Origin: Candidatus Zhuqueibacterota bacterium
GTDB lineage: Bacteria > Zhuqueibacterota > Zhuqueibacteria > Oceanimicrobiales > Oceanimicrobiaceae
Length of the DNA: 62,897 nt
Reading direction: 5' to 3'
Assembly (NCBI GenBank): GCA_029262005.1
Contig: JAJDAG010000153.1
Coordinates: 1-62,897 of the forward strand
In this document: positions 1-62,897 of the stretch, in pieces
How positions within the stretch are numbered: the first letter of the stretch is position 1
How the letters are laid out: every line of letters starts with the position of its first letter
The notes under the pieces: model-generated
Database searches by the model: none
Told to the model about the DNA's origin: nothing
What the model saw: only the letters and a program-made list of their open reading frames with translations
Translations under genes and position numbers: made by a program

Positions 1-99
1 TATATTGAGCTGTTCTACAATCGAAAGAGGCTGCATAGTACGCTTGACTATCAATGTCCTGCCGATTTTGAACAGAGTAATTGCAAGAAGTTAGATTAA
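1..99 (+). CDS. IS3-family transposase OrfB, C-terminal fragment
   Basis: The first 99 bases encode 32 residues and a TAA stop with no start codon, so this is the tail of a gene that begins outside the window. The residues YIELFYNRKRLHSTLDYQ followed by PADFE are the conserved C-terminus of the DDE integrase domain (rve family) of IS3-family OrfB proteins. The protein would catalyse strand transfer of the element. Only the tail is visible, so whether the copy is active cannot be told. Confidence 0.85.
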   Translation, partial: YIELFYNRKRLHSTLDYQCPADFEQSNCKKLD

Positions 100-129
100 C
101 TGACTGTCCAGTTTTTCGGGGTCGTACCA
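1..129 (+). mobile_element. 3' end of an IS3-family insertion sequence
   Basis: The window opens inside an insertion sequence. After the transposase stop codon the sequence continues into an end that reads CTGTCCAGTTTTTCGGGG and finishes in CCA at 129. Read inward this is TGG...CCCCGAAAAACTGGACAG, the usual style of IS3-family terminal repeats (TG...CA ends). The left end and the target duplication lie outside the window, so the target cannot be judged. Confidence 0.8.
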
Positions 130-170
130 TGAATCGGTTCATGCGTATTCTCGTATAGTTTAATAACATG

Positions 171-289
171 GCTAACCCGCAAGCGACGAAACAGCACAAA
201 ACCTTAAAAAAGCTCTAATTTCACTCAAACCAATATGCCCCAATAATCACACAGGCCAGCTTGTCGGGTTGAGCCAGCAGGAACAGGTA
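171..289 (-). repeat. attC-like inverted repeat closing a putative gene cassette
   Basis: Two arms, GGCTAACCCGCAAGC (172-186) and GCTTGTCGGGTTGAGCC (273-289), pair with two single-base bulges and enclose about 86 bases. On the minus strand the outer boxes read GCTCAAC and GTTAGCC, near the integron consensus RYYYAAC/GTTRRRY (7/7 and 6/7). The structure lies about 50 bases downstream of the stop of the minus-strand gene at 341-911, where a cassette attC should be. The stem is shorter than usual, so this call is weaker than the one at 1656-1785. Confidence 0.35.
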
Positions 290-340
290 TCTGTCAAATC
301 CTGCAAATTTCTTCTGCCGCAGCCGATGAAATAAAAAAAG

Positions 341-911
341 TTAAATAAAATGTCTGCCAAACCATTTTAAATCAGCTTCTTTGGTGGGCATCTTTCTGCT
401 GTAAATATCCCTATATTGAACAACGATCTCTAAATTCCTCAGAACCTTTCTGACTTCATCCCGAAAACCACTAAAAAGTTCATCTTTGACATCACCCAGT
501 AGCCTGATTAAAACAGCTTCTTCGTTCGGAGGAATTGACAAACCATCAAGGTTATCATAAAATGTGTCCCAGCTTATTCCGTCAGGAGGCGCTGGCATCC
601 ACGAAATAATGTCATCCTTTTGAATTTGCCCCATTCGTGAAATGAATTTCTCTACAATTAGCGGGCCGACACCGGTGTTTTTCAATTTAACAGCAATACG
701 GTTTTCGTAATCATTAATTAGGAATGTGTGCTATAGGAGTTAGTGATTTAAAATTATGGCGTCTTTGGATCCAAAGTGCGACCACGGCAACGAATATTGA
801 AAAAAATGAGATAACCAAAGCGCACAAGGCAGTCAGTGCCGCTACATGCTCGGGATTATTCTCTAGAAACCTAATTATATCTGCCATCGTTGATATTTGT
901 GTTTTTGCCAA
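341..911 (-). pseudogene. small membrane-anchored protein, split by a frameshift
   Basis: Two minus-strand frames join into one protein of about 190 residues. Frame one (911-714) gives an N-terminal stretch, one membrane segment (residues about 24-46, ALTALCALVISFFSIFVAVV) and ends ...LTPIAHIPN-stop. The second frame, open across the break, resumes directly with DYENRIAVKLKNTGVGPLIV and runs to 341. The join near 710 needs a +1 or -2 shift; in the shifted frame the bridge reads LINDYEN. Proteins with one N-terminal helix followed by a YENxIxVKLKNxGVGPLII module are a recurrent accessory-gene family of unknown function. It follows the 920-1618 gene by 8 bases, so the two may share a transcript or cassette. 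The shift could be real decay or a sequencing error. Confidence 0.6.
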
Positions 912-919
912 TTGAGTTT

Positions 920-1618
920 TTAAATTCTAATGTTTTTTTTATCGGAGTTGCTCGCAATCTTCCAATGATTAAATTTCGTCCATTCAACGTTAGTCTTCGT
1001 AGAGTTACCTATCTCACTCATTAGGTCTTTGTGTATGCCCTCCTTAAATGCTCGCACCAAGACGCGTTTTTTCAACAGGGCTTCAACCTCAAACATTAGC
1101 ACGCTATAGCCTCGCCTCTCTCGTGGTTTCCAAAAGGGAGTCTTCTTGATACACCGTGCTGCAACATCAGCACGGTGCTGATGATCTAATTTAGCCATTG
1201 GTTGATTGGGTGATAACCGTTCAAATTCCTCCCAGAACGCTTTGTCATTAACTTGGCCAAAGACACCCGTCATGCAGAACGGTTGATATCGATAATGCCG
1301 CTTATACTTCTCGAGGGCACAATCGAGAATCGCGTCGGTCCATCCATGTTTTCCTTGCTTTGCATCGAAGCCCTTTCTCGCGTTACTTCCCTTCTTGAAT
1401 TTCTCTAACCAGTCTTGTCCCAAAAGTAGTTCCCGTGGTGACGTGAGATATGAATGTTTCACATCAATCCAAAAATCGATCTTTTCGGCAGTTCCTTTGA
1501 CGATTGCGACTACTGCCACAGCCTCCGATGAGCCCCCGTCTGCGAGAACTGGATAGTCGATTGTCGAGAAGGATGATATCAGAATGTTGGTTGAATAGAC
1601 TATAGGTTTTTGTCCCAT
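920..1618 (-). CDS. hypothetical protein, 232 aa
   Basis: I do not recognise this protein. It is a soluble, basic polypeptide with no signal peptide or membrane segment; an early region (about residues 10-75) is strand-rich and reads like a small beta domain (FWIDVKHSYLTSPRELLLGQ), the rest is mixed and Trp/Lys-rich. An upstream in-frame start at 1666 exists, but the ATG at 1618 is preceded by AAAGGAAATTCTTG, a usable ribosome site, and the extra 16 residues lie close to the attC-like repeat, so 1618 is preferred. It is followed after 8 bases by the frameshifted gene at 341-911, and preceded by the attC-like site at 1656-1785, which fits a two-gene cassette. Confidence 0.6.
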   Translation of the reverse strand: MGQKPIVYSTNILISSFSTIDYPVLADGGSSEAVAVVAIVKGTAEKIDFWIDVKHSYLTSPRELLLGQDWLEKFKKGSNARKGFDAKQGKHGWTDAILDCALEKYKRHYRYQPFCMTGVFGQVNDKAFWEEFERLSPNQPMAKLDHQHRADVAARCIKKTPFWKPRERRGYSVLMFEVEALLKKRVLVRAFKEGIHKDLMSEIGNSTKTNVEWTKFNHWKIASNSDKKNIRI

Positions 1619-1655
1619 CAAGAATTTCCTTTCTCTACTCAATATAATCGCTACA

Positions 1656-1785
1656 CATAACGACACAATAAGGGGCCGCCGAATTGCGGGCCGCGATATT
1701 TAAATTACCGAAATGTTACTGCGGAGCAAGATGCTGAAATCAAGTACGCGTGTTCGGCGGTCGCTCTTTATTGATTTGTTATATT
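1656..1785 (-). repeat. putative integron attC site (long imperfect inverted repeat)
   Basis: On the minus strand the element starts ATATAACAAATCAATAA and ends CTTATTGTGTCGTTATGT. The arms (1754-1785 and 1656-1684) pair over roughly 30 bases with several unpaired bases on one side only, ending in CCGCCGAA/TTCGGCGG, and enclose about 70 bases. Outer boxes ATATAAC and GTTATGT each match RYYYAAC/GTTRRRY in six of seven positions. Total length, about 130, is in the attC range. It sits between the end of one minus-strand gene (1854) and the start of the next (1618), as an attC in a cassette array would. No integrase is in the window. Confidence 0.5.
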
Positions 1786-1853
1786 TAAATATGTAAATGA
1801 CGATATTTTATTAAACCGATATTCTTTTTGGTAAATTATAGGTTCATTTCAAA

Positions 1854-2513
1854 TCAAACTGGTTCTTTTGATTCTTTTAATATGCTGTCAAAAGATTTAC
1901 ATAAATTTTCGAATAAAATTTTATCATCTGAATGCTTTACTTTAAATGCTGGCCTATCATTAAAATCAAGATATGGAAAAGTTGGTGAAACAATGACAAA
2001 GCCATCATCTTGGTCTTTATCTATAAATAGGTATAATGCGGTTGGGAAAGTATCGTAACATCTCACTTCAATGTTTTTTCTTGATGCTTCATCAACACTA
2101 TTAACCCACTTGTTGATATATTTTATAGCCCCTTGTATGTCTTCTGTAACAGCTGGGTGTAATGTTAAGCGTTGGAAGTCTTCAATATTAGGATTGATTA
2201 AATTCTCATCATCAAAATCAGCCATATAGAGAATTTTTGCTTTGCATCCAGATAGTAACTTTTTTTTAATTAAATCTTCATTATGTCGGAGAAAATTTGT
2301 TGCATGAATAGCCACAAGGCATATTTCACTTTGGGCTTTGTTTATACTGTCCTCATGGGGTGGTGTAACGCCTCAGTTGGAATTGGACATACGGTGGCTC
2401 CTTTTTAGTTTTTTTGCCACCTTAAATATAAACCCTTGTTTGTCCAATTCCAACTGAGGCGTTACACTTTTCCCATTTAAGTGCTCCATAAGTGGTGCAC
2501 TTTCATTATGCAT
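1854..2513 (-). pseudogene. DUF5919/PLD-like accessory protein interrupted by a 105-bp element
   Basis: The open body (2362-1854) reads HEDSINKAQSEICLVAIHAT onward without a start codon. A good ATG with an AGAGG ribosome site lies at 2513 and encodes MHNESAPLMEHLNGK up to 2468, where a 105-bp element (2363-2467) begins. The element is 35 codons long, so the head and body are in the same frame, and reading through it meets a single TGA near its far end (2374-2372). The body has the pattern of an alpha/beta domain in which a set of small helices precedes LxxGCKAKILYMADFDDEN, similar to DUF5919-type or phospholipase-D-like modules found in accessory regions. The family call is weak; the interruption is clear. 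If TGA is not bypassed, only a GTG-initiated fragment from about 2318 could be made. Confidence 0.55.
2363..2467. mobile_element. 105-bp MITE-like element with perfect 27-bp terminal inverted repeats
   Basis: GTGTAACGCCTCAGTTGG... at 2363-2389 is repeated as its exact reverse complement at 2441-2467 (27 of 27 bases). The 51-bp centre carries a small inner GGTGGC/GCCACC pair and A/T runs. No obvious target duplication flanks it. It lies inside a coding frame on the minus strand. A transcript would fold into a long hairpin. It codes for nothing itself, so it would need a transposase acting in trans. Confidence 0.7.
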
Positions 2514-2585
2514 AGAACCTCTACCGACTAAAATATAACTAGTTGATTACGTGGTGAATCTATACAATTTCAACTGTCTACATAT

Positions 2586-2599
2586 AGACAAATTTGTCT
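2586..2599. promoter_or_regulatory. 14-bp perfect palindrome
   Basis: AGACAAATTTGTCT is a perfect palindrome about 75 bases upstream of the ATG at 2513 on the minus strand. Position and symmetry suit an operator for a dimeric regulator of the minus-strand cassette gene. No regulator gene is next to it. Confidence 0.3.
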
Positions 2600-3159
2600 A
2601 AATAAAGTCATTCTTGTTATTCCGTACCGGTTCGCCAAACCCTGGCCAAAGCCCGGCAAGATACAGTCTATTATGGCGCAGCAAAAACATCGCACCTGCA
2701 TTTCTGCAGTGCGCTTGCGCTAGTATTTTATAAGAATATGTTGTCTGCTTTGCTCAAGCAGCTTAAATTTCGCCAATAGATGCATTGTCAATCCCTGTTT
2801 GGTTCATCGACAATTTGCTTCTCCCACCATCATGGTAGTTTCGCGAACACTCGGAGTCGGAAGAGTGTGGGAGTGGAAATGTATAAAAACAATATAAAAC
2901 AGCATATTAACAATGTCAAAAGAAAAAAACTGCATTATGCAAAAACCGGCTATGGTCACATTGCAAGTTAAGGCCAATTCGGCCGTTGCTGCTGCAAAAA
3001 CACAACGACGCAGGCATCAGAAGATCGGCGGGCACAACTTCGGTTTTGCCTGGCTCTGTTGCCATGAAAATCGCAACGCCAACGCACTGCACGCCAATAG
3101 CAACGGTTAAACAAAACCGGGTATTTGTAAATGAATCAGGTAAAATTCACTAAGGTGGG
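2600..3159. other. non-coding or decayed stretch
   Basis: No convincing gene is seen. The longest open frame (2913-3110, 65 codons) lacks a ribosome site and reads as low-complexity Ala/Arg/Asn sequence. Composition shifts from AT-rich to C-rich toward the repeat array that starts at 3160, and phrases such as CAACGCCAACGCACTGC in 3070-3095 already resemble decayed repeat units. Confidence 0.4.
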
Positions 3160-3411
3160 TTTAAACATACTTCAACCAATGCAAAACAGGCCGTTACCAA
3201 AGCAAAACACCATTGTGCAAATGTAAAACTCAACCCGGCCAGGGCAAAACACGACTGGTCCAACGCAAAACCTAGCCGGGCCGGCGCCACACACAACCCG
3301 GACAAGGCAACACAGGCGTGGTACCAGGCGACACAGAAGCGGGACAACTTAACACGCATATGGGCCGGGACAAAACACCATCGGTGCAACCCGGAACAGG
3401 CCCGGGCCGAG
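3160..3411. repeat. degenerate 21-bp tandem repeat array, about 12 units
   Basis: From 3160 to 3411 the sequence falls into consecutive 21-base units, each beginning with a variant of GCAAAACA and most carrying a CCGGGCCA-like second half; boundaries at 3181, 3202, 3223 and so on keep exact 21-base spacing through 3391. Because 21 is divisible by three the plus-strand frame gives a repeating heptapeptide of the kind KTxPGQG, but it is broken by a TAG at 3274 and has no start, so it is either a decayed repetitive gene or a non-coding minisatellite. Confidence 0.7.
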
Positions 3412-3544
3412 GTTGTTTTTATTTGTGCGAGCCCAACAACTGTGGCTGCAAAGGCCTGATTATTCAGTGGCCGGCAAACTCTAACCGGTTTTTTACACCT
3501 TTTCAGAGTGGAATTTGCTGCAAGCGCTGCGCATTTATATCGCG

Positions 3545-3685
3545 CCTGAATAAATCACAGCATCTTTGTCATTCAGCCGCAACCTGTTTAGTTGACAGCC
3601 GCTTATTTTAGCCAAAAGACGCCACCTGCGTCACAATCGGACGCATGAATTTTACTTTAGGCTGTGAATGCGTGCATGATTCAGG
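3545..3685. repeat. dispersed repeat family A, copy 1
   Basis: This about 141-bp element starts CCTGAATAAATCACAG and ends CTGTGAAT...GATTCAGG, giving imperfect terminal inverted repeats. Inside are the shared blocks TTTGTCATTC, AAGACGCC and CACAATCGGACGCATGA, which also occur in the same order at 5164-5305 and 43589-43730. It is the most diverged of the three copies. It overlaps the in-frame upstream extension of the next gene, supporting a later start for that gene. Confidence 0.65.
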
Positions 3686-3774
3686 CTAAAGCATTGCTGC
3701 GCGCTCACCGATACTTAAAGAGTCTCTCGCACAAGCACATAACTTATAGCCAAATCAGAAAGGAGACTGAAATT

Positions 3775-4554
3775 ATGGTACCCGCGTATCGATTGCAAAA
3801 AGTTGAAAATGCGATGCTGCGGCTGGACAAAATACTGTCCGGCGCAGAAGTCACAAATCTCACCTTGCCGGAAGCGTTGAAAACCGGGATAGACAACAAT
3901 CGTCAGGCGCTGGCAGACAATGTAGAAAATTACGCCCTGGCCCGGCGTGAACATGCTTTGACAGCTTTGTCTTTGCGCGCCATGCAAAATGAAACGCTGC
4001 TGTTGTTGCGGCGTGCGCGTCAGTTTGTCGGCTCGCATTTGTCACTGCCTGAGCGTGACGCCATGCGCAAACAATATGGCCTGGCCACTTTGCACCGGTT
4101 TGGCCAGGAGCGGATGTTACAGATTTTGACCAATGTTATTGCCGTGTCGGCATCACAAACCGATCCCGCCTTAAAATTACCAGCGGACATGGTGACAAGC
4201 GCACAAACGCTGCAGCAGGCATTTCACCATGCTCTGGATAATAAACGCCATTATTTCGCCGGGAAAATCAGCCTGCGCCAGAGCCGTGTCGATGTTATCC
4301 GGGAATTTCGCAAAGTGCGCAACCAGGTTTATGCTTTTCTCATGCAAGTCATGCCCGAGGGCAGCCGCGATCCACGTCTCACGGACTTTGGTTTCCGCCC
4401 TTCTGTGTTGCGGCGAAAAGCAAAAGCATCGGCGATGGTGACAATGGCCTCTGAATTTGAGAATAATGGGAAAGGTTTTAACGCAGGCTTCACTGAGAAC
4501 GCTGAATTCAGCAGAGAAAAATCCATGCAGGTAATATTACAAGAGCAAAATTAA
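3775..4554 (+). CDS. hypothetical helical protein, 259 aa
   Basis: Family not recognised. The sequence is almost entirely predicted helix: Leu/Ala/Arg-rich stretches with few Gly/Pro, no signal peptide, no membrane segment. One longer stretch (about residues 60-95, HALTALSLRAMQNETLLLLR) looks like a long amphipathic helix or coiled coil. The ATG at 3775 is chosen because AAAGGAGACTGAAATT precedes it; the frame is open from 3664 but that extension is repeat-derived sequence. It stands alone, with repeats on both sides, and no neighbour gives a functional hint. Confidence 0.6.
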   Translation: MVPAYRLQKVENAMLRLDKILSGAEVTNLTLPEALKTGIDNNRQALADNVENYALARREHALTALSLRAMQNETLLLLRRARQFVGSHLSLPERDAMRKQYGLATLHRFGQERMLQILTNVIAVSASQTDPALKLPADMVTSAQTLQQAFHHALDNKRHYFAGKISLRQSRVDVIREFRKVRNQVYAFLMQVMPEGSRDPRLTDFGFRPSVLRRKAKASAMVTMASEFENNGKGFNAGFTENAEFSREKSMQVILQEQN

Positions 4555-4727
4555 GCGATTTAATTTGCAGTTCATTTCGTGAAATGTGCCATGTACGCAG
4601 TGTACGCTTTAGCTTCGCCCCTGCCACGCCTCTGGCACGCTGCGGCGTGCACACCATACGCAGGTGGCGTTCTTACAACAGCAATTCCGATGTGTTGACA
4701 AATGAAATTATATTCGCTTGGCTATCA
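4555..4727. repeat. REP-like palindromic sequence
   Basis: About 4593-4671 contains GTACGCAGTGTACGCTTT and CACGCCTCTGGCACGCTGCGGCGTGC, short palindromes that could fold into hairpins. Related phrases recur near 5519 (GCTGCGGCATGCACACAATACGC) and near 62072 (GTACGTAGTGCACGCTTCAG), so this is probably a dispersed repetitive extragenic element. No gene is seen. Confidence 0.4.
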
Positions 4728-4952
4728 CTAGGCCGCATATCGAAGCATTTCAAAATCTACGCCACGCGCTACTGCTTCCCGCCCTTTCTTGAGCAAATCA
4801 TCATTCATACTTGAAGACAAATATTCTTCTCCACAACTCTCGCAAACTTGAGCGGGAACATTCTTGAACACAAGCGTTGTTTCTCCCTTCTCAAGTAGCA
4901 CTGTGATTTTACCTTCTAATGTTTCTCCGTTTCGGCAAATTGCACATTTCAC
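4728..4952 (-). CDS. YgiT/MqsA-type zinc-finger antitoxin
   Basis: This 74-residue protein begins MKCAICRNGETLEGK and carries two CxxC pairs (residues 3-6 and 36-39 region, QVCESCGEEYL), the zinc-binding layout of YgiT-type domains in MqsA-like antitoxins. These proteins neutralise a small partner toxin, commonly a DUF4258 or MqsR-like protein, and repress their own operon when a helix-turn-helix is present. Here only the zinc-finger part exists, with no DNA-binding domain. It starts at GTG (4952) in a GTGA overlap with the remnant of the DUF4258 toxin gene upstream. Confidence 0.75.
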   Translation of the reverse strand: MKCAICRNGETLEGKITVLLEKGETTLVFKNVPAQVCESCGEEYLSSSMNDDLLKKGREAVARGVDFEMLRYAA

Positions 4953-5163
4953 GGCTTGGTTCTCCTGCTAAAATTATCGTACCATTTATGCGGATCAGGT
5001 GCATATGTAGTAATCAAATATAATCGTTGTGATTGCGAAGCAATTGCCGCCACACTGTGCAATGCACGACCATCCCGAGCTTGTCCATTCACCCACATGC
5101 CTGGAAACGGATAATCTTTCAATTACTCGGTAAGTGGAGAGCTGCGATGCGCTATAAATCTAT
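4949..5163 (-). pseudogene. DUF4258-type toxin, frameshifted and N-terminally truncated
   Basis: The minus strand from 5098 encodes MWVNGQARDGRALHSVAAIA, then LYLITTYAPDPHKWYDNF and RRTKP-stop, the C-terminal half of DUF4258 toxins partnered with YgiT/MqsA-like antitoxins. Upstream the frame hits TAA, but in another frame SASQLSTYRVIER is readable and would continue naturally into DYPFPGMW, so there is a frameshift near 5110. The similarity stops at the boundary of dispersed repeat A (5164). Reading: the repeat removed or displaced the N-terminus, then a frameshift followed. The antitoxin downstream is intact, an orphan antitoxin. Confidence 0.6.
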
Positions 5164-5305
5164 CCTGAATAATTCACAGCACCCTTGTCATTCTGGAGGA
5201 TTTTTTTTAATTTACAGCAGTTTGCCAAGCTAACAAGACGCCTCATGAGTGACAATCCGGTGTATGACGTTTGACCTTAAGTTATAAATTCATGAATAAA
5301 GCAGG
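5164..5305. repeat. dispersed repeat family A, copy 2
   Basis: It starts CCTGAATAATTCACAGCA, carries TTGTCATTCTGGAGGA, CCAAGCTAACAAGACGCCTC and GAGTGACAATCCGG, and ends near ATGAATAAAGCAGG. It is very close to the copy at 43589-43730, with only scattered base differences, so these two are recent. Its left edge coincides with the end of the broken toxin gene. Confidence 0.8.
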
Positions 5306-5321
5306 CTATTATCCATATCGC

Positions 5322-5483
5322 CTACAATATCACAATCTTGTTTTTGACTTGCAACAAAAAAGCCGTGAGCTCGAACTGCATAGGACTGGCCGAAGTGTCA
5401 ATATCATAAAGCAGCCCTGGTTTTCTGCCTTCAACCTGAAGAAAATAATCGTGCGCTCGCGAAATTAGCTGCTTCGCAAACAT
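5322..5483 (-). CDS. possible short gene or gene remnant, 53 aa
   Basis: The minus strand from an ATG at 5483 reads MFAKQLISRAHDYFLQVEG, then LLYDIDTSASPMQFELTAFL and ends KNKIVIL-stop at 5322. Composition is more protein-like than the opposite-strand frame over the same bases, which reads as noise. I do not recognise it. It lies beside repeat A and may be the surviving part of a longer gene. Confidence is low. Confidence 0.25.
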   Translation of the reverse strand: MFAKQLISRAHDYFLQVEGRKPGLLYDIDTSASPMQFELTAFLLQVKNKIVIL

Positions 5484-5591
5484 GAGTTTAGCAACAAGCA
5501 AAATTTAACGAATCGTTGGCTGCGGCATGCACACAATACGCCCGCGTGCAACACGCTTGCGATGCCGGAACTTAAACCCCACATATTTTTG

Positions 5592-5620
5592 TTGAAATTC
5601 TAACTGGTTTATGATATATT
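5592..5620 (+). promoter_or_regulatory. sigma70-like promoter of the TPR/glycan operon
   Basis: TTGAAA (5592-5597), a 17-base spacer and TATATT (5615-5620) lie 30 bases before the ATG at 5651. The match to the vegetative consensus is good and there is no competing upstream plus-strand gene, so this is the probable start of the operon beginning with the TPR protein. Confidence 0.5.
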
Positions 5621-5650
5621 CATAGATTAATTACTCTGGAGATAGCTTAG

Positions 5651-7336
5651 ATGTCTTGTTGTAAATTTTGCCTTGTGCTCGTCGCAGTCAGTGTCTGTAT
5701 TTCGAGTCGGGCGTTTCCACAAACCAACCCCACTGCAAAAGAAAGTTTTCATGCCAAGGCAGCCGATCTGGTCATCCAGGGTTCTGTCTATGAGCTCAAC
5801 GGACAATTCAACAAGGCGCTCGGTGCTTACACCGAAGCGTTGATTTACGAACCGGGCTCAGCGTCCATCAGTTACGCAGTCGGTAAACAGTACACCTGGC
5901 TCGGCAAGATTGAAACGGCTGTAAGAATGCTCCGGCGCAGCATTGCTGCTGATGAAGACTTTCTCGACAGCCATCTTCTCCTGGCGCAAATTCACCAGAG
6001 GAAAAACCAAATCAAGCTTGCAGAAAAGCACTATCTGGGCGTCATTCGCATTGATTCTACCCATATTGAAGCGCAACTCAGTCTCGGGCAAATTTACAAT
6101 GCCCGCAAAGAGTATAAGAAGGCAACCGGGTATTTCGAAAAACTGGTTGGTTCGGGTTATGGCAGCCATGAAATCCGTTTTCAGTTGGGGAACTTGTATT
6201 TTAAGATAAAGGATTTTGCTTCGGCTCACCGCACATTTAAACAGTATGTTGATGACTATCCGGAAATTGAACAGGGTTATCTGGCAGTTGGCGCTGTACT
6301 CAAAGCAAAAGAGGATACAACCGCTGCAATTGAGTGGTATCAAAATGCCTACGAACAGAACCCTGATTTCAAGGCTCTGCGCGAAGAGTTGGCCAACACC
6401 CTTGTCGCAGCGAATAAATGGGACGCTGCCATCGCCCTGTTTGAAAAAACAGCTCTTAGTGATACCGCAGACATCCTGCTCAGACTGCGTCTCGGTGATC
6501 TTTATCTGGCCAAGGGCGATACCACAGGCGCCATCCACGCCTATGAAAATGTGACCCGCTCGCACCCGAAAGAATGGCGCAGCTATTTTAAAGTCGGGCT
6601 CGTGTATTTCTCCATGCAAGACTGGGACAAAAGCATTTCATACTTTCAACAATCTGCGGACCAGAACAAATCATGGCCGGACACCTGGTTTCGACTCGGA
6701 CTGGCTTATCAGCAAAACCGAGATCTGACGAATGCTGAGTCAAGTTATCGCGAAGCTCAGAAACTGGCGCCATTGCATGCCGGTGTAAACCTCAATCTGG
6801 GCAATGTTCTTCTGCAACTGAGCAAAACGGGCGAAGCCATCGAATTTCTGTTGAAGGCTGCTGAAAATGCGCCAGACAGCTCATGGCTGCTGTCATCCGC
6901 CATGGCAACTCTCGGCGATGCTTATAATGCGCTGCAACAGCATGACAAAAGCGAAGACTATTACCGTAGAGCGCTTGCACTCGATCCGGACAACGCGACC
7001 ATACTCAACAACTACAGCTACAGTCTGGCTGAGCGTGAAAAATGGTTGGAGGAAGCATTAACCATGGCCACCAAAGCTGTGGCCAAAGAGCCTGAAAATG
7101 GCGCATTTTTCGACACAATCGGCTGGATCTACTTCAAATTAAAAGAATATGATCAAGCCCTGCAACACATAAAAAAATCTATTGAATTGAGAGACAGCTC
7201 TGCTGAGGTCTTTGAACATCTCGGTGATGTTTACGACAAGCTGGGGCATGCCGAGCTTGCCACTAAGTCCTGGCAACGGGCCCGGAAGCTCGATCCCAAC
7301 CGCCAAAGTGTACTCAACAAGCTGGGGATCCATTGA
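5651..7336 (+). CDS. secreted tetratricopeptide-repeat protein
   Basis: The 561-residue protein has an N-terminal signal peptide (cleavage likely after RAFPQ, about residue 24) followed by a nearly continuous run of TPR units, about 13 by eye, each with the usual LGxxYxxxGxxxxAxxxxxxAL pattern (for example GDAYNALQQHDKSEDYYRRA and LGDVYDKLGHAELATKSWQR). Such proteins act as scaffolds in the periplasm or at the outer membrane, often in envelope biogenesis or export. Its stop overlaps the TTG start of the DUF4292 lipoprotein by three bases, so the two are translationally coupled and probably work together at the cell envelope. No catalytic domain is visible. Confidence 0.9.
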   Translation: MSCCKFCLVLVAVSVCISSRAFPQTNPTAKESFHAKAADLVIQGSVYELNGQFNKALGAYTEALIYEPGSASISYAVGKQYTWLGKIETAVRMLRRSIAADEDFLDSHLLLAQIHQRKNQIKLAEKHYLGVIRIDSTHIEAQLSLGQIYNARKEYKKATGYFEKLVGSGYGSHEIRFQLGNLYFKIKDFASAHRTFKQYVDDYPEIEQGYLAVGAVLKAKEDTTAAIEWYQNAYEQNPDFKALREELANTLVAANKWDAAIALFEKTALSDTADILLRLRLGDLYLAKGDTTGAIHAYENVTRSHPKEWRSYFKVGLVYFSMQDWDKSISYFQQSADQNKSWPDTWFRLGLAYQQNRDLTNAESSYREAQKLAPLHAGVNLNLGNVLLQLSKTGEAIEFLLKAAENAPDSSWLLSSAMATLGDAYNALQQHDKSEDYYRRALALDPDNATILNNYSYSLAEREKWLEEALTMATKAVAKEPENGAFFDTIGWIYFKLKEYDQALQHIKKSIELRDSSAEVFEHLGDVYDKLGHAELATKSWQRARKLDPNRQSVLNKLGIH

Positions 7337-8166
7337 AGATTCCACCCTTTTTACGCTTGCCGCTGGTTGTGTTGCTGGCCACTTTTTTTAACAACTGCGC
7401 TGTCGGCACAAAAAACCGTCCGCCGGACCTTTCACAAGTTTCCCCGCAACTGATTCAAGCAAAAGTAGCGAGAAACTTCAGCAAGCTCAGAAGTTTCGAA
7501 GGCAAGGCACGCGTTATCATTGAATTGCCGGGCGAAGGCTATCAAGGCAGTTCAAAAATTTTCATCAACTTCCCGGATTCCGTCTTTATCAAAACGGAAG
7601 CCATTCTGGGCATTGATATCGGTGCGCTCTTCATTGATGCTCGAATTTTTGGGGCGTATGCACCTCGCGAGAACATCCTTTATTACGGCGAAGCCAGGAC
7701 TCTGGACCTGCGCGATTTCCTGCAAGTGGAAATAGCAACCGATGCTTTGATCTCGGTTCTGACCGGATTACCACAAATCCCGCATGACGCGACCACAGCA
7801 TTGGCATTGGCCTGGGACGACAATTCCTACCTGCTCAGCGTAAAGCATAAAAACGGCATGGAGAAATACTGGATTGACCCGAAGAAATACATTGTTGTCA
7901 AGACTGAGCTGCTTGATGATAATGGCGCGTTGGTCATGACGGGAGAATACAAAAGGGCGAAGACCAAGAACGGTATCGTACTGCCGCAAACAATCAGAAT
8001 AACCCGCCCTGCTGCACGGGAACGATTTACAGTTTACTACACCAGTCAAAAACTAAACAAAACCATCCCATCCCCACAATTCCAGTTAAAAACCGCCAAC
8101 AACGCCAAAAGAGTATACTGGGGTGATGTTATCAAACGGGCGAACGAGAGCACACCACAGAAGTAG
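7333..8166 (+). CDS. DUF4292 envelope lipoprotein (LolA/LolB-like fold)
   Basis: The 277-residue product begins at a TTG overlapping the previous stop. Residues 1-22 form a signal with a Cys after FFNN, a plausible though non-canonical lipobox. The following region (NFSKLRSFEGKARVIIELPG, then SSKIFINFPDSVFIKTEAIL and GIDIGALFIDARIFGAY) is the DUF4292 signature found in Bacteroidetes and related phyla; the fold resembles LolA/LolB lipoprotein carriers, which suggests it handles an acyl chain or a lipoprotein in the periplasm. It sits between a TPR protein and glycosyltransferase genes. Specific function is unknown. Confidence 0.8.
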   Translation: MKIPPFLRLPLVVLLATFFNNCAVGTKNRPPDLSQVSPQLIQAKVARNFSKLRSFEGKARVIIELPGEGYQGSSKIFINFPDSVFIKTEAILGIDIGALFIDARIFGAYAPRENILYYGEARTLDLRDFLQVEIATDALISVLTGLPQIPHDATTALALAWDDNSYLLSVKHKNGMEKYWIDPKKYIVVKTELLDDNGALVMTGEYKRAKTKNGIVLPQTIRITRPAARERFTVYYTSQKLNKTIPSPQFQLKTANNAKRVYWGDVIKRANESTPQK

Positions 8167-8192
8167 CAGAATCCACTAAATAAGGAGTCCGC

Positions 8193-9134
8193 GTGGAGAA
8201 AGACAAAATCGACCTTTCCATTGTAATTCCTTTGTACAACGAGGAAGAATCACTGGGAGAACTTCACGAGCAGATCACCACTGTGCTGGGCTCGCTCGAT
8301 ACCAGCGCTGAGATCGTCTTTGTCGACGATGGTTCCAGTGACGCTTCAATGAAAAAATTGACCGAACTCCATGAGAAGGATGCGCGAGTTCGTGTCTATC
8401 AATTTCGTAAAAATTATGGAAAGTCAGCCGCCCTGGCAAAAGGTTTTTCAGTGGCAAAAGGGCAAACGCTCATTACAATGGATGCCGACCTTCAGGATGA
8501 TCCCCGGGAAATACCGCATTTGCTCGCCAAGCTGGACGAAGGCTTTGATCTGGTATCCGGCTGGAAGAAAGAGAGAAAAGATCCTTTCATCAAGCGCACT
8601 ACCTCCAGACTTTTCAATCGCATTACCTGCATGAGCACAAACCTGGAAATGCATGACATCAATTGCGGCATCAAAGCGTACAGACGCGAAGTCACCGATG
8701 CAATCAATGTTTACGGCCAGTTACACCGCTTCCTGCCGGTTCTGGCGCAATGGGAAGGTTTCAAAGTCAGCGAGATTGTGGTCCGGCATCATCCCCGAAA
8801 ATATGGCAAAACAAAATTCGGCGTCTCGCGCTTTGTCGCCGGTTTTATTGACTTGATTACGGTACTCTTTATTACCCGCTACACGAGGCGTCCCTTGCAC
8901 CTTTTCGGGCTTGCCGGACTTGTTTCATTTATTTTTGGTCTTGGTCTCAGCAGTTGGCTGGCCTTTGAGCGTATATTCAATGATAAATATTTATCAAACA
9001 GACCCATGATGTTTTTGGGCATTTTACTTATTATTGTTGGCGTGCAATTTGTTTCCATAGGACTTCTGGGAGAAATGATTACAGAAAGCCGCAAACAGCA
9101 AGTTGATTATGCAATAAAAAAAACACTGACATAA
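8193..9134 (+). CDS. GT2 polyprenyl-phosphate glycosyltransferase, membrane-anchored
   Basis: The start is a GTG at 8193 with AAGGAG six bases upstream. The N-terminal 220 residues are a GT-A domain: [37 protein letters not shown] (metal-binding DxD-type region). The C-terminus has two membrane helices (about residues 235-258 and 270-295), as in DPM1/ArnC/GtrB-type enzymes that move a sugar from a nucleotide donor to undecaprenyl phosphate. The gene precedes the heptose genes with 10 bases spacing, so it may load a sugar for surface-glycan assembly. Donor not deducible. Confidence 0.88.
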
Positions 9135-9144
9135 AAGGGATAAT

Positions 9145-10191
9145 ATGATCATTCGAACCAAAGCACCGCTCAGGCTGGGCCTAGCCGGCGGTGGCACAGA
9201 TGTTTCACCTTACAGCGACCAATTCGGTGGCTATGTACTGAATGCCACCATTGATATGTACGCCTACTGTACGATTGAAGTAACCAACACAAACAAGATT
9301 GAAATTTATGCTGCTGACACAGAGCAGTATTTCGAATCCCCGTCAGTCGAACATCTTGACACAGAGGACAGCGCCCTTGCCCTGCACAAAGGTGTTTATA
9401 ATCGCATCGTTCGCGATTATAATCATGGAAAACCGCTGTCTTTTCGCATGACAACGCACTCAGATGCTGTGCCCGGTTCCGGGCTCGGTTCATCATCTAC
9501 GTTGGTTGTGACCATTCTAAACGCATTTGTCGAATGGCTTAACTTGCCTCTCGGCGAATACGACATCGCCAATATAGCCTATAAAATTGAGCGGGAAGAT
9601 ATCGGTCTCTCGGGAGGAAAACAAGATCAATATGCAGCAACATTTGGTGGTTTCAACTTTATGGAATTTTATGAAAAGGATCGCGTCATTGTCAATCCAC
9701 TGCGAATAAAACAGTGGATCATTGATGAGCTTGGCGCATCCATGCTGCTCTACTTTACAGGCGTTTCCCGCGAATCAGCAAAAATCATCGACGAGCAAAC
9801 CAGCAATGTTGTCATGAAAAAGCAAGAATCCGTCGAAGCCATGCACCAATTAAAAAAAGATGCACTGACAATGAAGGAATCCCTGCTGAAAGGTAACATT
9901 CAACACTTTGCGGCGTGCCTGGGTAAATCCTGGGAAGCCAAGAAAAAAATGGCACACACCATCACAAACAGAGAAATTGATATCGTTTATGAGGCAGTCC
10001 TGGAGGCCGGCGCCATCTCCGGAAAGATCTCCGGTGCAGGCGGCGGTGGTTTCATGATGCTATGCATTGAACCCACCAGGAGAATCGATGTCATACGCAC
10101 ATTGAACCGCTTTGATGGTAAGGTGTTTAAGTTTCAATTCACAAAACAAGGAACCGTTGGCTGGACCCTTCACAGTTCAAGATCACATTAA
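9145..10191 (+). CDS. hddA: D-glycero-alpha-D-manno-heptose 7-phosphate kinase (GHMP family)
   Basis: This 348-residue GHMP kinase starts [20 protein letters not shown], has the ATP-binding motif [14 protein letters not shown] (about residues 110-123) and the C-terminal [12 protein letters not shown] motif. The GGGTD opening and length match HddA, which phosphorylates C1 of D-glycero-alpha-D-manno-heptose 7-phosphate. The next two genes supply the 7-phosphatase and the guanylyltransferase, so the GDP-heptose pathway is nearly complete here. The isomerase gmhA is not in the window and must be elsewhere. Other sugar 1-kinases share the fold; the context makes HddA the best choice. Confidence 0.88.
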
Positions 10192-10237
10192 CCGGCGCCA
10201 CGTCCAACCAGGCGCCAAAAAGTAAAGGAATACAACA

Positions 10238-10930
10238 ATGCAGGCAATTGTGCTGGCCGGGGGACTCGGCACGCGGCTCAGGGATGCAGTCTCAGACTTA
10301 CCCAAACCCATGGCCCCAATCAACGGCAAACCCTTTCTCGATTATCTTTTAAACTATCTGCGTTCATACAAGGTCAGCCGCGTTGTTCTGGCCACCGGTT
10401 ACATGCAGGACAAATTTTCAGAGCATTACGGAGATAAGTTTAACGGTATCGAAATAAGTTACTCAGTGGAAACAGAGCCGCTCGGCACGGGCGGGGCAAT
10501 TCAACAGGCGCTACAACAAATCACTTCTGAAACGGCATTAATCCTAAATGGTGACACTTTTTTTGAAGTCGATCTTGCCGGCCTCGCAACAGCCCACGCG
10601 GAAACACATGCGGACTTACTCCTGGCCTTGAAACCGATGAAAGATTTTTCCCGCTACGGCATTGTAAAGTTCGACGGTTCCAGAATCACAAGCTTCGAAG
10701 AAAAACGCCCGGTTGATGCGGGGTATATCAACGGCGGTGCGTACATGGCAAACAGGACGCTGTTCGATGGATTCGAGCTGCCCCGGAAGTTCTCCTTTGA
10801 GGAAGATTTTCTCAAACCATTCACATCCGACTTGAACATGCACTGCATGATCTCTGACAGCTATTTCATTGACATCGGCATCCCTGAAGATTATCACCGG
10901 GCACAGCAGGAATTGGGCAAATATGAATAA
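10238..10930 (+). CDS. hddC: D-glycero-alpha-D-manno-heptose 1-phosphate guanylyltransferase
   Basis: The 230-residue nucleotidyltransferase carries the signature [20 protein letters not shown] at residues 5-24, [10 protein letters not shown] around residue 105 and a C-terminal [14 protein letters not shown]. Length and motifs suit HddC, which joins GTP to heptose 1-phosphate to give GDP-D-glycero-alpha-D-manno-heptose. It overlaps gmhB by eight bases. A related glucose- or mannose-1-phosphate role would be possible for the family, but hddA and gmhB on both sides favour HddC. Confidence 0.85.
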
Positions 10931-11465
10931 AGCGCTTTTTCTCGACCGTGACGGCGTTATCAACAAAGAGATAAATTACCTGCACCGCATTGAAGATTTC
11001 AAATTCATTGATGGCATTTTTGAATTGTGTCACTTTTTTTTGCAGCGTCGGTATTTGCTGATTGTGATTACAAACCAGGCCGGTATCGCACGCGGTTTTT
11101 ATACTGAAGAAGACTTTCACAGACTGACTGACTGGATGCTCGAAAGATTCGAAGACCAAGGCATTCACATTCAGCAAACCTATTACTGCCCGTTTCACCA
11201 GGAAGCAGTGCTGGAAGAATATAGACAGGATTCCTTTGACCGCAAACCCAATCCAGGCATGATTCTGCGGGCACAAAACGAACATAACATTGATTTGGCC
11301 CAATCCGTTTTATTGGGGGATAAAGAAAGCGACATTGAAGCAGGACTCAATGCCGGGGTTGGCCACAATATTTTATTCAGAGAAGGCGGCGGCTCAGTCA
11401 ACAGCAAAGCAGAGCGGGTTATTTCCACGCTGCCCCAGGCGCTAACCTATTTCTCCGACCGATGA
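10923..11465 (+). CDS. gmhB: D-glycero-manno-heptose 1,7-bisphosphate 7-phosphatase
   Basis: The 180-residue HAD enzyme begins at ATG 10923 with the catalytic motif [12 protein letters not shown], followed by [10 protein letters not shown] and the late motif [12 protein letters not shown]. It removes the C7 phosphate of heptose 1,7-bisphosphate between the HddA and HddC steps. GmhB normally has a zinc loop with CPxHP...CxCRKP; here the loop keeps YYCPFHQE but the second Cys pair is replaced ([10 protein letters not shown]), so zinc binding is probably lost. The stop overlaps the next start as ATGA, so translation is coupled. Confidence 0.88.
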
Positions 11466-12604
11466 AAATAGTCATTGTATCCACAGCCTATCCTCTGCGC
11501 GGTGGCATTGCACAGTATGCGGGCATCCTTTATAACAAGCTTCGTGCAAACGGACACAACGTCACCGTTATTACGTTTAAACGGCAGTATCCAAACTTCC
11601 TTTTTCCGGGAAAGACCCAGCTTGAAACCAGCGAAGATCCAGCAGTCAAAATTGATAGCGAGCCCATCCTTGATTCCATCGGCCCATTGAGTTGGTTTAA
11701 AGCAGGCAAACGGCTGCAACAACTTCAGCCGGATCTGATTTTATTCAAATATTGGATGCCCTTTTTTGCGCCCTGCTTCGGCACGCTGTGTTGGCAGGCA
11801 AAAAGAAACACGCGTGCGCGCATCCTTTACATTTGTGACAATGTTATTCCGCATGAAAAAAGGATCGGTGATATTAAACTCACCCAATTTGCATTTAAAC
11901 ATGCAGACCATTTCATTGTGCAGTCAACCACCGTAGAAAAAGAATTGTTGCGTCTGCAGCCGCAAGCTGATTACAAACTCATTCCGCATCCGGTTTACGA
12001 CATTTTCGGTGAACTCCAGCCAAAACAAGAAGCCCGTGCGCTGCTTGATATTTCGGAGGAAGAGGTCATTTTGTTTTTCGGATACGTGCGCGCCTACAAA
12101 GGGTTGGACTGGCTGCTGCAAGCCATGCCGGCTGTGCTGAAAAAGCGAAGAATAAAGCTGCTTGTCGTGGGTGAATTCTATGATGATGAAGAAAAATATC
12201 GTAAAATGATTACAGAACTCAAGCTCGAAAACGCGGTGCAAATACATGCTGATTTTGTACCGAACGAAGCCGTAAGTAAATACTTTTCAGCCGCCGATGC
12301 AGTGGTTCTGCCATACAAATCAGCGACCCAAAGTGGCATTGTGCAGATGGCCTACCACTTGGACACGCCGTGCATTGTCACAGATGTCGGCGGCCTCAGT
12401 GAAGTTGTCTTAGATGGCAAAACCGGATTTGTTGTGCCGCCGGACAATATCGGGGAAATCTCCAGGGCGATCTTGCGTTTCTTCCAGGAAGAGCGGGCAG
12501 CGGAATTCTCAAAAAATGTAAACGTCCAAAAAAAGAAATACTCGTGGGAGAACATGATGAGCGCCATCGAAGAATTTACTTTGCCGCCCAAACCACAACA
12601 ATAG
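11462..12604 (+). CDS. GT4 glycosyltransferase
   Basis: This 380-residue protein has the two Rossmann-like halves of GT-B enzymes. The N-terminus reads [20 protein letters not shown] (acceptor side). In the C-terminal half [20 protein letters not shown] and [20 protein letters not shown] are the GT4 donor-binding region with the E-like nucleotide site replaced by SATQSG. Retaining transfer of a nucleotide sugar, possibly GDP-heptose made by the adjacent genes, onto a lipid-linked glycan is the likely role. Coupled to gmhB by ATGA. Confidence 0.85.
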
Positions 12605-12625
12605 GAAGCACCCGTCACAGTTAAA

Positions 12626-12817
12626 ATGTGTCACAACGACAGCAAAGAAATCAGAATCGACAGAACACAGTACGAACAAATTCAAAGAATCGTCGAACAT
12701 TCGCTCAGATTTGAATCTGTGGATGAATATATCCACTTTGTTCTCACAGTACTGTTGTCCGGCAAAACCGCAGCAGCCGTTCTCAACAAACCGGAGGCTG
12801 GTAAACAGGCATCGTGA
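12626..12817 (+). CDS. small conserved-looking protein between GT4 and sulfatase-fold genes
   Basis: A 63-residue acidic protein with RIDRTQYEQIQRIVEHS and SVDEYIHFVLTVLL, a pattern like the ribbon-helix-helix/CopG-like half of small accessory proteins, though the basic DNA-binding strand is not convincing. Its stop overlaps the GTG of the next gene (GTGA), so it is coupled to the sulfatase-fold enzyme and may regulate or assist it. Not assigned a function. Confidence 0.6.
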   Translation: MCHNDSKEIRIDRTQYEQIQRIVEHSLRFESVDEYIHFVLTVLLSGKTAAAVLNKPEAGKQAS

Positions 12818-14190
12818 ACTTACAGCAACCAAACATCATTCTGATAACTGCCGACTCGCTCCGCGCTGACAGGCTGGGCTGCTTCGGTTATCCAAAAGCG
12901 GTTTCTCCTAACATTGACCGGTTCGCGCTCACAAGTTCAGTTTTTTCACAGGCTTTTTCCAATGGCCCGAACACACCACACGCATTTCCTGCGATTATGG
13001 CCGCCCGCTGTTCCCTTCTTTCGCGCAAACTGGGTTTGTTCGACCATCCGGTAACCATCGCAGAGACACTGCGATCGGCCGGTTACCACACACTGGCATT
13101 CAACGCCGGCAATCCCTATCTAGCGCGCCATTTTCATTATGATCGCGGCTTTGATGAATTTACCGACCACATAAATTTTGCAGCAGCGCCGACCAAAAAC
13201 AGGCCTGCCAACGCAGCAGACACTTGCATCACCATTCCCAGGCTGAACATGGAGCATTACTTGGTCACCGAGGAAAACATCCTGGCCAAAGCAGAGCTGG
13301 AAATGCGTTTTACAAATGAAATTTGTCAGCGTCTAAAAACATGCAAAAACGCGCCATTTTTTCTCTGGGTGCATTACATGGACACGCACTACCCCTACGT
13401 CCCGCAGTCCGAACCCCAAACACAGCTGAATGGTACGGTCATTTCACGGGAAGAGAATTTTCGCTTCAATATGGCCGTACGCGAAAACATGTTGTTAACG
13501 CCCGATCAGCTTGAAAAAATCAACCAGATCTACGATGCCTGCATCCACCAATTAGACCGTAGAATTGGTGAGCTTCTGGGCACGCTCAAAACACTCGGCC
13601 TGTTCGAAGAATCGTCGATTCTTTTTTGTGCCGACCACGGCGAGGAATTTACGGATCATGGTGATTTGCAGCACAAGTCAAAATTGTTCGATGAGCTGAT
13701 CCATGTTCCGCTCGTGGTAAAAAAACCAAAGCAGATAAGTGGAGAAAAAAACACTGCAGTCGTCAGCCTATTGCAGATAGCGCCAACCATTCTGCAAATC
13801 GCAGCGATTGACAATCCGTTTGAGCCTTCCGGCCTGTTCCATAAGCCCGAACCGGGTGAAGCATTTGCGGCTGCCAGCATCGGTTCAGGCGGTGGCACGC
13901 CCGTGGATAATCACATGTATGAAACGGACAGGTTGCCAAAGGTTTACGCTTACCGGAACAACACGAAAAAACTCATTATTCACACAAACGGCGACAAGCA
14001 GCTTTTCAGTATGGTCAGTGACCCAAATGAAGCCGTGAATATTTATACCGCCACTCAAAAAGAACAACGGACGGTTGAACTCCGACTACTAGAACATATC
14101 CGTGACCTTGAGGAACAAAGAGTGCAGGCGTCCGTTGAACGGAGCGTACAGAAACTAACAGGAACAAACGAAGCAACCGATGGCATATAA
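12814..14190 (+). CDS. sulfatase/alkaline-phosphatase-superfamily enzyme without formylglycine motif
   Basis: The start is GTG at 12814. The fold is clear: NIILITADSLRADRLGCFGY with the first metal-binding Asp, and FCADHGEEFTDHGDLQHKSK with the DHG metal ligands about residue 275. True sulfatases carry C/S-x-P-S-R for formylglycine; here the corresponding region is GPNTPHAFPAIMAAR, so a Thr would be the nucleophile, as in phosphatases and phosphoethanolamine/phosphoglycerol transferases. There is no signal peptide or membrane segment, so it acts in the cytoplasm, perhaps on a glycan intermediate. The C-terminus overlaps the methyltransferase by 11 bases. Confidence 0.8.
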   Translation: MNLQQPNIILITADSLRADRLGCFGYPKAVSPNIDRFALTSSVFSQAFSNGPNTPHAFPAIMAARCSLLSRKLGLFDHPVTIAETLRSAGYHTLAFNAGNPYLARHFHYDRGFDEFTDHINFAAAPTKNRPANAADTCITIPRLNMEHYLVTEENILAKAELEMRFTNEICQRLKTCKNAPFFLWVHYMDTHYPYVPQSEPQTQLNGTVISREENFRFNMAVRENMLLTPDQLEKINQIYDACIHQLDRRIGELLGTLKTLGLFEESSILFCADHGEEFTDHGDLQHKSKLFDELIHVPLVVKKPKQISGEKNTAVVSLLQIAPTILQIAAIDNPFEPSGLFHKPEPGEAFAAASIGSGGGTPVDNHMYETDRLPKVYAYRNNTKKLIIHTNGDKQLFSMVSDPNEAVNIYTATQKEQRTVELRLLEHIRDLEEQRVQASVERSVQKLTGTNEATDGI

Positions 14191-14980
14191 ATTTCATTCT
14201 GACCCAAGAAAAAAGTGGGACCAGCAATATCTGACCAGTCGAAACCATATCATACCGTTTATTTTGCAGCAGCACAAGTTGCCTGAAAACGCCAATGTTC
14301 TTGAAGTTGGCTGCGGTGAAGGCGGCGTCCTCAAAGCATTTTGTGAAACAGGTTTTACTTGCTATGGCGTCGATATCGCCAAAAATCGCATTGAAAATGC
14401 CAACCAGTTACTGGCAGAAGAAGTGAACAAGGGTAAGGTCACATTTTACGCAGCAGATGTACATGACACCAGGACGTTTTCCCACCTCGAAGGAAAAATC
14501 GACGTGCTCATCCTCAAAGATGCCATCGAACATATTTATGACCAGGAAAAAATACTCCACGTCTTGCACAAATTCATAAAACCCGACGGCCTTTTGTTTG
14601 TCGCCTTCCCGCCGTGGTACAACCCGTTTGGCGGTCACCAGCAATTGGCAGCCTCATTCCTTAAATACCTGCCCTGGTTTCATTTGCTACCCAAAGCCTT
14701 GTACAGGAAAGTACTAAAAGGCGCCGGTGAGACAGAAACGCAAATTCAGGTGCTGATGGAAATTTATGACACGAGACTGGTCACCGCAAAATTTGAAAAA
14801 CTGCTGCGCACAACAAACTGGAAAACCCGGAAACGTCAGTTCTATCTGTTTAATCCAATTTATGAATACAAATTTGGTATAAAGGGCAGACAACAACTTG
14901 CTCTGCTCAACGCCATCCCTGTGTTGCGGGACATTCTCTCCACTGCTGTTTATTATCTTTTAAACGAACCTGAAAAATGA
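14180..14980 (+). CDS. class I SAM-dependent methyltransferase
   Basis: The 266-residue protein has the SAM motif VLEVGCGEGGVLKAFCE (about residues 38-55), the acidic motif II VDIA, and LILKDAIEHIYDQE as motif IV. It belongs to the Methyltransf_11/23 type. A methyl cap or modification on a surface glycan, or on a lipid carrier, is the probable role given the overlap with the sulfatase-fold gene and the ATGA overlap with the following secreted protein. Substrate unknown. Confidence 0.82.
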   Translation: MAYKFHSDPRKKWDQQYLTSRNHIIPFILQQHKLPENANVLEVGCGEGGVLKAFCETGFTCYGVDIAKNRIENANQLLAEEVNKGKVTFYAADVHDTRTFSHLEGKIDVLILKDAIEHIYDQEKILHVLHKFIKPDGLLFVAFPPWYNPFGGHQQLAASFLKYLPWFHLLPKALYRKVLKGAGETETQIQVLMEIYDTRLVTAKFEKLLRTTNWKTRKRQFYLFNPIYEYKFGIKGRQQLALLNAIPVLRDILSTAVYYLLNEPEK

Positions 14981-16164
14981 GAAAAAACCCAATATTCTAC
15001 CTTGCCGCCTTTGTTTTACTTTGCCAATTAAGACCTGCAATATCAAGCGACGACCCCCAATTCGGCCAGCGCATCGACAGAGGCAAAGTGGCCTGGGATG
15101 CCATAAGTGAAGCTTCGGGATTGGCCGCAAGCCAACGCAACAAAGGTGTTTTGTGGACACACAATGACTCCGGTCACGGCGCAACACTTTACGCAATAGG
15201 CACAAACGGAAGTCATCTCGGCGAATTTCATATCGCCGGCGTCAGCGCACGCGACTGGGAGGATATTGCTGTTGGGCCTGGCCCGGAAGACGGCAGATCA
15301 TATCTCTACATCGGCAATATTGGTGACAACAAAGGTCAACACAACCTGAAGTTCATCTACCGGATTGCGGAGCCGGCTGTATCAGCAAATCAAGCTGCCG
15401 TTGACACAACCCTGTACGGCGCAGAAATCATCACTTTCCGCTACCCTTCTGAAAACCACGATGCCGAAACACTGATGCTCGATCCGCTCACTCGCGACAT
15501 CTACATTGTTACAAAACGAGAAGAGAACGTTCTTGTTTACAAAATACAATATCCACAATCGACCGCAGGCACAATCACCCCCGAAAATGTTACGACGCTG
15601 CCAATACAGGGCGTTGTTGCCGGTGACATCTCCCCAAATGGAGAGGAAATACTCATCAAGACCCTGACTCGTGTCTTCTATTGGCACAGGGCCGTTGGCC
15701 AGCCTTTATGGCAGGCTTTCGGTAAAACACCGGTGGCTGTACATTACCAAATTGAGCCTCAGGGGGAAGCCATTTGCTGGGATGCTGAAGGCTCAGGATA
15801 TTTTACCCTCAGTGAAGAACTGTTTAATATTCCAACTCATGTTTATTATTATGCGCGCCTGACCACATCAGTTGGCAGAGTGCCACCCAACTTTGATTTC
15901 CAATTGGAACAAAACTATCCGAACCCATTTAATCCCGAAACAAATATCGAGTTCTCGCTGCCGGAGCGCGCCTTGGTCCAGATCAAACTCTACGATGTTC
16001 GTGGCCGTGAAGTTGGTACAGTGCTCAACGAGTGGCGCAACAAAGGCAGGCATACCATAGAATTTGATGCCGGTTCATTTGCCAGCGGTGTTTATTTCTA
16101 CAAAATGTACACACATGGGAAAGATAGAACTGCAGATGTAAAGAAGCTAATGGTTGTAAAATAA
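14977..16164 (+). CDS. secreted beta-propeller-like protein with C-terminal sorting domain
   Basis: A 395-residue exported protein. A signal peptide (about residues 1-23, ending AISS) is followed by a strand-rich domain with ASGLAASQRNKGVLWTHNDS and YLYIGNIGDN, which resembles six- or seven-bladed propeller proteins that read as SdiA-regulated/esterase-like folds. The last 90 residues begin QLEQNYPNPFNPETNIEFSL and end KKLMVVK, the FlgD-like/Por-type C-terminal sorting domain of FCB bacteria, so it should be moved across the outer membrane. It closes the heptose operon through an ATGA overlap. Confidence 0.8.
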   Translation: MRKNPIFYLAAFVLLCQLRPAISSDDPQFGQRIDRGKVAWDAISEASGLAASQRNKGVLWTHNDSGHGATLYAIGTNGSHLGEFHIAGVSARDWEDIAVGPGPEDGRSYLYIGNIGDNKGQHNLKFIYRIAEPAVSANQAAVDTTLYGAEIITFRYPSENHDAETLMLDPLTRDIYIVTKREENVLVYKIQYPQSTAGTITPENVTTLPIQGVVAGDISPNGEEILIKTLTRVFYWHRAVGQPLWQAFGKTPVAVHYQIEPQGEAICWDAEGSGYFTLSEELFNIPTHVYYYARLTTSVGRVPPNFDFQLEQNYPNPFNPETNIEFSLPERALVQIKLYDVRGREVGTVLNEWRNKGRHTIEFDAGSFASGVYFYKMYTHGKDRTADVKKLMVVK

Positions 16165-16170
16165 GCACTT

Positions 16171-16360
16171 AGTTTGCTCTATTCATAAATTTCGCCCCAG
16201 AATCAAAGAACGCACTAAAAATACAGAAGTTATAACAAATGTCCTCAATAAAGAAAAATTTTGAGAGCAAATGAGGATTCTCATATTTTTCAAGCTTTAA
16301 TTGTCTGTTTTTTAAAACTCTGTGCCTCTGTGGATGATGCGTATTCAGGTTAGCAAAAAC
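16171..16360. repeat. dispersed repeat family B, copy 1
   Basis: The 379-base gap after the sorted protein holds this about 190-bp element. TGCTCTATTCATAAATTT at its left and CTCTGTGCCTCTGTGGATGA plus TATTCAGGTTAGCAAAAAC at its right align, in order, with 57801-57993. The remaining gap (16361-16543) shows no gene; TTGTTT-17-TATTTT near 16465-16493 is only a weak promoter candidate for the next gene. Confidence 0.5.
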
Positions 16361-16543
16361 GGCACTCCGGCACTCCCCGGCTCATCACTCTACATGCATT
16401 AACAGCCGCCCGTTCAGTCTCTCATGGAAGGACGCACCCGGCAATAATATTAAACAAAATTAAGTTGTTTATTTGCCTGAATTCCACTATTTTCTGGCGT
16501 ATTTTCCGTTACTTCAAATTAGAAAAAAGAGAACGCCATCGAC

Positions 16544-18118
16544 ATGGACGACGAAATCAAAATAGCACACATCGGCGCCGGCTATTGGGGAAAAAACATC
16601 ATCCGCAACCTGGCTGAAATGGGAAATCTGGAACTCATTTGTGACACCCAGCTCTCCAGCCTTGAGCAGCACAAAAAACAACACCCGGCCATTGCCACAA
16701 CCACTAATTTTGCTGGTGTTCTCGCAAATAAAGCAATTAACGCAGTGACGATTGCGACACCCGCAGCCACACATTTCGCATTAGCGAAAGCCGCACTTCT
16801 ATCCGGCAAAGATGTTTTTGTTGAAAAACCGCTGGCGCTCGAGGTCAGTCAGGGGGAAGAGCTTGCCCAACTGGCAAAATCAGAAAGGCGGATACTGATG
16901 GTCGGCCACATTCTGCGCTACCATCCAATCATCGAGAAGATAAAAGAACTCATTGATCAGGGCACGCTTGGCCGCGTCGGTTACTGCTACTCTAACAGGC
17001 TGAATCTGGGCAAGGTTCGCAAGGAGGAAAATATCCTGTGGAGTTTTGCTCCCCACGACATTTCCGTACTCAACTACCTGATGGGTGGTCCACCGGATGA
17101 AATTTCTGCTTCGGGCGAAGTGATTTTGCAGCCGGGCATTCACGATGTCACACTCACGACCCTCAAATGGAAGGCAGGAGCCTCGGCGCACATCAATGTT
17201 AGCTGGTTGCATCCATTTAAGGAGCATCGGTTCGTTGTGGTTGGTAACAAGGCCATGCTGGTTTTCGACGACACAAAAGAGCATGAAAAGCTGGTTTTGT
17301 ACAACCGCGGTATCGACTTTGTAAAAGGTGAGCCGGTCATACGGGACGAGCAAACGCAAGTCGTTTCGGTTGACTCCAGGGAGCCGTTACGGGCTGAACT
17401 CGATCACTTTATTGAATGTGTGCAAAACAGAAGCACGCCCAAAACCGATGCGAATGAAGCGCTGGATGTTTTGCGTGTTTTAACCCGGGCCCAACGTGCA
17501 CTTGAGGGTGGCGAAAAAACCATCACAGCAAAACCCAGTCAGCCTGAATACTTCGCCCACGAAACAGCCGTCATCGATGCAGGCGCCCAAATAGGCAAAG
17601 GCACTAAAATCTGGCATTTTTCACATGTCATGCCCGGAGCGAAAATCGGTGAAGACTGTAATCTCGGCCAGAATGTGGTTGTCGCGCCCAACGCCATCAT
17701 CGGCAACAACGTCAAGATTCAAAACAACATCTCAGTTTACGAAGGCGTCACCCTTGAGGATGATTGTTTTTGCGGCCCGTCCATGGTGTTCACCAATGTC
17801 AAAAATCCGCGCTCAGCCATTCCGAGAAATACATCTGATGATTATTCAACCACGCTTGTGAAAAAAGGAGCGACATTAGGCGCCAATTGTACCATTGTCT
17901 GCGGAACAACCATTGGCGAAAATGCCTTTGTGGCGGCCGGTGCAGTGGCAGCAAAAGATGTGAAACCTAATGCGTTGATGGCGGGTGTGCCGGCCAAACA
18001 AATCGGCTGGATGTGTGACTGCGGATTCCGCTTGCAAAAAAAGAATGCCCAGCTCGTCTGCCCGGAGTGCGATAGCAGCTACCGGGAAAATCAGGAAGGA
18101 GACCTCACATCTGCCTGA
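16544..18118 (+). CDS. Gfo/Idh/MocA oxidoreductase fused to hexapeptide-repeat acetyltransferase
   Basis: The 524-residue product combines two enzymes. Residues 1-320 are an NAD(P)-dependent Gfo/Idh/MocA domain: [20 protein letters not shown], then FVEKPLALE with the catalytic EKP motif. Residues 340-490 are a left-handed beta-helix transferase ([40 protein letters not shown]) like WlbB/WbpD. The tail is a zinc ribbon (CDCGF...CPEC). WlbA plus WlbB activities would oxidise a UDP-sugar at C3 and later N-acetylate the 3-amino group, as in 2,3-diacetamido uronate synthesis; the aminotransferase for the middle step is not in the window. The stop overlaps the next start by one base. Confidence 0.87.
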
Positions 18119-19458
18119 TGCCCGAGAATTCAAAAAAGGTTCTGATAATATCTTACTACTTTCCACCCTCCGGCGGCGCCGGGGTTCAACGAACACTTAA
18201 ATTTGTCAAGTATCTCAGAGACTTTGGCTGGGAACCGATTGTCCTGACAGCTCGCGATGCAGATTACCCGGTGCTGGACGCGTCCTTAGCCGCCGAAATT
18301 CCCGAAGGTGTTTTGATCTACCGTTCCAAAATCATTGAACCGTACAAATTCTACCGGAAAATTACCGGCCGCGGCAGTGATGCGTCAACAGACATGGCCA
18401 CGCTAAGCCTCGACGAAAACACCAAAGCCAAATGGAGTGAGCGCTTGTCGGAATGGGTCCGTTCAATATTTTTTGTGCCGGATGCACGCATTTTTTGGTA
18501 TTTTTTTGCAAAAAGGATGGGAGGAAAAATTCTGCGCGAACATCAAATTCGGGTAATCTACTCATCAGCGCCGCCTTACACAACGCATCTAATCGGCCGG
18601 CATTTGCATAAAGTCTCAGGCTTACCATGGGTCGCAGATTTCAGAGATTCCTGGATCGGCTGGGTTTCCGCACCGAAGTGGCGGCCCTGGTTTTCCAGAA
18701 AAGTCGAACAAAAAATGGAATCCTCTGTACTGCGAGATGCACAAAGGATCTTGACGGTTTCAAACGGTGTTCGCGAAGATCTAATAAGCAGAAATCCGGA
18801 AATGGCTGAAAAACAGTGGCGGCTGCTGCCAAACGGTTTCGATACCGCAGATTTTCAAGGTCTCAAGCCTGCAATAAAAAATGACAAAATTACCATCACT
18901 TATTCAGGCTCAATGTATGGCCCGCGAAACCCGGAATCCCTGCTGCAAGCGCTGGAAAATCTTCAGGCAGACCAGAATGACGTTGTTGAACGGCTGGTTT
19001 TCAGAATCATTGGCCGGGTTGGCGAGCCGATTGAGCGAAGAATCAAAACATCATCTGTGGCAACAATATTCGAGTTTCTCCCCTACATGACGCACGAACA
19101 GAGCCTGACCTATTTGCTCGCCAGCGATGTTCTCCTGCTTATTATTGATGATGCGCCTGCCAGCCGTGGTATTCTCACGGGAAAACTCTTCGAATACATT
19201 GGTGCGGGCAAACCGATCCTGGCCCTGGCTCCGGATGGTGAAGCAGCAGCCTTGGTGCGGAAAAACCAGCTTGGCTGGGTTGCCGGCACCAGGGACAAAA
19301 TCGAAATCGAAGATAAACTCAAAAACCTTGTTCAGGCTTTTGATGATGATTCAATGAACTTTAATCGCAACTCAGAATTGCGTCAACGTTTTGAACGACG
19401 CACTCAGACTGCTGAATTAGCACAAATCTTAGATGGAGTATGCACAAATAAAGCTTAA
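18118..19458 (+). CDS. GT4 glycosyltransferase
   Basis: This 446-residue GT-B protein begins VLIISYYFPPSGGAGVQRTL, the typical GT4 N-terminus, with the donor half recognised by ITYSGSMYGPRNPESLLQAL and the late motif RGILTGKLFEYIGAGKPILA. No membrane segment. It is directly coupled to the oxidoreductase-transferase fusion gene and precedes a UDP-GlcNAc epimerase, so it probably transfers one of the modified UDP-sugars made in this block. Linkage unknown. Confidence 0.85.
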   Translation: MPENSKKVLIISYYFPPSGGAGVQRTLKFVKYLRDFGWEPIVLTARDADYPVLDASLAAEIPEGVLIYRSKIIEPYKFYRKITGRGSDASTDMATLSLDENTKAKWSERLSEWVRSIFFVPDARIFWYFFAKRMGGKILREHQIRVIYSSAPPYTTHLIGRHLHKVSGLPWVADFRDSWIGWVSAPKWRPWFSRKVEQKMESSVLRDAQRILTVSNGVREDLISRNPEMAEKQWRLLPNGFDTADFQGLKPAIKNDKITITYSGSMYGPRNPESLLQALENLQADQNDVVERLVFRIIGRVGEPIERRIKTSSVATIFEFLPYMTHEQSLTYLLASDVLLLIIDDAPASRGILTGKLFEYIGAGKPILALAPDGEAAALVRKNQLGWVAGTRDKIEIEDKLKNLVQAFDDDSMNFNRNSELRQRFERRTQTAELAQILDGVCTNKA

Positions 19459-19505
19459 TACAGCCTGAAGACCGGCATTTACGATTCGCGAAATATAATG
19501 GCACA

Positions 19506-20732
19506 ATGACAAGACTCAAAACCTTTTTAATCGTGGGCGCACGACCCAATTTCATGAAAATCGCGCCACTTTACCGCGAAATGAAACAACACCCGACAGC
19601 ATTCGAACCGGTCTTGGTGCACACAGGTCAGCACTATGACGAAAAAATGTCGCAAGTGTTTTTTGATGAACTGGAATTGCCTAAACCCGACATCTACCTT
19701 GGTGTCGGCTCCGGCAGTCACGCTGTGCAGACAGCCGAGATCATGCGGCGATTCGAAATTGAATTGATGAAGCATCAGCCGGAAATGATTTTGCTGGTGG
19801 GCGACGTTAATTCAACAATTGCTTGTGCGCTAACCGCAGCAAAAAGCAAAATAGACTCGCAGGCAATGCGGACTTTTCGGCGGCGGTATGTAGAGTTCAT
19901 AAAAGAACGAAAAACAGAATCTCCTTTGTCGGCAGCACACCTCAAGCAGTGCCATAGTCCCACAGCGCCCATTATCGCTCACATCGAGGCTGGAGAACGT
20001 AGTTTTGACTTTGGCATGCCTGAAGAAATCAACCGGGTGACAACGGATGTTTTATCCGACATTCTGTTTACTACAAGCGTGGACAGTGACGCAAGCTTGC
20101 TAGCTGAAGGCATTGATCCGCGCAAGACATTTTGCGTCGGCAACATCATGATCGACTCTTTACAGCACTACCTTTCAAAAGCAAATCCGTCTGAAATATT
20201 AGACAACCTGAACCTGAAAAATACAGATTATGGCCTGGTCACACTGCATCGCCCCGGCAATGTGGATGAACCGGCAACGCTCAAGCCTATTCTTTCGGCA
20301 CTCATCCGAATCAGTGAAAGACTGGATATAATTTTCCCAATGCATCCCAGAACGCGCAAGCTGCTGCCTAATTTAGGCAAAGCTTTTAATGAGCAACTGG
20401 CGACAAGTCGAGTGCACTTTATTGAGCCGGTTGGTTATTTCGAGTTTTTGGGTTTGCAAAAATCTGCGCGACTTATATTAACTGATTCAGGCGGAATTCA
20501 GGTAGAGTCCAGCTTTCTTGGCGTGCCCTGCCTGACATTGCGGCCAAATACAGAATGGCAAATTACACTGAGAGAGGGCACCAACCGTTTGGTTGCACCC
20601 GAAGAACAGGCTGTGGTAACAGCCGCATTCCACTCACTCACGAATCGGAATCAGCCCCGGGCGCAAATTGCAAAATGGGATGGCAATACATCAAAACGGA
20701 TTGTGGATCTCTTCATAAAGATCTTTCTTTAG
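19506..20732 (+). CDS. wecB: UDP-N-acetylglucosamine 2-epimerase (non-hydrolysing) with an insertion
   Basis: The protein opens LIVGARPNFMKIAPLYREMK and carries HTGQHYDEKMSQVFFDEL, VGDVNSTIACALTAAK, HIEAGERSFDFGMPEEINRV, and LTDSGGIQVESSFLGVPCLT, all WecB/MnaA family motifs. It interconverts UDP-GlcNAc and UDP-ManNAc, or an analogous diacetamido uronate. It is 408 residues, longer than the usual about 370-380, because about 37 extra residues (from KIDSQAMRTFRRRYVEF to KQCHS, residues about 116-152) sit between TAAK and the catalytic HIEAG segment. Whether this loop is tolerated is unknown. The fusion enzyme upstream suggests the substrate may be a modified UDP-sugar. Confidence 0.85.
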   Translation: MTRLKTFLIVGARPNFMKIAPLYREMKQHPTAFEPVLVHTGQHYDEKMSQVFFDELELPKPDIYLGVGSGSHAVQTAEIMRRFEIELMKHQPEMILLVGDVNSTIACALTAAKSKIDSQAMRTFRRRYVEFIKERKTESPLSAAHLKQCHSPTAPIIAHIEAGERSFDFGMPEEINRVTTDVLSDILFTTSVDSDASLLAEGIDPRKTFCVGNIMIDSLQHYLSKANPSEILDNLNLKNTDYGLVTLHRPGNVDEPATLKPILSALIRISERLDIIFPMHPRTRKLLPNLGKAFNEQLATSRVHFIEPVGYFEFLGLQKSARLILTDSGGIQVESSFLGVPCLTLRPNTEWQITLREGTNRLVAPEEQAVVTAAFHSLTNRNQPRAQIAKWDGNTSKRIVDLFIKIFL

Positions 20733-20735
20733 CTC

Positions 20736-20837
20736 ATGCCTCACAAAAACCAAAGTGATAATCTCCACAGCCAAATTGCTGCTGACATCACTGCTCTTTT
20801 TGATGGATTTTTGCATTGGGAAAAAACCAGATTTTAA
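20736..20837 (+). CDS. very short ORF, 33 aa, doubtful
   Basis: An ATG four bases after the epimerase stop opens a frame reading MPHKNQSDNLHSQIAADITA and ending HWEKTRF. It may be the head of a gene lost in the deletion that also left the truncated acyltransferase fragment next to it. Not recognised, and no clear ribosome site. Confidence 0.2.
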   Translation: MPHKNQSDNLHSQIAADITALFDGFLHWEKTRF

Positions 20838-20849
20838 AGTGGTCGTTCG

Positions 20850-21050
20850 TTGATGATTGAAAACGATGCTACCCTACAAGACAAGAGGCTTGTTGGAGTC
20901 GGGGTTGGCGGTCATGCAAGAATTCTCTTCGATGACACCGAAGATGCTGGCTACGAGATTATTGGAGTTTTCCATCTCAACTTTATAAGTCATGAAGAGT
21001 ACCTTCTCGGTCAGCCGCAACTGATCGAATACCCATATTCGCAGGAATAA
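20850..21050 (+). pseudogene. remnant of PglD-type sugar O-/N-acyltransferase N-terminus
   Basis: The 66-residue frame reads RLVGVGVGGHARILFDDTED, AGYEIIGVFHLNF and YLLGQPQLIEY, which is the N-terminal nucleotide-sugar-binding domain of PglD/NeuD-family acyltransferases (GAGGHARVVxDxLxxxGYEVxGFxD...GxPVxG). The whole left-handed beta-helix domain that should follow is absent and the frame stops. The bases from 21051 to 21396 contain no readable continuation and no other gene, so this is a decayed fragment at the junction between two glycan blocks. Confidence 0.55.
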
Positions 21051-21396
21051 CTTGAATTGTTCATGCGATTAGTTTATCTTTACGTTTTTATTTTACAAAT
21101 TTCAGAAAGGTGCAAGGTTGATTGTTACTGTTCCGTGATGAGTGCAAGCAGAGACGGATTGTTGAAGCCCCCGTGCTTATTCTTTCGCCCCTAAGCATCA
21201 GTTGTCAAAAATCGCCAAATTGGACAGACTGGCCACCGAATGGATTTTGAAATTTATAGACAATTAATGAACCATCGCTGCACAACTGAAGAACTATTAA
21301 ATCTTCCATAGAAAGCAGATCATGTTTCTTATGGAAAACCTTATAACTTCAGTGGATATATTACATTAATTGAAGGTCGTAATTGTAAGAGGCAAT
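21051..21396. other. 346-base gap at a block junction
   Basis: No gene is seen on either strand. The sequence turns AT-rich here, and the following genes stay AT-richer than those before 20.7 kb. A frame into the next gene is open from a TTG at 21370 but an ATG at 21397 with AAGAGG upstream is the better start. Confidence 0.5.
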
Positions 21397-22212
21397 ATGA
21401 ATAAGCTACTTATTGATTTGTATAGAGTATTAAAAAAACTGGTCTTCTATCCAAAGGCATTAAGAGAAGTTTTGAATTTTGAAGGCGACATTAAGGATTA
21501 TGTTATCCGGAGTTACAATCTGGATTGTGGCCTGCCAACCATAGATATTTTGCATCTATGCCCCAACCTTAATGAAGCAATTACACCATTTAGTTTCCTG
21601 GAGGGAGCCTCCACCCCGATTGATATCGCTGTTTTGCGAGCGCTTGCCAGAAACTACAAACATTGTAAATATCTTGAAATAGGCACATGGCGCGGAGAAA
21701 GTGTCGCTAATGTTTCGGAAATCGCAGAAAAGTGTGTTTCGATTAGCCTCTCAGTTGACGAAATGAGAAAGGCTGGGCTATCGACAGATTTCATTAAAGT
21801 ACATCGGTTCTTTTCAAATAGCTCTCCAAATATCAAGCATATCGGTCACAATTCGCACACGTTTGATTATTCACTTTTGGAGGATAAGTTTGATTTAATT
21901 TTCATCGATGGAGATCATACCTACGAAGGCGTAAAAATTGACACCAAGAATGCATTTACCTTAGTTAAAGATAATAAATCAGTAATTGTATGGCACGACT
22001 ACGGCTTATCTTTCGAGAGAGTAAGATGGTCTGTTTTAGCCGGTATCTTGGATGGGTGTCCAGAAGATAAGAGGCAAAATCTATATCACATATCAAACTC
22101 ACTGTGTGCCATATACACTCAAGCAGACTATAAATCTTCTGTGCTAAATTTCCCTCAGCTCCCTAACAAGAGTTTCAATGTTCAGATATCAGCAAAAAGG
22201 TTTGATTTGTGA
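21397..22212 (+). CDS. class I SAM-dependent methyltransferase (Methyltransf_24-like)
   Basis: A 271-residue protein. The SAM-binding site is YLEIGTWRGESVANVSEIAE (about residues 90-110) and the second acidic motif DLIFIDGDHTYEGVKIDTKN, the pattern of Methyltransf_24/cephalosporin-hydroxylase-like enzymes common in O-antigen and capsule clusters. Probable role: methylating a glycan residue. Start at 21397 is chosen for the ribosome site AAGAGG. AT-rich codon use compared with upstream genes suggests a separate origin for this block. Confidence 0.78.
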   Translation: MNKLLIDLYRVLKKLVFYPKALREVLNFEGDIKDYVIRSYNLDCGLPTIDILHLCPNLNEAITPFSFLEGASTPIDIAVLRALARNYKHCKYLEIGTWRGESVANVSEIAEKCVSISLSVDEMRKAGLSTDFIKVHRFFSNSSPNIKHIGHNSHTFDYSLLEDKFDLIFIDGDHTYEGVKIDTKNAFTLVKDNKSVIVWHDYGLSFERVRWSVLAGILDGCPEDKRQNLYHISNSLCAIYTQADYKSSVLNFPQLPNKSFNVQISAKRFDL

Positions 22213-22275
22213 TATACCTTATTCAGTCTGTTTTCGCTATCAGAGAGAAATATTCAATTCGAGGTAAGGAGTTCA

Positions 22276-23349
22276 GTGCCTGGCAAGAAAACTGTTTTAC
22301 TTGTTTATCATAACTATTCAACTTTTGTGAAAGCGGATGATGAGATTCTTGGCAAGTGCTACAATGTTCAGCGCTACCACTTTATAATTGCCAAGTGCTT
22401 TTTTCCCTTTACATGGGCATTTATACGTCAATTGTTTTATTTAATAAAACATGCTGGCGGCATTGATGTGTTCTATTGCTGGTTTTCTGATTATCATGCG
22501 TTGCTGCCAGTGCTCTTTGCAAAGTTGCTTCGGAAGCAATCAGTGGTTATTGTCGGAGGGTACGATTCAGTCTCGATTCCTGAAATCGAATACGGCGTCT
22601 TCCTTCGTAGAAATATCCGGGCTTTGTTCGCCAGACTTTCTTACAAATTGACGAAATATATCTCTGCCGTCGATGCGTCACTCATTGAGGGTGTTAATAC
22701 CTATATTGATAGTGTAGAAAGACCAATTGGATTGACCCGATATGTATCAAATGTGGGGCACAAATGCGTCACAATTCCAACCGGGTATGATGAGAATCGA
22801 TGGCGTAAACCATCAAGTTTGCAAAAAAGCCGGTACGTATTGTCAGTTGCAGTGGTTTCAACTATAAACGAACTAAGGCGTAAAGGGCTCGATTTCCTGT
22901 TAGATGTCGCAGCACAAATGCCTGAAGTCAAATTCACCTTGATTGGCTTGCGCGGCCAAGCTAAAGCTTATTGTACGGAACGGCAATCCCCTAACATTGA
23001 AATACTAGGCTTATTGCCAAATGATGAACTCGTAGATCACTTCGCTCGGGCAAAAGTATTTTGCCAATTTTCTCTTTACGAGGGTCTGCCCAATACATTA
23101 TGTGAGGCCATGCTCAGTGAATGCATCCCGGTAGGCTCCAACATTCCCGGCATTGTTACCGGCATTGGTGAGGCCGGGTTCATCCTCCAAAAACGTGATA
23201 AACAGCAAGCAAAAAAGCTTATCTCAAAAGCCCTGAACAGCGACGACGCATTAGGGGAAAAAGCTAGAAATCATATCATCGATCATTTTTTGACCAGACA
23301 TCGTGAACGTGCGATTTTTTCGCTCATAGACACAAAAATGAGCAGCTAA
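22276..23349 (+). CDS. GT4 glycosyltransferase
   Basis: The 357-residue protein begins at GTG with AAGGAG upstream. GT-B features: IDVFYCWFSDYHALLPVLFA in the N-terminal half, VAVVSTINELRRKGLDFLLD at the start of the donor half and QFSLYEGLPNTLCEAMLSEC as the EX7E-type donor-binding motif. Cytoplasmic. It is two bases from the next gene (HprK-like kinase) and fits a polysaccharide-assembly role; donor and acceptor unknown. Confidence 0.83.
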   Translation: MPGKKTVLLVYHNYSTFVKADDEILGKCYNVQRYHFIIAKCFFPFTWAFIRQLFYLIKHAGGIDVFYCWFSDYHALLPVLFAKLLRKQSVVIVGGYDSVSIPEIEYGVFLRRNIRALFARLSYKLTKYISAVDASLIEGVNTYIDSVERPIGLTRYVSNVGHKCVTIPTGYDENRWRKPSSLQKSRYVLSVAVVSTINELRRKGLDFLLDVAAQMPEVKFTLIGLRGQAKAYCTERQSPNIEILGLLPNDELVDHFARAKVFCQFSLYEGLPNTLCEAMLSECIPVGSNIPGIVTGIGEAGFILQKRDKQQAKKLISKALNSDDALGEKARNHIIDHFLTRHRERAIFSLIDTKMSS

Positions 23350-23351
23350 CA

Positions 23352-24479
23352 ATGACTAAATCAGTCAGATACAGCATTGCCGACAAAACAGTTGAACTAA
23401 ACTTTGCAACCGATATTGAACCGCAAATAACCAAAATTTTGGTCGAAGAAATTGGATTATATCAGACGAGTCAATCAACTGGTGACGCCGAAATTATTGT
23501 CAATGTCTCCAAAGACTTACCGAATGTTGCGATAAAGCAGGTCAACCCATCCATCCATTCCGAAGTAGATGATGGATTTATTGAGCAGTTTAAGAAGTAT
23601 GCGATCGTGATAAGGAAATGCGAAGGGCAACTTGTTTTCGATCTTGCAATAGATCGCTGTAAAAATCCACTTGTAAATTACCTGAGCAAGCTGAATAATC
23701 TGCAGTACAATTCAGTAATTGAAAGAGCAGGTCATATTTTTTTTGAGAACATCCTTACACCTGCGATGTATTTTGATGAAGATAAATTTTTATTGCATGC
23801 TTCAGCGTTCACGAATCAAAACGAGGAAGTTTTTCTTATCGGCGGCACCGGTGGTGTCGGCAAAACTTCGTTGGAACTCGAACTTTGTATCAAGGGGAAC
23901 TATCGTTTCCTCGCAGATGATATGGCCATCATTGACCAAAGTGGCAATGTCTATCCTAATTTGGCCTTTCCAAAAGTATATGGTTACAATCTTCGTAATA
24001 ATCCTGATTTAAAAGACCGCATTTTTCAAAATCGTTCTTTGGCCGACAAGTTTGCCTGGACATTTCGCCAGGCAGTCTTTGGTGATTCGGGCGTCCGCAG
24101 AAAAGTATCGCCGCGCGAAATATTCTCGCGCGTTTCAAATGTTCCCGCAAAATTGCGTCATTACATCATCCTCGTCAAAGAAGCCAGACAAAATATTGAA
24201 CTTACCAACATCACTCCCCAAATAGCTTCGGACATGAGTCACAGTGTACTGCAAACCGAGTTGTGGGCGTTTAATAATCATATTCTGTGGCATGAATATA
24301 ATTGTCAAGTGACGGGAAGCAAGCCCATTCTGTCATTACGAAAAACTCTAAACCGCTGGCAGAATATGACTGAAAAAACGCTAGCAAATATTGAATGCCA
24401 TTTACTCCGCATCCCGCTAAATTTGGACCATGATGAGTTTCTCAGCGTAGTATCATCCATGATTGGTGCTCTTGACTGA
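23352..24479 (+). CDS. HprK-like P-loop kinase of a glycan cluster
   Basis: This 375-residue protein has a degenerate N-terminal half and a C-terminal P-loop domain: LHASAFTNQNEEVFLIGGTG followed by GVGKTSLELEL (Walker A about residues 160-172) and RFLADDMAIIDQSGNVYPN, as in HPr kinase/phosphorylase relatives. No HPr or PTS gene is near. Similar proteins recur in capsule/O-antigen and peptide-modification clusters, where a substrate other than HPr is assumed. It could phosphorylate a sugar, a carrier or a protein; the sequence does not tell. Confidence 0.7.
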   Translation: MTKSVRYSIADKTVELNFATDIEPQITKILVEEIGLYQTSQSTGDAEIIVNVSKDLPNVAIKQVNPSIHSEVDDGFIEQFKKYAIVIRKCEGQLVFDLAIDRCKNPLVNYLSKLNNLQYNSVIERAGHIFFENILTPAMYFDEDKFLLHASAFTNQNEEVFLIGGTGGVGKTSLELELCIKGNYRFLADDMAIIDQSGNVYPNLAFPKVYGYNLRNNPDLKDRIFQNRSLADKFAWTFRQAVFGDSGVRRKVSPREIFSRVSNVPAKLRHYIILVKEARQNIELTNITPQIASDMSHSVLQTELWAFNNHILWHEYNCQVTGSKPILSLRKTLNRWQNMTEKTLANIECHLLRIPLNLDHDEFLSVVSSMIGALD

Positions 24480-24524
24480 CAGAGTTTGTTAATCACTTCA
24501 TTTCTTGAACATGCCGTGAACATG

Positions 24525-25979
24525 CCGCGAAATCAAGTCACATCTGAGTTAAAAAAAGTTAGTAAGAATGCGCTGATTTACAGTTTTGGCAATATCACAT
24601 CTAAGGCGGTCTCATTTCTACTTATTCCCGTATACACACAATTTCTATCAAGTTACGAAGTTGGGGTCATTGTTCTTCTTGAAGTACTGGAGGCCTTATA
24701 CAACAGCGCGGCCCCGCTCGGCATGATGAATTCTCTTTGGCGATATTTTAGCATCGAACAGGAGCGAAATAAAGAGAGACATCTAATCTCCAGTCATTAT
24801 TTTTTTATTATGGGATTTAATGTTGGTTTTTTGTTAATTCTGATGTGTGGAAGTACATGGGTTGCAGAAATTTATCTTTCCGACAATGGCTATTCCTCTC
24901 TGATAAAGTGGTTTTTTCTGGCTATATTTTTGGGATTGAGCCGTGTCTTTATTCTATCGCTGTTTCGAATCTATGAAAAAGCAATTCAGTTTACTGCGCT
25001 GGCAATCGTAGATTTACTGATCCTGGTCACGCTTTCAGTTTGGTTTGTTGTTAAACTCAAATTGGGTATCGAAGGTGTTATTTATGCAAAACTCATCTCG
25101 TCGGCGATTATGTTTGTTGTTACGGCTGTCTATGTGACGTGGCGGTTCGGAATGCGTATCGAAATTGGGATTATGCGAAGGTCAATTAAATACGGCTTTC
25201 CACTCATATTCCACGGCATCGCTCTGTTGATACTCTCGCTGTCTGACAGGGTGCTCATCAAGGAGTTTCTGTCTGTCGAAAAAAGCGGAATTTATGGCAT
25301 CTCGTACAAGTTTGGCATGATTATGAATATGGTATTGGTCACACCTTTTATTCAGGCTTGGCAACCGGTAATGTTTAGGTTAGAAAACAAGTCAAACCAG
25401 AGAGAGATTTATAACCGTGTTGCGCTGCATTTTATTCAAATTGCCACGATTGCGTGGTTGCTGGTTTCAGTTATTGCCAAATATTTGGTTAAAATAGCGT
25501 CGCCGGAAGAATTCCATGCCGGTGTTATCATCATTCCATGGGTCGCGTTTGCCTATTTACTTTACGGGTTGCAAAATATTTTCAAAGCTGGAGCATTGCT
25601 CGGCAATGAAACCGCGAAAATGTCAAGCTATACGAGTTTAAGCGCAGGACTAAACATATTGTTGAATATTATTATGATTCCGGTGTGGGGAATCGGTGGC
25701 GCCGCGCTGGCGACGGTAGTGTCCTATTTGTTTATGATGGCACTGGTCTATAATCTGTCACAAAAATGTTTGCACATAAGCTGGCGTTGGCGCAAGATGC
25801 TGACAATCCTGTTCTTAGGCTGCTTTTTTGTAATAGCCAGTTTGTTTGATTTTAAGAATATTTTTCAGAATCTGCTTAAGGATAGCGCATTGTTAATCCT
25901 GCTGCCCCTTTGTATGACGAGTTCTAAACTCGTTTCTCTACGTGAAATAAGAGAATTCATCACTGAATTTCGCAAGTAA
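24525..25979 (+). CDS. Wzx-type oligosaccharide flippase (MOP superfamily)
   Basis: The protein of about 484 residues has 12-14 hydrophobic segments and a MOP-family N-terminus (VSKNALIYSFGNITSKAVSF, LLIPVYTQFLSSYEVGVIVL). It would flip undecaprenyl-linked glycan across the inner membrane. The frame is open from a TTG at 24486; GTG 24516 and ATG 24525 are both possible and no ribosome site is strong, so the start is uncertain by a few residues. Position after the glycosyltransferases and kinase fits. Confidence 0.85.
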   Translation, partial: PRNQVTSELKKVSKNALIYSFGNITSKAVSFLLIPVYTQFLSSYEVGVIVLLEVLEALYNSAAPLGMMNSLWRYFSIEQERNKERHLISSHYFFIMGFNVGFLLILMCGSTWVAEIYLSDNGYSSLIKWFFLAIFLGLSRVFILSLFRIYEKAIQFTALAIVDLLILVTLSVWFVVKLKLGIEGVIYAKLISSAIMFVVTAVYVTWRFGMRIEIGIMRRSIKYGFPLIFHGIALLILSLSDRVLIKEFLSVEKSGIYGISYKFGMIMNMVLVTPFIQAWQPVMFRLENKSNQREIYNRVALHFIQIATIAWLLVSVIAKYLVKIASPEEFHAGVIIIPWVAFAYLLYGLQNIFKAGALLGNETAKMSSYTSLSAGLNILLNIIMIPVWGIGGAALATVVSYLFMMALVYNLSQKCLHISWRWRKMLTILFLGCFFVIASLFDFKNIFQNLLKDSALLILLPLCMTSSKLVSLREIREFITEFRK

Positions 25980-25994
25980 CCAAACGGACTGAAT

Positions 25995-28514
25995 ATGGCA
26001 AAGAATAAACAAAAAGCAAAAAAGGACCTTGAGAGGATAAAAACTAACAAACCTGTGTCTGAATCAGGACTCCGTGGTTTTCTGGCGATTCACCCCAATA
26101 TTATACCACTCGGCATTCTGCTTGTACTGCTGCTCATTCTTTATCATGAAGTCATGCTGGGTGGTAAAACATTTCTGCCGCCGGACAAACTAGCCTCGCG
26201 CAGCAGCAAGCAGTTTCTTGAGAGTGCATTCGATAAAAATGAATACCCACTCTGGTGCCCTTATATTTTTGGTGGAATGCCTTCGTTTGCCAGCTTAGCC
26301 AGCGCACCTCTGGTCGATATTTTGGGGGAAGGTATACGCATCATCATCTGGCCACTAAAAAAAATAATTCCCGGTTCTGATTTCACATTTGCATTTTTCA
26401 ACTATTATTTATTAGGAATATTTACATATATTTTTCTTTTTCGAAAAACCAAACAGCATTCAATCGCTCTGTTTGCGGCGCTCTCTATGGTGTTTCAGCC
26501 GGGTGTTGTGGCATTCGGCGCATTTGGCCATGGCACAAAACTCACCACAATCGTGTTAATCCCAATCATCTTCCTCCTCCTCGATCAATTCCTCGAAAAA
26601 AAACAACTCAAATATTTCGCCCTGTTTGCGCTTGCAATCGGCTTGCAACTCTTGCGCGCCCACACGCAAATGGCCTACTACACTTTTATGATGATTGGCC
26701 TCTACCTCATTTTCTGGACAATTCACTCAAAAGTAAAAAAGGCTGATTGGAGTCAAATTCTTAAACCGGTTGGGCTGATTGTTGTCGCGCTGGTTATCGG
26801 CATTGCCATGTCTTCCTGGCTCTATATTTCAGTGCTGGAATATGCCGATTACTCCATTCGTGGCGGCGCGGCCGGACTTGATTACGGTTACGCCACCAGT
26901 TGGTCCTTTGCGCCGAAAGAAATTGTCACATTCTTCGTGCCGTCTTTTCTTGGATTTGGCGGCCAAACCTACTGGGGCGGTATGCCGTTTACAGATTTTC
27001 CGCTTTACATGGGCATCATTCCCTTGATGCTTGCGGGCGCGGCACTGACTGTTCGCAGGGACAAATATACCCTCTTTTTCGGTGTGATGGGGCTGCTAGC
27101 CTTGCTGATTTCATTTGGCAAAGAATTTCCTGTTTTGTACGGCCCACTTTTTGAGCTTCTACCGTTTTTTAATAAGTTTCGTGTGCCCAGCATGATCCTG
27201 ATCCTTTTGCAATTTGCCGTGGTTACACTTGCCGCTCTTGGCCTGAGCCGTATTTTGGCTTTACAAGAGCAGGCTTCGCGCGAACGCCTGGCCAAATTCC
27301 TCTATATATTTGCCGGCGTCTGCGGTGCGATCATGTTATTTATGCTTGCTGCAAAAAGCACCTACCTCGGCTGGGTGGCTTCATCCGGCAAGCAGCTTGG
27401 CGCACCTGCCCAGTTGGCGGCCTATGACATGGCAGCCGTCGACTCAGTGAAGGTCTTTTTTCTGGCCCTGGCGGGCATTGTGCTCATACTCATGTTCGTG
27501 CGCAAGAGACTGAATGCCACTCTTTTTCTTGCGGCAATCACAGCCTTAACCGTGCTGGACTTGTGGTTGGTTGATTTCAAAATTGCGAATCCACAACCCA
27601 AAACCAACCAGACTCGGTATTTTGCTGAGACCGAAGCTGTTCAATTCCTCAAGAAAGTCAACGAACCGTTTAGAATCTACCAGGCCTATGACGATAAGGC
27701 GCCAAACTGGTACATGTACCACAAGATTCAGAATATTCAGGGCTACCATGCTGCCAAGATAAAAATCTACCAAAACTTCCTTGAGAAAGTGAAGTTTGAC
27801 CCGAGCATGCGCAACCGATATGGCTTTTCGGCCTTCATGGACAAATATTACCAGGTGGTTGTTAAGAACGGGCAACCTTCACTACAGCAACGACCGCCCG
27901 GACAGATATCACCTGCGAGATTTGCAAGCGATTATGCCGCCCTGGATATGCTTAATGTGAAATATCTGATTTCGCACTACCCCATTCCCGATGAACGATT
28001 CAAACCAGTGGTACAAAGCAGGCCGTATGTGTTTGAAAACACAGGTGTACTGCCGCGGGCTTTCTTTGTGGAGGAAGTAAAAATCATGCCGGATGAAAAC
28101 GTATTTTTTGACTACCTTGCCAGCGGCACTTTCAACCCGGCGCGTGAGGCCGTTTTGCAAAAAAATATTCCACAAAAAATTGCAGCCTCAGATGAAAACA
28201 CAGTATCGGTTATTGTCTATGAAAACCATGAAATTGGTCTTAAAGCCAGTGTAAAGACGCCATCCCTGATGGTGTTGAGTGAAGTATATTACCCGGCTGG
28301 TTGGCAGGCGTTCGTCGATGGCAAAGAGACGGAAATTTATCAAACAAACGGCATCTTGCGGTCAATTTTTCTCGAACCGGGGGAACACGAAATCACCTTT
28401 GAGTTTAAACCAACTGCGTTTACACTTGGGCTTTGCATTACCATTATCACGTTTTTGTTGATGCTAGGCCTCCTGGTTTATGACTTGAAATTTGGCCGAA
28501 AGGCGACATTATGA
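25995..28514 (+). CDS. YfhO-family multi-pass membrane protein (GT-C-like)
   Basis: The 839-residue protein starts with a short Lys-rich cytoplasmic tail, then a first helix (about residues 34-52), about 10-12 more helices up to residue 530, and a long extracytoplasmic domain followed by a final helix near 812-832 (LGLCITIITFLLMLGLLVYD). The pattern matches YfhO/DUF-type GT-C glycosyltransferases, which add sugars from polyprenyl carriers to cell-surface polymers. The stop overlaps the ATG of the next small ORF (ATGA). Confidence 0.82.
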   Translation: MAKNKQKAKKDLERIKTNKPVSESGLRGFLAIHPNIIPLGILLVLLLILYHEVMLGGKTFLPPDKLASRSSKQFLESAFDKNEYPLWCPYIFGGMPSFASLASAPLVDILGEGIRIIIWPLKKIIPGSDFTFAFFNYYLLGIFTYIFLFRKTKQHSIALFAALSMVFQPGVVAFGAFGHGTKLTTIVLIPIIFLLLDQFLEKKQLKYFALFALAIGLQLLRAHTQMAYYTFMMIGLYLIFWTIHSKVKKADWSQILKPVGLIVVALVIGIAMSSWLYISVLEYADYSIRGGAAGLDYGYATSWSFAPKEIVTFFVPSFLGFGGQTYWGGMPFTDFPLYMGIIPLMLAGAALTVRRDKYTLFFGVMGLLALLISFGKEFPVLYGPLFELLPFFNKFRVPSMILILLQFAVVTLAALGLSRILALQEQASRERLAKFLYIFAGVCGAIMLFMLAAKSTYLGWVASSGKQLGAPAQLAAYDMAAVDSVKVFFLALAGIVLILMFVRKRLNATLFLAAITALTVLDLWLVDFKIANPQPKTNQTRYFAETEAVQFLKKVNEPFRIYQAYDDKAPNWYMYHKIQNIQGYHAAKIKIYQNFLEKVKFDPSMRNRYGFSAFMDKYYQVVVKNGQPSLQQRPPGQISPARFASDYAALDMLNVKYLISHYPIPDERFKPVVQSRPYVFENTGVLPRAFFVEEVKIMPDENVFFDYLASGTFNPAREAVLQKNIPQKIAASDENTVSVIVYENHEIGLKASVKTPSLMVLSEVYYPAGWQAFVDGKETEIYQTNGILRSIFLEPGEHEITFEFKPTAFTLGLCITIITFLLMLGLLVYDLKFGRKATL

Positions 28515-28639
28515 AAAAAACTGCCGCCAAAGGCCTTTTTATAGAATTCACCGCCAACATTGAATTTTGCAGTGCGTTAACTAGACGACTGGCTGAGACT
28601 GAGTATGGCTTCAGCAGTAAATTTTCCCATGAAAATTAA
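28511..28639 (+). CDS. 42-aa translationally coupled small ORF
   Basis: The ATG overlaps the stop of the YfhO gene (ATGA) and the frame ends 11 bases inside the start of the histidine kinase, so it bridges exactly the gap between them. It encodes MKKTAAKGLFIEFTANIEFC and ends RLAETEYGFSSKFSHEN. The middle faintly recalls the start of RsbW-type anti-sigma kinases, so it may be a truncated one; that is only an impression. Could be a genuine small protein or a coupling leader. Confidence 0.4.
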   Translation: MKKTAAKGLFIEFTANIEFCSALTRRLAETEYGFSSKFSHEN

Positions 28640-29813
28640 TTTCTACAAGGTAAAAAGCCGCTTTAAAGGATTGCTTTTCATTTTTGCGATCCTCATGATC
28701 GTGCTGCTGCTGTTATATAATTACCGCATCGTCAATGACCTTCGGAAAGAATCGCGGCAAATTTTGCTTTTCTATGCAAAGCAGTACGCTTCAGCAGCAT
28801 CGGATGAATCCAACACGAATCTCAACTTCATTTTTGAGCAGATCATTCTTAGAACAAGCTTTCCAATCGTGCTTACCGATTCTGAGCGTAACCCCAACGC
28901 CTGGAAGGGCATTGAGGTGGACCCAAATGATCGTTCGCCACAAATGGTTGAACGTGTCCGCAGTATGATAAAAGTGATGGGAAAAGAGTCAGATCCAATT
29001 CCGCTCAATTATGGTGAGATCAATCTTGGCTACCTCTATTACGGCGACTCCAGACTGATTAAGCAGCTCCAATTGTTGCCATACGTTGGTATTACAGTTG
29101 TGGGTCTGTTTATTCTAATTGGTTTTTTGGGATTTCGCAGTATTCAACGCAGCGAGCAGCAGTTTATCTGGGTTGGCATGTCCAAAGAGACAGCGCACCA
29201 AATCGGCACGCCACTCTCCTCCATAATGGGTTGGGTTGAACTGCTCAAACATCGGCTGAAGGAGCCGTCGGTCCAGGAGACACTGCATGAGATGGAAAAA
29301 GATGTAGAGCGGCTCAACAAAGTAACCGCACGTTTCTCACAAATCGGTTCAAAAACTGCGCTGAAGGAAACGCCGGTCAATCCTGTAATTGTTGATGTTG
29401 TCGAGTATTTTCAGCGGCGTTTGCCCCAGTGGGGGAAAAAAGTGAAATTGCAATATCACCACACAATTGAGCCAACAGTGTTGCTTAACCACGATTTGTT
29501 TGAATGGGTGCTCGAGAATCTTATAAAGAACGCCCTCGATGCCATTGAAAAAGACAATGGTGAAATCACGATCAACCTGGATGAACTCAAGAACGGACCA
29601 CACACAATTTTTATCGACATCACAGATAATGGCCGCGGTATTGAGGCTGCGAACAAAAAGGATGTGTTCAAACCCGGCTACAGTACAAAAAAGCGAGGCT
29701 GGGGTTTGGGCTTGAGTTTAGCCAAACGCATTGTTGAAGAGTACCATGGTGGTAAATTACTGGTCAAAAACAGCAAAAGCGGCAAAGGAACCACCATGCG
29801 CATTACTCTGTAA
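28629..29813 (+). CDS. membrane sensor histidine kinase
   Basis: A protein of 394 residues from ATG 28629. TM1 lies at about 12-34 (LLFIFAILMIVLLLLYNYRI), a sensor region of about 110 residues follows, then TM2 (YVGITVVGLFILIGFLGFRS). The H box is MSKETAHQIGTPLSSIMGWV, the N box ENLIKNALDAIEKD, the G1/G2 boxes ITDNGRGIEA and KRGWGLGLSLAKRIVEEYHG. There is no HAMP domain and no response regulator beside it, so it is an orphan kinase. The H box HQIGTPLSS variant is typical of FCB kinases. Confidence 0.85.
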   Translation: MKINFYKVKSRFKGLLFIFAILMIVLLLLYNYRIVNDLRKESRQILLFYAKQYASAASDESNTNLNFIFEQIILRTSFPIVLTDSERNPNAWKGIEVDPNDRSPQMVERVRSMIKVMGKESDPIPLNYGEINLGYLYYGDSRLIKQLQLLPYVGITVVGLFILIGFLGFRSIQRSEQQFIWVGMSKETAHQIGTPLSSIMGWVELLKHRLKEPSVQETLHEMEKDVERLNKVTARFSQIGSKTALKETPVNPVIVDVVEYFQRRLPQWGKKVKLQYHHTIEPTVLLNHDLFEWVLENLIKNALDAIEKDNGEITINLDELKNGPHTIFIDITDNGRGIEAANKKDVFKPGYSTKKRGWGLGLSLAKRIVEEYHGGKLLVKNSKSGKGTTMRITL

Positions 29814-29966
29814 GAGAAACCACTTTGCGCGAAGATAGCCTGAGCGGTCACAGTCATTTCCCAGTTGCGATTTCTGATTTAATTTACTACGTTTAGCGTT
29901 CGATTCAGCCTTTGCTTTACGGAACCAGCCACGCAAATACATCAATACTTCGGAGGGAACAACATC

Positions 29967-30674
29967 ATGACAGACGTCCCATTTGCAGCTAATTTGGCGA
30001 TCTACCTGGGAGCAGTCTCACTGCTACTAGCTATGGCTACGCTGTTGTTCATGCTGCTCAACCGCATTCGCAGAACTTTCAAACGATTGCGAGCCCACGA
30101 GATCAAGCACATCAGCATTCCGCAAAATGTTTTACGTTTTCTATTTACAATCATTTGGATTATGACCTCGCTGGCCATATTGTTTATGGCTGCATTTGTG
30201 CAGTCTTTTAGTAATTTCACCAAGGAGCAACTGGTGGCCGAAGTGCGATGTCATGCCCTTGAAGATACGTCCGAGGTCATGCTGATGCAATTAACACCCA
30301 TTGTTGATGGCGAAGAAATGGCGACCGAAGGGTTTGTTCTCAACGGCGAGCAGTGGGCGCTTGAAGGTGATATTCTTACCTGGGACAATTGGATAAATTT
30401 TGCCGGCATGCATACCATGTATAAACTCACCCGCATCAAAGGCCGCTACCTTGATATCGAAGCTGAACGCAACCGAAGACCTTCAGTGTACAGCCTGGTT
30501 GAGAAAGAGGACGACCCACAGTGGCGATGGCTCTACAAGTACGGCTACCGTCTCCGTTTTGTTGATTCGGTCTACGGCAACACGGTTTACACGTACCCAT
30601 CCACTGAAAATGTTTACCAGGTATTTGTGACGACCTCGGGTTTTAGCGTCAAAGTCAAAGAAACGGATTCATGA
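29967..30674 (+). CDS. hypothetical membrane protein, 235 aa
   Basis: Two N-terminal membrane helices (about residues 9-32 and 52-76) are separated by a basic cytoplasmic loop; the C-terminal 155 residues form a strand-rich extracytoplasmic domain (VMLMQLTPIVDGEEMATEGF, MYKLTRIKGRYLDIEAERNR). I do not know a named domain for it. ATG 29967 has CGGAGGGAACAACATC upstream. It follows the histidine kinase by about 150 bases, a possible but unproven partner. Confidence 0.65.
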   Translation: MTDVPFAANLAIYLGAVSLLLAMATLLFMLLNRIRRTFKRLRAHEIKHISIPQNVLRFLFTIIWIMTSLAILFMAAFVQSFSNFTKEQLVAEVRCHALEDTSEVMLMQLTPIVDGEEMATEGFVLNGEQWALEGDILTWDNWINFAGMHTMYKLTRIKGRYLDIEAERNRRPSVYSLVEKEDDPQWRWLYKYGYRLRFVDSVYGNTVYTYPSTENVYQVFVTTSGFSVKVKETDS

Positions 30675-31107
30675 AAATTGGGTCGCTAAGATTTAATTGC
30701 AGCCGGTAGCGTTCTATTTGAAGGCGGCTATTTTGCCTGGCCTTTTTCCTGGCCCGGAAAGTTCACGTTTTTCTCTGAACACTATAAAGTAGCCTTCATT
30801 AAAAAAAAGTTGACAGCCGTTTTTTGAAATAAGAATCTGAAGAATTTTCACCATCAGGACTTATAGCAAAACCGTCTGAGATTTCTCATGCTGCAGGACC
30901 AGCATTAAATACTTCGAACAGGCCATTTTATTCAAACGTAAGCATAACCGCCCACAACTGCCTTGTGGTTTGCAGCATAAATTCAACCCCTAAAATCCGC
31001 TTGCTTTTCAATCAAGTTTTGCCGTATCTTCACACTTTCATTACGACAACTGGAATATTCTATCACGAGTATCAGCAATTGCAACAGGGCAAGCATCAAG
31101 GAAATGA
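30675..31107. other. 433-base intergenic region
   Basis: No gene is visible. An imperfect pairing of AAGGCGGCTATTTTGCC (about 30720) with ATAAAGTAGCCTT (about 30784) could give a loose transcript-ending structure. TTGACA at 30811 is not followed by a good -10. A promoter for the lysine-catabolic gene must lie toward 31000-31080 but I cannot place it. Confidence 0.35.
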
Positions 31108-32838
31108 ATGAACTGCATCGGTATTAGGTCTGAAGAAAAACACTGGGACTCCCGTGTCACCGTAAGTCCGGAGGATATCCCTGGTTTGTCTTCCAAAATT
31201 CACCTTAAATTCGAAGATGACGGAAAACGCGAGTTGCCCTTTAAGCGACGTGTTTTCACCAACGAAGAAATTCTTCAGGCCGGCACCAGAGGCGGCGCAA
31301 AAACTGAAATTGTGACTGATTTACGTGACTGTCCTGTGATAATCGGCACTAAAGAAATCAAAGAGTGCGAAGTGGCGCTCAGCGACAAGGAATGTATTTT
31401 TATCCAAAACAATAGTAAGGCTGTGCTTGCAATTCCGCAGCTATTGTTCGATGAAAAGCTGTCTGTATTACGACTCAGCGACTACTTAAAGAAACCGGAA
31501 AAGGGTGCGTTACAGCGAGCAGTGGCGGACACACCACTCACGGAAAGCGTCAATCGTCTTCTTAAAACTCAGGAAACGCTTATTAAGGCAAATACAGCCT
31601 ATGTTTTTTTCAGCCATACACACAAAGGCCAAAGTTACAACATGCGAATGCTGCATGAGATAATGCGCAAAGGCTGCACGCTTATTGACTACGAGTTGCT
31701 GCGTGAAAACAGAGACGGTAAATCCAAACGCACAGTTGCCTACAGTCGCTGGGCCGGTGTCATTGGTATTATTGAAACGCTCTGGACTTACGGCGAGCAT
31801 GCCTATCAGCGTCTCGGTCTGGAAACACCTTTTCGTAAACTACACTCACCTGCCTGCTACAGCCAGATATCTTGTGAATATACCAGCGTCCACAGTCTTA
31901 AAAAAGTTGTAGGAGAAATTGGCCGGGAAATTCGGCAAAATGGTCTGCCTGCAGCACTGCGCATCGCACTGACCGGCGTTCGGGGCGCAGTTGGTGGCGG
32001 CGCACTAGAAGCGCTGACAGAATGGGGACTGCCGGTTTCCGTAATCACGCCGGAAGAACTTACGCAACCCGCAAGTGCGGGGCTCGATCTCCAAAAAATA
32101 CACATTGTAAAAATGGACTATGAATCATTATACCGAGGTCGGGCAGGCAAGAACATTGCCCCGTCAGATATTCGCAGCATGATTAAGGCCGGACAAGCAA
32201 AGCAACTAGAATCTAACCTGGACCGGTTCTTTCCCGGCATCGATATTTTTCTCAACTGCATTGTGTGGACACCCAATGCGCCCCGTTTACTGGCCAATGC
32301 ATATTTGCGCCGACTTTACCAAGCACGGAAAGAAGAAACAGGCAGGCTTTTGCCGGTCATTGGCGATATCACCTGCGACCCAAACGGTTCCGTGCAATGC
32401 TGCCGCGACACTTATCCAAACAGACCTGCTTATATTTGGGCACCAGAACACAGAGACGAGCCTATTTCGTCTGAGCATGATTTGAAAAAAGAGGCTGTGG
32501 ATTCCCCCCATTTCGACCTGAGCCGCTACGGTTATTCAGTCATGGCAGTCACGAATTTGCCGTGCGAAATCCCCCGCGATTCTTCTATTGCGTTCAGCAA
32601 AGAGTTCTGCAAAAAACGCGATTCGCTTGACGGGAAATCCTACCTGGGATGCCTGGCCGAAGCGAATTTTGAAGCAGAGATTACCGAATCAAATCTACCT
32701 GAACCAATGCAAGAAGCCGTTGTTCTCTACCGCGGCAAATTCAATGGCAACAATCCGCGAATACTGTTTAAAGAGATTGGTATCGCCATGTTAACGACCG
32801 GCATGCTGGAAGCCAGAGATGTGCTGCCCCTGGCATGA
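31108..32838 (+). CDS. lysine-ketoglutarate reductase-like protein (AASS N-terminal half)
   Basis: This 576-residue protein begins IGIRSEEKHWDSRVTVSPED, the AlaDh/PNT N-terminal fold shared by alanine dehydrogenase and the LKR half of aminoadipic semialdehyde synthase. VFFSHTHKGQSYNMRMLHEI and AYSRWAGVIGIIETLWTYGE are LKR-type motifs, and PVIGDITCDPNGSVQCCRDT matches the C-terminal substrate side. LKR condenses lysine with 2-oxoglutarate to saccharopine. It is longer than a bare LKR domain, with extra sequence around residues 140-165 and 260-285. The next gene encodes the matching saccharopine dehydrogenase, so lysine breakdown through saccharopine is inferred. Confidence 0.82.
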   Translation: MNCIGIRSEEKHWDSRVTVSPEDIPGLSSKIHLKFEDDGKRELPFKRRVFTNEEILQAGTRGGAKTEIVTDLRDCPVIIGTKEIKECEVALSDKECIFIQNNSKAVLAIPQLLFDEKLSVLRLSDYLKKPEKGALQRAVADTPLTESVNRLLKTQETLIKANTAYVFFSHTHKGQSYNMRMLHEIMRKGCTLIDYELLRENRDGKSKRTVAYSRWAGVIGIIETLWTYGEHAYQRLGLETPFRKLHSPACYSQISCEYTSVHSLKKVVGEIGREIRQNGLPAALRIALTGVRGAVGGGALEALTEWGLPVSVITPEELTQPASAGLDLQKIHIVKMDYESLYRGRAGKNIAPSDIRSMIKAGQAKQLESNLDRFFPGIDIFLNCIVWTPNAPRLLANAYLRRLYQARKEETGRLLPVIGDITCDPNGSVQCCRDTYPNRPAYIWAPEHRDEPISSEHDLKKEAVDSPHFDLSRYGYSVMAVTNLPCEIPRDSSIAFSKEFCKKRDSLDGKSYLGCLAEANFEAEITESNLPEPMQEAVVLYRGKFNGNNPRILFKEIGIAMLTTGMLEARDVLPLA

Positions 32839-32991
32839 ATATCGACATGACAGACGCTTTCTGTTTTCTGTAACAGAGAACCTGAATTTTTACATTACCC
32901 AAATATCTTGTCTGAAAATCAAGAGCAACACATCAAAAGACGAAATAATTAATATCACTTCTGAACATTGTAATAGACAGAGTATAGAATA

Positions 32992-34341
32992 ATGAAACAA
33001 ATTCTCGTTTTAGGAGCCGGACTGAGTTCAAGCTACCTCATCTCTTACCTGCTTGAGCGTGCAGAGGAAAACAACTGGTTTGTGACAGTGGCTGAAAAAA
33101 AAATTGAGCTGGCCAAACGCGCAGTACGTGGCAATGCGCATGGCACTGCCATCGCCTTTGATATCGATGATTCTGAGATGCGGGCGACACAAATCAACCA
33201 CGCGGATATTGTCGTCAATATGTTGCCGCCACACCTGCAACATGTTATTGCGCTCGACTGCGTTCATTTTTCAAAACACATGATCTCGGCATCCTACCAG
33301 ACCCGGGAAATGGTCAGGTTAAACGCAGACGCGAACCGCAAAGGTATTATCATACTATCGGAAATGGGGCTTGACCCGGGCATTGATCATATGATGTCCA
33401 TGGCCATGATTCAAAAAGTGCGGGCGAAAGGTGGAAGAATAAAGAGCTTTAAATCGTACGGTGGCGCCATTCCTGCTCCTGATTCCCGGACGAATCCACT
33501 CAATTACACTATTACATGGAACCCGCGCAATGTGGTCATGTCCGGGGAGGATGGTGCACAGTATCTCGAAAAGGGCAAGATTAAACTGGTGCCATTTCAC
33601 GGGGTTTTTCAGGATTCATGGGGCATTGATGTTGAAGGCATTGGCCCCATGGAAGTTTATCCGAACCGGGAAACGCTCGCCTACCGTTCCGTTTTCGATA
33701 TTAAACATGCGCGAACCATTATTAGAGGCACCATTCGTTACCCTGGCTGGTCTGAAACCTGGTGGCAGATTGTCAAGCTGGGTATTCCCAACGAGCATCT
33801 GTCGATACCTTCGGTTGAAAAAATGACTTACCGGGAATTTATAGAGCTGTTTATTCCTGTCGAAGTCAATGGCTCTGATCTGGAACAGCGTGTGGCCAGT
33901 TTCCTGCACATCAACCCGACCGGACAAATCATGTCTAACCTCAAGTGGCTCGGCTTATTCTCAGATGAGGTGATCGGCAAAGTCGGTGAAACGCCGGCCG
34001 AAGTCATGATTGACCTTGTCTGCAAAAAATTAGCGCTACAGAAAGACTGCCGGGACATGGTAATTCTTATAAGTGAATTGGAGGCATCCTACAACAATTC
34101 GGGTGTCAGGAAAAAAGAAAAAACCATCATCACGCTTATTGAAAAAGGTGAACGAAACGGCTTCACTGCCATTACAAAAACAGTGGGCCTCCCCGTGGCA
34201 ATCGGGGTTAAGTTGATACTCAACGGTGACATCCCGCTGACCGGCTGTCACATTCCCACCCACCCTGCCGTTTATGAGCCCGTGCTCAAAGCGCTTAAGA
34301 AAGAGGGGTTGGTGTTCCACAAAAAAGTGCAAGCAATTTAA
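32992..34341 (+). CDS. saccharopine dehydrogenase (LYS9/AASS C-terminal type)
   Basis: A 449-residue enzyme with an N-terminal Rossmann motif ILVLGAGLSSSYLISYLLER, the saccharopine-type segment DPGIDHMMSMAMIQKVRAKG, and YRSVFDIKHARTIIRGTIRY plus PGWSETWWQIVKLG in the substrate domain. It cleaves saccharopine to glutamate and aminoadipate semialdehyde. Together with the upstream LKR-like protein it forms a split version of animal AASS. A good terminator hairpin follows the gene at 34422-34462. Confidence 0.87.
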   Translation: MKQILVLGAGLSSSYLISYLLERAEENNWFVTVAEKKIELAKRAVRGNAHGTAIAFDIDDSEMRATQINHADIVVNMLPPHLQHVIALDCVHFSKHMISASYQTREMVRLNADANRKGIIILSEMGLDPGIDHMMSMAMIQKVRAKGGRIKSFKSYGGAIPAPDSRTNPLNYTITWNPRNVVMSGEDGAQYLEKGKIKLVPFHGVFQDSWGIDVEGIGPMEVYPNRETLAYRSVFDIKHARTIIRGTIRYPGWSETWWQIVKLGIPNEHLSIPSVEKMTYREFIELFIPVEVNGSDLEQRVASFLHINPTGQIMSNLKWLGLFSDEVIGKVGETPAEVMIDLVCKKLALQKDCRDMVILISELEASYNNSGVRKKEKTIITLIEKGERNGFTAITKTVGLPVAIGVKLILNGDIPLTGCHIPTHPAVYEPVLKALKKEGLVFHKKVQAI

Positions 34342-34421
34342 CCGACCGTTGAGCCCGGCCGGACGAACTTAATTTCGGCCAGTGCGCATTTTTTTGTGTC
34401 GCAACCTGTTTGAAGTACCGC

Positions 34422-34462
34422 CAAAAGCCGTTTTACACCCGCCGTGTGAAGCGGCTTTTTAA
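34422..34462 (+). terminator. rho-independent terminator after the lysine genes
   Basis: AAAAGCCGTTTTACAC and GTGTGAAGCGGCTTTTT form a stem of about 14 pairs with one bulge, a five-base loop and a following T run. It ends the saccharopine dehydrogenase transcript. Confidence 0.75.
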
Positions 34463-34599
34463 TTATTCAGCCTGCGCGAAGCGCCTCACTTTATCCGTTG
34501 CAAAAACAAACAGCACCGCCAGATAAACAGGTTGACATAAACACTACGTTTCCTTAATCTTTGACATCTGATAGAATCACACAACCGAGAGGAAGTCGT

Positions 34600-37332
34600 A
34601 TGTCGTGTCGCTGTAACCGCCTCGTGTCAACCATTACTTTTATCATAGCGCTGATTTCTCTAACAAGCCATAGCTTATCGCAAACAGCCGCAATCACAGG
34701 AAGAGTTTCTGATATTGAATCGGGTGAAGGCTTGCCCGGCGCAAACATTGTTTTGCAAGCGCCGACGCTGCAAACCGGCACCGCAACATCCCAATCCGGT
34801 GCATTCGAGTTGCTCAATCTTCCTGCCGATGTTTACACGCTGAGTATAACTTACATCGGTTATGAAGCCTACAAAACCACAACATTTGTGCTTCGGCAAG
34901 GCAAAACAGAAGTGCTGGATATTCGCTTGACGCCGGTGGGCATTCGGGTAAACCCGGTCACGGTAACCGCTTCCAGGCGACGGGAGAAACTGCTGGACGC
35001 CCCGGCATCCGTGAGTGTTGTAGAAGCACGCAACATTGAACACAGGGCCGCGCTGACCCCAACGGAGCACCTCAAGGCAATACCGGCGGTTGATATTGTT
35101 ACGGCCGGCCTCAATCAATCCAGAGTTGTTGTCCGCGGTTTCAATGATCTGTTCAGCGGTTCATTGCTTTCCATGGTCGACAATCGCATCACCCGCATCC
35201 CGGCGGTTCGTTTAAATGCGTTCCAGCTTATCTCAACCAGCAATATGGATGTTGAACGCATTGAAGTTGTTTCCGGCCCTGCATCTGCACTTTATGGTCC
35301 CAATAGCGCCCAGGGTGTCATGCACGTACTCACAAAATCTCCCTTTGATTCCCGAGGAACAGCCGTGAGCATAGGCGGCGGCGAAAGAAATGTGCTTCTC
35401 GGAACAATGCGGCATGCCGGCGTGTGGCGCCACAATATCGGTTACAAACTTTCAGTGCAATATTACGAGGGCGATGACTTTGAATCGGTTGATCCGCTGG
35501 AATTGGCAGCGCTTGATGCGGCCCGCCGTACTGCAAGTCCCGATACCGCACGCATCGCAGCCCGCGTTTTTGATATAAAGAGCACCAATCTGGATGCCCG
35601 TGTGGACTGGCGCCTGCGGCCGGGTCTGACTTTTATTCTGAACAGTGGCTTCAGCCGCGGAGATAACATTGAAATAACCGATCAGGGCGCTGCCCAGGCC
35701 TTGAATGCTTCCTTCGCTTATTTGCAAGGCCGTCTGCTGTACAAAAATCTTTTTCTGCAAGCGTTTATTAATAAAATTAATACCGGCGATACCTATTTAC
35801 TAAGAACAGGCCAGCGCCTGGTTAACAGATCAAGCCTCGTTGTAACGCAGGCACAGCATCATGTTTCGTTTGGAGATTGGCAGCATTTAACCTACGGCCT
35901 CGACATATTACTCACCCGTCCAGTGACAGATGGTACCGTAAATGGTATAAATGAAAATCATGACGATGTCAATGAAGTCGGTCTCTATCTGCAATCGGAA
36001 ACAGCTTTGTCGAAAAAACTAAAACTCATCACCGCAGCCCGGCTCGACGACCATAACAGATTGCAAGGCGTCAACTTTTCGCCGCGTGCAGCGCTGGTAT
36101 TCAAGCCAACGCCGGTGCATAATTTCAGACTCACATTCAATCGTGCTTTTAGCACGCCCACTTCCGATCATCTTTTTTCAGACATTGATGCCCGGACCGT
36201 ACCCACACTTTCTATCCCAAATGGTGAATTTCTACAACCATTTATTGGCGATACTTTTGTTAACATTCGCTCACTTGGCACCTGGCCAAACGGCTTCACT
36301 TTTCGATATGATGAAAACAGTCGTCCGATGATGATCTCGGCCTTTAGCCCGGAGCCGGAGTATTTGCCGGCAACCGTCAACTCAATTTGGCCGGAACTAA
36401 GGGCCTCTGTACTCGCTGGTACGCCTGAATTTCTCCGCGCAACCTTTGACGCCCGACTACCGCTAACGCTCAGCCAAACCGTGCCCGGCATCTACAAGGC
36501 AATAAATCTAGAGGCAGAAGGTGAAGCCGACGCTTTCAAACCCGTGGAAAGTTCCTTTGTGCAAGACATTCGGCCCACATTCGAAATGACCAACACAACC
36601 TTCGAATTCGGTTTTAAAGGGCTCCTGACACGCAAATTTCTCGCGAGTATCGACCTTTACCATTCCCGTATAAAGAATTTCATCGGGCCGCTCACAGTAG
36701 AGACACCCAGTGTTTTTGTCGATCCTGAAGAGCTGGAGAGAGTTCTACGGCAGGATATGCGCAGCAACGGTGTTTCCGGGCAGGATATTTCAATTATTGC
36801 CCCCTTAGTTGCTCAAAACCTGGCTGCGCTTCCTATCGGTCTGGTTTCGCCGACCCAGGTAAAAAACGGTACCGATATTATTATCACCAATCGCAATCTT
36901 GGTGACGTATCGGTTTCAGGTGCGGATCTGAGCCTGGCTTACTACCTCAATCCGCACTGGGTGGTCACCGGCAATTATTCTTATATCAATCGCGATTTCT
37001 TCAAAAGCAGCATGGGCTACCACGACATTGCCTTGAACGCACCAAAACACAAAGTTGGCGCACTGCTGAACTACCAGGCGGAGAACGATAAATTCACCGG
37101 CAGCCTGCGCTTGCGTTTTGTCGATGGCTTCCCGGTGAATTCCGGCATTTTTGTTGGCAAAGTCGACCGTTACACCATCCTGGATTTAAACGCAAGTTAC
37201 CGGCCACCATTTGCCAAACGCACCAATCTTTCACTGACCATTCAAAACCTGATGAACAACAAACATAAAGAATTTGTCGGCGTGCCGGAAATTGGCCGGT
37301 TGGCCCTGGCGAGATTGACGCGGACGTTGTAA
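34600..37332 (+). CDS. TonB-dependent outer-membrane receptor
   Basis: The 910-residue receptor starts at ATG 34600 (GAGAGGAAG upstream; an open TTG at 34561 lies in front). Signal peptide to about residue 30, then a carboxypeptidase-regulatory-like domain (AITGRVSDIESGEGLPGANI), a plug domain with LDAPASVSVVEA, VVVRGFNDLFSGSLLSMVDN and GPASALYGPNSAQGVMHVLT, and a beta barrel ending in a terminal strand (IGRLALARLTRTL). It imports an unknown ligand using TonB energy. It stands alone, without SusD or an ABC importer. Confidence 0.88.
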   Translation: MSCRCNRLVSTITFIIALISLTSHSLSQTAAITGRVSDIESGEGLPGANIVLQAPTLQTGTATSQSGAFELLNLPADVYTLSITYIGYEAYKTTTFVLRQGKTEVLDIRLTPVGIRVNPVTVTASRRREKLLDAPASVSVVEARNIEHRAALTPTEHLKAIPAVDIVTAGLNQSRVVVRGFNDLFSGSLLSMVDNRITRIPAVRLNAFQLISTSNMDVERIEVVSGPASALYGPNSAQGVMHVLTKSPFDSRGTAVSIGGGERNVLLGTMRHAGVWRHNIGYKLSVQYYEGDDFESVDPLELAALDAARRTASPDTARIAARVFDIKSTNLDARVDWRLRPGLTFILNSGFSRGDNIEITDQGAAQALNASFAYLQGRLLYKNLFLQAFINKINTGDTYLLRTGQRLVNRSSLVVTQAQHHVSFGDWQHLTYGLDILLTRPVTDGTVNGINENHDDVNEVGLYLQSETALSKKLKLITAARLDDHNRLQGVNFSPRAALVFKPTPVHNFRLTFNRAFSTPTSDHLFSDIDARTVPTLSIPNGEFLQPFIGDTFVNIRSLGTWPNGFTFRYDENSRPMMISAFSPEPEYLPATVNSIWPELRASVLAGTPEFLRATFDARLPLTLSQTVPGIYKAINLEAEGEADAFKPVESSFVQDIRPTFEMTNTTFEFGFKGLLTRKFLASIDLYHSRIKNFIGPLTVETPSVFVDPEELERVLRQDMRSNGVSGQDISIIAPLVAQNLAALPIGLVSPTQVKNGTDIIITNRNLGDVSVSGADLSLAYYLNPHWVVTGNYSYINRDFFKSSMGYHDIALNAPKHKVGALLNYQAENDKFTGSLRLRFVDGFPVNSGIFVGKVDRYTILDLNASYRPPFAKRTNLSLTIQNLMNNKHKEFVGVPEIGRLALARLTRTL

Positions 37333-37341
37333 AAAGCGCTA

Positions 37342-37379
37342 TCCTTTTCAATGAGCTTGAAAGGAGACCTTGAAAAGGA
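37342..37379. terminator. possible hairpin after the receptor gene
   Basis: TCCTTTTCAA and TTGAAAAGGA are perfect 10-base inverted repeats separated by 18 bases just after the receptor stop. There is no T run, so its role as terminator is uncertain; it may stabilise the transcript end. Confidence 0.35.
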
Positions 37380-37614
37380 AGATTGGCCGATACAGAATAG
37401 CTGATGATAATGACATTTATTTGACCACAGATATATAGGATTGAATGGCAATAAATTTCCTTCTTCACTGGTTCCGCAGGGGTATGGTAAAATGTCTTGG
37501 AAGTATAACTCCTCTGCAAGCGTAAAAATTGTCAAATTACAAATTTCATGTTTGCAAAACAGAACACTGAGTTAAGCAGAAGCCACTTCCTCCCCTAACC
37601 ACCGGTTCAATTCA

Positions 37615-40335
37615 TTGAAAAAATCAGCCAAAAAAAGTTGGCACAAAACCATTTCCAGGTACTGCGAAACTCTGGTCGTAAAACGGCCAATAGGCACGAT
37701 CCTTGTCGCCGCACTCCTCGCCCTCATTGGTGGGTATATTTATTTTTTTGAACTATATATCATCTCCGATCGCAAACAACTCATCAGCCGAAACATTGAA
37801 TCAAACCAGCGCTACCTCGAATATATTGAAGAGTTTGGCGATAATGAGCTATTGATTCTCGTCGTACAGGCAGATGAACGCGCACCACAGCCGGATTCGC
37901 AACAGCGGGCTGCCATGAAAAAAGTAGCCGATGTATGGACTGACGAACTGCGCAAACAGCCCGAGATATTGCCGGAAGTGACCAAACGCATCGCCTGGAA
38001 CGGTAGCGGTTCCGCACCGCTGCTTTACCTGAGCCACGCCGAGTTGCAGACCATGTTTCAGCCAATCCTGAAGCATGAAAATCTCCTGCACAAAGTGGCT
38101 GAAAATCCGGCTCTACACAACCAGTTTGAAGTGCTCAACATGCTGCTAAAAAATGCCGGTAACGATACGAGTCTAAGCCGCGCGACCCTGTCCTCGCTCC
38201 TCCAGGCACTGACACAGGGCCTGCGCGCGCTCAACTTGAAACTGCACGGCGAGTCCAATGAAAATGACTCTATTCTAACCACACTTATAGCCCTGAACAA
38301 ACACTACGATAGCAACGGTTATTTCTTTTCAGAGAACAGCCGGATTCTCACTGTTTACGCCAAAGTAATCGGTGATGCAACGGCAGGCAATCGTTACGCG
38401 ACTGCCCTGAGTTACGCACGCACCAGTTTACAAAAAGCGCTGGCAACCGTACCGGCAAACATGGCCATCAAAGCCGGTATTGCCGGCATGCCTGCGCTTG
38501 AATCAGAAGAACTTGAGACAACAAGAGGCGACTTTACCCGGGGCGCAGTGCTTTCTTTGCTCGGCGTAACCGCACTTTTTGTGCTGATGTTTGGCAATTT
38601 AGTGCGTCCGGCTCTGGCAGCGCTTTGCCTCGGCTTCAGCCTTGCTCTCACATTTGCCTTTACCTACGTAACAGTTGGACATCTGAGCTTGCTGGCCATG
38701 ATTTTTGCGGTCATCCTCATCGCGCTGGGTGTGGACTTCGCCATTCATTTTCTAACGCACTATGAACAGGCGCTGGCAAACGACATGGAGCCGGCACAGG
38801 CCATTCAACACACTTACGATGCCATTGGCAGCGCCCTGTGGATGGGTGGCTTGACCACGGCGGCGGCTTTCCTGTCTGCATCCTTAACCGAATTTATCGG
38901 TCTGGCAGAACTTGGCTTCATTGCCGGGTCGGGACTTATCATCTGCTTGCTGGTGATGTATTATGTCTATCCGGCCATGCTCTTTTTGCTCGACACAAAC
39001 TTCCCTAAGCTCAGGCGAGGTATCAAGAGTCACAAGCGCGGCAATACGCTTTCAGATAAACTCGCGGGCATGAAAACCAACAACAGCGCGTTGAAGGCGT
39101 TTGTGCTGTTATTTCTGCTGCTCATCACTGCTGCTTTTTTGTTTGGCCAGTACCGTTTCGACACCAACCTGCTCAAACTTCAAGCTGTGGATGGTGCGGC
39201 CAACCAATGGCAGCGGATTCTCATAAAAAACGGCGATCGCTCCCTGTTTGCCATTGGCACTTTTAAAAATCGTTTTGACATGGCGCAGGCTCGGGCTAGC
39301 TTTGCCAAAATTCCGGGCATCGTGCATCACACCGACACGCTTTTTCCATACGATGAAATCGGCAAACGCAATTACCTTGGGTCGGTTTGTTCAACTCTGA
39401 CAGAGATAAAGATCAACCAACCTGAGTTGGTTTCCATTTTCAAGCTGAAGAGACAAGTATGGGGGTTACGCCAACAACTTCGTCGTTTTCGCAAGGCAAA
39501 CGCGGAAGCGGAAACCGCCATCCTGCCGTTACAAACAGAAACAGAACGACTCTACAAAACCCTGTCTTCCTCATCGGCAGGCAAGCTGGGGAAAACGGTG
39601 AGCACGATGCAACAGGCCTTCACCGCACAATTGTTCTCTGCCAGGCAGGCGGCGCGTGAACATCTCTGTCCGGATTTGCTCAAGGAAGAATCCATCCCGG
39701 AAAGTTTACAGCGAACGTTTAAAAGCAAAAACGGTCAACTTGCACTGTTTATTTATCCAAAGCAAAACACATGGGAGCAGGAGTCACTGCAGGAGTTTGT
39801 CCAATCCATCCGCAAAATTGAACCGAATGTGATTGGCGAGCTGGTGAGCTTGTATGAAAACGGCAACTCAATTATCCGCAGCTTTCTGATGGCCACCCTT
39901 TACTCGCTTGCAGCCATTATACTGTTGCTTTTGCTCTGGACACGATCAATCGAGACCGTCCTTTTCAGTATTCTGCCTCTCGTCAGCAGCGTGGCTGTGC
40001 TTCTTTTCCTCATGCGGAACTTGCCGGTGCCAATTGAGTGGAATTTCACGAACTTCTTTGCTCTGCCTATCTTAATTGGAATCGGTGTGGACAGCGGCAT
40101 CCACATTGTGCGCGCCTGGCATTTTAACGATGACGAAACATTGCGTTCCGCACTAAAAGCAGTTATTTTGAGCACAACCACCACCATTCTCGGCTTCGGA
40201 ATTCTAGCCACAAGCGAGCACATGGGGGTCAGCTCACTTGGTAAAGTCTTAGTTATTGGCATTTCAGCCTGTCTGTTCGCCGCCCTGACGCTGTTGCCAA
40301 TATCGCTCAAACTCTTCGTTAAACGAGGTCACTGA
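37615..40335 (+). CDS. RND/MMPL-family exporter (hopanoid-transporter-like)
   Basis: A 906-residue protein with the duplicated RND layout: TM1 at about 27-50, a large periplasmic loop, a block of five helices (about 310-460, with GVDFAIHFLTHYEQALAND as the RND motif in helix 4), then a second half with TM near 500 and a final five-helix block (about 760-900, GIGVDSGIHIVRAWHF). This matches MMPL/HpnN-type exporters moving lipids or hydrophobic molecules to the outer membrane. The start is a TTG at 37615 with no clear ribosome site. It is coupled by TGATG to the next gene, a periplasmic binding-like protein. Confidence 0.85.
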   Translation: MKKSAKKSWHKTISRYCETLVVKRPIGTILVAALLALIGGYIYFFELYIISDRKQLISRNIESNQRYLEYIEEFGDNELLILVVQADERAPQPDSQQRAAMKKVADVWTDELRKQPEILPEVTKRIAWNGSGSAPLLYLSHAELQTMFQPILKHENLLHKVAENPALHNQFEVLNMLLKNAGNDTSLSRATLSSLLQALTQGLRALNLKLHGESNENDSILTTLIALNKHYDSNGYFFSENSRILTVYAKVIGDATAGNRYATALSYARTSLQKALATVPANMAIKAGIAGMPALESEELETTRGDFTRGAVLSLLGVTALFVLMFGNLVRPALAALCLGFSLALTFAFTYVTVGHLSLLAMIFAVILIALGVDFAIHFLTHYEQALANDMEPAQAIQHTYDAIGSALWMGGLTTAAAFLSASLTEFIGLAELGFIAGSGLIICLLVMYYVYPAMLFLLDTNFPKLRRGIKSHKRGNTLSDKLAGMKTNNSALKAFVLLFLLLITAAFLFGQYRFDTNLLKLQAVDGAANQWQRILIKNGDRSLFAIGTFKNRFDMAQARASFAKIPGIVHHTDTLFPYDEIGKRNYLGSVCSTLTEIKINQPELVSIFKLKRQVWGLRQQLRRFRKANAEAETAILPLQTETERLYKTLSSSSAGKLGKTVSTMQQAFTAQLFSARQAAREHLCPDLLKEESIPESLQRTFKSKNGQLALFIYPKQNTWEQESLQEFVQSIRKIEPNVIGELVSLYENGNSIIRSFLMATLYSLAAIILLLLLWTRSIETVLFSILPLVSSVAVLLFLMRNLPVPIEWNFTNFFALPILIGIGVDSGIHIVRAWHFNDDETLRSALKAVILSTTTTILGFGILATSEHMGVSSLGKVLVIGISACLFAALTLLPISLKLFVKRGH

Positions 40336-41252
40336 TGAAAAATAGAATAAAATCACAGTTTGCAGGTTGCGGCCCGGTATTGACGCTTTTGATCGCCTTC
40401 GCAACAATTCAAGCACAGGAAAACATGACCGCCAATTATATCGTGGTTAAATATGGGGATGAGGTAGCCACACAAGGACTGGCCGGCGGGTTTCTCGACA
40501 ACCTGGCCGAATACCTGGGCAATGAATTTTCTGAATTTGAAGACAAAGTTGTGCGCGGCCATATCGCCAACACACCGGAGTCAGCCGGCACACTGCTTAA
40601 ATCCACCAACCCTGTGTTGGCATTTGTTTCCATTGAATTTTATTTAGACCATCTGTTGAACAAAGCCGATATGCAGGTCGTCGCGCAAGTACCGCGCATT
40701 GGCGCAGATAAAGATCGATACTATTTGATTGTCGGCAAAGACGGGCCGGCCTCCCTGGCAGAACTCAAGAACCAAACAGTTCGGACGAAATTTGCATTTT
40801 CAATGCCCTTCCTGGAACGGGTGGTTTTTCCACCACAATTTCAACCGGGAGAACACTTCACCCTGCAGGCCGCAGAGAACCTTGCCGACGAAATTTTTCT
40901 CATCATCGAAAATGCCGGCGGCGGCTTTAACACGGGCGAAATTGGCTCAGCCTCTGCCCTTCTACTGGATGAAGAGCTAAAGCACTTTTTTCAGGAAGAT
41001 GAACTGGTCTGGCCTGAAATGAAAGTGATTTGGCAGTCAGATTTCCTGCCACCGGGATTGGTTGTCGCGCTTGGAACAAGCTGGAATCAGAAGACTATTT
41101 TATCACTGCTCACCACTTTCAAAAAAATGCAGAGCACCGATTTAGGCGCAGAGATTTTAGCCATGATGCAATCACCCGGCTTCACCCCGGTAGACCGGAA
41201 TTTGCTGACAAAAGTGACCACCCGGTATCTGTCAAGGAAGACAGCCAAGTGA
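40335..41252 (+). CDS. PhnD-like periplasmic substrate-binding protein
   Basis: The 305-residue protein has a signal peptide (about residues 1-28, ending TIQAQ) and a two-lobed binding-protein body; LVWPEMKVIWQSDFLPPGLV and a preceding ESAGTLLKSTNPVLAFVSIE resemble PhnD/SsuA-type phosphonate binding proteins. No ABC transporter genes are near. It is one base from the RND exporter and overlaps the TatT-like lipoprotein, so it probably serves the exporter or a sensing role rather than an ABC importer. Confidence 0.65.
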   Translation: MKNRIKSQFAGCGPVLTLLIAFATIQAQENMTANYIVVKYGDEVATQGLAGGFLDNLAEYLGNEFSEFEDKVVRGHIANTPESAGTLLKSTNPVLAFVSIEFYLDHLLNKADMQVVAQVPRIGADKDRYYLIVGKDGPASLAELKNQTVRTKFAFSMPFLERVVFPPQFQPGEHFTLQAAENLADEIFLIIENAGGGFNTGEIGSASALLLDEELKHFFQEDELVWPEMKVIWQSDFLPPGLVVALGTSWNQKTILSLLTTFKKMQSTDLGAEILAMMQSPGFTPVDRNLLTKVTTRYLSRKTAK

Positions 41253-42052
41253 AAAGTCTTGGTGCGAAATTCAACATAATCACTTTCATAAGCTGTGTGT
41301 CTATTCTGGGTTGCACTGCTTCAAAGCAGACAAAAGCAGTTACAGACAAAGATGCAGAATCTTTACATCTAACCCAGGCAGCATCCTTCTTCTCCACGAG
41401 GCCCAGAACAGCCAAAAACGTGTTGGCAGCTTATCGGCTAGTCACGCAATCAATTGACAATAAAAATCGACCATCTCAAACAACCTATGAGCAAGGCATT
41501 CTTGCAGCAAAATACGCGCTCTGGCTGGCGATTAATGACAAAGAAACACCCGGGAAATTGCTGTACGCTACGGCTGCAAAAAAATGGTGCCGCGCTGCAA
41601 TTCAAATAAATGCTGAAAAAGTGCAAGGATTTTATTATTATGCTATTGCCATCGGTGTTGTCGCCGAAATCAATCGGGCGGCCGCACGCCAGTCCATGGC
41701 TGAAATTCGTGGGCAGGCGCTCAAAGCCATTGCCCTTAATGAACATTTTGATGATGCCGGGCCGCACAGATTACTGGGAGCGCTCTATTTGCGTGCACCG
41801 GGTCCACCAACAGGAATAGGTAGCAAACGCAGGGCGCTGCATCACCTGGAAAAGGCGTACGAATTGGCCCCGGAAAATCCGGAAAATATGAATTTTCTGG
41901 CGGAAGCTTACATAAAATTCGAACGCCGGCAAGAAGCGCTCGCACTAATCGAAATTGTCCTTGCCGGAGAATGGCCAGATGGACAATTAATTTCTGCCGC
42001 CGAAATACGCCAACATGCGCTATCGCTCAAGCAAAAGGGCAAGCGCAAATAG
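41249..42052 (+). CDS. TatT-like TPR lipoprotein (TRAP-associated family)
   Basis: The start is a GTG at 41249 overlapping the previous stop (GTGA); a longer frame from 41030 is open but lies inside the upstream gene. From GTG the protein (267 residues) begins with a signal ending in a clean lipobox SILGC, cleavage before Cys22. The body is TPR-like helices, with DDAGPHRLLGALYLRAPGPP, GSKRRALHHLEKAYELAPEN. It belongs with TatT (Tp0956-type) periplasmic partners of TRAP-like systems, which bind hydrophobic ligands. Coupled to the binding protein, it likely acts with the RND exporter. Confidence 0.7.
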   Translation: MKSLGAKFNIITFISCVSILGCTASKQTKAVTDKDAESLHLTQAASFFSTRPRTAKNVLAAYRLVTQSIDNKNRPSQTTYEQGILAAKYALWLAINDKETPGKLLYATAAKKWCRAAIQINAEKVQGFYYYAIAIGVVAEINRAAARQSMAEIRGQALKAIALNEHFDDAGPHRLLGALYLRAPGPPTGIGSKRRALHHLEKAYELAPENPENMNFLAEAYIKFERRQEALALIEIVLAGEWPDGQLISAAEIRQHALSLKQKGKRK

Positions 42053-42111
42053 CGCAACAATGGCGCAGAAAAACAACAACCGTTCGGTGACAGATTTTAA
42101 GGAGGAGAGAA

Positions 42112-42912
42112 ATGCCGGTTTTTGTACAATATTATTTCTGGTTAATTGCAATATCGCTGCTTTGTTTTATCCTTGAACGTATTTTGCCGTGGCGAAAAGC
42201 ACAACCGATTTTGCGGGAGCAATTCTGGCAGGATGTTTTCTGGCTCGTATTTAATGGCCATTTCCTGGGGCTCATTTTTGCCATGGTAACAGGAAAACTA
42301 ATTCATATTTTTAATTCAGCGCTTTATGATGCCGGCGTTCCAGTGCCTGAGTCGCTGACGTTAATAGCAGGCACGCCGTTCTGGGTGCAGCTCATTGTTT
42401 TTTTTGTTTTAAAGGATTTCATTGAGTGGAATATTCACCGGTTGCTACACCGCGTACCGTGGTTGTGGGAATTTCACAAGCTGCATCACAGCATCACAGA
42501 AATGGACTGGATCGGCAACTTTCGTTTTCACTGGGGTGAGGTTGTTGTATATAAAACGCTCTCCTATTTGCCTCTTGTAGTACTTGGCGTCGATGGCAAT
42601 GTTATCTTGATTATCGCGGTGATCGGCACTTTGATGCAAGATTTCAACCACGCAAACCTCAAAATTGCCTGGGGGCCATTTCGCTACATTTTCAACTCAC
42701 CCATGATGCACATCTGGCATCACGACGTAGAGCTGCACGGCAAAGGAGCTCAGAACTTCGGCATTGTGCTGAGTATCTGGGACTGGCTCTTTGGTACTGT
42801 CTATTGGCCAGGTAATCAGGAGGAACCCAAAGAATGTGGCTTTGCAGAAATCGACCGCTACCCACGCAGTATTCAGAAACGACTACTCTATCCATTTTTC
42901 TTCAGAAAATAG
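42112..42912 (+). CDS. fatty acid hydroxylase/sterol desaturase family membrane enzyme
   Basis: A 266-residue protein with four or five membrane segments and the di-iron histidine motifs HRLLHRVPWLWEFHKLHHSI (HxxxH and HxxHH) and MHIWHHD near residue 200. The enzyme class hydroxylates or desaturates lipid chains using O2. The ATG at 42112 follows AAGGAGGAGAGAA. Position after the RND exporter group and before a thioesterase suggests lipid modification in the same module. Confidence 0.85.
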   Translation: MPVFVQYYFWLIAISLLCFILERILPWRKAQPILREQFWQDVFWLVFNGHFLGLIFAMVTGKLIHIFNSALYDAGVPVPESLTLIAGTPFWVQLIVFFVLKDFIEWNIHRLLHRVPWLWEFHKLHHSITEMDWIGNFRFHWGEVVVYKTLSYLPLVVLGVDGNVILIIAVIGTLMQDFNHANLKIAWGPFRYIFNSPMMHIWHHDVELHGKGAQNFGIVLSIWDWLFGTVYWPGNQEEPKECGFAEIDRYPRSIQKRLLYPFFFRK

Positions 42913-42975
42913 TCGGTAACCCGACCGAGGCTGCAACAGAACCGGAAAGCAGGAGAAACAAGCACAAGGAATAAA

Positions 42976-43413
42976 ATGAACATCGACCCTCACTACCGAA
43001 AACTGGAAAACATGTACCTGTCAGCACCAACAAATGACTACTACCAGCCGCAGATTAGCATATCCAAAGGCAAAGCGGAAATCACCATCGACGTTCAAAA
43101 GAAGATGTTTCATGCCGCCGGCGCGCTGCACGGTTCTGTCTATTTTAAAGCTCTGGATGATTCTGCCTTTTTTGCAGCCAATTCGCTGCACAGAGAATCA
43201 TATGTACTCACGGCCAATTTTACTATTTATTTGACCCGCCCGGTGAGCACTGGTAAAATCAAAGCGACCGGCAAAGTTCTCAATTCAACCCGAACACAAT
43301 TTATTGCCGAGTCCATTCTCACTAACGCGGACGGTAAGGAAATCGCGCGCGGCATCGGCAGTTTTGCCAAAAGTAAAGTGCCGCTTACTGCGGACATTGG
43401 TTACAAATTGTAA
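42976..43413 (+). CDS. hotdog-fold thioesterase (PaaI-like)
   Basis: The 145-residue protein has the hotdog core AAGALHGSVYFKALDDSAFF, LTANFTIYLTRPVSTGKIKA and ILTNADGKEIARGIGSFAKS, the PaaI/YiiD-type thioesterase pattern, with HG and D as the usual active-site neighbourhood. It would hydrolyse acyl-CoA or acyl-ACP. Beside a fatty-acid hydroxylase, a role in releasing a modified fatty acid is plausible. Confidence 0.8.
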   Translation: MNIDPHYRKLENMYLSAPTNDYYQPQISISKGKAEITIDVQKKMFHAAGALHGSVYFKALDDSAFFAANSLHRESYVLTANFTIYLTRPVSTGKIKATGKVLNSTRTQFIAESILTNADGKEIARGIGSFAKSKVPLTADIGYKL

Positions 43414-43588
43414 TCGATGAATCTGGCATTCCATTTAGAAAACAGGCATTCTTCAGGTTTGATACAAAATCAAGCCGGTAAAAATCGGATATTATACAGG
43501 ATTAATTAGGCTGGTGAATACATCAAAAAATTTAACGCTGAGTTCGTAGAGAGCGCTGAGCTCCGCAGAGAAAAACCTAAACAGCTAA

Positions 43589-43730
43589 CCTGAATAATTC
43601 ACAGAACTTTTGTCATTCCGGAGGAATCTTTTTAATTTACAGCTGTTTACCAAGCTAACAAGACGCCTCCTGAGTGACAATCCGGCGCATGACGTTTGAC
43701 CTTAAATTGTGAATTTATGAACTAATCAGA
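43589..43730. repeat. dispersed repeat family A, copy 3
   Basis: Runs from CCTGAATAATTCACAGAA to GTGAATTTATGAACTAATCA inside the 409-base gap 43414-43822. Blocks TGTCATTCCGGAGGAATC, CCAAGCTAACAAGACGCCTC and GAGTGACAATCCGGCGCATG match the copy at 5164-5305 nearly base for base. Just before it, 43531-43580 (AACGCTGAGTTCGTAGAGAG) resembles the family B palindrome arm. No gene lies in this gap. Confidence 0.8.
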
Positions 43731-43822
43731 CTAATAACTGATTACAGGCTATGTGTTATTAGGCTAAGTTCCGTTTTGCAAAATTTTATGAATAATCCAG
43801 TTTAAATGATTGTCGTGCTGAA

Positions 43823-44572
43823 ATGAACAAAAAAAATCGCGATTCTATCTATGCGCAACCCATCCGAACAATTAGTGATTTCACCTTTGACGAAAAAGTC
43901 GCTGCGGTATTTCCGGACATGATTAAACGTTCCGTACCGGGTTATGCCAACATTATTTCGATGATCAGCGTGCTGGCCGGACGCTACGCCCAGCCACAGA
44001 GTTTTTTCTACGATCTCGGCTGCTCGCTGGGGGCGGCCACTTTGGCTATTCGCCACGGAGCCAAACAACCGGGCTGTCGCATTATTGCCGTTGACAATTC
44101 GCCGGCAATGCTTGAGCGCTGTCGGCAGAACCTGACTTTTGACTCGGGTGGCGCACCGGCCGATTTGGTCTGCGCGGATATCCGCAACATTCGCATTCAG
44201 CGCGCTTCGGTTGTGGTATTGAATTTCACGCTACAGTTTTTGCAGAAAAAAGATCGCGCTTCTGTGCTTGCCCAGATTCATGACGGCATGCTGCCCGGCG
44301 GTGTGCTCATTTTGTCGGAAAAAATTTCTTTTGAGAACAAAAAGCAAAACGACTTGCATATCGATTTGCACCACACATTCAAACGCGCCAACGGTTACAG
44401 CGCTCTGGAAATCAGCCAAAAACGTGCGGCCCTGGAAAATGTGATGATTCCAGAAAGTGTGCCAAAGCACCTTGAACGATTAGCGGCCGCTGGTTTTTCC
44501 CGTTGTGAAGTCTGGTTTCAGTGCTTCAATTTTATTTCAATTCTGGCAATACGAGAAACAGGCTTAGAATGA
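43823..44572 (+). CDS. cmoA: carboxy-S-adenosyl-L-methionine synthase CmoA
   Basis: The 249-residue protein has the CmoA signature: N-terminal FDEKVAAVFPDMIKRSVPGY, SAM-binding FFYDLGCSLGAATLAIRHGA, VDNSPAMLERCRQNL and LNFTLQFLQ. CmoA makes carboxy-SAM from SAM and prephenate; CmoB then uses it to build cmo5U at tRNA position 34. Length matches E. coli CmoA (247). It is linked to cmoB by an ATGA overlap. Confidence 0.92.
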   Translation: MNKKNRDSIYAQPIRTISDFTFDEKVAAVFPDMIKRSVPGYANIISMISVLAGRYAQPQSFFYDLGCSLGAATLAIRHGAKQPGCRIIAVDNSPAMLERCRQNLTFDSGGAPADLVCADIRNIRIQRASVVVLNFTLQFLQKKDRASVLAQIHDGMLPGGVLILSEKISFENKKQNDLHIDLHHTFKRANGYSALEISQKRAALENVMIPESVPKHLERLAAAGFSRCEVWFQCFNFISILAIRETGLE

Positions 44573-45543
44573 TTGACTATTCTGATTTGTTCAAGGTGCT
44601 GGCTGAAACGCGCTTGCAAACCTGGCTGCCCGCATTGCAGGCGCAAACTGAAACCACACTCGATCCAGACCGACACGGCGACCTGAAAAAGTGGTTGCAA
44701 ATCCTGCAGGCGTTGCCGGTTGTCCAGGCTTCATCTGTTGACTTTAATTCTGCTGCTGTAACAATTGGTGCCAGCGACGACTGCAATGCTGCCACAAAAA
44801 TCGAAATTGAACAACTGCTGCGGCAGTTACAACCGTGGCGCAAAGGCCCATTTAACATTCACGGCATTGAAATCAACACTGAGTGGCGTTCGGACCTGAA
44901 GTGGAACCGGCTGGCCAAACACATTCAGCCACTTGCCGGCCGCACGGTTCTGGACGTTGGCTGCGGCAGTGGCTACCACTGCTGGCGCATAGCCGGCGCC
45001 GGTGCCAAGCTGTCAATTGGCATTGACCCGACGTTGCTATCGGTGGTGCAGTTTCATGCGATCAAACATTTCTCCGGGCCGGAACCGGTGCATGTCTTGC
45101 CACTCAGCCTGGAAGATTTACCGGATAATCTCAACGCTTTTGATACCGTCTTTTCCATGGGGGTATTGCACCACCGGCGCTCGCCATTTGATCATTTATT
45201 TAAGCTGCGTTCCTGCTTGCGCCCCGGAGGCGAGCTGATTTTAGACGCGCTGGTTATTGAAGGCGATGCGGGTCAGACGCTGGTGCCGGAAGGCCGTTAC
45301 GCCCGCATGCGCAATGTGTGGTTTATGCCCTCCATCGCTACATTGCAGTCCTGGCTAAAACGAACCGGTTACCGCAATATTCACTGCATTGACGTTAGTA
45401 AAACGACCACTGCGGAGCAGCGCCGTACAGACTGGATGACATTCGAATCCTTGTCGGATTTCCTCGATCCCGACAATCCTGATTTGACAGTGGAAGGTTT
45501 GCCGGCGCCAAGGCGGGCTATTTTTTGGGCAGAGGCGCCTTAA
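44569..45543 (+). CDS. cmoB: tRNA U34 carboxymethyltransferase CmoB
   Basis: From ATG 44569 the protein has 324 residues, close to the usual 323. It ends its N-terminal helical region with PFNIHGIEINTEWRSDLKWN, then the SAM domain VLDVGCGSGYHCWRIAGAGA, and DTVFSMGVLHHRRSPFDHLF, all conserved CmoB segments. It transfers the carboxymethyl group of carboxy-SAM to ho5U34 of tRNA, widening wobble decoding. It lies directly after cmoA; both are needed. Confidence 0.92.
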   Translation: MIDYSDLFKVLAETRLQTWLPALQAQTETTLDPDRHGDLKKWLQILQALPVVQASSVDFNSAAVTIGASDDCNAATKIEIEQLLRQLQPWRKGPFNIHGIEINTEWRSDLKWNRLAKHIQPLAGRTVLDVGCGSGYHCWRIAGAGAKLSIGIDPTLLSVVQFHAIKHFSGPEPVHVLPLSLEDLPDNLNAFDTVFSMGVLHHRRSPFDHLFKLRSCLRPGGELILDALVIEGDAGQTLVPEGRYARMRNVWFMPSIATLQSWLKRTGYRNIHCIDVSKTTTAEQRRTDWMTFESLSDFLDPDNPDLTVEGLPAPRRAIFWAEAP

Positions 45544-45691
45544 CCTGCCGGCGCAAATCGCTTAAAAATTTTCTGTAACACCATAAAATCCCACACTATT
45601 TATCCGATAATACGGGTGATGTAATAGTCGATTGTGTTTCCCAACCACAATTTAGGATTTAAAAATTGCTCACTCCAGAAAAGACATTTCC

Positions 45692-46702
45692 ATGAAAGTG
45701 TATCAGATTTTGGCAGGCGGATTAAGTCTATGGATTTTAGTCAACGCCTGCAGCAATGAAAATGCATCCAACTTAATTGCAGCGAAAGAGGATTTGCAAA
45801 ATGTCGCTCAACAAATCAGCTCCGACTTTGCAGCCATGCAAAAAGAAGTCAATTTTCTCGTTGACGAAACGCAAAAACTCTATGCAAAACAGGCAATTAC
45901 AGAAAATTTAAAAAAAGTGGATACTTCCCAATATCGCCTTGAGCAGAACGGTGTGTTCTACCGCCATGATTATGAAGGGGCCTCTGCAGCCATGGTCACG
46001 GGGCTGATTCCAGTAACAGAAGAAATCAAAACGATTGTCTATTTCACAGAGCCGCTGGATGAGGCATTTAAAAAAATCATCGACAGAAATCAGGAAATTG
46101 CCCAGGTCTATTACAATGAAAAACATTCTTACGGCCGGATTTACCCTGGGTTTGATATCCTCACAACCATACCCGCCAAATTCGATGTAAGCCAATTCAA
46201 CTTTTATTACCTGGCCGATGCAGACCACAACCCGTCCAAGCAGGCCGTCTGGGTTAATGAACCGTACGTAGATCCGGTCGGCAGAGGCTGGATGGTTTCG
46301 TTGCTCAAGCCCCTTTATATCAACGATGACCTGCAAGGCGTTACCGGCCTGGACATCACAATCAGTGCAATTACGAACAGATATTTGAGTAACCGCACAG
46401 ACATCATGATTTTGTCGCCATCAGGGGTGGTTATCACCACTTCAGAGCGGTTGGCAACGCTCTTCAGCCTGCCACCTTTCCAAAACCACAAATATGTTGA
46501 AACCATAAAAACTGACACCTACCTGGCTGACAACTTTAACTTACTGAAAAGTAAGGACCGGAAAATCAGGGCACTGACAATGAGTGTTTTTGCAACCACC
46601 GCTTCCGAGTCGAGCTTTGGAAAAAACGAACTGGAAGTAAATGTGCTATCTGCAACCGTAGAAAAACTCGGGTGGAAAATACTACTCGTCACCAGGTCGT
46701 AA
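45692..46702 (+). CDS. periplasmic Cache-type sensor lipoprotein
   Basis: The 336-residue protein has a signal with a Cys at residue 20 (LVNACSN), suggesting a lipoprotein, then a long helix (residues about 28-70) and a dCache-like domain with VDPVGRGWMVSLLKPLYIND followed by GVTGLDITISAITNRYLSN, the classical Cache signature. It ends one base before the hybrid kinase gene, so it is likely a soluble or lipid-anchored ligand sensor that works with that kinase. Confidence 0.72.
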   Translation: MKVYQILAGGLSLWILVNACSNENASNLIAAKEDLQNVAQQISSDFAAMQKEVNFLVDETQKLYAKQAITENLKKVDTSQYRLEQNGVFYRHDYEGASAAMVTGLIPVTEEIKTIVYFTEPLDEAFKKIIDRNQEIAQVYYNEKHSYGRIYPGFDILTTIPAKFDVSQFNFYYLADADHNPSKQAVWVNEPYVDPVGRGWMVSLLKPLYINDDLQGVTGLDITISAITNRYLSNRTDIMILSPSGVVITTSERLATLFSLPPFQNHKYVETIKTDTYLADNFNLLKSKDRKIRALTMSVFATTASESSFGKNELEVNVLSATVEKLGWKILLVTRS

Positions 46703-46703
46703 A

Positions 46704-49700
46704 ATGAAATATAAGCGTCTGCAAAACTCCCTGCTTTATCTTGCCACCGCAGTCGCAGCTATTGTGATCCTCGGGGCGGTTCTACAAATTTATCAGGAGC
46801 AGATTGGTTCTGTTAACGAAAAACTATCCAGGCAAGTTGAAATTTCCGGCATTAAACTTGAAACCAAATTTCGAGAATTTGAAGAAACCGTACTTTATTA
46901 CCGTTCGCTTGGCGTCTTTACCCGAATGCTGCAAAACAAAGAACTCGGCGCCCGTGACAGGGAATTGCTACAAAGGTTTTACTCAAGGTACCAGGAAATC
47001 ATCGCAGGGATTTCCGTATCTAATGACACGCTCCACCGCCGCCTACAAAAAAATCCTGCCAACTATTTCGAAACATCTTCACAAATTATAAACCCTGATA
47101 GCGCATCGGCCAACCCGGAAATACCTGCTCCTCAACCCAAGGACACAACTTACTACCACTTATCTCTGGAAAAGGCAAACCAGGGGGCCGCGTCACACCT
47201 GACAATCAGCCTTAACCTGAAGCGCTTTATAAAAGACGAATTACGTAGCTACTTTCTCGGGAAACATGCCACCTGCTGGATGATAACAGAGGGCCGTGTG
47301 CAGAATCTATTTGACCTGGGTTTCGACCCGGAACGGCCAAACCTGGATTTCTCCGACATGGCTGACATTCAGTCTGATATCAGCAACGAGTTCAAAGGCA
47401 GTGTTGCGCACAAAATATACTCCGGCAACAAAGAGTACGAAGTCATTTCTGCATACTATCCAATCCGGCTGGCAGAGCAGCGACTTGGTGTCGGCTTTTC
47501 AGTTTCCCGAGAGTCAATCATCGGCGGTCTGCGCGAAAAGATAGGGCTCATCATCTGTTCATTCATTCTAATGGGTGCTTTCCTCGCCATCATATTTTTT
47601 GGGTTATTCAGACAAACAAAGCAAAGTGAAAAAAAATTCAGAAGCATCATAGAAGACATACAAGAGGTCTATTTCAGATGCGATAAAGATAAGAAAATTG
47701 TCCTGATCAATCCCTCTGCCGCAAACCTCTTTGGATACGCTGCTCCTTCAGAAATGATTGGCCTGGGCTTTCAGGAAGCGTTCAAAGTTCCTGAAAAGGA
47801 AGTCGCCGCATTTTTTAAAAATCTTTACCTAAATGAGGCTGTGAGGGACTATGAACTTGAAATGCACAAACAAAACGGAACCGCATTGACGTTCAGCATT
47901 AGCAGCCATCTTTATTTTGACGAATCAAAAAAGCCACTGGGTGCGGAAGGGATCTTTACAGATATTAGTTACCGCAAACAGATTCAGGCAACCATTCAGC
48001 GCAGCCACGACAATCTGAGAAAAATTCTGGAAAACGCCCCGTTTCCTTTTACTATTACAAGGGTGCACGACAACAAGAACTTATTCCTGAACAATGCGGC
48101 TGAACAGCTTTTCAAAGTTACACGAAAAGAGGCTTTGAGTCAAAATGCTCTAGTGCAATACGTCAACCCGGATGATGCAGAGAAGTTAGGCAAAACGCTT
48201 AATGAAAAAGGACTCATTCACGGCATTGAACTGCAAATACGCAATCACGCCGGCAAGGAATTGTGGGTTTTGTTATCATCGCAGGTCATTCAATATGAAG
48301 ATGAAAGCTGTAGAATTTGTGGCTACAGTGATATTACCCAACGCAAAGAAACTGAAATAAATCTCACTCGGGCCAAAGAAGCGGCTGAAGAAGCAACCCA
48401 GGCTAAAAGTGACTTTCTGGCAAATATGAGCCACGAAATACGCACACCCATGAATGGTATTCTTGGCATGAACGAACTGTTGCTGGATACCGACCTGGAT
48501 GAGGACCAGACCGAGTATGCCAAAGTTGTGCAATCCAGTGCTGAGTCACTGCTCGAAATAATTAATGATATTCTCGACTTCTCAAAAATTGAAGCAGGCA
48601 AACTTAAAGTTGACAAAATTGATTTCAATTTCGAACAGTTGTTGTTCAGTGTCACCTCAATGGTTGCTCTCAAAGCACAAGAAAAAGGTCTGGAACTCAT
48701 TCTCGATATAGATTCCGGCATCCCCAATTTTCTAATTGGAGATCCGGTTCGCCTGAGACAAGTGCTGCTCAACCTTGTGAATAATGCTACCAAATTTACT
48801 AAGGATGGAGAAATAGTAATTACTGCCATGTTGGAGAACTATGAACAGATTCAAAGCCCAGCCACGGGCTCGCCGGAATTAACCATCAAACTTTCAGTGC
48901 GAGACACAGGTATTGGCATCCCCAAAGAAAAACAAGATGGCATTTTCGACAGTTTTGCCCAGGGTGACAATTCCACTTCGCGTAAATATGGTGGTACCGG
49001 GCTTGGTTTGACAATTTGCAAACAGCTTGTGCAACTCATGGATGGAACCATTGGCGTTGAAAGTAATGAAGGACAGGGGGCGACATTCTGGTTCACCACC
49101 AAACTGGGGGTTGCGGAGCATTCCAGCGAAAAGGACATCGATTTTGAGACACAAAAGCCATCCTTGCAAAATGCCCATATGCTTGTAATTGATGACAATG
49201 CAACCAACAGGATGCTCCTAAAAAAAATATTAACAAAAAATGGGTCTCATGTAGAAACCACTTACAGCGGTCCGGCCACATTGAAAATTCTTCAGCAGCA
49301 CAAAGAACAAGGTCACTGTTTTGATGTTATTCTGCTCGACATGATGATGCCCGAAATGGACGGCATCGAGACGGCGGAAAAAATCAAGACATCCGGGCTA
49401 GCGGGTACGGCTGTCATTCTCATGCTTTCATCGGCTGATAGCCGCCCACCGGCAAAGCAGCTTGCACAACTGGGCATACAAGAATATCTCAGAAAGCCCG
49501 TAAGAACGATCGAGCTAATCTCATGCCTGCAGGGTGTGCTCGGACTGGCTGAAACGAAAGAGCAGCCGCCTGCAATCACGATTGTGCATGAATTATCATG
49601 TCTGGAAAATGGCACAAACCGGCTCAAGATTCTTTTAACCGAAGACAATATAGATAACCAAAAACTCGCAAAAAAAATACTGGAAAAGCATGGGTTTAGT

Positions 49701-50009
49701 GTTGACACTGCAAACAACGGCCAGGAAGCAGTCAAAGCATTTTCGAAAAAAAACTATGACCTCATTCTAATGGATGTCCAAATGCCAAAAATGGACGGAC
49801 TGGCTGCAACCAAAGCAATAAGGCAGCTCGAACAACGAACCCACCAACACACCCCAATCCTCGCACTTACTGCCAATGCCATGAAAGGCGACAATGAACG
49901 ATTTCTGCGCGCCGGCATGGACGCCTACCTCACAAAACCGTTTAAATCCGAAGCGTTGCTTTCGACTGTCGCAGATATTATTTCAAACCATGAATATTCT
50001 CGGGAATAA
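46704..50009 (+). CDS. hybrid sensor histidine kinase with two PAS and two receiver domains
   Basis: A 1101-residue kinase. TM1 about 9-30, a large extracytoplasmic sensor (about 31-290), TM2 (IGLIICSFILMGAFLAIIFF), PAS1 (about 311-430), PAS2 (about 435-550), HisKA with SDFLANMSHEIRTPMNGILG (phospho-His about 577), HATPase with GGTGLGLTICKQLVQLMDG, then REC1 (MLVIDDNATNRMLLKKIL, ILLDMMMPEMDG, about 826-945) and REC2 (ILLTEDNIDNQKLAKKIL, LILMDVQMPKMDG, about 970-1095). There is no HPt domain or separate output regulator here. The Cache lipoprotein upstream is a probable co-sensor. Confidence 0.9.
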   Translation: MKYKRLQNSLLYLATAVAAIVILGAVLQIYQEQIGSVNEKLSRQVEISGIKLETKFREFEETVLYYRSLGVFTRMLQNKELGARDRELLQRFYSRYQEIIAGISVSNDTLHRRLQKNPANYFETSSQIINPDSASANPEIPAPQPKDTTYYHLSLEKANQGAASHLTISLNLKRFIKDELRSYFLGKHATCWMITEGRVQNLFDLGFDPERPNLDFSDMADIQSDISNEFKGSVAHKIYSGNKEYEVISAYYPIRLAEQRLGVGFSVSRESIIGGLREKIGLIICSFILMGAFLAIIFFGLFRQTKQSEKKFRSIIEDIQEVYFRCDKDKKIVLINPSAANLFGYAAPSEMIGLGFQEAFKVPEKEVAAFFKNLYLNEAVRDYELEMHKQNGTALTFSISSHLYFDESKKPLGAEGIFTDISYRKQIQATIQRSHDNLRKILENAPFPFTITRVHDNKNLFLNNAAEQLFKVTRKEALSQNALVQYVNPDDAEKLGKTLNEKGLIHGIELQIRNHAGKELWVLLSSQVIQYEDESCRICGYSDITQRKETEINLTRAKEAAEEATQAKSDFLANMSHEIRTPMNGILGMNELLLDTDLDEDQTEYAKVVQSSAESLLEIINDILDFSKIEAGKLKVDKIDFNFEQLLFSVTSMVALKAQEKGLELILDIDSGIPNFLIGDPVRLRQVLLNLVNNATKFTKDGEIVITAMLENYEQIQSPATGSPELTIKLSVRDTGIGIPKEKQDGIFDSFAQGDNSTSRKYGGTGLGLTICKQLVQLMDGTIGVESNEGQGATFWFTTKLGVAEHSSEKDIDFETQKPSLQNAHMLVIDDNATNRMLLKKILTKNGSHVETTYSGPATLKILQQHKEQGHCFDVILLDMMMPEMDGIETAEKIKTSGLAGTAVILMLSSADSRPPAKQLAQLGIQEYLRKPVRTIELISCLQGVLGLAETKEQPPAITIVHELSCLENGTNRLKILLTEDNIDNQKLAKKILEKHGFSVDTANNGQEAVKAFSKKNYDLILMDVQMPKMDGLAATKAIRQLEQRTHQHTPILALTANAMKGDNERFLRAGMDAYLTKPFKSEALLSTVADIISNHEYSRE

Positions 50010-50066
50010 CCACCAGGCCTGACTCATCCGCCCTGGTCGAAATAACAAATGAGGTCATAATTTTTA

Positions 50067-50096
50067 TTGACATGTGTGCGCACATTTACTTATATT
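50067..50096 (+). promoter_or_regulatory. promoter with embedded operator for the ArsR regulator gene
   Basis: TTGACA (50067-50072) and TATATT (50091-50096) with an 18-base spacer form a near-consensus sigma70 promoter. The spacer contains TGTGCGCACA, a perfect 10-base palindrome (50075-50084), inside GTGTGCGCACATTTACT. The same 17-base phrase returns with two changes at 50464-50480 before the methyltransferase gene. A repressor bound here would block RNA polymerase directly. The start of transcription would be only a few bases before the ATG at 50111, so the message has almost no leader. Confidence 0.6.
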
Positions 50097-50110
50097 GATT
50101 GCATGATTGC

Positions 50111-50440
50111 ATGATTGCCTCTACCCTGAAACAGTGTACAGAAGAAATATGCAGGTGCTGCGACACCAAACTGATGAAAGCGCTCAGCGAACCCATCCGG
50201 GTCGAACTGTTTGCCTTTCTTGTATTCAACGGCCGCTCGGATATTAAAACAATAACCAGGCATTTCCCCATTGATCGTTCCAATGTGTCCAGACATCTGC
50301 AAATTATGTCAGAAGTTGGCATTCTTGATAAACTAAAAGAATCCAGACATATTTATTATCAGGTCAACATTTCAGCCTTGGAAGCCCGTGTTGAAATATT
50401 GTTTCACTTAGTCCAGATGTTAAAACAACGCCAAAGTTAA
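50111..50440 (+). CDS. ArsR/SmtB-family transcriptional regulator
   Basis: The 109-residue protein has the winged-helix motif ALSEPIRVELFAFLVFNGRS, IKTITRHFPIDRSNVSRHLQ (recognition helix SNVSRHL) and IYYQVN in the wing. A cysteine cluster CTEEICRCCD stands just before the first helix, a possible metal or redox-sensing site. An open frame starts earlier (TTG 50099), but it overlaps the promoter -10; ATG 50111 is chosen. The matching palindromic sites at 50075 and 50464 make self-regulation and control of the next gene likely. Confidence 0.85.
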   Translation: MIASTLKQCTEEICRCCDTKLMKALSEPIRVELFAFLVFNGRSDIKTITRHFPIDRSNVSRHLQIMSEVGILDKLKESRHIYYQVNISALEARVEILFHLVQMLKQRQS

Positions 50441-50463
50441 CTTTTTTTTACAAATACGTGCAA

Positions 50464-50480
50464 GCGTGCACACATTTACT
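50464..50480 (+). promoter_or_regulatory. second ArsR-type operator before the methyltransferase gene
   Basis: GCGTGCACACATTTACT differs from GTGTGCGCACATTTACT in the upstream arsR promoter at two positions. It precedes the methyltransferase ATG by about 20 bases. The shared phrase suggests the same regulator binds both places. Confidence 0.5.
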
Positions 50481-50501
50481 TTTTAAAAATAGAGGGCTAA
50501 A

Positions 50502-51203
50502 ATGCAAACAACCGAAACCAAACTCGCCGGTAATCCGGAGCAAACAAAAACATCAACCCTCCAGGCACAGATTCCACAAAACAAAATCGCCGATGTTTAT
50601 GACTCTGTTGCAAAAGTCTACAATCTCTGGGCCTGGCTCACGGAATCAAACGCGAGAAATCGTGCAATTGAATTAGCCGACATCAGCGACGGTTTAAATA
50701 TTCTGGAAGTCGCTGTTGGAACAGGCATGGCCTTTAACGAGCTGGTCGGGCTAAATCCAAATGGAAAAAATCTGGGCATCGACCTTTCGCCCGGCATGCT
50801 AAAAAAAGCCCGCCACCGTCTGCAAAAGCAGCATATCACCAATTATGAATTAAGGCTAGGCAGTGCCTTTAAACTAACTTGCGAAAACGACTCCATCGAT
50901 TTGTTGCTGAACAACTACATGTTCGACCTTCTTTCGTTTGAAGAAATGGACAAAGTTTTGGCGGAATTTAAGCGTGTGCTGAAACCCGGCATGAAATTAG
51001 TGCTGGTGAACATGACCCAGGGCGAACGCATCGGCAGTAGAATCTACGATTTCATTTACCAACTTTCGCCGCGACTTATGGGCGGATGCCGAGGCGTTAA
51101 ACTTTCCGACAGGCTGAAGAGTCATGGCCTCGAAGTAGAAACCAGGGAATATCACCAGCAGTTTCTGTTTCCCTCAGAAGTGATTATTGCCCGGAAACCA
51201 TAA
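50502..51203 (+). CDS. SAM-dependent methyltransferase of the UbiE type, ArsR-linked
   Basis: The 233-residue protein has a SAM motif ILEVAVGTGMAFNELVGLN (V replacing the usual G in the first position), IDLSPGMLKKARHRLQK as motif II and LLNNYMFDLLSFEEMDKVLA as motif IV. The overall form suits UbiE/COQ5-like or phospholipid N-methyltransferases. An operator identical in type to the one in the arsR promoter lies in front. Arsenite or another metalloid substrate is possible but the Cys residues expected of ArsM are not seen, so a lipid or small-molecule acceptor is more likely. Confidence 0.75.
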   Translation: MQTTETKLAGNPEQTKTSTLQAQIPQNKIADVYDSVAKVYNLWAWLTESNARNRAIELADISDGLNILEVAVGTGMAFNELVGLNPNGKNLGIDLSPGMLKKARHRLQKQHITNYELRLGSAFKLTCENDSIDLLLNNYMFDLLSFEEMDKVLAEFKRVLKPGMKLVLVNMTQGERIGSRIYDFIYQLSPRLMGGCRGVKLSDRLKSHGLEVETREYHQQFLFPSEVIIARKP

Positions 51204-51421
51204 GCACATTGAGTCTCATCGTATACAAATTGGCGCGAATATCGTCGTAAAAGTTCCCGCGGCAATTTTTACCAGTTCTCTCCGCATAAAAATATCTTTA
51301 CTAAAATCTTGTAAAAATAAATATATTTTACTACCTGCGTTTTCGTTTTCAAAAGTGATATAGAAACACTACCTTTGAAAAAGACAGCCTTCTAACTCAA
51401 AACTCAGCCGAGGGAACTGCG

Positions 51422-53905
51422 ATGCCCCAAACACCAACAGCAGTAAAAACATCGAATGGCAACCTTATTAAGTGGCTCGTTCGGAGCCTCTTGGTAGTCG
51501 TGGTTGCCGTCCTACTCATTTCAACTTTTGCTTACGTCAAGCTGCAGGGCAGCCTGCCACGGCTTGACGGCCAACTCAAAATAGCGGGTGTGGCCGACAC
51601 TGTTACCATAGAACGCGATGAAATGGGCGTTGCCACAATCACTGGCAACAACCGCCGGGATATCGCCTTTGCCACCGGATTTCTACATGCGCAAGAACGC
51701 TTTTTTCAAATGGATTTAATGCGCCGGCAGGGCGCTGGAGAGCTATCGGAGTTATTCGGCCCGAAAGCGTTGAAAATAGACAAAAAGTCGCGCATTCACC
51801 GCTTCCGGCACCGAGCGGAAAAATATGTTGCAGCCTTGAACGGCAAGCAGCGTGCCCTCCTCAAGGCTTACATCCGGGGCATAAATTCAGGCATAGCGCA
51901 ACTGTCGTCCCCTCCATTTGAATACATACTTTTGCAACAAGAACCGGCAGCGTGGAAAATGGAAGACACTTACTTGTGTGTCTTTGCCATGTACATTCTT
52001 TTACAAGAAACCGACGGTCGGCCGGAGTCCAACCTGGCACTTATGCGCGACCACTTACCGGCATCTCTTGTGAATTTCCTCGTTCCAATCGGTACCAGAT
52101 GGGATGCAGCAATTGACAATAAAAACTATCCTAAACCAGCGCTTCCTGAACGAAAAAACTATTTTTCGAACTACAAAAGAACGCTTGAAGCAACTGCCGC
52201 CGCACCAGAATCAGACCATGGTTTTCTCTTCGACATTCCCGACGAGATGCGTGCCGCAATAGGCAGCAACAACTGGGTCGTTGCCGGCAAACTCACAAAA
52301 CATGGTGGCGCCATTCTGGCAAATGATATGCATCTGCCAATCAGCATTCCCAACACCTGGTACCGTGCTTCGTTCATAATGAAAGATAGTTCGGCCAATG
52401 AAAATCGAATTACCGGTGTCACCTTACCAGGTTCGCCAATCACGATCGCAGGTTCAACGGCAAAGGTTGCCTGGGGTTACACCAATGCTTATGGCGACTG
52501 GAGTGATCTCATTCTCCTCGAAATCGATCCGGACAATGAAAACCGTTACCGCACACCCGATGGTTGGCAGGATTTACAAAAAACAACCGAAACCATTCGC
52601 ATAAATGGCGCAGAAGACTTTGCCTTTGAGTTTGAAGAGACCATTTGGGGACCTGTAATCGACCAAGATCATCTTGGCCGTAAACGTGCTTACCGCTGGG
52701 TGGCCCATCTTGACAGAGCCGTCAACCTGAATTTAATTGAAATGGAAACAGCGCCAAATGTGCATGAAGCCATAAGAATTGCACACACAATCGGCATTCC
52801 GGCACAAAACTTTGTAGTCGGCGACAAAGACGGAAACATAGCCTGGACTATTGGCGGTGCAATTCCAAAACGTGTTGGCCTTAGTGGCCACGAACCACAA
52901 TCCTGGGCGCAGGGCGACAAATATTGGGATGGTTGGCTCGATTCGTCTGCGTATCCCAAAGTCGTCAACCCGGAGTCCGGCCGTATCTGGAGCGCGAACT
53001 CACGAGTTGTTGGTGGCGAAATGTATGAACAAATTTACGACGGCTCATTTGCCGCGGGTGCACGGGCACAACAAATTCGTGATGATTTGTTTGCGAAAGA
53101 TGAGTTTGTCGAAACAGACATGCTTGAAATCCAGCGGGACAATCGAGCGACCTTTCTCGCGCGTTGGCAGAAATTCCTTTTAAAATTACTGGACGATGCG
53201 TCTTTGTCAGAGAAGCCCGCCAGAGCAGAGTTTCGCCAACTTATTGAAAAATGGGAAGGTAGAGCGGTAATAACTTCCGTGAGTTACCGACTTGTCAAAG
53301 CCTATCGCAGTGGTTTGGCAAAGTCAATTTTCGCAGGTTTGCTCGATAAACTCAAAGATGCAGACCCACGATTTCGCTACATGTTTAGCACCACACACCA
53401 GTATGAGCAGCCCCTTTGGGATATGGTAACCCGGCAGCCGGACTATATGTTACTGCCGGAATACGCATCCTGGCAGGAATTGCTGTTATCCCATGTAGAC
53501 AAAGTTATTGCTGAGGTTGGCGAGCCGTTGGCAGATCGTACATGGGGAGAACAAAACACAGTGGCCGTACAGCATCCGTTCAGCACAGTGATGCCGTTTC
53601 TGGAAAAATGGCTCGACATTCCAGCCCAGCCACTTAATGGCGACCGGGACATGCCGTTTGTGCAAACACCATGGAAAGGCAAATCCTTTGGCGCTTCCGA
53701 AAGGTTTGCTGTTTCCCCTGGACGTGAAGACCAGGCCTATTTCCACATGCCGACCGGGCAGTCTGCGCATCCGCTGTCACCTTTTTACAACAAGGGTCAC
53801 CAAGCATGGGTACACGGCGATGCAACACCGTTTCTGCCACAAAAAGCACTTTATCGACTCGTGCTTGCACCGCAGGCGGAAAAGGAAAAAATGACTGCAA
53901 ACTAA
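51422..53905 (+). CDS. penicillin-acylase-family Ntn-hydrolase
   Basis: The 827-residue protein has an N-terminal membrane anchor (about residues 19-40) and a penicillin acylase fold. The alpha chain includes RDIAFATGFLHAQERFFQMD; after a spacer the autoproteolysis site GSNNWVVAGKLTKHGGAILA gives the N-terminal Ser nucleophile of the beta chain, and LPGSPITIAGSTAKVAWGYT, HPLSPFYNKGH are family motifs. It would hydrolyse amide bonds of N-acyl compounds, for example acyl-homoserine lactones or N-acyl amino acids; the substrate cannot be predicted. GAGGGAA ribosome site precedes the ATG. Confidence 0.87.
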   Translation: MPQTPTAVKTSNGNLIKWLVRSLLVVVVAVLLISTFAYVKLQGSLPRLDGQLKIAGVADTVTIERDEMGVATITGNNRRDIAFATGFLHAQERFFQMDLMRRQGAGELSELFGPKALKIDKKSRIHRFRHRAEKYVAALNGKQRALLKAYIRGINSGIAQLSSPPFEYILLQQEPAAWKMEDTYLCVFAMYILLQETDGRPESNLALMRDHLPASLVNFLVPIGTRWDAAIDNKNYPKPALPERKNYFSNYKRTLEATAAAPESDHGFLFDIPDEMRAAIGSNNWVVAGKLTKHGGAILANDMHLPISIPNTWYRASFIMKDSSANENRITGVTLPGSPITIAGSTAKVAWGYTNAYGDWSDLILLEIDPDNENRYRTPDGWQDLQKTTETIRINGAEDFAFEFEETIWGPVIDQDHLGRKRAYRWVAHLDRAVNLNLIEMETAPNVHEAIRIAHTIGIPAQNFVVGDKDGNIAWTIGGAIPKRVGLSGHEPQSWAQGDKYWDGWLDSSAYPKVVNPESGRIWSANSRVVGGEMYEQIYDGSFAAGARAQQIRDDLFAKDEFVETDMLEIQRDNRATFLARWQKFLLKLLDDASLSEKPARAEFRQLIEKWEGRAVITSVSYRLVKAYRSGLAKSIFAGLLDKLKDADPRFRYMFSTTHQYEQPLWDMVTRQPDYMLLPEYASWQELLLSHVDKVIAEVGEPLADRTWGEQNTVAVQHPFSTVMPFLEKWLDIPAQPLNGDRDMPFVQTPWKGKSFGASERFAVSPGREDQAYFHMPTGQSAHPLSPFYNKGHQAWVHGDATPFLPQKALYRLVLAPQAEKEKMTAN

Positions 53906-54122
53906 AGGGACATCGCTTAAACGGATGTCGTTGGCATACCGATTGCAATGAATAAGTATCAATGTCATTTGGGCGTAAACATGGCCTTATTCCGGACAAA
54001 ACTGAAATCAAATCAACAAATTTGAAACTCGGCGGGGCCCTTGAGCGTTTATATGTAATCGTCAGGAAATGACGCAAAGCAATTCTTCAGTACTAATCTT
54101 AAATCTAACAGGAGAATCACGA

Positions 54123-54536
54123 ATGAGAAAACTCTTAACCATGCTTAGTCTGGTAGCCCTGATCGCTGTGTTTGCATTAAACACAAGCAGTAATGCACAA
54201 CAGGAGCAAAAGAAAGCAGACAAGGAAACCAAGACCTCTGTTGAGCAAAAAGCAGACAATGACAGCAAAGATTCTGCAAAAAAAGAATGCAAATACAGTT
54301 CCGGTGACAAAGCTGCCTGCAAAGCCAAAAATGGTAAGGCAAAAAATTCAGAACACAAAAAAGAATGCTCAGCAAAGCATGCCGGCGAAAATGGCAAAGC
54401 ATGCTGCAAAGACAAAGCCGCTTGCGCTGCCAAGACCGATGCGGAAAAAGCGGCCTGCAAAGCCAAACATGGCGAAAAAGCTTCCAGCGATGCATCTGCT
54501 AGCAAAGACGCGGAAAAGACAGACACCAAGAAGTAG
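54123..54536 (+). CDS. secreted Cys/Lys-rich small protein
   Basis: The 137-residue protein has a signal peptide (MRKLLTMLSLVALIAVFALN, cleavage after about SNA) and a mature part made mostly of Lys, Ala, Glu, Asp and seven Cys. The Cys occur in phrases such as KKECKYSS, KAACKAK, KACCKDKAACAAK, KAACKAKHGEK, a metallothionein-like spacing but with few His. It has ACAGGAGAATCACG before the ATG; an open frame starts at 54069 but is weaker. It stands alone with a strong terminator. Probable periplasmic metal-binding protein; no known family recognised. Confidence 0.6.
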   Translation: MRKLLTMLSLVALIAVFALNTSSNAQQEQKKADKETKTSVEQKADNDSKDSAKKECKYSSGDKAACKAKNGKAKNSEHKKECSAKHAGENGKACCKDKAACAAKTDAEKAACKAKHGEKASSDASASKDAEKTDTKK

Positions 54537-54562
54537 CACAAAAACAGTTTTGAGTACTTTTT

Positions 54563-54595
54563 AAGGCGAGAGTTGCAAGGCTCTCGCCTTTTTTA
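54563..54595 (+). terminator. rho-independent terminator after the Cys/Lys-rich gene
   Basis: AGGCGAGAG and CTCTCGCCT pair perfectly around GTTGCAAGG-type loop bases, followed by TTTTTT. It closes the preceding gene. Confidence 0.8.
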
Positions 54596-54650
54596 TTGCG
54601 GATGTGCTTTTCAATGAGCCACTGATTTTTCCAACCCTTGTCACCGTTCT

Positions 54651-54795
54651 TGTCATGCCCGAAGTCTTCTATCGGGCATCCATTTCAAGACATAAAATTA
54701 TCCATCAAAGCTTTTGTGCTCAAGTAGTCATGTGTATAATTTGCTGATACCGGTTGCCTTTTCTGGATTCCTGCCAAAAGCATGCGGGAATGACA
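54651..54795. repeat. hairpin-type dispersed repeat, TGTCATGCCCG family
   Basis: It opens TGTCATGCCCGAAGTCTT and closes CATGCGGGAATGACA, so the ends form a terminal inverted repeat of about 13 bases around 120 bases. Another inner pair, ATCGGGCATCC and GGATTCCTGCC, is partly complementary. It belongs to the general class of hairpin repeats that end in GTCAT/ATGAC. No gene in it. Confidence 0.45.
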
Positions 54796-54845
54796 CGTAA
54801 AGGAAAACCGTCACGGCCCTCAATAAATGCCTGACAAAGCTACCC

Positions 54846-55056
54846 TGTCATTTCGAACCCGGCGTTGTTTGCCGGCGCGAAAAATCTGTTTAAGCACAGG
54901 ACTTCCGCTCAATTCCAAGGATCGTTGCCGCTCTGCTATCATATTGCCAGGACAGATTCCTCCACCGCTGAGAAACGCGCTGTTCGGAATAACATTTAAA
55001 GAAAACAGCTATCACTATCAACAAAATCATAGTATCGGTTTCAAAGTACACTTCAC
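54846..55056. repeat. hairpin dispersed repeat family D with tail, copy 1
   Basis: TGTCATTTCGAACCCGGCG at the left and CGCTGTTCGGAATAACA at 54994 form the inverted ends; inner pieces are GCCGGCGCGAAAAATCTG and CAGATTCCTCCACCGCTGAG. The same blocks in the same order occur at 58946-59095 and 62051-62240, and a right-hand part at 59370-59412. A tail ATCATAGTATCGGTTTCAAA follows here and at 62272. It fills the gap between the terminator and the GNAT gene. Confidence 0.65.
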
Positions 55057-55092
55057 TGCGCCTCAAGATAAATCCCATCAGCTAACTGATAA

Positions 55093-55548
55093 CTACGACT
55101 TGTTCGCCTTTGCAACCTGGCGTTTTCTTGCAAATATCTTTTGCTCCTTTTTCTCGGAATAGTCCAGCTTTAGATAAAATCTATGTGCCAATTCCCTTTT
55201 CACATTGCATCTCACCCTTACCGTGTCGCAATGATTCACATACTCTTCAAGATGCCTGACCAACCTGGAGCCAATTCCTTTTCCCCTATCTTCTTCTCTG
55301 ACAACAAGACCGGCTATTTCTAAAAACGGCGATGCTGTTAATCTTAATGCGACAAACCCGTGAACAAATCCAATTATCTCAGCTTCTCTTACAGCAACAA
55401 ATGCAAAGTGGTCCTGATTAGCGATTATTGAAGCAACTTGCTCTGCAACAACAGGCAAGCTGATATCATAGCCCAATTGCTTTGCAAGCGCAGCAATTGC
55501 CCTGGAATCCGATTCCTGAATGGCTCTTACTTGAACTGCTTCAGTCAT
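55093..55548 (-). CDS. GNAT-family N-acetyltransferase
   Basis: A 151-residue GNAT protein, VRAIQESDSRAIAALAKQLG at the start, VAVREAEIIGFVHGFVALRL, and the acetyl-CoA loop VVREEDRGKGIGSRLVRHLE (R/QxxGxG/A motif). Substrate is unknown. The ATG at 55548 has AAAGGA upstream. It stands alone between repeat families and a decayed gene. Confidence 0.85.
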   Translation of the reverse strand: MTEAVQVRAIQESDSRAIAALAKQLGYDISLPVVAEQVASIIANQDHFAFVAVREAEIIGFVHGFVALRLTASPFLEIAGLVVREEDRGKGIGSRLVRHLEEYVNHCDTVRVRCNVKRELAHRFYLKLDYSEKKEQKIFARKRQVAKANKS

Positions 55549-55616
55549 ATTTTAATATCCTTTACTCAAGTATCAAATTGACTTAAAGTCCACATTTTGC
55601 TTTTGCTGCTGACATT

Positions 55617-55890
55617 TCAACCCGGGTCCGTTAATTGAAACAACCTATTGGTAATCACGTTCCCCATTATGCCTACAACCGGGGATGTGACAAGACCGGG
55701 GAAATAACCACTTCCCCAAATCGTCAACAAAGGCAGCGCTATGCCGCTAAAATACGTAGCGACTCCAAAACACCAGATTGGAAAATAAGCGATCCGGGAA
55801 CACCTAAGACAGCAAACGCCCAAACTCCAGGCCGGAAAATATTAAACGCCACAAAGCTTGCCGCTGACACCTGAGTCAATCCGAATACTG
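55617..55890 (-). pseudogene. frameshifted remnant of a membrane protein
   Basis: Two minus-strand frames join: one reads SAVFGLTQVSAASFVAFNIF, RPGVWAFAVLGVPGSLIFQS and then turns into noise near 55770; the other resumes FGVATYFSGIALPLLTIWGS, PVVGIMGNVITNRLFQLTDP-stop. The joined sequence looks like two or three hydrophobic helices of a small membrane protein with no start codon. The end at 55617 is a natural stop. Family not recognised. It is downstream of, and converges with nothing; it may be the last part of a longer gene lost here. Confidence 0.45.
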
Positions 55891-55899
55891 CGCTTGCAC

Positions 55900-57684
55900 T
55901 TATTTCAACAGCAGCATTCTTTTGGTGGAAGTATGTTCTCCAACCCGCAGCTTGTAATAATATGACCCGCTACCCACGCGCCTGTCCGCGTCATTCCTGC
56001 CATCCCAGAGCACCGCGTATTCACCGGCAGAATTGTTTGCCGCAACCAGGGTTCGGACTTTCTTGCCCAGCAAGTCATAAATGGTCAACTCAACTTTGCC
56101 GGCCCGGGCCACAGAGTAGTTGATGGTGGTCGAAGGGTTAAACGGATTGGGATAATTTTGCTGCAATTGAAGCGTGTTCACAAGCTCAACAGGTTTCGCA
56201 GCGACTGCTGTTTCAGCGCTCGGGCCGGTGTTGTCGATAAGATGATTGATAATGGCTCTATTGATTCCGCCATTTTGACTGAGAGCCCCCACAATAAGTC
56301 GATAGGATTCGTCCGGGAAACTAGCCGTTTCAACATGAAAAATATAGGGTGGGGCACTAAAATCTTTCACCGCAAGTATCACAAAGGAGAGACCTTCTCC
56401 ATAGGGATCGTCTCCCTCAGGATAACCGAGAATAAATTTAACCGTATCAATGCCGGCGCCGTTAACCTGCCCCACATCGGGATCGAAAGCTGTTGCCTCA
56501 TAATCAACGCCACCCTTTATGGTCTTACCGAAAGCCGGGCTGACGATGTCGATAACCGGCAACGTATCAAGTCCAGCCTGTGGCACGACAACCCGGACTA
56601 TCAGTGAATCACTGTGCCTTTCGAGAACTTCAATTTCTATTCCGGCTTCCTGATCCCGCACTGTTTTACCCGGAACCAAAGCCGCATCCTGATAGTCCCT
56701 TTTTTCAGGCAGTGACCCGGGCGCCATATCCAGAAGTATTGATGATGATGAGTTCCGTGACTCTATTCGCGTTATCATCGCGCCGGTATTAGCCGAATCC
56801 TCCTGACTGCGGTAAAACACCCAGTAATCTGATATCGGGGTTCTGCGGATTCTTAGAGCGGTATATTCATTGACCGTAACACCGGCTAAAGGAGGTTTTT
56901 CCACGGCCCTTATGGTATAGGTTCCCGACTCTGAAACCGTCAGAATACTCTCGGGTGGAATCCAACCGAGGCGAAACTTATTCCGCGGATTGTAATGATG
57001 AAAATGGTGAACATCCCCCATGACATCAAATTTGTCGCCATATTCAATCAGTGTCCCGACTGTATCAATGGGGTTGGCGCTTGTGACCCGCCAGAAATTT
57101 GCGTGATTAAAGTCAAAGGTATGACCCACTTCATGGGCGGAAAGCGTGGGATTATCGCGGGTCATAAAAGATGTGCGCAGATTGACGCCCCCGATACCAG
57201 TAAAGGGTTGCGGCCAGATCTTTACCGTAAAAATAATCTCCCGGTCGTAATCACTCTCAAGGAAGCCGGCATCTTCAGCTATTTTAATTGCATCAGCACG
57301 GAGCCTGACAAACGACAACCTGTTTTCTAATTGATAGAAGGAAGTTGGTTGCGGCATCATCAGGACAGGCGTTACATCGATATCAAGCGCCAGTTTTTCG
57401 TAGGAGTTTGCCTTGAAGATGTCGTTAAGATTGTTTGCGTGGATTGGTGCCCGCTGCCCGGAGAGCACAACACGGTTATCATCAGGATAGATGACCCGAA
57501 TGAAAAGTACCTTGTGCACACCAAAAGTTGGCCGCGACATGATGTCACCGGGTGGTTCGGATTGAGCCGAAACCGCCATGGGCATAAGAATAAAGATAAT
57601 CAAAAACAAACATTGAACTGACCTTCCGGGCGCGTGCTTGCCGCCCAAGAGGGTCGTCAAAAGGAGAAACAATCTCTTTTTCAT
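55900..57684 (-). CDS. secreted zinc metallopeptidase with C-terminal sorting domain
   Basis: The 594-residue protein begins at 57684 behind GGAGGTAGCACT. A signal peptide ends near AVSAQS (residue 41). The catalytic zinc site is SAHEVGHTFDFNHANFW (HExxHxxxxxH, about residue 184) with YGDKFDVMGDVHHF as a Met-turn, the layout of M11 gametolysin-like or M6-type peptidases. A beta-rich region follows. The last 90 residues, QLQQNYPNPFNPSTTINYSV onward to KRMLLLK, are the FlgD-like/Por-type sorting domain, so it is exported to the surface or medium. Its neighbours are repeats. Confidence 0.82.
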   Translation of the reverse strand: MKKRLFLLLTTLLGGKHAPGRSVQCLFLIIFILMPMAVSAQSEPPGDIMSRPTFGVHKVLFIRVIYPDDNRVVLSGQRAPIHANNLNDIFKANSYEKLALDIDVTPVLMMPQPTSFYQLENRLSFVRLRADAIKIAEDAGFLESDYDREIIFTVKIWPQPFTGIGGVNLRTSFMTRDNPTLSAHEVGHTFDFNHANFWRVTSANPIDTVGTLIEYGDKFDVMGDVHHFHHYNPRNKFRLGWIPPESILTVSESGTYTIRAVEKPPLAGVTVNEYTALRIRRTPISDYWVFYRSQEDSANTGAMITRIESRNSSSSILLDMAPGSLPEKRDYQDAALVPGKTVRDQEAGIEIEVLERHSDSLIVRVVVPQAGLDTLPVIDIVSPAFGKTIKGGVDYEATAFDPDVGQVNGAGIDTVKFILGYPEGDDPYGEGLSFVILAVKDFSAPPYIFHVETASFPDESYRLIVGALSQNGGINRAIINHLIDNTGPSAETAVAAKPVELVNTLQLQQNYPNPFNPSTTINYSVARAGKVELTIYDLLGKKVRTLVAANNSAGEYAVLWDGRNDADRRVGSGSYYYKLRVGEHTSTKRMLLLK

Positions 57685-57800
57685 AGTGCTACCTCCGGAA
57701 TTGTGGTTGGTTTCATAGCAAGTGGTTTGCCTGTCACTTAATAATACAGCTTCTGCTATCCCTGCAAATGACTGGATAGCCGAACATTTATTGGTCTTCT

Positions 57801-57993
57801 AACCTGCTTTATTCATGAATTTGGCCACAGAGACACGGAGCACACTGAGATTACAAAACTTACAATAACTGCTCGCATTGAAGATAGTTTATAAGAAAAA
57901 GTGGCGATTCTCGTTGCTCTTAAACGCTAACCTTGTGTTTTTTCGACTCAGTGCGCTCTGTGTCTCTGAGGTTGATGCATAATTCTGGCAAAC
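57801..57993. repeat. dispersed repeat family B, copy 2 (palindromic)
   Basis: CAGAGACACGGAGCACACTGAG (about 57829-57850) pairs with CTCAGTGCGCTCTGTGTCTCTG (about 57947-57968) in 20 of 22 positions, so a transcript would fold into a long hairpin. The flanks CTGCTTTATTCATGAATTT and TTGATGCATAATTCTGGCAAAC align with the copy at 16171-16360. The rest of this 717-base gap (57685-58401) holds repeat E (58126-58211) and no gene. Confidence 0.6.
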
Positions 57994-58125
57994 AGCATAA
58001 GCCGTTGTTTAGAACTCCCCGGCCGGAAGAAACAGTCCGGCAATACAGTAATACCGGGTCTATTCATTCTTCAAATGCTGTTGTTGAACCTTGTCATGCA
58101 ATAACAATATCACCTGGGAGTCCGA

Positions 58126-58211
58126 GAGGATGTGGTGCAACACACGAACAGCACAATATAAGACACCCGTGGAATAATGTCAAATGTACTTTTGTTGCCC
58201 ATTGGAGTGGC
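58126..58211. repeat. diverged dispersed repeat E, copy 1
   Basis: AGAGGATGTGGTGCAACACA, ATAAGACACCCGTGGAATAA and TGTCAAATGTACTTTTGTTG align with 62339-62427 (GAAAGGGTGTGGGGAAATAA, ATAAGACACTTGCGTAATAA, AGTCAAATGTATTTTTGTGG). Identity is moderate but collinear over about 86 bases. Confidence 0.4.
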
Positions 58212-58401
58212 TTCGTGCAGAGGATTAAACGCCCTTTGCAGTGAGACAGCCATTCGCTCGTTCAAGGCGAATAGCAGAGGGATGTTGCACAGAATGACCA
58301 ACAAATTACAAAATCTTTGAATTCTCCCCCCTAAAGTATTCCCTGCAAAGAGCCGAAACATAATTCAATCATCTATTCTCTCACTATACACGGAGGTTAT
58401 T

Positions 58402-58791
58402 ATGTCGTTCCATTTCAAGTTGATTCCGCGTAAGAACCCGCAGGATGCGGCAGCGGCACCCAAGCATTATCCGCACATTGTCACGCAGGACAAGAAGGAT
58501 CTCATGGCGCTGGCAAAACGAATTTCCCGCAGCACCACCATGGGCGTGGGAGATGTGCACGGTGTTCTGCTCTCTCTCGAAGAAGAAATTATTGATGTTC
58601 TGCGCGATGGCGACTCAGTGGAGCTTGGCGATATTTGCATGATTTATCCTGCCGTCAATGGCACCGGCGTGGATAACCCGGCAGATTTCAACGCCGCAGC
58701 CCATATCACAAAGCGCGGCATTCGCATCCGCCCGCGAAAGAGCCTGGTGCACAAAGTATCTGATGTTCAGGTGCAGAAAGTTGACCTTTAG
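58402..58791 (+). CDS. long HU-family DNA-binding protein (Bacteroidetes type)
   Basis: The 129-residue protein begins SFHFKLIPRKNPQDAAAAPK, the N-terminal extension of the HU-HIG type, followed by DLMALAKRISRSTTMGVGDV, LLSLEEEIIDVLRDGDSVEL and GDICMIYPAVNG and a C-terminal RIRPRKSLVHKVSDVQ. It bends and compacts DNA as a homodimer. ATG 58402 has CGGAGGTTATT. A strong terminator follows, so it is a single-gene transcript. Confidence 0.9.
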   Translation: MSFHFKLIPRKNPQDAAAAPKHYPHIVTQDKKDLMALAKRISRSTTMGVGDVHGVLLSLEEEIIDVLRDGDSVELGDICMIYPAVNGTGVDNPADFNAAAHITKRGIRIRPRKSLVHKVSDVQVQKVDL

Positions 58792-58811
58792 CTCGTTTTG
58801 CTTCTCCATAG

Positions 58812-58848
58812 ACGCTCATGCCGCTACTTGGCATGGGCGTTATTTTTT
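58812..58848 (+). terminator. rho-independent terminator of the HU gene
   Basis: ACGCTCATGCC and GGCATGGGCGT form an 11-base stem with one G-T pair around GCTACTT-like bases, followed by TATTTTTT. Confidence 0.8.
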
Positions 58849-58945
58849 GCTCTTCCCCGCACTTTCGCTTCAAACCAACCGTTATTTCCCCGTCAACTCA
58901 GTAAATAAGAAACTTAAGTCCCCGCACTGAATGCCAAATCAACCA

Positions 58946-59095
58946 TGTCATTTCGAACCCGGCGTTCCTGGCCGGCGTGAGAAATCTGACGACGAACCGG
59001 TAATTCGGTTCAATTTCATGGGTTGTTACCGAACTTCTGTAGCAGTTCTTGGACAGATTCCGCCACCACTGCGAAACGCGCTGTTCGCAATGACG
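58946..59095. repeat. hairpin dispersed repeat family D, copy 2
   Basis: Left end TGTCATTTCGAACCCGGCG, then GGCCGGCGTGAGAAATCTG, the right half CAGATTCCGCCACCACTGCG and the end CTGTTCGCAATGAC. The layout equals that of 54846-54994, so both derive from one element. Confidence 0.65.
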
Positions 59096-59129
59096 GACTG
59101 GGAACTCTGCAACGGCAATTCTAATGCCT

Positions 59130-59345
59130 CACCCCGGGTGTCTTCCAGACCCCGGGTGTGTCGAACCACCTAAACGCAACAATTGAATAAACATTAGACG
59201 ACTGCAATGCGGAACAACTGCAGCAAAAAAACTGCCCGGCTGTAGAAATCAAGGCGCTGACAGAGAGACCTGTCTTCAAAACAAAGTTCAGGTGTAAGCA
59301 AACACCCGGGGAGCTCACTTGCGTTCACACACCCGGGGTTTATGC
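59130..59345. repeat. long imperfect inverted repeat around CCCCGGGTGT
   Basis: The left arm contains CACCCCGGGTGT and ACCCCGGGTGTGTCGAACC, the right arm AACACCCGGGGAGCTC and TTCACACACCCGGGGTTT. Four copies of the CCCCGGGTGT word in opposite orientation enclose about 120 bases without an open frame. Probably a palindromic mobile repeat. No gene lies here. Confidence 0.5.
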
Positions 59346-59369
59346 TGCAATACTGCTAACGTGCTATAG

Positions 59370-59412
59370 CAGATTCCGCCACCGCTGCGAAACACGCTGT
59401 TCGCAATGACAG
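59370..59412. repeat. hairpin dispersed repeat family D, right-half fragment
   Basis: CAGATTCCGCCACCGCTGCG followed by AAACACGCTGTTCGCAATGA and CAG equals the right half of the family D element at 59054-59095 with few changes. The left half is missing, so it is a truncated copy 100 bases before the Roc-COR gene's 3' end. Confidence 0.6.
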
Positions 59413-59500
59413 AGCTGGCAATTGTTGCTCCTAAGTGTTGTGTTCATAAAGACAACCGGCTCTATCAACCTCCTGCTTTTTCAACACCGGCGGTGGCACC

Positions 59501-61981
59501 TTACATCAAACTCACCCATTGCGCTATCGCGTTGCAACCTTGAGCAATTTCTTTGGCAATGCCTATCCCGTTTTTAACACCTTTCACGGCTTTGTTTAGC
59601 TTGGACTTATCATCCGATAATTCACTCAACAAATCCTGCAACCAGTTGACTATCCCTTCTTTCTTCACCTCTTCCTTGCTCTCGCACTTTTCCACATCTT
59701 CTAATGCTTTTGCTACATCTTTCAGCTCTTTTGCCTCTTGTTCATTACCGCTTTTAGTTAGGAGCTGAGCCAAGTAGTTCAACCTTCCTTGTAGCGTAGT
59801 ATTGCTTTCATAAAAGTTAAAAGTAGTATGGCTTGAATAGTCATCGCCAATTTGGTCCCCTTGCCAGCCGAATATCAGGTTCCCCTTTTCTATTTTGTAG
59901 AGATTAACAACCCGACCCATTGGAATATCCTGATCAGTGAAATCATCATAGTAGGGCTTCCCTCTTTTATCATGGTTGTAAATCTTACTATCCGGCAACC
60001 ACAAAGGGTGTTTCTCCTCCACATCATCAGGTATTTCCCCAAACCGCTCGACCCTGTACTGCAACTCCGGCTTATCACTTTTATAGGTATTAAAAATAGC
60101 ATTCAGCGTTTCCCTTAATGCGTCAACGTAGTTTGTTTTGTCTTTTCCCTGTACGGCAACGCTAATGGTGCGGTCCTCTTCCCTAACCAATGCAGTGCTG
60201 CCTTTGCCATCTTCTAATACAACGCCATAACGCCAGACAAAATGGTATTTTATTTCCTGATTATGCCGCACGATAAAACGGGAAATGGTATTGGGCGGCA
60301 ACGGTTGCTCTGCTTTGTACCGCAGCATCAGGCTCTCACCCACAGGAAACTCAGGCAGCATTGCCGGCCGGTCTTCCTTTAACAAATGTGGTATAATTAA
60401 ACGTTTTTCATGATCCGTTTCATAGGCCAGTTCATAATGCTTCATCAACTCGAAGAGAAAGTTGTGTTGGTCTTCCGGATAACGAATTGCGTCCTCTTCA
60501 AATACTGTAACAAAATCATTCAGGGTTAAAGAATGCTTCTTTTCTTCATGCACCCAATTGATAATTTTATAGACGCCATGACTTATCCATTCCGGATTTA
60601 GTACCAGGGTATCAAACGCCTCCATGTTTTTATACCACAAACTGACGCCAAGAAAATGCAGATCTTTTAATAGCTTCTCTATATCCTCAATCTCGTATTT
60701 CGCCGCTATCTCGTCGAACGCCTTTCTGGTGATATGTTCCTGGCATTTCTCCTTTTCTCCCTTGCAAAAGAGACTTTCCAATTCATCCTTTACCTTGTAG
60801 TAACTTGTCGGAATCTCCTGCTTTTCCCAGGAAGGATTGTTTTCGATAAACCCGGCCACCTCTTTTCGAAAAGCCTCTAAATCGGCTTCATCATCCTGAA
60901 TGGAAAAGGTGTGAACCCCGGCAATGGGATATTTCTCCTTTAAGGTGTTGGTATTAATATCCACACTGTGCTCGTCACGTTTGTTGACCAAAATAATGGC
61001 CCTGGAGTTTCCGCCGTAATTTTGCATGTGGTCCAGCCAGTATTCCAACCGGTTTCTCTCTTCAGTACGGCCGTCATAAACCATGATATACAGGCAGCGT
61101 TCCGACAAGAAAAACTGATGTACCGCATGCGTCACCGTATGACCGGCAAAATCCCAGATACGCACATTGATGTTTTCATCCTCCAACTTCCACAGCGTAG
61201 TATCAACGCCGGCAGTGCTTTCTTTATCTGTGGTCATGATTGCCTGAGGGTCAACCAACCTTCTTGCCAGACATGTTTTTCCAGCGCCTTTATCGCCCAA
61301 TATTAGAATGCGCGCTTCATTCAGCCGCTGCGCGCCTTTTTCCAGTTGCTCTAAATAGTTGGCAACAGAAGCTGCGCCTCGCGCTCGTATTTCTTTGGGC
61401 ACATTCAAACGTCTTTCAAGCGCCTCTTTATCCAATACAAATCCATCATCAAAGATCTGTTTATACAACTGCCCCCAATAGGCGCAACCTTCAGCCTCAA
61501 GTGCTTTTTGAAACTCACCCCAAACTTCAGCAGACACATTGGCAGCCCCCCACTCCCCCTCTTTAATGGCTTTAATATCTTGCAAGATTGAAGGTTTGAG
61601 ATCTATATTGTATGTGTCAGCGGCGGCGGAGGAGGCGGCGAAGGCGGCGGCTCTGGCGGTGTCGGCGGCGGCGTAGGCGGCTCTGGCGGCAGCTCTGGCG
61701 GCGGCGGCTCTGGCGGCGTCGGCGGCTCTGGCGGCAGCTCTGGCGGCGGCGGCTCTGGCGGCGGCGTCGGCGTAGGCGGCTCTGGCGGCGACATCTAAAG
61801 CATAAAAAAGAGCATATAAATGCTTTTTCCTGTCTGCTTCAGGCCAAAAACCAAAACTACCACGCCCCCCCAAAAAGGGCAACGCACGCACACCACAACG
61901 CCAGGCAAACTGCACTACCTGCTTTCTATCAAGCTTCTTTAGTTCTTTTTCTACTTTCTTCTCGAATGTATCTGAGCGCAT
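59501..61981 (-). CDS. Roc-COR GTPase with Ala/Arg-rich expandable segment
   Basis: The 826-residue protein reads as four parts. (1) Residues 1-63: a small helical head (VVQFAWRCGVRALPFLGGRG, ADRKKHLYALFYALDVAA). (2) Residues 64-121: Ala-rich with regular Arg, coded by GCC/GCG-type triplets, including a 15-residue unit repeated twice. (3) Residues 225-400: a Roc G-domain, P-loop LILGDKGAGKTCLARRL, switch motif RIWDFAGH, NKRD for base recognition; a COR-like dimerisation region follows (about 430-620, FLGVSLWYKNMEAFDTLVLN). (4) A C-terminal tail with a helix GVKNGIGIAKEIAQGCNAIA, like effector-associated modules in bacterial conflict proteins. No LRR and no kinase domain is present. It stands alone with repeats on both sides, a location typical for accessory defence-like genes; the defence role is inference. 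Confidence 0.75.
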   Translation of the reverse strand: MRSDTFEKKVEKELKKLDRKQVVQFAWRCGVRALPFLGGRGSFGFWPEADRKKHLYALFYALDVAARAAYADAAARAAAARAAARAADAARAAAARAAARAAYAAADTARAAAFAASSAAADTYNIDLKPSILQDIKAIKEGEWGAANVSAEVWGEFQKALEAEGCAYWGQLYKQIFDDGFVLDKEALERRLNVPKEIRARGAASVANYLEQLEKGAQRLNEARILILGDKGAGKTCLARRLVDPQAIMTTDKESTAGVDTTLWKLEDENINVRIWDFAGHTVTHAVHQFFLSERCLYIMVYDGRTEERNRLEYWLDHMQNYGGNSRAIILVNKRDEHSVDINTNTLKEKYPIAGVHTFSIQDDEADLEAFRKEVAGFIENNPSWEKQEIPTSYYKVKDELESLFCKGEKEKCQEHITRKAFDEIAAKYEIEDIEKLLKDLHFLGVSLWYKNMEAFDTLVLNPEWISHGVYKIINWVHEEKKHSLTLNDFVTVFEEDAIRYPEDQHNFLFELMKHYELAYETDHEKRLIIPHLLKEDRPAMLPEFPVGESLMLRYKAEQPLPPNTISRFIVRHNQEIKYHFVWRYGVVLEDGKGSTALVREEDRTISVAVQGKDKTNYVDALRETLNAIFNTYKSDKPELQYRVERFGEIPDDVEEKHPLWLPDSKIYNHDKRGKPYYDDFTDQDIPMGRVVNLYKIEKGNLIFGWQGDQIGDDYSSHTTFNFYESNTTLQGRLNYLAQLLTKSGNEQEAKELKDVAKALEDVEKCESKEEVKKEGIVNWLQDLLSELSDDKSKLNKAVKGVKNGIGIAKEIAQGCNAIAQWVSLM
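61676..61765. repeat. tandem duplication of a 45-bp unit inside the Roc-COR gene
   Basis: 61676-61720 and 61721-61765 are 44 of 45 identical (GGCGGCTCTGGCGGCAGCTC...; the final GTC versus GGC differs). On the minus strand each copy codes AARAAAARAAARAA followed by D or Y. The unit is in frame, so copy-number change would lengthen or shorten the Ala-rich segment by 15 residues without disrupting the GTPase. Confidence 0.8.
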
Positions 61982-62050
61982 TGTTTCTTTCTGCCTTGTT
62001 GCTAAAATTTTTGTCTATTCAAGGTTACGCCTGGCCGTGCGCACCCCCAT

Positions 62051-62304
62051 TGTCATTTCGAGCCCGGCGCTTGTACGTAGTGCACGCTTCAGCGTGCCGC
62101 TGCTCAGGTGTTAGAACAGGCCCGGCAGCTAACTCCTACCGCGCCCTCTCCGGCTGCGGTGATTTGTTCTATAAATGAAAAAGCATGCTAAAGCATGCAC
62201 TACATACTTTCGCTGAGAAACGCGCTGTTCGGAATGACAGTTATAAAAAAACAGCAGTCTATATCAACTAAATCATAGTATCGGTTTCAAAGTACACTTC
62301 CTTC
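62051..62304. repeat. hairpin dispersed repeat family D with tail, copy 3 (interrupted)
   Basis: The left end TGTCATTTCGAGCCCGGCG and the right end GCTGAGAAACGCGCTGTTCG plus GAATGACAG match family D, but the middle is replaced by GTACGTAGTGCACGCTTCAG...GCATGCACTACATAC, itself an inverted repeat, so a second element appears to be nested in the first. The tail ATCATAGTATCGGTTTCAAA at 62272-62304 matches 55027-55046. Confidence 0.55.
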
Positions 62305-62338
62305 TTACTGCCCGGAGTGTCGCTGCCGCGTCGGATGT

Positions 62339-62427
62339 CGAAAGGGTGTGGGGAAATAAGCGGCAAGGATAACATAAGACACTTGCGTAATAAAGTCAAA
62401 TGTATTTTTGTGGGCCGCTATTCCGGC
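62339..62427. repeat. diverged dispersed repeat E, copy 2
   Basis: Collinear with 58126-58211 over about 86 bases (see that entry). The rest of 62305-62581 shows no gene. Confidence 0.4.
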
Positions 62428-62581
62428 CGGGTTTCAGGTTTCGAATCGGAGCAATTCGATTTGCCTGAATGAGTTTTGAATGCTGCTCGCCTACCAGACA
62501 TCCCCCTTGCACGAAACCATATAACGAATTACCACCCTCTCACGAGTCACGCACAGTATTACTTATCAGCACTGAAGCATT

Positions 62582-62597
62582 CCCCTCCTCGGAGGGG
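62582..62597. repeat. GC-rich palindrome next to the DUF559 stop codon
   Basis: CCCCTCCTCGGAGGGG is a stem with two-base loop, directly followed by TTAGGGGTGGGTA, which encodes the last residues and stop of the DUF559 gene on the minus strand. Such CCTCC/GGAGG hairpins are common dispersed repeats. Confidence 0.6.
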
Positions 62598-62897
62598 TTA
62601 GGGGTGGGTACTTTGGGTACCATAGGCCCCTGAAGCCATTACCCAACTCTCAATCGCCTGCAAAACACCCCTGATATTTTGCTTTACATCCGAATCCGTA
62701 AAGCGCAAAAACCGTACGCCAGGACTTTCCAGCCTGCATTGACGCCGTGCATCCCTCTCAGCAGCGCCTTCGCGGTCGTGACTGTTGCCGTCGATCTCAA
62801 TAGCCAACAGCAAATCTTTGCAATAGAAATCAACAATGTATTCATCAATGGGGCGCTGACGGTCAAAGTCATACCCGAGCATCTGTTTGCTTTTTAG
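62598..62897 (-). CDS. DUF559 (Vsr-like) endonuclease-type protein, N-terminus cut by window end
   Basis: The frame stays open to the window edge, with LKSKQ in front of MLGYDFDRQRPIDEYIVDFY, so the true start lies outside and the ATG at 62882 is internal. DUF559 motifs: YIVDFYCKDLLLAIEIDGNS with the catalytic-type D and E, HDREGAAERDARRQCRLE, and VRFLRFTDSDVKQNIRGVLQ. The fold is that of Vsr/restriction-like nucleases. The last residues (YGTQSTHP) are coded by repeat-like bases. Confidence 0.78.
   Translation of the reverse strand, partial: LKSKQMLGYDFDRQRPIDEYIVDFYCKDLLLAIEIDGNSHDREGAAERDARRQCRLESPGVRFLRFTDSDVKQNIRGVLQAIESWVMASGAYGTQSTHP

Follow-up and report, generated by a model that had tools for sequence, protein, structure and literature searches.

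A probable relic of a reverse integron with a deleted integrase gene in a draft genome of Candidatus Zhuqueibacterota

Are the minus-strand genes at the left end of contig C61 integron gene cassettes, and if so, what became of the integrase? The contig is complete in the window analysed here (62,897 nucleotides) and belongs to a 5.77-Mb draft genome of 205 contigs. A sequence-only reading had proposed two attC sites, at 1656-1785 and 171-289, in a cassette cluster without an integrase. Our analysis supports one of the two sites, and we think it likely that positions 2919 to 1655 of the minus strand represent what is left of a 'reverse' integron from which intI has been deleted.

A search of Rfam gave no attC match. 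There were two sub-threshold matches only, both on the hairpin of a MITE in the window, and a covariance model was therefore built for the purpose. The full-length IntI encoded on contig C106 of the same genome was used as query and led to 65 integrase-bearing loci from named genomes. In a box-and-stem scan attC-like sites numbered 56 per 157 kb upstream of integrases as against 9 per 364 kb downstream. The first model (R1) comprised 38 sites, including the one on C106; the site in the window was left out. Applied to 756 kb, R1 gave 98 matches at E<=0.05, and the 95 that fell in the named integrase-bearing loci were without exception on the expected strand and upstream of the integrase. The 98 matches, nearly all of them beside integron integrases, made up the second model (R2), whose training set includes the sites of contigs C112 and C48 and excludes those of the window, C168 and C175. 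Covariation in the training alignment amounted to 218 double-change cells, compared with 99 in shuffles, which supports the modelled attC structure.

The inverted repeats at the left end of the window, and the element at which the contig stops, are as follows.

1-129, plus strand: end of an IS3-type element found also on contig C64
170-289, no strand assigned: inverted repeat, second attC of the earlier reading; rejected on model, cassette ends and hairpin background
1655-1784, minus strand: attC site, recombinogenic bottom strand = plus strand; 26.5 bits (R1), 28.1 bits (R2)
2363-2467, no strand assigned: 105-bp MITE with 27-bp perfect terminal inverted repeats, IS-related

Plain hairpin strength did not discriminate between these candidates and background. 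The stems at 1655-1784 and 170-289 are ordinary, since elsewhere in the window there is a stem of equal strength roughly every 2.6 kb, and a specific attC test was therefore needed. With R1 the repeat at 1655-1784 was the best match in 126 kb, and with R2 its E value was 9e-6 over 6 kb. Genome-wide (5.77 Mb), R2 found five places of at least 28 bits, on C48, C112, C175, C168 and in the window (28 to 34 bits); the next best scored 17.1. Within the window this is the single attC counted by R2. The model recognised the R''/R' boxes, the spacer and the L''/L' stem. The boxes are of the R type (ACATAAC/GTTATAT on the plus strand), the central spacer has 5 unpaired nucleotides (GACAC/GATTT), and in the covariance-model alignments the extra unpaired bases are confined to one arm, L''. 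The repeat is imperfect, sits between two minus-strand genes and is oriented to match the gene. As expected of an attC, the plus strand, which is the bottom strand of the cassette, folds better than the minus strand (-22.6 versus -14.9 kcal/mol). These are the features described for attC sites in PMC8946536, and judged by its sequence the repeat is a real attC. The earlier proposal thus holds for this site, shifted by one nucleotide, including its boxes, its one-sided unpaired bases and its minus-strand cassette orientation.

The covariance-model check that the sequence-only reading had suggested gave the opposite answer for its second site. The repeat at 170-289 exists, with a short bulged stem and a long loop, but R2 gave no match there even at E values of up to 10 with every filter disabled, it had no cassette-end partner or matching cassette start, and its hairpin is no better than background. 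It was ruled out as an attC on these three counts. In the box-and-stem scan the top hairpin was the one at 2363-2467, which is stronger than both of the others and whose boxes (GTGTAAC/GTTACAC) fit the attC pattern by accident. This candidate was also rejected, as the element proved to be an IS-related MITE whose 27-bp repeats are perfect. It is apparently a deletion derivative of an IS that is repeated at contig ends; an IS with the terminal repeat GTGTAACGCCTCAGTTGGAATTGGACA was seen at the ends of C80, C46, C184, C73, C35 and C77. This terminal repeat mimics attC R boxes and can mislead attC scans. The left end of C61 itself stops inside an IS, and the IS3-type end at 1-129 is probably the reason why the contig ends there.

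In a cassette, two ends derive from one circular site and usually match: the start, which follows G|TT, and the R'' box of the attC. Among adjacent attC ends in known arrays the match was exact in 61 of 75 pairs, compared with 7.9% of random GTT 7-mers that have an exact match within 900 bp. Full complementarity of the end boxes has likewise been described for most cassettes recovered in PMC4909258. The R'' box of the window attC (ATATAAC) has a sole exact partner in 1785-4000, namely 2533-2539, which lies about 20 nt ahead of the start codon of gene C. The cassette is therefore delimited as 2538-1661, a circularisable unit whose start and R'' ends match across G|TT. Exact cassette-start partners were also present on C106 (2563-2569), C112 (199-205) and C168 (6818-6824), while for the attC of C48 the contig begins too soon for one. 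The cassette and the genes in and behind it are:

1661-2538, minus strand: gene cassette, 878 bp, 7/7 end match GTTATAT 2539-2533 / ATATAAC 1784-1778
1854-2513, minus strand: cassette gene C, function unassigned, broken near its 5' end by the MITE
920-1618, minus strand: gene A, 232 aa, no assigned function, no Pfam family
341-911, minus strand: gene B, membrane-anchored hypothetical protein, apparent frameshift near 712

Because the MITE at 2363-2467 lies in gene C, this gene is probably dead; it has no homologs in plasmids. Gene A has no counterpart in 59 relatives and no homologs in plasmids or viral contigs, and neither an attC nor a matching cassette end was found behind it in the window. 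Gene B, which has homologs in Persicobacter, Ruegeria and one relative, is apparently split by the frameshift near 712. As the window contains no matching R'' for a following cassette and 170-289 lacks a partner, genes A and B were not assigned to a cassette. They may represent a second cassette whose attC was removed by the IS3 insertion, or chromosomal flank. Of the cassette cluster that had been proposed one site therefore remains, and the cluster itself is not established.

It might be asked whether this lone cassette has any connection with an integron at all. The answer appears to lie directly upstream, where four further elements were found.

2539-2590, minus strand: attI-like site, consisting of the palindrome TGTCTATATGTAGACA (2575-2590) and the recombination point 2539|2538
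2720-2785, minus strand: intI 5' remnant of 21 codons, MHLLAKFKLLEQSRQHILIKY followed by a stop, aligning with the intI start of contig C92
2786-2890, minus strand: conserved leader between promoter and intI start, with at least 16 homologous copies
2891-2919, minus strand: sigma-70-type promoter TTGACA-N17-TATATT, directed towards the cassette; intI promoter in integrons of this type

The exact palindrome occurs at five places in 5.77 Mb, one in the window, three on C112 and one on C163. C10 carries it with one mismatch, and a relative, G002, has it at two places. A spacing of 34-35 nt between the palindrome and G|TTA, 35 nt in the window, is shared by C61, C112, C163, C10 and G002:C9, and the junction on C112 had been located independently of the palindrome. 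We read the conserved palindrome and the junction at fixed distance as an attI-like site. The remnant MHLLAKFKLLEQSRQHILIKY shares 12 of 20 residues with the start of the C92 integrase, MHHPTKPKLLEQVRQRIRTK (score 45), and of the 60,839 frames of 20 residues in the window the runner-up scored 31. The statement that no integrase is present consequently needs qualification: there is no intact gene nearby, but 21 codons from the 5' end of intI survive, together with the promoter, at 2919-2720. The promoter is a perfect match to the sigma-70 type, and the same TTGACA-N17-TATATT motif or a near variant is found in 15 of 16 genomic leader copies. In the window the cassette reads in the same direction as the promoter, the intI start and the attI-like site.

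One helix of the leader (ACAC/GTGT and variants) covaries, with 13 of 2000 permutations being as good, and a conserved RNA helix may form in the leader where the transcript is predicted to begin. The helix pairs are GTGAACAC/GTGTTCAC, GAGCAC/GTGCTC and ATACACTT/GAGTGTAT, in columns 33-79 of alignment A4 (approximately 2890-2840 in the window). A crossing second helix, which would make a pseudoknot, was not significant in the leader (184 of 2000 permutations). At 2945-3420, and upstream of several leader copies, there are degenerate TTTGC / GCAAAAC repeats about every 20 nt; TRF did not detect them as a tandem array.

The promoter-leader-intI-start block is not confined to this locus. For the stretch 2954-2700 its own genome contains at least 15 further matches, which makes at least 16 copies, counted in 1.93 Mb (about one third of the genome) plus two palindrome loci. 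Listed copies are window 2700-2954 and loci L131, L095, L194, L014, L126, L261, L013, L011, L104, L012, L260, L144, L120 and L154. In most of them intI is truncated or missing and an accessory gene usually stands behind. On C92, C198 and C28 the block continues directly into integron-integrase sequence. C92 shows the order promoter, intI fragment of 135 residues, junction and a SLFN/AlbA-type gene, all on one strand. Behind other leaders there are genes for DUF2130, SpoIIE/GAF, DUF6232, ExbD-like, SLFN/AlbA, tyrosine recombinase and DUF4440 proteins, several genes without known function, and on C97 a gene whose N-terminus resembles that of gene C (ESAP). This is a mixed accessory set such as is found in cassettes, and the genes are candidates for captured cassettes. 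No attC was detected behind most of the other leader copies, and those on C42, C5 and C184a had no clear junction behind them. The leader was not found in plasmids, nor its exact motif in viral contigs. An intact intI of the leader-associated type was not found in the genome, and the full ancestral order was not seen in one piece. Since the integrase-less layout recurs across the genome, captured genes appear to have been left under the promoter of the lost integrase. A more far-reaching view, which we put forward tentatively and consider rather doubtful, is that the genome holds dozens of mini integron platforms that have lost intI but kept promoter, leader and attI, each driving one captured gene; they could amount to a distributed integron if the IntI of C106 or a recently lost one acts in trans.

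The remaining integrons of this genome and its relatives provide the background for these observations. C106 encodes a full-length IntI (TIGR02249, 442 bits versus a cut-off of 265) in the canonical divergent orientation. The cassettes beside this intact IntI, at C106:1-2543 (L010), carry an AbiJ/Stk2-like fragment as well as DUF3800 and DUF5655, both listed by PADLOC as candidate families in defence (PDC-M04A and PDC-S18). The region immediately downstream of the integrase (C106:4268-4700, L010) contains an 83-bp tandem repeat. Further lone attC sites are located at C168:6818-7151 (L094), C112:199-1889 (L092), C175:10104-10161 (L180) and C48:644-745 (L093). The cassette of C168 has matching ends and lies behind a molybdopterin oxidoreductase gene; being single, small and without a leader, it is a candidate for off-target (attG) insertion. 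Integrons are common in this class, with an integrase above the curated cut-off in 27 of 60 relatives and attC matches in 34 of 60. In G017 and G020 intI and the cassettes are on one strand with intI ahead of attC, whereas other relatives in the class are divergent. Integron-integrase-like frames of about 450-490 residues, compared with the usual 320-400, were noticed in G001, G002, G004, G007, G023 and G044.

How did the present arrangement arise? With promoter, intI start region and attI-like site directly upstream of the cassette, a decayed integron fits better than an orphan cassette cluster. The ancestral order would have been intI promoter, leader, intI start, attI-like site and one cassette made up of gene C and its attC. 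To judge from the sites preserved, IntI would have captured the cassette by the usual route, through recombination at G|TT between attI and the folded bottom strand of attC. Nearly all of intI would later have been deleted, leaving about 20 codons, so that the cassette would now sit immobile some 350 nt downstream of the intI promoter, beyond the reach of an integrase of its own, and would be transcribed from that old promoter. The cassette gene was later struck by the MITE at 2363-2467.

Several other explanations can be considered. An IntI encoded elsewhere could have inserted a lone cassette at an off-target position of the chromosome, in which case there was never an integron at this place. 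Such attG insertion is an established route (PMC12901181, PMC12444791), a full-length IntI is encoded on C106, and other lone attC sites exist, for example that of C168 with its matching cassette ends. We regard this as improbable for the window, where the cassette joins an attI-like site that, like the intI promoter and start region preceding it, is conserved and shared with other loci. It is also conceivable that the window carries the distal piece of the C106 array, split off by the draft assembly, as each array lies at the end of a contig and GTTATGT is the next-cassette start in both. However, 60 kb of other sequence follow on the integrase-proximal side of the window array, the two arrays exit the wrong contig ends for joining in one orientation, and the leader of the window belongs to an integrase type other than that of C106. 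A continuation of C106 was rejected for this wrong topology, and a split array is very improbable.

The promoter-leader block might, on the other hand, be an independent dispersed repeat or regulatory element whose resemblance to an intI start and whose vicinity to a cassette are coincidental. Its at least 16 copies, the absence of a clear junction on C42, C5 and C184a, the degenerate repeats ahead of several copies and the covarying leader helix would suit such an element. That the block runs into an integron integrase on C92, C198 and C28, and that an attI-like junction lies behind several copies, argues against it and makes it an unlikely account. Chance inverted repeats without any link to integrons would fit 171-289, but for 1655-1784 they are refuted by the model scores, the end matching and the attI-like site, and as an explanation of the locus they are scarcely credible. 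The relic of a reverse integron therefore remains our preferred reading.

CALINs are common and their origin is usually guessed. What seems to be new here is that a lost integrase can be read from the sequence and that a single genome seems to contain many such platforms. Should these repeated platforms be confirmed, genes captured by integrons could become permanently expressed chromosomal genes through loss of the integrase and retention of its promoter, and standard attC/intI searches would miss most of them.

Comparison with known systems places the locus between established categories. It resembles a CALIN or a lone attC in having an attC without a functional integrase. With one attC it falls outside the default CALIN definition of IntegronFinder 2.0, which asks for at least two sites, although single-site ones can be true positives (PMC9024848); with 21 intI codons only, it is not a complete integron either. 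Loss of intI by deletion is among the proposed origins of CALINs (PMC8618304). In contrast to a CALIN the window keeps the promoter, the intI start and the attI-like site, so that its origin is readable. With the C106 integron it shares the R' core GTTATGT, a cassette start about 20 nt before a minus-strand gene and exact end matching, whereas C106 has an intact divergent IntI and a different upstream region. Cassettes inserted at attG, as far as the work of Loot et al. 2024 is related in PMC12901181, are similar in being single cassettes outside a working integron, but the cassette of the window is at a conserved attI-like site rather than an arbitrary chromosomal target. A further parallel is the reverse integron of Treponema denticola (PMC4909258), in which intI likewise points in the direction of the cassettes with attI in between and the end boxes are mostly fully complementary. 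This collinear order of promoter, intI start, attI-like site and cassette is found in the window and, with a longer intI fragment, on C92. Unlike the integron of T. denticola, the window has an intI cut to 21 codons and one cassette, and its platform is repeated many times in the genome.
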